Source: a virus. Taken from it: a DNA stretch of 21,522 nucleotides. Positions 1 through 21,522 of this stretch are shown here, in pieces (position 1 is the stretch's first letter; each line of letters starts with the position of its first letter). The notes beneath the pieces are model-generated. The model had not been told where the DNA came from. It made no database searches and worked only from the letters and a program-made list of their open reading frames with translations. The DNA lies in IMG/VR virus record IMGVR_UViG_3300025815_000138, positions 1 through 21,522 of that record; one strand, 5' to 3'. The position numbers and the translations under genes are program-made.

Positions 1-5
1 AAAAA

Positions 6-143
6 ATGGTAAAAAAATTTATAAAATTCTTAGTGAAAACTAGAATGTTGTATGCTGATCTTAGAGGTCATCATGGTAAAAGATGGAACTATGAACCTAG
101 TGATTGGTATATGGGAAGAAAAAAAAACACAAATAGGAGATAA
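6..143 (+). CDS. Small basic protein of unknown function (45 aa)
   Basis: A 45-residue reading frame begins with ATG five bases into the window and stops 2 nt before the next ATG. It is rich in Lys/Arg, with a Trp/Tyr-containing centre (RWNYEP, DWYMGR) and a basic tail. I do not recognise it. It lies at the head of a run of four tightly packed miniproteins and its end carries the AGGAGA ribosome site of the next gene. The frame is open to the window edge, so the true start could lie upstream. Confidence 0.55.
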   Translation: MVKKFIKFLVKTRMLYADLRGHHGKRWNYEPSDWYMGRKKNTNRR

Positions 144-145
144 CT

Positions 146-250
146 ATGCCAATGGTAAATGGAAAAAAATATCCTTACACTAAAAAAGGTAAGGCTGCAG
201 CTAAAAAAGTTAAGATGAAAAAAAAGAAAATGAAAAATAAGAAATACTAA
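146..250 (+). CDS. Lysine-rich miniprotein (34 aa)
   Basis: A 34-residue protein with 15 lysines and no acidic residue. It begins MPMVNGKKYPYTKKGK and continues as a Lys/Met-rich tail. AGGAGATAACT directly precedes the ATG and gives a good ribosome site. Its TAA overlaps the next gene's ATG by one base (TAATG), so the two are probably translationally coupled. From memory, tiny proteins of this kind recur in marine podovirus genomes, but no function is known to me. Binding to DNA or RNA is a guess from charge alone. Confidence 0.7.
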   Translation: MPMVNGKKYPYTKKGKAAAKKVKMKKKKMKNKKY

Positions 251-384
251 TGCCACTTACAGAAAAAGGTAAAAAGATGTTAGCTGCTATGAAAAAGCAG
301 TATGGTAAAAAAGCTAAACCAATATTCTATGCTACTATTAGAAAGAAAAAACTAAAAGGTATGGAAAAGAAAAAAAAGAAATAA
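250..384 (+). CDS. Lysine-rich miniprotein (44 aa), MPLTEKGKK type
   Basis: A 44-residue basic protein with 17 lysines. It starts MPLTEKGKKMLAAMKKQYG and has a central KPIFYATIRKKK segment. The pattern of a short basic helix, a Gly-Lys turn and an aromatic strand resembles a small conserved protein seen in many marine phages. That is recalled from family patterns and its role is unknown. It overlaps both neighbours by a single base (TAATG), so its expression should be tied to theirs. Confidence 0.7.
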   Translation: MPLTEKGKKMLAAMKKQYGKKAKPIFYATIRKKKLKGMEKKKKK

Positions 385-551
385 TGAAAAAAGTTAAAAA
401 AGGTTATTATAGAACTAAAGATGGTAGAGTTGTTAAAAAAGGACTTTACTATTATATGAATAAAGCTAAAAAATCTGGTAAGAGCAAACCAGGTAAAGGC
501 ACTGTATCTGATAAGGCTTTAAAAAGAGCTAGAAGAACTGCTAGAAGTTAA
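384..551 (+). CDS. Basic miniprotein (55 aa), KGYYRTKDGR type
   Basis: A 55-residue protein with 15 Lys and 6 Arg. It has an N-terminal KKGYYRTKDGRVVKKGLYYY segment that could form a beta hairpin, then a Gly/Ser/Lys linker and an Arg-rich helical tail (KALKRARRTARS). It overlaps the preceding gene by one base. I recall similar proteins in podoviruses from marine samples, all unassigned. It is the last and longest of the basic cluster. Confidence 0.7.
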   Translation: MKKVKKGYYRTKDGRVVKKGLYYYMNKAKKSGKSKPGKGTVSDKALKRARRTARS

Positions 552-611
552 ATTGTTACTAGGTGTAGTTGCTTGTCAACTGGGTATGATGGAGGGGTAA
601 ATACTATAGGT

Positions 612-815
612 ATGTCTAAAAATAAGACTTGGGTAAAATCAAAATTAAAAATTATTGATGTTGGTAAATGTAAATATTGCAATAAAGATATGACTAATGA
701 AGATTCTTTTGTACCAATTGGTCAAATTGTTTATGGTAAATACAAATATCAAAATGCTCATTATAATTGCGTTAGACAGAACGATTTAAAACCTAAGTCT
801 AGTTTTAATTGGTAA
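612..815 (+). CDS. Small zinc-binding-like protein (67 aa)
   Basis: A 67-residue basic protein with a CKYC knuckle near residues 19-22 and an HYNC motif about 30 residues later, a plausible zinc site of CxxC...HxxC type. The frame is open back to a TTG at 573, but the ATG at 612 is the first conventional start. A GGAGGGG at 591-597 lies 14 nt upstream, rather far for a ribosome site, so the start is uncertain. The stop codon directly abuts the stop of the convergent leftward gene. Function unknown; nucleic-acid binding is possible. Confidence 0.6.
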   Translation: MSKNKTWVKSKLKIIDVGKCKYCNKDMTNEDSFVPIGQIVYGKYKYQNAHYNCVRQNDLKPKSSFNW

Positions 816-1451
816 TTAACTTTCCCAAAATTTCATAGCATCTTTAAGATAATTCTCATCTTCATTTCGCCAAAAGTAATGATCGAATTGAGGCTGAATA
901 TAGTCCTTAACTACTTTAGGATCTGAGCTTATTCTCATTAAGTTTTGTCTTACCTTACATCTTTGAATAAGATTAGGTATTCTTCTTTCTATATTTTCTT
1001 CTTTTAGTTCATCACAATTACCTGCATGGAAGACTTTAAAAGATTCCTCATTAATATAACAAAGATAAACTGGCACTTTAAATACTGACCAATAAAAATC
1101 TATTTGCAATAAATGAAAAGCCTCTGGTCTATCTTCTGGTAGTTTGTTGGTTAGCCAAGACCTAGTGCCATCTTTTTTAACCCTACCTCTTTTGGGAAAC
1201 TTACATTTATCTTCAATAATAAGTTTGTCCCCCTTTAAATCACAATAACCATGAACAGGAATAGTAATACCATCAAACCATCTAAAAGCCTCAATCTCAG
1301 GTTTGCAAGTTTCATAACCTGGAATAGATTGATGAGCTGCATGACCATTAGCAATCATCTTAGGTAGAATAGAACAGTAATAATCAAATTCTTCTTGTTG
1401 ATGTAATTCAGGAACTATCTTATTAAGTTTATCTAATAATGGAACAAACAT
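816..1451 (-). CDS. PD-(D/E)XK exonuclease, catalytic part (RecB/Cas4-like)
   Basis: A 211-residue protein carrying the core of the RecB/Cas4/YqaJ-like PD-(D/E)XK fold. A catalytic Asp at about residue 71 (HGYCD) is followed by IIEDKCKF, giving E80-x-K82, then HLLQIDFYW with the Q116...Y120 signature of RecB-type nucleases. The usual family member also has an N-terminal helical region starting with an LSxS motif, which is absent here; a 78-residue gene at 4166-4402 looks like that missing part. It would resect double-strand ends for the annealing protein encoded at 3302-3916. It is the promoter-distal gene of the leftward operon and its start overlaps the XRE gene's stop by one base (TAATG). 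Confidence 0.75.
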   Translation of the reverse strand: MFVPLLDKLNKIVPELHQQEEFDYYCSILPKMIANGHAAHQSIPGYETCKPEIEAFRWFDGITIPVHGYCDLKGDKLIIEDKCKFPKRGRVKKDGTRSWLTNKLPEDRPEAFHLLQIDFYWSVFKVPVYLCYINEESFKVFHAGNCDELKEENIERRIPNLIQRCKVRQNLMRISSDPKVVKDYIQPQFDHYFWRNEDENYLKDAMKFWES

Positions 1452-1804
1452 TAAATATTGTCCTCAAGTTTATCAATTGCATCAGCAAAGGCTTGATTAA
1501 ACTTTATGGCAATATCTGGTGAACCATTAAAATCATCTAAGAAATAAGATAATGGTTTTTTAAGTAGCTTACTAATTTGTACTAATTTGATTAATGGAAT
1601 TCTATTTTCAGCAGATTCATACTTGGCTATTTGTTGGTAAGTTGTTTTTAAAGCTGCTGCCAAAGTAACTAAACTAACTTTAACTTGTTTGCCAGTAAAT
1701 TGATTATATTTTTTTATTCTAGCTTCTTTGATTCGTCTGCCAATCTCAGCATAGAATAATCTTTCTTCGTCAAATATTAATTTGGTTTTGTCTGATATTT
1801 TCAT
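1451..1804 (-). CDS. XRE/Cro-family helix-turn-helix repressor
   Basis: A 117-residue protein with a canonical HTH_3 domain at residues 21-92: IGRRIKEARIKK (helix 1), VSLVTLAAALKTTYQQIAKYE (helices 2-3, the recognition helix-turn-helix), then RIPLIKLVQISKLLKKPL and YFLDD, the typical alphaproteobacterial-style ending. It is a DNA-binding transcription regulator, probably a Cro/CI-like switch protein. It has no peptidase or dimerisation domain beyond a short acidic tail. A well-spaced candidate promoter with an inverted repeat over its -35 box lies directly upstream, consistent with autoregulation. The ribosome site is weak (AGAAAGAAC before ATG). Confidence 0.85.
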   Translation of the reverse strand: MKISDKTKLIFDEERLFYAEIGRRIKEARIKKYNQFTGKQVKVSLVTLAAALKTTYQQIAKYESAENRIPLIKLVQISKLLKKPLSYFLDDFNGSPDIAIKFNQAFADAIDKLEDNI

Positions 1805-1830
1805 GTTCTTTCTTTCTATTTTTAATTTAG

Positions 1831-1859
1831 AGTATAGTATCCCTAAGAAGTTTTAACAA
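1831..1859 (-). promoter_or_regulatory. Candidate promoter of the XRE repressor gene
   Basis: Read on the minus strand, TTGTTA (1859-1854) and TATACT (1836-1831) are separated by 17 bp, a sigma70-like arrangement (4/6 and 5/6 matches). It lies 27 nt upstream of the repressor ATG. The -35 box falls inside an inverted repeat. Prediction from sequence only. Confidence 0.5.
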
Positions 1860-1862
1860 CTT
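1848..1862. promoter_or_regulatory. Inverted repeat over the -35 box, candidate operator
   Basis: AAGTT and AACTT arms separated by 5 bp (AAGTTTTAACAACTT) cover the -35 box of the candidate repressor promoter. The position suits an autoregulatory XRE operator. The arms are short and the region is AT-rich, so chance occurrence is possible. Confidence 0.35.
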
Positions 1863-1866
1863 TTGA

Positions 1867-1888
1867 TATATACTTAATTAAGTATATA
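1867..1888. repeat. 22-bp perfect palindrome upstream of the repressor gene
   Basis: A perfect 22-bp palindrome centred on TTAATTAA, with TATATAC and GTATATA outer arms. It includes the stop codon of the gene ending at 1878 and sits just upstream of the repressor promoter. It could be a second operator or, as RNA, a 9-bp AU-rich hairpin. There is no T run that would make it a standard terminator. Confidence 0.5.
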
Positions 1889-2063
1889 AAAATATAGCAT
1901 CTTTGTTTTCGGCTTCTACAATTCTTCTATACAATTGATTGTATTCTTTAAAGTTTTGCAGAGTATGTACGCATTGTCTTCCTCTTTCTCTTGCACCCAT
2001 AATCTTCTTATGTGCTTTATCCAACTTTGCGTATAGCCTAACATTACTATTACTTAGAGCCAT
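1878..2063 (-). CDS. Small basic helical protein of unknown function (61 aa)
   Basis: A 61-residue Arg/Lys-rich protein (MALSNSNVRLYAKLDKAH...). I do not recognise it. Its amino-acid pattern suggests mostly helix. The ATG at 2063 is preferred to the in-frame start 12 nt upstream because GGTGAGGAGAACG directly precedes it. It overlaps the upstream gene by exactly 14 nt, so translation is probably coupled. Its stop codon lies inside a 22-bp palindrome. Confidence 0.65.
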   Translation of the reverse strand: MALSNSNVRLYAKLDKAHKKIMGARERGRQCVHTLQNFKEYNQLYRRIVEAENKDAIFLYT

Positions 2064-2253
2064 CGTTCTCCTCACCGATTGTTTTTATATTTACCTTAGA
2101 AAGTCTGCTATCGGTGATATTTATTTCAGCAGCATCTCCAGGTTTTTTTGATAAATGAGCTTTTTGAGTAGCTTCCTCAATAGTTTCACCATCAAAAATT
2201 TCTCTAAAATTAGCCTCAAACTGGAAAATAGATAATTTTTCAACTCTTTTCAT
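2050..2253 (-). CDS. Hypothetical protein (67 aa)
   Basis: A 67-residue protein beginning MKRVEKLSIFQFEANFREIF. The order of a beta strand, an FDGETIEEATQKA helix, then basic and acidic stretches resembles small beta-alpha-beta proteins, but no family is recognised. It overlaps both neighbours by exactly 14 nt. It sits between a LexA-type winged-helix gene and another small gene, so it may belong to the regulatory part of the operon. Confidence 0.6.
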   Translation of the reverse strand: MKRVEKLSIFQFEANFREIFDGETIEEATQKAHLSKKPGDAAEINITDSRLSKVNIKTIGEENDGSK

Positions 2254-2479
2254 TTATACTTACATTTCTACTGTATCCAGCAAAGTCTCTTTTTAGTTCG
2301 TTTCTTTCTTCTAATTTCTTAATCAAAGAAGAAACAGAATTTTTACTTTTATATCCCAACTCATTTGCCATTTCTGAAAAAGTCGGACTATAATTGTTCT
2401 TTTTAGTGTAATTTTTTATAAATTGCAATAGCCTATCCATTTTAGGAGTCATAGGTCTTTTACTTCTTATCTTGCTCAT
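2240..2479 (-). CDS. LexA-type winged-helix DNA-binding protein (79 aa)
   Basis: Residues 10-74 match the N-terminal DNA-binding domain of LexA: MTPKMDRLLQFIKNYTKKN (helix 1), SPTFSEMANELGYKS and NSVSSLIKKLEERNEL (helices 2-3), then the KRDFAGYSRNVSI wing. LexA itself is about 200 residues and carries a C-terminal S24 autopeptidase; that part is absent. This is therefore a stand-alone regulator that cannot self-cleave. It could read or compete for LexA-type sites of host or phage. AAGGAGG lies 10 nt before the ATG. It overlaps the upstream gene by 20 nt. Confidence 0.8.
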   Translation of the reverse strand: MSKIRSKRPMTPKMDRLLQFIKNYTKKNNYSPTFSEMANELGYKSKNSVSSLIKKLEERNELKRDFAGYSRNVSINEKS

Positions 2480-2759
2480 TAACTACTAGCCTCCTTAATA
2501 ATTCTGCATAGCCATTAATATCGTCAAAACTATCTTTTTTATAGCTATCTGATTGCATGACTCTCCAAAGTTTTAAAAAAATCATAAAAATACCAAAAAA
2601 CTTTAATGGTACTTTAACCTCAACATTATTATAAACTGATAAATACTTTTCTAAAATTCCTGCCATGACATAAGAGGTATTATCAAAATGACCATAATCA
2701 TTTTGTTTTTGGTTTAGCAGTCGTTCTAGTTCAGTAATAAATTTTACATTATCCGACAT
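2460..2759 (-). CDS. DUF6378-like small phage protein (99 aa)
   Basis: A 99-residue protein whose pattern (LNQKQNDYGHFDNT near the N-terminus, a central FFGIFMIFLKLWRVMQ helix, then DSFDDINGYAELLRRL) matches a family of short phage proteins that I recall as DUF6378, related to nucleotide-modification-associated domains. The biochemical role is unproven; an alpha-helical MazG-like or nucleotide-binding fold is inferred. The ATG at 2759 is chosen because AAGGA lies 5 nt before it; longer starts to 2822 have no better site. Overlaps the upstream gene by 11 nt. Confidence 0.65.
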   Translation of the reverse strand: MSDNVKFITELERLLNQKQNDYGHFDNTSYVMAGILEKYLSVYNNVEVKVPLKFFGIFMIFLKLWRVMQSDSYKKDSFDDINGYAELLRRLVVNEQDKK

Positions 2760-2952
2760 AGTTTCCTTGTTCATCTTTACACCAATACACTTGTATTCTT
2801 TTGTTATTATAAAATATTCCATTACGACCAGGATATGATTGAGCTATCTTCTCTATAACCTGGTCGCATTTTGTCATGGATTCTAAGGGAGCTTTATAAA
2901 TGAAAGTTTCTCCATTGACAAAAATCATGAATAAATAAAAATATTTAATCAA
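2749..2952 (-). CDS. Hypothetical protein with hydrophobic N-terminus (67 aa)
   Basis: A 67-residue protein starting with TTG immediately after the upstream gene's stop. The hydrophobic start (MIKYFYLFMIFV) is followed by NGETFIYKAPLESMTKC and a Cys-containing YWCKDEQG end. I recall small phage proteins with the same shape (short beta strand, MxxC helix), all unassigned. An ATG at 2928 would remove the hydrophobic part. Neither start has a clear ribosome site, so the start is uncertain. It may be membrane-associated or exported. Confidence 0.55.
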   Translation of the reverse strand: MIKYFYLFMIFVNGETFIYKAPLESMTKCDQVIEKIAQSYPGRNGIFYNNKRIQVYWCKDEQGNYVG

Positions 2953-3318
2953 TTAAAATGGAATTTCTTTACTTTGTGGTTTAGCTTGTTTTGGTTTAGG
3001 ATCATTCTTATATCCTGAAAGAATAGTCCCCTCATCATTTAACCAACCGATTAAACCTTTATGTCCTCCTGCATCAGGATAGTTCATTTCTCCAGTAAAT
3101 TTATCATCACCTTTAAAAACTACTCCTACTTGAGCAAAGACTCTGACAAATTTTGAATTACCATCTTTTGATACACCTTTAACTCCAAGTATCGTTCCTT
3201 TTTTACCATTTTCTAAAATTACATTACCTGAAAAAGCAATTTTAATAGCTAATTCATCATCAGCTTTATAGGGAAATAAAACCCAATCCTTTTGTTTTGC
3301 ATTACCATTTGTTGACAT
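2953..3318 (-). CDS. Putative single-stranded DNA-binding protein with IPF tip
   Basis: A 121-residue, probably beta-rich protein. It ends PQSKEIPF after a Pro/Lys linker, much like the acidic DDDIPF tip through which bacterial SSB recruits partners. The core has alternating strand-like segments (WVLFPYKADDELAIKIAFSG, TILGVKGVSK, KFVRVFAQVGVVFK) compatible with an OB fold, but I cannot assign a named family. It lies directly downstream of the annealing protein and overlaps it by 17 nt, the usual place for a phage recombination SSB. The ATG at 3318 is preferred because GGAGGACAACAAA precedes it; the frame is open 15 nt further. Confidence 0.55.
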   Translation of the reverse strand: MSTNGNAKQKDWVLFPYKADDELAIKIAFSGNVILENGKKGTILGVKGVSKDGNSKFVRVFAQVGVVFKGDDKFTGEMNYPDAGGHKGLIGWLNDEGTILSGYKNDPKPKQAKPQSKEIPF

Positions 3319-3916
3319 TTTGTTGTCCTCCATTTTTCTTGATTAGTTGTTGTTGTTGATCGAATAACTTTTCAATTTCTTCATCTTCATTGTTATTCTT
3401 TTTCCAATTAGAATAAAGAGCTGTCAACTTTGTTTCAGTTGTTTGCTTTTTAATCTCATCCTTAATTGAAACTGGTTTATTGGTATTTGTATTTTGATTA
3501 TTTAGAGCATTTACTAATTCTTCAGCACTAGCATATTCAGAACCAGATAAGCCAAAGGCAGCTAAACATCTACCTAATGCCGAACTAGATCCATTTTCTA
3601 ATGCACTTGTTTTATTAATAAATGATGAGTTTCTAAACTCCTCTGCATGACCTACAGAATAAATAACATCACTAATATATAATTCTACTTTTACAATAAC
3701 TCTGTCGGCATCATGAAATAATATTTCTTCATTAAATCTTGCCTCTGGAAAATATTGTAATAAATGTTTGTGTCTTTCATTCACTGTAGAATATTTTTTA
3801 CCTTTAATATTTACAGTTGGAATATTTTTTAAAGCATCCAGACATTGTTGTCTTCGTTCTTTAAATCCACCTGAAGATTTATTTTTTTCTTCTGTTGTTT
3901 GTGGTCGTAACTTCAT
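3302..3916 (-). CDS. Erf/Rad52-like single-strand annealing protein
   Basis: A 204-residue protein. The central block at residues 88-134, with VGHAEEF, NKTSALENGSSSALGRCLA and GLSGSEYASAEE, is the hallmark of phage Erf-like annealing proteins that pair complementary single strands during recombination and genome circularisation. The C-terminal 70 residues are Asn/Gln/Lys-rich and probably disordered. GGAAGGAAATAAAG before the ATG is a strong ribosome site. Neighbours encode an SSB-like protein and exonuclease parts, together a Red-like recombination module. The exact annealing superfamily is uncertain. Confidence 0.7.
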   Translation of the reverse strand: MKLRPQTTEEKNKSSGGFKERRQQCLDALKNIPTVNIKGKKYSTVNERHKHLLQYFPEARFNEEILFHDADRVIVKVELYISDVIYSVGHAEEFRNSSFINKTSALENGSSSALGRCLAAFGLSGSEYASAEELVNALNNQNTNTNKPVSIKDEIKKQTTETKLTALYSNWKKNNNEDEEIEKLFDQQQQLIKKNGGQQNVNKW

Positions 3917-4169
3917 CTTTATTTCCTTCCTTAATTATTTTTTTATTTTCTTTTATTTGGTCAATATCTTTTTGAACCTTTAATTCTAAATAACTTTTAT
4001 TCTTTGCTATCATGTTTTCTTTCAGTTCATGGTCAGCAATCTTTTTTTTAAGAGTTGTAATTTCATCATCTCTTTCTATAAGTTTTTTAGAATATCTTTT
4101 ATTATCTTCTTCTAAGTTTCTAACCCTAGTTTGTAACTTAGCCAGTTGCATCATTATTGGATCTGTCAT
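3879..4169 (-). CDS. Coiled-coil protein (96 aa)
   Basis: A 96-residue, highly charged protein with heptad-like spacing from LAKLQTRVRNLEEDNKRYSKKL through LKVQKDIDQIKENKK, so almost entirely a predicted coiled coil. No catalytic motif. The GAAGGGAAAAA ribosome site lies inside the end of the upstream gene, which it overlaps by 4 nt; it overlaps the annealing-protein gene by 38 nt. It sits between the exonuclease N-part and the annealing protein, so a scaffold or bridging role in recombination is possible but unproven. Confidence 0.65.
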   Translation of the reverse strand: MTDPIMMQLAKLQTRVRNLEEDNKRYSKKLIERDDEITTLKKKIADHELKENMIAKNKSYLELKVQKDIDQIKENKKIIKEGNKDEVTTTNNRRKK

Positions 4170-4402
4170 TTTTTTCCCTTCATAACTTCATCTAATGTTA
4201 AATTATAAACAATCATGTCTTGAAATGCTTGACCTGCAAAACCTCCAAAAATCATTTTCATATTTGGTTTTAATGCTTTTCTTTGAGCTGCAGTTAAAAC
4301 TTTATAATCATAATACCATTGATCTATATTTTTATTTAATTGCGATGGTGATAAATGATCTGCTGTAAATGTTTCCCATTCTTTTCCTATTTCTTTCAAC
4401 AT
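4166..4402 (-). CDS. Probable N-terminal part of the RecB-like exonuclease (78 aa)
   Basis: A 78-residue protein with TADHLSPSQLNKNIDQWYYD at residues 13-32 and a FGGFAGQAFQDMIVY helix. In RecB/Cas4-type PD-(D/E)XK exonucleases an LSxSxL motif, a W/Y-rich helix and a Gly...Gln/His helix precede the Asp and ExK active-site residues. Those later residues are missing here but present in the 211-residue protein at 816-1451, which lacks exactly this part. It therefore appears to be half of a split nuclease, about 2.7 kb from its partner. It is not an obvious frameshift because intact genes lie between. It could also be an unrelated small protein. A candidate promoter lies directly upstream. Confidence 0.55.
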   Translation of the reverse strand: MLKEIGKEWETFTADHLSPSQLNKNIDQWYYDYKVLTAAQRKALKPNMKMIFGGFAGQAFQDMIVYNLTLDEVMKGKK

Positions 4403-4408
4403 AATTCT

Positions 4409-4437
4409 TTATTATTAAAAAATACAAATATTGTCAA
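4409..4437 (-). promoter_or_regulatory. Candidate internal promoter before the recombination block
   Basis: On the minus strand a perfect TTGACA (4437-4432) lies 17 bp from TAATAA (4414-4409), or 15 bp from AATAAT (4416-4411). It occupies a 61-bp gap, one of the few non-coding gaps in the leftward operon. The predicted start would give a very short leader for the gene starting at 4402. Confidence 0.45.
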
Positions 4438-4463
4438 TAAACTGAACATAGATTAGTACAACT

Positions 4464-4949
4464 TTAGAGGTCATTCATGTCCATTAATTCTTTTATGTCC
4501 ACTTTATAAACTGCAGGTCTATTAGTATAACCAAAATTAGTTAATCGTTCTGGCATATCATTTATAAATGGAAACCAACCTAATATAGAAAATTCAAAAT
4601 CGCCTTCATGGATAATCAAAATATATTTTCCTCTTTTCTCTCCAGGTCTAATCAGTAAAAAATTATAATCTTTTTTTTCTTGGGTTCTTATTTCAATATT
4701 GTTTTGAAAGTCGGAGTCTGAATATCTTTGTAAATTATCAGTGTAGGAACTATTAAAATATTTGTTTTGAGATTTTGCGTATACTACCTCACCCAAAGCA
4801 CCTAAAAAAGAATCAGCTATTTGTTTTCTATAGTCGCCTTGATAACCATAAGAAAAACCCTTACCCATTTTAAGATTACCAATAAATCTTTTACTAGCAG
4901 TATTAAGAGCTAGTTCTACATCAATAGGTTCTAGTTTAACTTTTATCAT
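4464..4949 (-). CDS. PD-(D/E)XK nuclease-like phage protein (161 aa)
   Basis: A 161-residue protein with GALGEVVYAK (Glu near 54), SDSDFQNNIEIRTQE (Asp 80, Glu 86) and a later FSILGWFPF strand. This order resembles a widespread group of phage proteins with a degenerate PD-(D/E)XK core (G..GE, D...xEVR, ...GW). The usual active-site Lys after the second acidic residue is replaced by Arg here (E-x-R), so catalysis is uncertain. AAGGAGAAAAT precedes the ATG. It overlaps the upstream membrane-protein gene by 14 nt. The role is unknown; host-DNA or anti-restriction functions are only inferred. Confidence 0.55.
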   Translation of the reverse strand: MIKVKLEPIDVELALNTASKRFIGNLKMGKGFSYGYQGDYRKQIADSFLGALGEVVYAKSQNKYFNSSYTDNLQRYSDSDFQNNIEIRTQEKKDYNFLLIRPGEKRGKYILIIHEGDFEFSILGWFPFINDMPERLTNFGYTNRPAVYKVDIKELMDMNDL

Positions 4950-5142
4950 ATTTTCTCCTTGTAAATATAGTTCTCCAAAACCAAGAACGCATCATTGAAA
5001 TTACTGTAAAAATAACAGCTATGTGAAAACTCTCCAAGATTGTTGGGTGTAGGTCAAAAAATGGAAATATAAATAATTGAATTAATGTAGATAAGATTAA
5101 TCCACTACCAACATCAATTACAGTTTCAAATAAGTTTCTCAT
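4936..5142 (-). CDS. Small two-helix membrane protein, DUF7220-like (68 aa)
   Basis: A 68-residue protein with two hydrophobic segments (VGSGLILSTLIQLFIFPFF and IAVIFTVISMMRSWFW) and a basic end (RTIFTRRKYDKS). The pattern matches a phage membrane-protein family that I recall as DUF7220, in which a conserved FTxxSxxRS motif follows the second helix. Function unknown. The ATG at 5142 overlaps the stop of the adenine methyltransferase (ATGA). Confidence 0.7.
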   Translation of the reverse strand: MRNLFETVIDVGSGLILSTLIQLFIFPFFDLHPTILESFHIAVIFTVISMMRSWFWRTIFTRRKYDKS

Positions 5143-5696
5143 ATCCAATCTATAGTAGGTTTGCCATTGTAATTTACATCATAAATAAACCAACCAAAAG
5201 CCATAAGACCACCTGCTAATTTTTGAGTTGATTCTTTTTTAAATGGAACTCTCCTAGTGAATATTAAAACTTTTTCTAATTTATTTTTATTAAATATTAG
5301 TTCCCTTCTTTTAACACCTTCTAAATAAGAAATTTTAGAAAGCATAACAACTTTATTTTTTGCCAATTCAAATGCTTTTAATGTAAATTCTGTTGCTAAA
5401 TTAAATGGTGGATTAGTTACAATATTATCAACTTGTTTATCAGATTCTAAAAAATTAATTCCAGTTTCACCATAACCTCTATCAATTAAATCTGAACTAT
5501 AAACATTATAATTGTTTTTAATCATTACTTTAGACATAGCACCATTACCACAGGCACACTCCCAGATATTACCTTCAAATTTTTGTCTGTCTAATAAAGC
5601 CTGTGTTGCAGATTCTGGTGTTGGGTAAAAATCGTCTTTTTCTCTATCGCCTCTTTCATTATGACCTACATAAGCCAAAGCACTACTTTTTTTCAT
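5139..5696 (-). CDS. DNA N6-adenine methyltransferase (NPPF type)
   Basis: A 185-residue S-adenosylmethionine-dependent methyltransferase. DDFYPTP at 21-27 precedes the SAM-binding motif I WECACGNGAMS at 45-55; an acidic SSDLIDRGYG strand follows; the catalytic NPPF is at 95-98. Enzymes with this N-terminus are common in phages, are short, and lack a separate target-recognition domain. It would methylate adenine in phage DNA, perhaps against host restriction. The internal ATG at 5696 is chosen because AAGGAAAAAAAGAA precedes it and the family start fits; an upstream start at 5747 would add 17 basic residues. Overlaps the upstream gene by 14 nt. Confidence 0.8.
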   Translation of the reverse strand: MKKSSALAYVGHNERGDREKDDFYPTPESATQALLDRQKFEGNIWECACGNGAMSKVMIKNNYNVYSSDLIDRGYGETGINFLESDKQVDNIVTNPPFNLATEFTLKAFELAKNKVVMLSKISYLEGVKRRELIFNKNKLEKVLIFTRRVPFKKESTQKLAGGLMAFGWFIYDVNYNGKPTIDWI

Positions 5697-5880
5697 TTCT
5701 TTTTTTCCTTCTCTGATTGATATTAATATTCTTTCTTTCATATTCATTAATCGTCATATCGGTATGATTAACAAACCAACAACTAGCGCAAATATCTTTG
5801 CCAGACTCCACAACATCTGCGTTCATTCCACATTTGTAGCAGACTCTAAAATCGCCATAGATGTTTTTTTTATCTTTCAT
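5683..5880 (-). CDS. Small zinc-ribbon protein (65 aa)
   Basis: A 65-residue protein with CYKCGMN and CASCW about 16 residues apart, a four-cysteine zinc ribbon, followed by a very basic C-terminus. No family recognised. The ATG at 5880 overlaps the stop of the 419-residue gene (ATGA). It sits between the two DNA-methyltransferase genes, so a DNA- or protein-binding accessory role is possible. Confidence 0.65.
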   Translation of the reverse strand: MKDKKNIYGDFRVCYKCGMNADVVESGKDICASCWFVNHTDMTINEYERKNININQRRKKRNEKK

Positions 5881-7136
5881 TCTTTCCAATCTTTTTCTAT
5901 TTGGTAAGTTAATTCCTTATCAAATTTTAATTCTTTTAAAAATGGTTTAATTATATTCCAATCTTCTATACTAGGATAAGAAAAACAATTATCTTTTCTA
6001 AACCAATGTTCAATTTTAGTTTTTGGTAGATTAGTTTTTTGAACTAATTCTTTAATTGTAGTTTGTGATTTTAAATAATTAATAAAATCTAATTTATTTG
6101 GTAAATTAGGTCTTTCCATAAAAGGTTTATCAAATTCGTTTATCAAGTGAGGATTATTTTTTAAATACTCCATAGCCACATCAGTTGATAAAGTTATTTG
6201 AACTCTTTGATTGCTATTTCTATTAACTTTTCCTTTTAATATCTTGGCAGCATAAATCATACTATCTTCATTTATGTCCATTGAGGTTGGTGTTCTATAC
6301 ATTTTCTGCTTCGATAATTGCTTTTCCAAGTTCTCTGGCGATTTGTGGGACAATGGAGTTTCCAAGACTTTTGACTCTGTTGGCTCTATCTTTGTCCAAT
6401 TCATAGGATACCCCATTAGGAACTCCACAAAGTTCGGATTGAGTTTGCCACCAAGTCCTGTTTTTTGAAGATGAATTACTCCAGGTAGACCTAGTTGTTT
6501 TTTCTTTTTCAATCTTTTCAGATGATAATTTTTGTCCGACACATCTACTTTGTACATTCCTGCTTCTGGGGTTGGATACATTTTTTCTATCTTGTTCACT
6601 ACATCGTTCAGTTTTGCTCCAAACTTCGTTCCAGTTCCAACTCTGGTTACACTCCACCCTTTTGAATTCTGTTGTACTGTTTCTGGTGGTGCTACTACAT
6701 CCATCTGACAACTTGCCGAAGGTGTTGGAAACATTTTTACTGCTATTGGTAGAGGTGTTCCCCCTTGTTTGTATTTCTTGGTTCTCTCCGATGCCGAATC
6801 TTGTGTTGGAGTTGGATACATTACATCCGATAATCCAAACTCTTTTTCTTTGATGCCAAGCACCGATGCCTGAAGCTGGTATAATAAGACATTGGACTTC
6901 GAAACCTTCTTTTTCCAAGTCAGTTTGCACCTGTCTGAGTACCATGCCTTGTTGGATGTTAATAAGACCTTCAACATTTTCGCCAATAAAATACTTCGGT
7001 TTACATTCTCTGACGACTCTAATAGTTTCATCCCAGAGGTATCTATCGTCATCTGTTCCTTTTCTTTTTCCTGCAACTGAGAATGGTTGGCATGGGAATC
7101 CTCCAGTAACAACATCTGCTTTAATTTCTTTTCCAT
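5877..7136 (-). CDS. 419-aa 'YPTP' protein overlapping the C5-methyltransferase in +1 frame
   Basis: Two-thirds of this gene (about 280 codons) lies inside the cytosine-methyltransferase gene in the +1 frame; the last third is unique DNA. The protein has a KAWYSDRCKLTWKKKVSKS segment (64-82), then MYPTPT, MFPTPS, MYPTPE and MYRTPT at 106, 135, 186 and 279. KLNPNFVEFLMGYPMNWT is at 231-248, and the unique C-terminal domain carries IKELVQKTNLPKTKIEHWFR (361-380) and FSYPSIEDW. From memory these pieces occur in proteins annotated as DNA methyltransferase in many phages, so this is probably a real protein family. AAGGAGG lies 4 nt before the ATG. Function unknown; a partner or target-recognition subunit of the methyltransferase is inferred. 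Confidence 0.75.
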   Translation of the reverse strand: MEKKLKQMLLLEDSHANHSQLQEKEKEQMTIDTSGMKLLESSENVNRSILLAKMLKVLLTSNKAWYSDRCKLTWKKKVSKSNVLLYQLQASVLGIKEKEFGLSDVMYPTPTQDSASERTKKYKQGGTPLPIAVKMFPTPSASCQMDVVAPPETVQQNSKGWSVTRVGTGTKFGAKLNDVVNKIEKMYPTPEAGMYKVDVSDKNYHLKRLKKKKQLGLPGVIHLQKTGLGGKLNPNFVEFLMGYPMNWTKIEPTESKVLETPLSHKSPENLEKQLSKQKMYRTPTSMDINEDSMIYAAKILKGKVNRNSNQRVQITLSTDVAMEYLKNNPHLINEFDKPFMERPNLPNKLDFINYLKSQTTIKELVQKTNLPKTKIEHWFRKDNCFSYPSIEDWNIIKPFLKELKFDKELTYQIEKDWKE

Positions 7137-7305
7137 TTATCCTCCTTACATCATCTATAATTGGAATGTTTGACCAATGTTTTTTTAATACCTTTTGACA
7201 AAATTGGTCTTTTTCACAAAAGGCAATTGTTTCAAAGTGTCCAGTAGATTCTAAACCTAAACTAAAACCACCAATGCCACTAAATAAATCTAAAACTTTA
7301 AGCAT
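6295..7305 (-). CDS. DNA (cytosine-5) methyltransferase
   Basis: A 336-residue enzyme with the full C5-methyltransferase motif set: motif I DLFSGIGGFSLGL at 6-18, motif IV GGFPCQPFS with catalytic Cys 72, motif VI ENVEG at 109-113, motif VIII QRKRVW at 152-157, and motif IX/X RVKSLGNSIVPQIA at 310-323. It transfers a methyl group from SAM to cytosine C5. The target-recognition region (160-290) is Ser/Asn-rich and of low complexity, as expected where a second reading frame is also coding. The ATG at 7305 starts just before motif I; a GTG 30 nt upstream is less likely. No clear ribosome site is visible. No cognate restriction enzyme is evident. Confidence 0.9.
   Translation of the reverse strand: MLKVLDLFSGIGGFSLGLESTGHFETIAFCEKDQFCQKVLKKHWSNIPIIDDVRRINGKEIKADVVTGGFPCQPFSVAGKRKGTDDDRYLWDETIRVVRECKPKYFIGENVEGLINIQQGMVLRQVQTDLEKEGFEVQCLIIPASGIGAWHQRKRVWIIGCNVSNSNTRFGIGENQEIQTRGNTSTNSSKNVSNTFGKLSDGCSSTTRNSTTEFKRVECNQSWNWNEVWSKTERCSEQDRKNVSNPRSRNVQSRCVGQKLSSEKIEKEKTTRSTWSNSSSKNRTWWQTQSELCGVPNGVSYELDKDRANRVKSLGNSIVPQIARELGKAIIEAENV
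7137..7147 (-). promoter_or_regulatory. Strong Shine-Dalgarno inside the methyltransferase gene
   Basis: On the minus strand AAGGAGG is followed by ATAA and the ATG at 7136. The same bases encode Arg54-Arg55 of the methyltransferase as AGG AGG, a notable pair where AGA is the usual Arg codon. It is one of the best ribosome sites in the window and decides the start of the overlapping 419-residue gene. Confidence 0.8.
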
Positions 7306-7351
7306 AATCAATTCATTATTAGGTAGGTTGTCCACATAATAATTTCTATTA

Positions 7352-7516
7352 TTATAATAGTTTCAAGCATTTCTTATCCTTTCCTTTTAATCTTTTAATC
7401 TTATTCCAAGTAACTCCATTGATAGACATAGAGCCTTCAACAATATTTTTAAATGTGATTAATTCTAATTTCTCAATATCAATAACTTTAATTGAGGGTT
7501 TTTCTATTTCTTTCAT
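7352..7516 (-). CDS. Hypothetical protein (54 aa)
   Basis: A 54-residue basic protein (MKEIEKPSIKVIDIEKLELI...). Beta-strand-like alternation suggests a small folded domain; no family recognised. The start is uncertain: an ATG at 7570 would add 18 basic residues but overlap the upstream gene by 83 nt, whereas 7516 gives a 29-nt overlap. Neither has a good ribosome site. It lies immediately upstream of the cytosine methyltransferase. Confidence 0.5.
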   Translation of the reverse strand: MKEIEKPSIKVIDIEKLELITFKNIVEGSMSINGVTWNKIKRLKGKDKKCLKLL

Positions 7517-7676
7517 CAATGTTTTGTTTAAGTTCTTTCCTTTTTTTCTGCCAGACTCTTTTAAAATCATCTCTAACAGAATTTTTAATCATTTTGTCTA
7601 GGTTGTCTAGCCTTCTTTTATCTTGTCGCCTTGTATAATCAAATATATATGGATAACCAAAATTATTTCTTGTCAT
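7488..7676 (-). CDS. Small basic helical protein (62 aa)
   Basis: A 62-residue protein, MTRNNFGYPYIFDYTRRQDK then an Arg/Lys/Asp-rich, probably helical body. Not recognised. GGGGGTTGACT precedes the ATG at 7676 and favours it over an in-frame TTG 6 nt upstream. It overlaps the upstream gene by exactly 14 nt. Confidence 0.6.
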   Translation of the reverse strand: MTRNNFGYPYIFDYTRRQDKRRLDNLDKMIKNSVRDDFKRVWQKKRKELKQNIDERNRKTLN

Positions 7677-7851
7677 AGTCAACCCCCAATAATTTCAATT
7701 CAACTTTTAACCATTTGATAGCATTAGACTTATTTTTAAATTGTTCTCTTAACCATGTTATTGGGATTAAGTATTTTCCATCTTGAACATTGGCAAAAGT
7801 TTCCCAATATCCATCCCAAGTCTTTTTGACTCCATATTCTTTAATATTCAT
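7663..7851 (-). CDS. Hypothetical protein (62 aa)
   Basis: A 62-residue protein beginning MNIKEYGVKKTWDGYWETFANVQDGK, followed by ITWLREQFKNKSNAIKWL. Its strand-turn-strand-helix pattern resembles small AP2-type or integrase N-arm DNA-binding folds, but the match is only by shape and no function is claimed. AAGGAAACA precedes the ATG. It overlaps the stop of the tiny membrane gene upstream (ATGA). Confidence 0.6.
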   Translation of the reverse strand: MNIKEYGVKKTWDGYWETFANVQDGKYLIPITWLREQFKNKSNAIKWLKVELKLLGVDYDKK

Positions 7852-7952
7852 TGTTTCCTTTCTCTAAGTTTATTTATTATCTTATTAACGAAAAAAATAC
7901 CCCCATAAACGCAATATAAGGCTATTACAAAGGTAATTAATATAAAAAGCAC
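7848..7952 (-). CDS. Tiny single-pass membrane protein (34 aa, GTG start)
   Basis: A 34-residue reading frame with GTG start, one hydrophobic helix (LFILITFVIALYCVYGGIFF) and a basic tail (NKIINKLRERKQ), the topology of a single-pass inner-membrane protein with a cytoplasmic C-terminus. AGGGGTGTTATA precedes the GTG. Both ends are coupled: the GTG overlaps the upstream TAG (TAGTG) and its TGA overlaps the downstream ATG (ATGA). That exact fit, plus a good hydrophobic segment, is the evidence that it is real. Function unknown; small phage membrane proteins can act in superinfection exclusion or lysis control, but this is not shown here. Confidence 0.65.
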   Translation of the reverse strand: MLFILITFVIALYCVYGGIFFVNKIINKLRERKQ

Positions 7953-8128
7953 TATAACACCCCTAAATCTATTATTTGGTCGTTACATATAGAATTTACA
8001 AATTTATAATTTTCAATAAAATTAAAAAAATCTAAAAGAGTTTTAAATTCAGTTTGAAAATCATATTTTATTATTGCAATTTTATCTGTTTTTTTGTCCC
8101 AAACTTTATATTTAATAAAATATTTCAT
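7952..8128 (-). CDS. Hypothetical protein (58 aa)
   Basis: A 58-residue protein, MKYFIKYKVWDKKTDK then an aromatic-rich body with FQTEFKTLLDFFNF. AAGAAAGGATAGT before the ATG is a good ribosome site, and the gene fits between neighbours with a 1-nt gap upstream and a 1-nt overlap downstream. Not recognised. Strand-like halves separated by a Lys/Asp turn suggest a small alpha/beta fold. Confidence 0.65.
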   Translation of the reverse strand: MKYFIKYKVWDKKTDKIAIIKYDFQTEFKTLLDFFNFIENYKFVNSICNDQIIDLGVL

Positions 8129-8129
8129 A

Positions 8130-8318
8130 CTATCCTTTCTTATTTAATTTTAAAAATTGATTAATATTGTTTTTCATTTGAACAAGAACACCACAAAACA
8201 TATTTCCTTCAATATTTTTAAAGGCTTTTTCATTTTTGATTTGATATTCTAAATTAATCATAAATTGATTAAATTGGTTTTCATATTTATTAATCGCTTT
8301 TTGTACTTTATCGGTCAT
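8130..8318 (-). CDS. Small helical protein (62 aa)
   Basis: A 62-residue, mostly helical protein (VQKAINKYENQFNQFMINLEYQ...), with one Cys. Not recognised. The AAGGAGAAGATAAT ribosome site is strong. One base separates it from each neighbour. Heptad-like spacing suggests it may form a coiled coil or helical hairpin. Confidence 0.65.
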   Translation of the reverse strand: MTDKVQKAINKYENQFNQFMINLEYQIKNEKAFKNIEGNMFCGVLVQMKNNINQFLKLNKKG

Positions 8319-8319
8319 A

Positions 8320-8511
8320 TTATCTTCTCCTTGTAAATTTAATTATTTTTTTAAAGTATCTTTTAGGTAGTTCTACAATCTCAACCTTTGGGATTATGTC
8401 CTCATCTATTCTTGATTGGCAATCTCCAAAGTCCATATGGTCAAAAAATTGCTTACCTATATTTTGATTATTTAATATATTGGCAGCTCCTTTATATTCT
8501 TTGTTTTTCAT
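8320..8511 (-). CDS. Hypothetical protein (63 aa)
   Basis: A 63-residue protein with an acidic centre (HMDFGDCQSRIDED) and a very basic end (KKIIKFTRRR). Not recognised. The ATG at 8511 is preferred because AAGGGAAAAT precedes it; the frame is open to 8541. It follows the tandem hairpins at 8545-8584. Confidence 0.6.
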   Translation of the reverse strand: MKNKEYKGAANILNNQNIGKQFFDHMDFGDCQSRIDEDIIPKVEIVELPKRYFKKIIKFTRRR

Positions 8512-8544
8512 ATTTTCCCTTCTTTTAGTTTCTGATCTCATCAG

Positions 8545-8584
8545 TTAGGGAGTAACCCTAAGACACCCCCAAGAATGAGGGTGT
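8545..8584. terminator. Tandem GC-rich hairpins between the first two leftward genes
   Basis: Two adjacent stem-loops: TTAGGG/CCCTAA with a 5-nt loop (8545-8561) and ACACCC/GGGTGT with a 10-nt loop (8563-8584). They fill the gap between the LPD29-like gene and the rest of the leftward operon. No T run follows on either strand, so a partial terminator, attenuator or RNA-processing site fits better than a full intrinsic terminator. Confidence 0.5.
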
Positions 8585-8590
8585 TTCGAT

Positions 8591-9061
8591 CTATGCAGTT
8601 AAAACTTTGTATTTTTCTACCTTACCTTCCATAATATCTGCTAAACCTTTTTGCCAATTATGTCCGAATTCATCTTTAATTTGCTTAATCCATTCATACG
8701 ATCTTAGTTCGTTATCAAACCACATCCACTTTTTTTCAGTTCTAAATATATTTTCATCGTAATATTCTAAAATTTGAACTGCTCTGTCATCATTAATAAA
8801 AAGATATTTAGTCTGTGGAATATCATCTCTTGAATTTGAATATTCATAAATATCGTACATACCATCAAAATGACCTTCTTTGAATTGGCTTGAATATTCT
8901 TTAAGTTCATTAAAAGATTTGTCAGAACCTTTTAAAACTTTAACAGTTACTGAATCTCCTCCAGTATAATTTTTTGAACTTGCTTTTACTTCTAATCCTA
9001 AAGACTTCGCTTTTGTTTTTAAAAGTTTTGCTACTTGTGCAGCTGGTGTTAGTTTTTTCAT
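8591..9061 (-). CDS. LPD29-domain protein, first gene of the leftward operon (156 aa)
   Basis: A 156-residue protein. Residues 4-80 carry AAQVAKLLKTKAKSLGLEV, YTGGDSVTVKV and a GHFDGMYDIYEYSN box. This is the pattern of the large polyvalent protein-associated domain LPD29, found in phages and conjugative elements. An acidic, aromatic C-terminal part follows (KKWMWFDNELRSYEWI). LPD-type domains often travel in proteins delivered or made early against host defences; that role is inferred here. The ATG at 9061 (AAGGA 10 nt upstream) is preferred to one at 9094. It is alone between a promoter region and two hairpins, so it is probably the most strongly expressed leftward gene. Confidence 0.65.
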   Translation of the reverse strand: MKKLTPAAQVAKLLKTKAKSLGLEVKASSKNYTGGDSVTVKVLKGSDKSFNELKEYSSQFKEGHFDGMYDIYEYSNSRDDIPQTKYLFINDDRAVQILEYYDENIFRTEKKWMWFDNELRSYEWIKQIKDEFGHNWQKGLADIMEGKVEKYKVLTA

Positions 9062-9101
9062 GTTTTTTATTTCCTTTCTTGATTCGTTTAACATACTTTC
9101 T

Positions 9102-9128
9102 TGTATAACCTTTGTACTATATAGTCAA
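9102..9128 (-). promoter_or_regulatory. Candidate early leftward promoter
   Basis: On the minus strand TTGACT (9128-9123) and TATACA (9107-9102) are 15 bp apart, shorter than ideal. Located in the divergent intergenic region upstream of the LPD29 gene. If used, transcription would start near 9095, supporting the 9061 start codon. Two TCAAGT copies (9125-9130 and 9139-9144) lie at this site. Confidence 0.4.
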
Positions 9129-9174
9129 GTATTAAACCTCAAGTTATATAAAAAATATTGTTCCTAGTTTGTTC

Positions 9175-9204
9175 TTGTTTGATTACTTAAAATTTGGGTA
9201 TATA
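9175..9204 (+). promoter_or_regulatory. Candidate rightward promoter with an iteron-like spacer
   Basis: TTGTTT (9175-9180) and TATATA (9199-9204) are 18 bp apart. The whole spacer, GATTACTTAAAATTTGGG, matches the third internal repeat of the downstream gene at 15 of 18 positions. Thirty nucleotides after the -10 box is the ATG of the HTH_36 gene, with AAGGAAGGAATAAAAGAAC as ribosome site. Binding of the gene product to the spacer would repress its own promoter; this is inferred. Confidence 0.5.
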
Positions 9205-9234
9205 GAGAGTCTTGCAAGGAAGGAATAAAAGAAC

Positions 9235-9636
9235 ATGGAAAAGTTAAAAAAAGGGTTCGCACAGATCCCAAACCAGTTAATATATGACGATAGGTTATCA
9301 AATGAGGCAAAAGTCTTATTTTGCTATATTAAGAGCTTATCAAGTAATTATAGAAACCTAAGAAACTCTAATTTAAGGTCTAAATTAGGTTGTTCTATAA
9401 ATACATTACAAAATGCCAAAAATGAGCTAGTAAAACATGGCTATTTAGTTATCCACAGGTTATCAAGTGCTAACAGATATAGTTTAAAACTACCTAATGA
9501 CTACCCAAAAATTAAGCAATCTGACTACTTAAAAATTAAGCAATCAGACTACCCAAAATTTGGGCAGTATTATAAGAGTAATAACAATAATAATAACAAC
9601 AATAGTAATAAGGGATTTAAAGGGTTTAAAAAATGA
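9235..9636 (+). CDS. HTH_36 DNA-binding protein, likely replication initiator
   Basis: A 133-residue protein. Residues 7-75 form a winged helix of the HTH_36 type (GFAQIPNQLIYDDRLSNEAK, LRNSNLRSKLGCSINTLQNA, LVKHGYL). Three tandem 8-residue repeats follow (DYPKIKQS, DYLKIKQS, DYPKFGQY), then an eight-Asn run and a basic tail. Many phage replication proteins combine this domain with a repeat-containing middle that carries the origin in the DNA itself, as in lambda O. It lacks any helicase or primase domain. It is the first rightward gene of the divergent region. An alternative is a pure transcription regulator. Confidence 0.75.
   Translation: MEKLKKGFAQIPNQLIYDDRLSNEAKVLFCYIKSLSSNYRNLRNSNLRSKLGCSINTLQNAKNELVKHGYLVIHRLSSANRYSLKLPNDYPKIKQSDYLKIKQSDYPKFGQYYKSNNNNNNNNSNKGFKGFKK
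9498..9569 (+). repeat. Three 24-bp iteron-like direct repeats, candidate replication origin
   Basis: Three contiguous 24-bp units at 9498-9521, 9522-9545 and 9546-9569. Unit 2 differs from unit 1 by two bases; unit 3 shares the first 13 positions well, then becomes CCCAAA-A-TTTGGG, an inverted repeat. An AT-only AAT/AAC stretch (about 9579-9610) follows, as in lambda-type origins where unwinding begins beside iterons. Inside a gene whose product binds DNA. Confidence 0.55.
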
Positions 9637-9920
9637 ATTTAGAAATTTATTATTATAATGGAGAACCTTTGCAATTAAGCTATTTAAACGACTACACCCC
9701 CCTGCAAAAACTAGAAATTGTAAATATTTTAAATGAAGACTTTAAAAATGGGAATTTGAGCTGGGATCAAATGCGTTGGATTATATTAAAAGCTAGATAT
9801 GGCTCCTTTACTTGCCAAAGATTAGTTGATAAACTTATATTTGATGGAAAATTAAAAGTAAATCCTATTACCCTTGATGCTAGAACATTTTATAAAAAGC
9901 CTAGTGCTTTTGACTTGTAA
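9633..9920 (+). CDS. Hypothetical protein after the initiator (95 aa)
   Basis: A 95-residue protein starting MNLEIYYYNGEPLQLSYLND, then helical with LSWDQMRWIILKARYGSF and a basic C-terminus. It overlaps the HTH_36 gene by 4 nt (ATGA), so it is co-translated with it. In phages the gene after an HTH_36 initiator is often a helicase loader, but this protein is too short for a DnaC-type ATPase and has no Walker motif. Function unassigned. Its end contains the -35 box of the candidate late promoter. Confidence 0.65.
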   Translation: MNLEIYYYNGEPLQLSYLNDYTPLQKLEIVNILNEDFKNGNLSWDQMRWIILKARYGSFTCQRLVDKLIFDGKLKVNPITLDARTFYKKPSAFDL

Positions 9921-9944
9921 ATATACAACATATAGTGCTATAAT
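9915..9944 (+). promoter_or_regulatory. Candidate promoter of the structural operon
   Basis: TTGTAA (9915-9920) and a perfect TATAAT (9939-9944) are 18 bp apart. It lies at the end of the preceding gene, 133 bp before the small-terminase gene, with a strong hairpin in the predicted leader. It is the best -10 match noticed on the plus strand. Confidence 0.55.
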
Positions 9945-10000
9945 AGCAACAGGTTGAAAACTCCCTCTTTTAGTTGTTTTTACCTATAAAGTTATAACTA

Positions 10001-10048
10001 GACCTGGTAAGGGTTCTTTCTCTTTCCTTTCTTAAACCTTGCCAGGTC
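10001..10048 (+). other. Leader hairpin with a polypyrimidine loop
   Basis: GACCTGGTAAGG (10001-10012) pairs with CCTTGCCAGGTC (10037-10048), a 12-bp stem with a single U-G wobble. The 24-nt loop is almost all pyrimidine in its centre. No T run follows, so it is not a standard terminator. It lies between the candidate late promoter and the small-terminase start. A smaller hairpin (GTCAT/ATGAC at 10046-10058) would compete with its 3' arm. Confidence 0.6.
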
Positions 10049-10076
10049 ATTTAATGACTTAGAATTATTATAAACT

Positions 10077-10496
10077 ATGCCAAGAAAAAAAAAACTCACA
10101 GAAAAACTAGCAGATCAAATACTTGAATTAATTAGTGATGGAAAAACTATAAGGGAAACTTTCCAAATAATAACAAATTATACTTGGCAATCTTTTAGAA
10201 AAGAACTTATTAACAATGATGATTTAATGAGTCGTTATATTAAATCAAAAGAGTTAGCTATTGATTTAAAATTATCTGAATTAGAAGACAAAAGAAAAGA
10301 ATTAGAGGCTAAAATTGAAAATGGTTTTGTTGATCCAAAATCTGCTCAAAACTTAGTTAATCTTTATAAAATTATAACAGCTCATAACCAATGGTCTGCA
10401 AGTAAATTAAGTGCAAAAAGATATGGCAAACAGGCAGAAACTATAACTTTAAAAGGTGATAAGGAACAACCATTGTCTATTTCTTGGAGTAAATAA
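10077..10496 (+). CDS. terS: Terminase small subunit
   Basis: A 139-residue protein with an N-terminal HTH-type domain (KLTEKLADQILELISDGKTIRETF, then WQSFRKELINNDDL), a charged central coiled coil (LKLSELEDKRKELEAKIENG) and a GDKEQPLSISW tail typical of phage small terminases that contact the large subunit. It would recognise the packaging site on phage DNA and recruit the motor. It stands 5' of the terminase large-subunit and portal genes. No strong ribosome site precedes the ATG. Confidence 0.75.
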   Translation: MPRKKKLTEKLADQILELISDGKTIRETFQIITNYTWQSFRKELINNDDLMSRYIKSKELAIDLKLSELEDKRKELEAKIENGFVDPKSAQNLVNLYKIITAHNQWSASKLSAKRYGKQAETITLKGDKEQPLSISWSK

Positions 10497-10802
10497 GATT
10501 ATAAATGATTAAGAAAGTATTTAAAAGCATTGGTTTTGTTGGTTGTTTGGTAAAACTTGCACACATAAAAAGCAGTTGTTATATGTGAGCTGTTGCAAAA
10601 TTATCACAAAATGAGAACAAAACAGCAACATGGTCGATAACGATTAATTATCAGAAATATTACTATTGATAACCTTTAAGTTATCACTACTAATAATTTA
10701 AGGTTTTTTGGTTCTTGGTTGGCAATTTGGGGGGGTTTATTTTAGGGTACACCCATTTTTTTGGTTACCTGCTAAATAAAAATTAATATATGGTATAAAC
10801 AA
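10497..10802. other. 306-bp intergenic region between terminase genes
   Basis: No convincing gene is seen. It contains several inverted repeats: CACATA/TATGTG (10561-10587), GATAA/TTATC (10636-10652), TGATAAC/GTTATCA (10667-10686) and AACCTT/AAGGTT (10671-10705), plus a seven-G run at 10729-10735. A tiny 27-codon frame (10505-10588) is unsupported. The position beside the small terminase makes it a candidate for a packaging site or a small structured RNA. Confidence 0.5.
10667..10710 (+). terminator. Alternative hairpins with a T run after the small-terminase gene
   Basis: AACCTT (10671-10676) can pair with AAGGTT (10700-10705), followed by four more T residues, a weak intrinsic-terminator shape. 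The same AACCT bases take part in a competing 7-bp hairpin, TGATAAC with GTTATCA (10667-10686). The two folds exclude each other, as in attenuators. Both are AU-rich, so the stability is modest. Confidence 0.35.
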
Positions 10803-10988
10803 ATGGACGATAGATTTCTAAAAACAATAATTTTCATTATGAAAGATAAAACCACAAAAAAACCAATTGTGATTACACACTTTCAAGGTTTTCAAAGTAG
10901 CGAAGAAGCTGAAGACTTTTCCGAATTCCTTAAAACTCAATTCGTCTTGCCAGACGATTATCCAGATGCTAATACAACCATTCATTAA
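10803..10988 (+). CDS. Hypothetical protein upstream of terL (61 aa)
   Basis: A 61-residue protein, MDDRFLKTIIFIMKD then ITHFQGFQSSEEAEDFSEFL. Strand-turn-strand-helix pattern; no family recognised. The ATG lacks a clear ribosome site and a TATAAA lies just before it. Its TAA forms part of the hairpin that carries the terL ribosome site. Small unknown genes between terminase subunits are usual in phages. Confidence 0.5.
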   Translation: MDDRFLKTIIFIMKDKTTKKPIVITHFQGFQSSEEAEDFSEFLKTQFVLPDDYPDANTTIH

Positions 10989-11014
10989 AACAAAAGAGGG
11001 GGGTTTTGTTTTAA
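10985..11014 (+). promoter_or_regulatory. Hairpin presenting the terL ribosome site in its loop
   Basis: TTAAAACAAAA (10985-10995) pairs perfectly with TTTTGTTTTAA (11004-11014), leaving GAGGGGGG as an 8-nt loop. The terL ATG starts one base after the stem. The only plausible Shine-Dalgarno for terL is this loop. The upstream gene's stop codon is in the 5' arm. Confidence 0.55.
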
Positions 11015-11015
11015 A

Positions 11016-12284
11016 ATGAAACAAATTGTAATTCCATACAAGCCAAGAGAAATCCAAAATTTTTTGCATGAAAAATGCGATAAGAACCGATTTAATGTGG
11101 TCATTGTCCATCGTAGAGGGGGTAAGACTGTATTTGCCATCAATCACTTAATTAAGGCTGCTCTAACGAACACTAAACCCTATCCTAGATATGCTTTTAT
11201 CTCTCCATACCGATTGCAGGGTAAATCTACAGCTTGGGACTATCTCAAACAATTCTCTGCTGCCATACCAGGAACAAAATTCAATGAGTCTGAATTGAGG
11301 GTAGATTTCTCAGTGAACAATAGTCGTATTCAAATTATTGGAGGTGAGAATAGTGCTGCAATCAGAGGACAGTATTTTGATGGAATAGTTTGCGATGAAA
11401 CACAAAATCTTTCGCCAGACCTTTTCGATACCATTTTAAGACCAGCTCTTTCCGACAGAATGGGGTTTGCTATATTCATAGGCACACCGATGGGGAGAAA
11501 CTGGTTTTTTGAACTTCATGAAAGAGCTAAACATCAAAAGGATTGGTTCACTAAAGTATTCAAAGCAAGTGAAACTAAGATTATAGCTCAAGAAGAATTA
11601 GATGCTGCTAAATCCACAATGTCGCCAGAGGCTTATGCTCAAGAGTTTGAATGTTCTTTCCAAGCTGGAATATCAGGTTCTTATTATGGTAAGACCATAG
11701 AGGAATTAGAAGCTAAAGGTAGAATAGTTAATTTTGATATTGATGAAAATTTAGAGGTTGAAACTTGGTGGGATTTAGGAATGAACGACAGCACAGTAAT
11801 CACCTTTGCTCAGCGACATGGTGATGAAATTAGAATTATTGATTGCTACGAAAATTCTGGTGAGGGTTTAGAGCATTATATGAATGTCATAGATGATAAG
11901 GGGTATAACTATTCTAAGCATATTGCACCCCATGATATAAGGGTTAGAGAGATTGGCACTAATAAATCTAGGTGGGAAACAGCTAAAGAAATGGGACTAG
12001 AATTTGACATCGCACCCAAACTTAGTGTAGAAGATGGTATTGAGCAAGTAAGACAAATGTTACCAAAGTGTTACTTCCATAAAAACAATTGCAAAAAGTT
12101 GATTGAGGCATTAAAATCATATTGCAAACGATGGGATGAAAAAAATAATTGTTTTAGGAACAAACCCCTCCATAATTGGAGTTCACACTTTTGCGACAGC
12201 ATAAGGTATGGAGCAGTTACTGAGCCTGTAAAAAGATCAGACTGGTCTAAACCAATTGTAGTTGACACAAATTATATAGTTTAA
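11016..12284 (+). CDS. terL: Terminase large subunit (packaging ATPase and nuclease)
   Basis: A 422-residue motor protein. Walker A is VHRRGGKT (31-38), Walker B with the catalytic Glu is GIVCDE (123-128), and the coupling motif FIGTPMG is at 154-160. The RNase H-like nuclease follows with acidic residues in WDLGMNDS (253, 258), IIDCYE (276), PHD (306-307) and HFCDSIRYG (394). It pumps DNA into the prohead and cuts concatemers. Length and domains look complete. The start is set by the ATG after the G-rich hairpin loop. The portal gene follows 1 nt after its stop. Confidence 0.95.
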   Translation: MKQIVIPYKPREIQNFLHEKCDKNRFNVVIVHRRGGKTVFAINHLIKAALTNTKPYPRYAFISPYRLQGKSTAWDYLKQFSAAIPGTKFNESELRVDFSVNNSRIQIIGGENSAAIRGQYFDGIVCDETQNLSPDLFDTILRPALSDRMGFAIFIGTPMGRNWFFELHERAKHQKDWFTKVFKASETKIIAQEELDAAKSTMSPEAYAQEFECSFQAGISGSYYGKTIEELEAKGRIVNFDIDENLEVETWWDLGMNDSTVITFAQRHGDEIRIIDCYENSGEGLEHYMNVIDDKGYNYSKHIAPHDIRVREIGTNKSRWETAKEMGLEFDIAPKLSVEDGIEQVRQMLPKCYFHKNNCKKLIEALKSYCKRWDEKNNCFRNKPLHNWSSHFCDSIRYGAVTEPVKRSDWSKPIVVDTNYIV

Positions 12285-12285
12285 T

Positions 12286-14517
12286 ATGGCAAAAAAAATA
12301 ATCGAATTATCAGATCCTAAATTACGAAGTTTATTATCAAACCAAATTGAAAATGCTTTAGGGTATTTAGGTGGACAGCTTTCTCAATCCAGAAGAAAAT
12401 CTTTAGAATATTATTTAGGAGATAAATTAGGAACTGAGATTGATGGTCGATCTCAAGTCGTATCAACTGATGTTGCTGATACAGTAGAAAGTATCTTACC
12501 AAATCTTTTAAGAGTATTCACAGCTAGTGATAAAGTAGTTCGTTGCGAACCTGTTACTGGCGAAGATGTTCCTCTTGCCGAACAAGCGACAGCATATTTG
12601 AATCATGTCTTCTACAAAGACAATAATGGTTTCCAATTACTTTATAATTTTTTCAAAGATGCTCTAATTGAAAAAAATGGTTTCTTAAAAGTTTATTATG
12701 ACGAAAGTGAAAAAGTAGAATTTGAAACTTATAAAAATTTATCCAAAGCTGAGAAAGATGCTTTAGAAGATAGTAAAGATGAAATCGAATTTGTTGACGA
12801 AGAAGAAATGGAAGATGAGTCTGCCAAAGAAGAATTCGAAAAATTATTAGAACAATACGAAGCTCAAGGAGTAGATGTTAGTAAAGTACCTGTTCCTGAT
12901 TTTACATTGTACAATTGCAGAATTAAACGAACTAAAAAAAGTGGTAAAGTAAAAATTGAATCAGTTCCCCCTGAAGAATTTTTAATTGATCGAAATGCTA
13001 AATCAATTGAAGATGCAGAATTTGTTTCTCATAAAGTTTTAATGTCAAGATCCGATCTAGTAGCGATGGGATATGATGAAGAAGAAGTTGCAAATTTACC
13101 TAGATCCGATGAAGATGTTTATAATACTGAGGAGATTGTTCGACAAAGAAATGTTGATGAGTTTCCAGTTGATAATGCAACTGATAAATCTACAGAAAAA
13201 ATTTTAATTTATGAATCGTATATTAAATATGATTATGATGAAGATGGTATTGCAGAATTAAGAAGAATTGTATCTGCAGGAGATAGTGGTTCTATGGTTT
13301 TAGAAAATTCTCCATGCGATAATGTTCCTTTTGTAACTGTAACTCCAATTCCAATGCCACATCGTTTTTATGGCAGATCCATTTCTGAATTAGTTGAAGA
13401 TATTCAATTGATGAAATCTACTGTGATGAGGCAGTTATTAGATAATATGTATTTGACTAATAATAATAGGGTGGCGATCATGGATGGTATGGTGAATATG
13501 GATGATTTATTAACCACTAGACCTGGTGGTGTAGTCAGAACCAAACAACCACCAAACCAAGTGATGCAACCTTTACAAGCACAACCAATTTCACAACAAG
13601 CCTTTCCATTATTATCTTACTTAGATTCAGTTAGAGAAGTTAGAACTGGTATTTCTAAACAAGTACAAGGCTTAGATCCAGATACTTTAAGTGCTAAAAC
13701 AGCAACTGGAGTAAATGCTTTGATGACGCAAACACAAATGCGTTCAGAATTAATTGCTAGAATCTTTGCAGAAACAGGAGTGAAAGATTTATTTAGAAAA
13801 ATATTTGAGCTGATGGTTAAGTATCAAGACAAAGAAAGAATTATTATGCTCAACAATCAATATATTCCAGTTCGACCTACTGAATGGAAAGATAAATTTA
13901 ATATTTCTATTGTAGTTGGACTAGGTACTGGTTCTAAAGAGCAACAAATCATGTTACTCAACAACATCCTTGAACGACAACTCCAAGCCTTCCAATTACA
14001 AGGGGGTAAAGAGATGCCAATGGTTACATTAAAAAATATGTATAACACTTTATCAAAAATTATTGAGAACGCAGGACTAAAAAATGTGGAAAGTTATTTT
14101 GTAAATCCAGATATAGGCAAACAAATGATGCCTCCACCTGCTCCTCCACCACTAACTCCAATTGAAAAAATTGAATTTACTAGAATTGATGCTGAGAATA
14201 AGAGAAAAATTGCTGATGTTGAATTACAATACCAAGAATTACAACAAAAAACTCAACAGATGGCTTTAGATTTTGAAGCGAAGATTAAAGAGATGGCATT
14301 AAAATACAATACTCAATTAGACACTGCTAAAATTAAAGCAGATGCAGATTTAGACAAGATGATGATGGCAAGTAATAGTAAGATACTTGAACAAGCACAA
14401 AAATCTGCTAATATGTTTAGCCAACAGGTACAAGGATTAAATGGAAACCAAAGACCAGGCACTGAGATCGGAAGAAGTCAGCCGATCCCAACAAGCCAAA
14501 CAGATTTTACAGAATAA
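12286..14517 (+). CDS. Portal protein, P22-type
   Basis: A 743-residue protein with the P22-like portal pattern: an N-terminal SRRKSLEYYLGDKLGTE region, DGRSQVVSTDVADTVESILP (53-72), and a large alpha/beta middle. Its C-terminal end has a PPPAPPPLTP hinge near residue 623 and about 90 residues of coiled coil, comparable to the long barrel helices of P22 gp1. An acidic, low-complexity patch (EDSKDEIEFVDEEEMEDES) sits near residues 160-180. Twelve copies form the DNA gate at the head vertex and contact terminase and tail. No clear ribosome site precedes the ATG; it begins right after terL. Confidence 0.9.
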   Translation: MAKKIIELSDPKLRSLLSNQIENALGYLGGQLSQSRRKSLEYYLGDKLGTEIDGRSQVVSTDVADTVESILPNLLRVFTASDKVVRCEPVTGEDVPLAEQATAYLNHVFYKDNNGFQLLYNFFKDALIEKNGFLKVYYDESEKVEFETYKNLSKAEKDALEDSKDEIEFVDEEEMEDESAKEEFEKLLEQYEAQGVDVSKVPVPDFTLYNCRIKRTKKSGKVKIESVPPEEFLIDRNAKSIEDAEFVSHKVLMSRSDLVAMGYDEEEVANLPRSDEDVYNTEEIVRQRNVDEFPVDNATDKSTEKILIYESYIKYDYDEDGIAELRRIVSAGDSGSMVLENSPCDNVPFVTVTPIPMPHRFYGRSISELVEDIQLMKSTVMRQLLDNMYLTNNNRVAIMDGMVNMDDLLTTRPGGVVRTKQPPNQVMQPLQAQPISQQAFPLLSYLDSVREVRTGISKQVQGLDPDTLSAKTATGVNALMTQTQMRSELIARIFAETGVKDLFRKIFELMVKYQDKERIIMLNNQYIPVRPTEWKDKFNISIVVGLGTGSKEQQIMLLNNILERQLQAFQLQGGKEMPMVTLKNMYNTLSKIIENAGLKNVESYFVNPDIGKQMMPPPAPPPLTPIEKIEFTRIDAENKRKIADVELQYQELQQKTQQMALDFEAKIKEMALKYNTQLDTAKIKADADLDKMMMASNSKILEQAQKSANMFSQQVQGLNGNQRPGTEIGRSQPIPTSQTDFTE

Positions 14518-14737
14518 AATTTTTAAAGAGGCAATAGATTCTCTAAAAAAACTTTATTCTGAAGCACTGTTAGAAAAAACAGGTGCTAAAGAAAGCGATA
14601 CCAGAGAAAAACTTTGGATTGCTTATAATGTTGTTGGTAAAGTTGAACAACATCTTCAAACTGTAATTGAAACAGGGAAACTTGCAGAGAAACAGTTAGA
14701 AGAATTTAGAAAACAACAACAGCAAACAAAATTTTAA
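14441..14737 (+). CDS. Small conserved head-operon protein (98 aa)
   Basis: A 98-residue helical protein: an N-terminal charged region, KIFKEAIDSLKKLYSEALL, TREKLWIAYNVVGKVEQHLQTV and a Gln/Lys-rich end. Similar small helical proteins follow the portal gene in many podovirus and siphovirus head operons, with no firm function. AAGGATTAA precedes the ATG. The first 77 nt overlap the portal C-terminal end in another frame. Confidence 0.7.
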   Translation: METKDQALRSEEVSRSQQAKQILQNKIFKEAIDSLKKLYSEALLEKTGAKESDTREKLWIAYNVVGKVEQHLQTVIETGKLAEKQLEEFRKQQQQTKF

Positions 14738-14772
14738 CCCATCGGTTAGAATAAATCAAAGCCAAGTCATAA

Positions 14773-14811
14773 GACAGCTTACTTCATAAGAAGTATTCTG
14801 ATGACAGCTTA
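14773..14811 (+). repeat. Hairpin between direct repeats in the scaffold leader
   Basis: GACAGCTTA occurs twice, 30 bp apart (14773-14781 and 14803-14811). Between them TACTTC and GAAGTA form a perfect 6-bp stem with ATAA loop (14780-14795). It lies 16 nt before the scaffold-protein start, just upstream of its AGGAGGACTA ribosome site, so it might tune translation or RNA stability. Confidence 0.45.
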
Positions 14812-14827
14812 ACCAATAGGAGGACTA

Positions 14828-15820
14828 ATGTCTGACTCAAACCCATTGTTGTCAAATGCAACAATACAAGGTGCTGCTAAGCACATTGAAAGTTTAATGG
14901 ACTCTAAAGGAGTTATCAAACAAACTTCAAAAGAAGCAGAACCAGTTGAACCAAAAGAAGAAGCTGAGGCTAATTCTAAGGTTGAACAAAAAACTGAAAC
15001 TCAACTAGAGGAAACTTTAGAAGTTGCAGATCAAGAAGAAGACGCATCTATAGATGAAAATGCGATTGAAGAACAAGAAACCGATCTACACCAAGTTATT
15101 GTTAATGGTGAAAAGATTGATGTTGACCTTGAAGAATTAAAAGCAGGTTATCAAAAGGATGCCGACTACAGACGAAAAACTGAAGAAATAGCAATCCAAA
15201 AAAGAGAGCTAAAGTCTGAAGAAGATCGTTTGAAAAATCAGTATTCCACCAAGATGGATGACTTAAATTCATTAGTGGCGACTTTAAATGCTGAGATTAA
15301 CAATGATATGAATTCCAAAGAACTTGATAGACTTTGGGATGAAGATCCAACTGAGGCTGCTAGAGTTGATCGTAGAATTCAGAAACGAAAACAAACGATA
15401 CAACAAGCACAGCAAAAACTGAGAGAACATCAAGAATCTCAGTTCCAGGAAATATTAAGAGAAGAACAAAGAAAACTTCACTTGAAACATCCTGAAATTG
15501 CTGATCCTGTAAAGGGTTCTGAAGTGAAATCAAATATTGTGAACTATTTAAGTTCTAAAGGCTTCTCAAATGAGGATGTCGCAAGAATTTATGATTCAAG
15601 ATATTTTGATGTGATTATGGATGGAATGAATTTTCAAAAAACTAAATCAGTTAAACCTAATTTAGTTTCTAAAAAAGTAAAACCATCTAACTTTGTTAAA
15701 TCTGGTGTTAAGACTACTAAAGAGGATATGGATAGAAAATCTAGGTTGGATAAACTGAAATCGCTGAAACGATCAGGAAATCCAAAGGATGCAACTGATT
15801 TGTTGATGCGTTATTTATAA
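14828..15820 (+). CDS. Head scaffolding protein
   Basis: A 330-residue protein. The N-terminal third is very acidic and probably disordered; the middle (about 110-220) is a long charged coiled coil rich in Gln, Glu, Arg and Lys; the C-terminal third is basic and ends DATDLLMRYL. This layout and the position directly before the major capsid gene identify a podovirus scaffold, which assembles the prohead and exits or is removed. AGGAGGACTA gives a strong ribosome site. Confidence 0.8.
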   Translation: MSDSNPLLSNATIQGAAKHIESLMDSKGVIKQTSKEAEPVEPKEEAEANSKVEQKTETQLEETLEVADQEEDASIDENAIEEQETDLHQVIVNGEKIDVDLEELKAGYQKDADYRRKTEEIAIQKRELKSEEDRLKNQYSTKMDDLNSLVATLNAEINNDMNSKELDRLWDEDPTEAARVDRRIQKRKQTIQQAQQKLREHQESQFQEILREEQRKLHLKHPEIADPVKGSEVKSNIVNYLSSKGFSNEDVARIYDSRYFDVIMDGMNFQKTKSVKPNLVSKKVKPSNFVKSGVKTTKEDMDRKSRLDKLKSLKRSGNPKDATDLLMRYL

Positions 15821-15845
15821 ACCAACAACCAAATAGGAGAAAAAA

Positions 15846-16796
15846 ATGGCTGTTTATAAAACATACGACACAGTTGGCATAAGAGAAGATTTGGCAGATA
15901 TTATTTATTCAATATCTCCAACTGAAACACCTTTTATGTCTGGAGTTGCTAAAACAAAAGCAACTAATACATCACACCAGTGGCAAACAGATGCTTTAGC
16001 AGATGTTGCTGCTAATGCTGCAGTTGAAGGAGCTAACATTTCTTATGGAACTCAGTCTCCAACAACTAAAGAAACTAACTACACTCAAATCTCTACTAAA
16101 GCGATTCAAGTATCAGGAACTAATGATGCTGTAACATCTGCTGGTAGAAATAATGAGTTAGCTTACCAAGTAGCTAAAGCTGCGAAAGAGTTAAAAAGAG
16201 ATATGGAAACTGCTCTTTTATCTAACAATGCTAAAGTTGCTGGTGATGGTTCTACTGCTAGAGAACTTGGTGGAGTCCAAACTTGGATTGAAACCAATGT
16301 ATCTGCTGGTGCAGGTGGATCAGGTGCTGGTAATGGTGCTGCTAGAACAGATGGTACTCAAAGAGCTTTTACTGAAGATCAGTTAAAAGAAGTATTGAGA
16401 AAATGTTACAATGAAGGTGGAAACCCTAACATGATTATGGTTGGTGCTTTCAATAAACAAAAACTATCTGGCTTTACTGGTGGTTCAACTAGATTTGACC
16501 AAGCAGAAGACAGAAGATTAGTTACATCTATTGATGTGTACGAATCAGACTTTGGAACATTACAAGTTGCTCCAAACAGATTCATCAGAGGTGCTAACGC
16601 AACTCCTGCTAAAGTTGGTCAAGATGCTCTAGTATTAGAGATGGACTACTGGGCAGTTTCTTTCTTGAGAGATTTTGCTCTACAAACTCCAGCTCAGACT
16701 GCAGACGCAGATCAGAGATTTATGGTAGCTGAGTACACTCTTGAATCAAGAAACGAAAAAGCTAGTGGTGCTGTTTTTGATTTAACAACATCATAA
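15846..16796 (+). CDS. Major capsid protein (SU10 type, DUF5309-like)
   Basis: A 316-residue protein. The N-terminal arm MAVYKTYDTVGIREDLADII with ISPTETPFMSG, the E-loop-like HQWQTDALA segment, the conserved helix AAKELKRDMETALL and the C-terminal VAEYTLESRNEKA are typical of the SU10/DUF5309 branch of HK97-fold capsid proteins. No protease gene and no cleavage site are evident. The AGGAGAAAAAA ribosome site is strong and a stable hairpin follows its stop, as expected for the most abundant structural protein. Confidence 0.92.
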   Translation: MAVYKTYDTVGIREDLADIIYSISPTETPFMSGVAKTKATNTSHQWQTDALADVAANAAVEGANISYGTQSPTTKETNYTQISTKAIQVSGTNDAVTSAGRNNELAYQVAKAAKELKRDMETALLSNNAKVAGDGSTARELGGVQTWIETNVSAGAGGSGAGNGAARTDGTQRAFTEDQLKEVLRKCYNEGGNPNMIMVGAFNKQKLSGFTGGSTRFDQAEDRRLVTSIDVYESDFGTLQVAPNRFIRGANATPAKVGQDALVLEMDYWAVSFLRDFALQTPAQTADADQRFMVAEYTLESRNEKASGAVFDLTTS

Positions 16797-16807
16797 TAAA
16801 TAATTTG

Positions 16808-16831
16808 TGGTGGGGGAGAAATCCCCCATCA
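16808..16831 (+). terminator. Hairpin after the capsid gene (GAAA loop)
   Basis: A 10-bp stem, TGGTGGGGGA with TCCCCCATCA (one G-U pair), closed by a GAAA tetraloop. Only a weak T-rich stretch follows. Very stable in this AT-rich genome. A partial terminator or a stop for 3' exonucleases would raise capsid mRNA relative to the genes downstream. Confidence 0.6.
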
Positions 16832-16904
16832 TATTTAATCAACAATTTTGTTTGGTCTTTGAAGATTATTTAAAGTCGGAACGAAGCAAATAAAAAGGAT
16901 AAAA

Positions 16905-17252
16905 ATGAGAACACTTAACGATTATTTTATAACTGCTGAGATTGAAGATATTTCTACAGCTTCATCAACTTTTGTTGCGATCCCTGATGGCGGAAAAGTA
17001 GTTAAAATTTTAACTGCTTTACAAGGTGCTATTTCAGGTGCTAATGCAGCTATTACTTTTGAAGTTGGTGGTACTGCTATGACTAATTCTGCTATTACTG
17101 TTGCACACACAAGTTCTGCTGCAGGTGATGTAGATTCATCTGAGCCAAGTGCTGCTAATAGAGTTGAAGAAGGTGGAACTATCGAAATGATTACAGATGG
17201 TGGTTCAACTGGAACTGCAAAACTTCTTGTTACTTTTGTTATAAGAAGATAA
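16905..17252 (+). CDS. Small structural protein candidate (115 aa)
   Basis: A 115-residue, Ala/Thr/Ser-rich, beta-strand-type protein (MRTLNDYFITAEIEDIS..., GGKVVKILTALQGAISGANAAI, LLVTFVIRR). The composition and place after the capsid gene suggest a head decoration or other virion protein. AGGATAAAA precedes the ATG. It is flanked on both sides by strong GGGGGA/TCCCCC hairpins, so it is likely a separately processed, abundant message. No family name can be given with confidence. Confidence 0.65.
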   Translation: MRTLNDYFITAEIEDISTASSTFVAIPDGGKVVKILTALQGAISGANAAITFEVGGTAMTNSAITVAHTSSAAGDVDSSEPSAANRVEEGGTIEMITDGGSTGTAKLLVTFVIRR

Positions 17253-17260
17253 TATTAATA

Positions 17261-17291
17261 AGGGGGATCTTGCCTAGCGGTATTTCCCCCT
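17261..17291 (+). terminator. Second GGGGGA/TCCCCC hairpin
   Basis: AGGGGGA (17261-17267) pairs perfectly with TCCCCCT (17285-17291); the 17-nt loop contains a possible GCC/GGT inner stem. It lies between two small structural genes, just before an AAGGAGAAT ribosome site. The stem core is the same as in the hairpin after the capsid gene. Confidence 0.55.
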
Positions 17292-17312
17292 ACCTAATTT
17301 AAGGAGAATGTA

Positions 17313-17585
17313 ATGGCTATGAATTATGCTTTAAGACCTGGAACAACACAAAAATTATCTCCATCTGGTTCTTCAGTTGCATCAACTGCATTTGGTTCAC
17401 AAACTGAATATGTAAGAGTTGCTGCTGATGCTGATGTGCATATTGTTTTTGGTGGTTCACCAACTGCAACTGCAAATGATATTTTTGTACCAGTTGACCA
17501 ACCAGAACTTTTTAAAGTTTCGCCTGGTGAAAAAATTGCAGTTATTGGTACTGCAAATGTTTCAGTTACTGAAATGTCTAGCTAG
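17313..17585 (+). CDS. Small structural protein candidate (90 aa)
   Basis: A 90-residue beta-rich protein (MNYALRPGTTQKLSPSGSS, EYVRVAADADVHIVFGGSP, PGEKIAVIGTANVSVTEM). The pattern of short strands with Gly/Ser turns resembles small phage head or head-tail proteins; a shared fold with the 115-residue neighbour is possible. AAGGAGAAT precedes two nearby ATGs; the one at 17313 is used because the other meets a stop at once. Confidence 0.65.
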   Translation: MAMNYALRPGTTQKLSPSGSSVASTAFGSQTEYVRVAADADVHIVFGGSPTATANDIFVPVDQPELFKVSPGEKIAVIGTANVSVTEMSS

Positions 17586-17587
17586 GA

Positions 17588-17722
17588 ATGGCTAAACAAA
17601 AGTTTGTTCACTATGTTCCAAGACCGAAGCCACCTAAAAGACCAGGTGTGCATAAGAAACGAAAAAACAAAAGTGAAAAACGACAGAAGAAACAAACCAG
17701 ATATAGAGGTCAAGGAAAATGA
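17588..17722 (+). CDS. Very basic miniprotein (44 aa), KFVHYVPRPKPPKRP type
   Basis: A 44-residue protein with a strand-like start, MAKQKFVHYVPRPKPPKRP, followed by about 20 residues that are nearly all Lys, Arg or Gln. I recall nearly identical miniproteins in the structural operons of marine podoviruses, always unassigned. Its AGGA ribosome site is formed by the upstream stop region and its TGA overlaps the next ATG. With its charge it may bind DNA or RNA, perhaps in the head or at the portal; unproven. Confidence 0.75.
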   Translation: MAKQKFVHYVPRPKPPKRPGVHKKRKNKSEKRQKKQTRYRGQGK

Positions 17723-18051
17723 AAAAAGATATTGAAATAGATGGTTTAAAAAAAACTACCTACATGAAAGATGACATGGATGGTAAAATTGTAACCAAAG
17801 AAGAAATCAATATTACTCCTCACTTGCAACACAATAAAAGATTATTAAACCTTAATGATGGGTATAATAAATCTAGGGATATGAAAAGAGTAGCAAGTAT
17901 TCCAACTATTGCTTTGCAAGTTTGGGCAAAAGAATATAATGGTACTAATAACTGGTTTGGTTTGCCAAAAGAAACACAAAAAAAAATATTACAAAAAAAA
18001 CTAAATAGTAGTGAGTTTAGATACTTTAGAACTGCAGAAGGTAAAATATAA
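17719..18051 (+). CDS. Conserved structural-operon protein (110 aa)
   Basis: A 110-residue protein. The N-terminal half is charged, with several Lys/Asp turns; the C-terminal half has IPTIALQVWAKEYNG, WFGLPKETQKKILQKKLNSS and FRYFRTAEGKI, a compact helical pattern. I recall this C-terminal block from podoviruses but know no assigned function. It overlaps both neighbours (ATGA and TAATG) between a basic miniprotein and the adaptor, so a head-completion role is plausible. Confidence 0.65.
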   Translation: MKKDIEIDGLKKTTYMKDDMDGKIVTKEEINITPHLQHNKRLLNLNDGYNKSRDMKRVASIPTIALQVWAKEYNGTNNWFGLPKETQKKILQKKLNSSEFRYFRTAEGKI

Positions 18052-18728
18052 TGGCACTAAATACTTATTCAGCTTTAAAAACTTCAATTGCAAATTGGTT
18101 AAACCGATCTGATTTAACTTCAGAAATTTCTGGAGATTTTATTGTACTTACAGAAAAAGACTTTAATTCTAAATTAAGAATTAGAAAAATGATAACTCAG
18201 ACTACAATTACTGTAGATGCTGAAACAGAATCTTTACCATCAGGATTTTTACAAGTAAGAGATTTTTATATTTTAAATGGTGGAACTAAATACGCATTAA
18301 ATTATATTACTCCAGCACAAATGGATCAGATTAAAGGAGGTTCTATGACTGGACAACCTTCTTCTTATACAATTTTAGGAGATACTTTTAGATTTGCACC
18401 AAGTCCTGCTAGTGCATACACAGCTTATTTAAATTATTACAAAGAGTTTGATCCTTTATCAGATTCAAATACTTCAAATTATATTTTAGCAAATCACCCT
18501 GCAATTTATTTATATGGTTCATTATATCATGCTGCTAATTTCTTAGGTGGTATTGAACCGAATCAAACAGGTCAGTGGGAAAAAATGTATCAAACTGCTT
18601 TAGAACGATTAGAACGAAATGATAGAGAAGATCAGTATGGCAACGCACCTTTACAACAACGATCTGATGTAACAGTTGCATCCCCATTTAGTGATAGCTC
18701 AAGAATTTCTGTAACTAATAATACTTAG
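18051..18728 (+). CDS. Head-tail adaptor (SU10 adaptor-like)
   Basis: A 225-residue protein. The helical N-terminus (YSALKTSIANWLNRSDL), LTEKDFNSKLRIRKM, then a beta part with PSGFLQVRDFYI and FRFAPSPAS, and a late helix (HPAIYLYGSLYHAANFLG), match the adaptor proteins of SU10/P22-like podoviruses that ring the portal and join the nozzle. It directly precedes the nozzle gene. Start overlaps the upstream stop by one base (TAATG). Confidence 0.8.
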   Translation: MALNTYSALKTSIANWLNRSDLTSEISGDFIVLTEKDFNSKLRIRKMITQTTITVDAETESLPSGFLQVRDFYILNGGTKYALNYITPAQMDQIKGGSMTGQPSSYTILGDTFRFAPSPASAYTAYLNYYKEFDPLSDSNTSNYILANHPAIYLYGSLYHAANFLGGIEPNQTGQWEKMYQTALERLERNDREDQYGNAPLQQRSDVTVASPFSDSSRISVTNNT

Positions 18729-18736
18729 GAAATTAA

Positions 18737-20203
18737 ATGCAAATACCTTTTGGAGAATGGCTACCAGATCAACCTGAGCATCTTAATCCAGGTGCAAATA
18801 TTGCGAACAATGTTTATTTTGCAACTCAATCTTATAAACGATTTCCTTCTTTAGTTAATTATTCCACTAATAATATTTCAACAGACAGCAGAGGTGCAGG
18901 TTCATTTAGAGATAATACTAATACTGTTTATAACTTTGTTGCAAATAATACTGACATCTATGAATTAGATGGTGGAACTTTTACTTCAAGAAAATCTGGT
19001 TTAACTGGTGGTAACACAGATTTTTGGACTTTTACTCAATTCGGTAATTATGTTATTGCAAGTAATGGTGTAGATGCACCTCAATATTATTTAATGGGAA
19101 CATCTACTAACTTTGCAAATATGTCTAGTATTGTAACCAGTGGTACATTACCAACATTTAGAGTATCAGGTGTTATAAGAGATTTCTTAGTTACTGGAAA
19201 TCATAGTAACGCATCTAATAGAATTCAATGGTCAGGTATTAATGATATTGCTACTTGGGCAAGTGGTAGCAAACAATCTGACTTGCAAGACTTACCTGGT
19301 TCTGGTGGACAAATCGTACATATAACTTCTGGAGAGATTGGTTATGTCTTTAGACAAAATCAAATAGTTCGATTAGACTATGTTGGAGGTGCAACAGTAT
19401 TTAGATTATCAGTTATCTCACCAAACAGAGGAGCTGTATATGGAAGAACAGTTTGCCAAGATAATCGTAGAGTATTCTTTTATGCAGACGATGGATTTTT
19501 TGAAATTAATGGCGACCAAGTAATTCCAATCGGTGCAGAAAAAGTAAATCGTTATTTTGATACAGATTTAAACAAAGCCTTTTCTGATAGAATATGTGCT
19601 GCAGTTGATCCTTTTAATCAATTAGCTTTATGGTTATATCCATCTGCATCAGATACTGCGAATACAACTGGTATTTGTGATAAGATTTTAATTTATAATT
19701 ATGCAACACAAAAATGGTCAACTGCAACAGCTAATGCTAGTACCATATTCTCACAATTCGTTGGTGCTTATACTGTAGAGTTAATGGATATTATTTCAGA
19801 AAACTTAGAAAATATTAATATTGCTTTAGATACTGACTTTTGGAATGGTGGACAATTATTATTAGGTGCTATAGATAGTGATTATAAAGCTGCTATTTTT
19901 TCTGGAACTGCAAATGAAGGTGAGATAGAAACTAGAGAATTAGAGTTGTTTCCAGGACTAAGATCGAATATAATTGGTATAAGACCGATAGTGGATGCAA
20001 CAGCTACAGTTACTATTAAAACTAGAGATCGTTTAGCTGATGCTGTAACTGAGTCTAGTTCAGTGAGCATGAACTCAACAGGAATTAACCCAGTCAGACA
20101 ATCTGGCAGATATATTAAGGTAAATGTTAAAATACCTAGTGGAGGTGTTTGGAAAGATGCTCAAGGAATTGATCTAATTGCATCAAGAGGAGGGTTGCGA
20201 TGA
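18737..20203 (+). CDS. Tail nozzle protein (P22 gp10-like)
   Basis: A 488-residue protein beginning MQIPFGEWLPDQPEHLNPGA, a start I associate with P22 gp10-like nozzle proteins. Repeated strands with DFWTFTQFGNYVIASNG, GEIGYVFRQNQIVRLDY and RRVFFYADDGFFEINGDQ fit the beta-propeller of this family. It forms the short tail tube below the adaptor and gates DNA exit. AGGAAATTAA precedes the ATG. It supports a short-tailed phage and argues against a siphovirus or myovirus. Confidence 0.88.
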   Translation: MQIPFGEWLPDQPEHLNPGANIANNVYFATQSYKRFPSLVNYSTNNISTDSRGAGSFRDNTNTVYNFVANNTDIYELDGGTFTSRKSGLTGGNTDFWTFTQFGNYVIASNGVDAPQYYLMGTSTNFANMSSIVTSGTLPTFRVSGVIRDFLVTGNHSNASNRIQWSGINDIATWASGSKQSDLQDLPGSGGQIVHITSGEIGYVFRQNQIVRLDYVGGATVFRLSVISPNRGAVYGRTVCQDNRRVFFYADDGFFEINGDQVIPIGAEKVNRYFDTDLNKAFSDRICAAVDPFNQLALWLYPSASDTANTTGICDKILIYNYATQKWSTATANASTIFSQFVGAYTVELMDIISENLENINIALDTDFWNGGQLLLGAIDSDYKAAIFSGTANEGEIETRELELFPGLRSNIIGIRPIVDATATVTIKTRDRLADAVTESSSVSMNSTGINPVRQSGRYIKVNVKIPSGGVWKDAQGIDLIASRGGLR

Positions 20204-20349
20204 CCGATAAAACTGATATAGATAATGTTAGATACAGTTTTGAAACTCAAGAGTTTTTCCAAAGACAAATTGAGGAAGCTATCAACGCATTGATAAATGA
20301 AAAAAACCAAGAGAACAATAAAGCATTTGCTTGGTTTATAGGAGATTAA
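20200..20349 (+). CDS. Small hypothetical protein between nozzle and fibre (49 aa)
   Basis: A 49-residue protein, MTDKTDIDNVRYSFETQEFF, then a helical QRQIEEAINALINEKNQE segment and an aromatic end (FAWFIGD). It starts on an ATGA overlap with the nozzle stop and ends two bases before the fibre start, so it is a real operon member by position. A small helical linker or tail-assembly factor is possible; not recognised. Confidence 0.6.
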   Translation: MTDKTDIDNVRYSFETQEFFQRQIEEAINALINEKNQENNKAFAWFIGD

Positions 20350-20350
20350 A

Positions 20351-21522
20351 ATGGCAGGTATAAAAGATTATTCAACAACACAAGCTAACAATACAGACTT
20401 AAATGGTATTTCAGTAGCAGAAGGGATGCTACCATCCAATCTAAACAATGCCATTAGAGCATTGATGAAAAATACTAGAGATTGGTATAATGATTCTCAA
20501 TGGGTAGAGTATGGTGATGGTAGTGGTGCTTATACTGCAACTTACGCATCAGCTACTTCTTTTACAATTGCTGGTGTTGATGTAACTTCTTTTTATCATG
20601 CTGACAGAAGAATTAAAATTGTAGCTCCAACTCCAGGAACTATTTATGGAACTATAAGTTCATCATCTTTTTCAACAGACACTACAATTAATATAACTTG
20701 GGATTCAGGAAATTTATCTAACGAAGCAATTACTAATGTATATGTTGGTGCAATATCTAAAACAAATACATCTATTCCTGGTGGAGTTATTGGTACAACT
20801 CAATTAGCAGATGGATCAGTTACTACTGCTAAACTTGGAGCAGATGCAGTTAATGGTTCTAAAATTGCAGATGATAGTATTGATAGTGAACATTATGTAG
20901 ATGGTTCTATAGACACAGCTCATATTGCAGACTCACAAATTACAGTTGCTAAGATGGCAGCAAACTCAGTTGATTCAGATCAATATGTAGATGGATCTAT
21001 AGATACAGTACACATAGCTGATTCTCAAATTACTAATGCTAAAATGGCTGCTAATTCTGTAGACTCAGATCAGTATGTTGATGGCAGTATAGATACAGCT
21101 CACATTGGAGATAGCCAAGTAACAACTGCTAAGATTGCAGATTCAAATATTACTTCAGCAAAAATTTTAGATGGTACTATTGTTAATGCAGATATTAATA
21201 CTAGTGCTGCTATTGATGCTACTAAAATTCATGATGGTACAATTTCAAATACAGAATTTGGTTATCTAAATAATGTTTCATCAAATATTCAAACTCAATT
21301 AGATGCTAAACTTGTTAAAGCAAATAACTTATCAGATTTAACTTCAGCTAGTACAGCTAGAACTAATTTAGGTTTAGGAACAATTGCAACTCAAAATGCA
21401 AACAATGTTTCTATATCTGGTGGTTCAGTTACAGGTCTTGGAGATCCTTCTGTTTCATCTGAAGCTGCTACTAAAAATTATGTAGACCAAGCTGTTGCAG
21501 GACTAAGAACTAGAATTATTGC
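20351..21522 (+). CDS. Tail fibre protein, 5' part (cut by window end)
   Basis: At least 390 residues, open at the window end. The N-terminus (MAGIKDYSTTQANNTDLNGI, GMLPSNLNNAIRALMKNTRDW) is the tail-attachment pattern of podovirus fibres. A beta domain follows, then three nearly identical 30-residue repeats (178-267) and FGYLNNVSSNIQTQL, AASTARTNLGLGT-like and AATKNYVDQAV segments known from trimeric phage fibres. It would bind the host surface. The GGAGATTAAA ribosome site lies in the end of the upstream gene. The receptor-binding tip lies outside the window. Confidence 0.85.
   Translation, partial: MAGIKDYSTTQANNTDLNGISVAEGMLPSNLNNAIRALMKNTRDWYNDSQWVEYGDGSGAYTATYASATSFTIAGVDVTSFYHADRRIKIVAPTPGTIYGTISSSSFSTDTTINITWDSGNLSNEAITNVYVGAISKTNTSIPGGVIGTTQLADGSVTTAKLGADAVNGSKIADDSIDSEHYVDGSIDTAHIADSQITVAKMAANSVDSDQYVDGSIDTVHIADSQITNAKMAANSVDSDQYVDGSIDTAHIGDSQVTTAKIADSNITSAKILDGTIVNADINTSAAIDATKIHDGTISNTEFGYLNNVSSNIQTQLDAKLVKANNLSDLTSASTARTNLGLGTIATQNANNVSISGGSVTGLGDPSVSSEAATKNYVDQAVAGLRTRII
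20882..21151 (+). repeat. Three 90-bp tandem repeats in the fibre gene
   Basis: Units at 20882-20971, 20972-21061 and 21062-21151 each encode 30 residues of the form DSxxYVDGSIDTxHIADSQI followed by TxAKMAANSV; the third drifts at its end. Bases differ mostly at third codon positions, so the protein sequence is under selection. Typical of fibre shafts that change length by recombination. Confidence 0.85.

Follow-up and report, generated by a model that had tools for sequence, protein, structure and literature searches.

In ordinary C5-cytosine methyltransferases, the target-recognition domain (TRD) and motif IX stand between motifs VIII and X. M.EcoHK31I and M.EaeI are C5 methyltransferases made of two polypeptides, and Lee et al. 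(1995) reportedly described the small polypeptide of M.EcoHK31I as the product of a different reading frame within the gene of the large one. A Klebsiella aerogenes sequence (LR134256) considered as a possible EaeI locus was rejected, since the copy, which lies on a phage-like plasmid, is broken. In M.EcoHK31I, the large polypeptide carries motifs I to VIII and X, motif IX lies on the smaller polypeptide, and the TRD, itself a prediction, has been placed in the large one (PMC3404938). M.AquI is a natural two-subunit split of one C5 enzyme, and fragment complementation is known for C5 enzymes split between motif VIII and the TRD (PMC3404938). A two-polypeptide C5 enzyme with motif IX on the smaller polypeptide is thus, with M.EcoHK31I, a known kind. 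Here we analyze a viral locus with two overlapping genes, alpha and beta, that would encode the halves of a single heterodimeric C5 methyltransferase of the M.EcoHK31I type, a reading to which we assign a probability of roughly 0.86. The precedent, unnoticed in the initial annotation of this DNA, makes the kind less new than that annotation implied; what is new is the breadth of the arrangement, the evidence that frame 2 holds target recognition, the change of frame of motif IX, and an extra C-terminal domain on the long betas.

The window, a stretch of 21,522 nucleotides of viral DNA, contains alpha (346 aa when counted from its GTG) and beta (419 aa), and the location of their features is given in Table 1. 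The same-strand dual-coding overlap of 842 bp, with beta in the +1 frame, that had been reported for this locus is real: both open reading frames are present at their coordinates, and none of 5000 synonymous-codon shuffles of the window alpha matched the +1 open run of 280 codons. Likewise, in 84 of the 85 aligned members (the window among them) no shuffle was as long as the observed +1 run. Since no shuffle of 5000 reaches the observed run, a chance opening of the second frame is excluded. Both translations, printed against the DNA, agree with the initial annotation in that beta starts with an ATG at 7136, 4 nt after AAGGAGG, and extends for 418 bp after alpha has stopped, and in that motif VIII of alpha (QRKRVW) and a segment of the second protein, IKEKEFGL, are coded by the same DNA. 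Alpha reads AAGGAGG as Arg-Arg; the numbering Arg54-Arg55 proposed for this pair holds from an ATG at 7305, and becomes Arg64-Arg65 from the GTG. The ATG at 7305 is probably the start of alpha rather than the GTG, because the alignment of many homologues opens at about residue 12. Most members display an ATG and an AGGAGG-like sequence at the same beta start position. Across relatives the overlap is about 0.5–1 kb long, and beta exists in a nested form, whose stop lies 3–55 codons (mostly 4–35) ahead of the alpha stop, and in an extended form, which continues 127–142 codons past it. Elsewhere in the window, the pair is followed downstream by a second DNA methyltransferase (5139–5747; phrog_799, profile positions 179–379 of 458 only), and a tail-fibre-like protein with VDGSIDTAHIADSQI-type repeats is cut by the window end (20351–21520).

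Table 1. Features of the alpha/beta locus, in window coordinates.
Feature	Position	Strand	Description	Evidence or remark
alpha	6295..7335	minus	predicted C5-cytosine methyltransferase catalytic subunit	PF00145, phrog_363 and M.HhaI matches
beta	5877..7136	minus	putative subunit of 419 aa in the second frame (+1 to alpha)	phrog_1008 match, conserved frame, own dN/dS signal
alpha/beta dual-coding overlap	6295..7136	minus	842 bp	
beta ribosome-binding site AAGGAGG	7141..7147	minus	inside alpha	
alpha motif VIII QRKRVW	6835..6852	minus	same DNA codes beta residues ~95–100	
alpha linker a169–290	6466..6831	minus	nearly neutral in alpha, S/N/T/R-rich	DNA of the proposed beta recognition region
beta residues 229–248 GGKLNPNFVEFLMGYPMNWT	6393..6452	minus	C5 motif IX, by sequence	invariant columns, wB, profile-profile alignment, sister group
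alpha motif X (RVKSLGNSIVPQIA)	6337..6378	minus	read after the linker	
long-beta C-terminal domain, residues 280–419	5880..6299	minus	probably helical and HTH-like	

Alpha matches PF00145 (2.5e-57, residues 12–341) and phrog_363 (8.2e-74), and M.HhaI aligns to its residues 6–170. It displays the catalytic core of C5 enzymes (PF00145), namely PCQ (motif IV), ENV (VI), QRxR (VIII) and GN..VP (X). Its near- or fully invariant columns sit in motifs I, IV (PCQ), VI (ENV), VIII (QRKRVW) and X (SLGNSIVP), those that are invariant being P81 C82 Q83, E119 N120 V121, R163 R165 and G325 N326 P330. The statement that one frame holds all the C5 motifs is wrong: alpha harbors motifs I–VIII and X and lacks motif IX, and motif IX and a TRD were not found together with VIII and X on this one polypeptide. 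The alpha stretch between VIII and X (a171–294) consists to 78% of S/N/T/R/K/Q/E/G. The alpha linker (122 codons) is under little amino-acid constraint, yet its frame stays open, as expected if translation has to reach motif X. On the evidence of the motifs, the complete C5 enzyme is the alpha/beta pair, not alpha alone.

Beta matches phrog_1008 ("DNA methyltransferase") at 6.6e-27. Searches of Pfam and NCBIfam with beta gave nothing significant, and a PDB sequence search with beta and its 85-member profile gave no relative. The families matched by alpha and by beta, phrog_363 and phrog_1008, are both labelled DNA methyltransferase and are listed separately in the library, where their common coding DNA is unmentioned. 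The most conserved stretch of beta is GGKLNPNFVEFLMGYPMNWT, in which G230, L232, E238, L240, M241, P244 and T248 are invariant in the 85 members; it resembles C5 motif IX, which we take to be LHPRECARVMGYPDSY in M.HhaI, and the constrained beta segment LNPNFVEFLMGYPMNWT matches this motif. In the best profile-profile alignment of beta (145 sequences) with monomeric enzymes, Q 190–209 falls on T 334–353, the monomer motif IX. This match covers 20 columns only (P 0.013, probability 3.4%), its statistics being weak because the segment is short, and it falls at the expected position out of a 410-column profile. Together with wB and the sister group described below, these alignments show that the beta segment corresponds, in sequence, to C5 motif IX. 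AlphaFold2 (AF2) modeled beta alone with a mean pLDDT of 59, and of ~40 over most of residues 1–147 and 190–280, and Foldseek with this full-length model returned only noise and no relative. The poor model may be due to the missing partner, and it lends no support to the heterodimer.

Beta is found in the +1 frame in 157 of 158 viral sequences (157 loci and the window); many of these loci are pieces of one contig, and the unique full-length pairs number 95. About half of the viral loci were fetched by alpha alone, so that an open second frame was no direct selection criterion there, and every locus fetched via beta contains alpha in a fixed relative frame. Among bacterial genome contigs, all 80 relatives retrieved with the alpha alignment have beta in +1 (28–58% identity, best segment), a few of the 80 loci being copies of each other (L164–L166). 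By title these contigs belong to Bacteroidota, Bacillota, Pseudomonadota, Planctomycetota, Spirochaetota, Verrucomicrobiota, Calditrichota and others. The bacterial scan relied on two alpha peptide patterns, of which AGKRKGxD lies within the overlap and possibly biases the result towards the alpha/beta family. An open second frame, which the initial annotation had proposed to look for in methyltransferase homologues, thus accompanies alpha in viruses and bacteria. As a control, none of 30 monomeric C5 enzymes (TIGR00675) had a beta match, and their +1 frames contain 11–37 stops. In the phylum of genome G001 (Bacteroidota by title), phrog_1008 was found in 2 of 198 genomes, namely the seed genome and a 24-position match; either the arrangement, though widespread, is uncommon in this phylum, or phrog_1008 is too insensitive.

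The lone exception among the 158 viral sequences, L048, has alpha and beta in one 500-codon frame (1645–3144) and has lost motif X, probably through an indel or an assembly error. Such a single frame could be taken as a sign that programmed ribosomal frameshifting fuses alpha and beta into one longer polypeptide. We consider this highly improbable, as in most members the internal ATG is conserved and preceded by a strong Shine-Dalgarno sequence, a second shift back would be required to read motif X after motif IX, and L048 itself is indel-like and without motif X.

We then sorted each possible change as synonymous or nonsynonymous in each frame, with wB = dNN/dNS and wA = dNN/dSN. For the main group, dN/dS was computed on 37 disjoint pairs with codons bootstrapped, disjoint pairs replacing all pairs because pairs have common ancestry. 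The results show a wB of 0.97 (0.73–1.36) upstream of beta, which serves as in-gene control, 0.42 (0.34–0.53) over motifs IV–VIII, 0.28 (0.24–0.33) over the linker, 0.21 (0.15–0.30) over beta motif IX and 0.73 (0.54–1.02) over alpha motif X. In the alpha frame, wA is 0.15 before beta, 0.14 over IV–VIII and 0.13 over motif X, and reaches 0.83 (0.70–0.98) over the linker and 1.91 (1.09–3.84) over beta motif IX. The synonymous-site constraint that had been suggested as a check on the overlap was measured at alpha third positions, which are beta second positions: their rate of change is 0.164 ahead of beta, drops to 0.101 in motifs IV–VIII, stands at 0.136 in the linker, is lowest within beta motif IX (0.038), and comes back up to 0.240 in motif X. 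Over the linker, change by alpha codon position (a1 0.259, a2 0.110, a3 0.136) follows the codon pattern of beta. Judged from these substitution patterns, both frames are shown to be under selection with a division of labor between them, in which the frames alternate, alpha keeping the catalytic parts and beta the recognition-like region and motif IX. Chance can produce long open frames, and the first reading of this DNA had only its letters to go on; however, the shuffles, a wB far under the in-gene control and the stops in the monomeric enzymes refute the idea that the second frame is open through chance or composition and contains no gene.

A regular-expression scan revealed a single place among the loci, in L202 (Candidatus Bandiella), where the motif IX segment stands in alpha's frame just ahead of motif X (LNPDWVEWLMGFPSSWTESGSRRQRLMVLGNAVVP). 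A viral search with the L202 IX–X region yielded 49 further loci of the same design among 81 examined in all, and the region also matched two Candidatus Megaera plasmids, one of which is L359. L202, L277–L325 and the plasmid L359 form what we call the sister group (42 unique loci), which takes in a Rickettsiales symbiont genome and plasmid copies. In nearly all its loci, the +1 frame encodes a beta of typically ~130–290 aa, which contains a recognition-like region and no motif IX. Analysis of 19 disjoint pairs gave a wB of 0.55 in the control, 0.52 over IV–VIII, 0.53 over IX–X and 0.11 (0.09–0.14) over the recognition-like region, where wA is 0.66 (0.50–0.86); given that the wB controls differ (0.97 in the main group, 0.55 in the sister group), each region is compared only with the control of its own group. 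The position of motif IX next to motif X within the sister-group alpha indicates that this motif belongs to the methyltransferase, in either frame. As read from the aligned loci, the PTP-repeat (recognition-like) region stays in frame 2 while motif IX changes frame.

We infer that the recognition domain is the middle of beta. Target recognition might instead reside in the alpha linker, beta giving motif IX and not specificity, an assignment that would fit the description of M.EcoHK31I, in which the predicted TRD is put in the large subunit (PMC3404938), as well as the sister-group linker wA, by which alpha is maybe not fully neutral. This appears unlikely, in that substitution in the linker follows the beta codon pattern and that the sister-group beta, devoid of motif IX, retains exactly the recognition-like region, at its low wB.

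The extended betas carry a C-terminal domain with 81% mean column identity over 31 members, whereas among the 95 unique full-length pairs compared many betas are without it. Its attachment to the second frame, also put forward earlier as a check, is seen throughout a whole subgroup, where the domain is joined to the +1 frame. AF2 modeled this domain with a pLDDT of 82.5; Foldseek with the model found nothing at E < 1, and VIA-align found matches at Z <= 5 only (MPnS, lambda repressor, SinR), the lambda-repressor/SinR-like ones being weak (Z 4.5–4.8). From the model, the domain is probably helical and HTH-like, the matches being compatible with an HTH fold and no proof of it. A relative (31.9% identity) was found at about residues 161–267 of a 380-aa staphylococcal phage N6/N4 methyltransferase (L360, 2501–2821), and its location within such an enzyme suggests a DNA-contact module; the C-terminal domain may be a portable one. 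An HTH-like domain on the long betas could also be expected if beta were an independent protein, a regulator or an anti-restriction factor, overprinting the methyltransferase by accident. We regard this as very unlikely, given that motif IX is present in beta and absent from alpha, that in the sister group it sits inside the methyltransferase polypeptide just ahead of motif X, that loci fetched by beta all have alpha in a fixed relative frame, and that many betas lack the domain. Among the roles initially offered for beta, that of a partner or specificity subunit is supported, and that of a pure regulator is not favored.

In the heterodimer that we propose, alpha would provide cofactor binding and catalysis via motifs I–VIII, its translation running on across the nearly neutral linker to motif X. 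Translation of beta would begin at the internal ATG, which has a Shine-Dalgarno site to itself, and beta would contribute motif IX together with the target-recognition region and a conserved N-terminal region. With alpha as the large domain and beta as the small domain, the two proteins, once expressed, would reconstitute the cleft and restore the ordinary C5-methyltransferase fold; the enzyme would methylate phage DNA and thereby probably guard it against host restriction. We infer this heterodimer, along with its activity, specificity and biological role.

As in M.EcoHK31I, motifs I–VIII and X are on alpha and motif IX on a separate beta (a comparison of motif layout), and the small polypeptide is, as reportedly there, encoded within the gene of the large one in a different frame. 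In contrast to M.EcoHK31I, selection here puts recognition in the second frame (linker wA 0.83 and wB 0.28; sister wB 0.11), beta is long (419 aa) and has an extra C-terminal domain, and the sister group has motif IX in the alpha frame. Here the enzyme is also that of a phage, and a PHROGs scan of ten window proteins recognized no restriction endonuclease. The locus resembles M.AquI in that one C5 enzyme is made as two polypeptides; however, M.AquI is split linearly into I–VIII and IX–X, with motif X on the small subunit, while here motif X remains in alpha. Paenibacillus larvae phages (for example Tadhana genes 54 and 55) display the same +1 overlap with both frames labelled methyltransferase, beta being nested in alpha, without the C-terminal domain, at ~30–33% identity over the aligned parts. 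Literature searches for the alpha/beta overlap found no description, although one may exist.

The suggestion that an old and widespread arrangement is masked by one-frame annotation is supported by the viral and bacterial loci and by records that list alpha alone. Both genes are often annotated in Paenibacillus phage records, whereas in Escherichia phage ESSI2 and in the three RefSeq-style records examined (L358, L362 and L363) alpha alone is annotated and the second frame is present. The record of L001 (KT997847.1) annotates, at 2794–3630, an initial fragment of alpha, whose frame is broken, followed by beta under the name "cytosine-specific methyltransferase", the remainder of alpha being without annotation. 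RefSeq lists two partial pseudogenes at L361 2989–4158, where alpha is a single open frame, 404 codons long, and beta is in +1.

Overlapping genes of prokaryotes are mostly young, short or doubtful. The long alpha/beta overlap occurs in viruses and several bacterial phyla, with selection measurable in each frame. We find it fairly likely that this C5 family of viruses and several phyla, with recognition always in the +1 frame and motif IX moved between frames, is among the oldest and widest dual-coded pairs of prokaryotes, mostly unannotated. Some records of "DNA cytosine methyltransferase" describe only part of an enzyme, and for such enzymes the second frame would be needed in specificity studies, methylome assignments and expression attempts. 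M.EcoHK31I has already been used for targeted methylation (PMC3439449), and a naturally two-piece methyltransferase is useful for this purpose.
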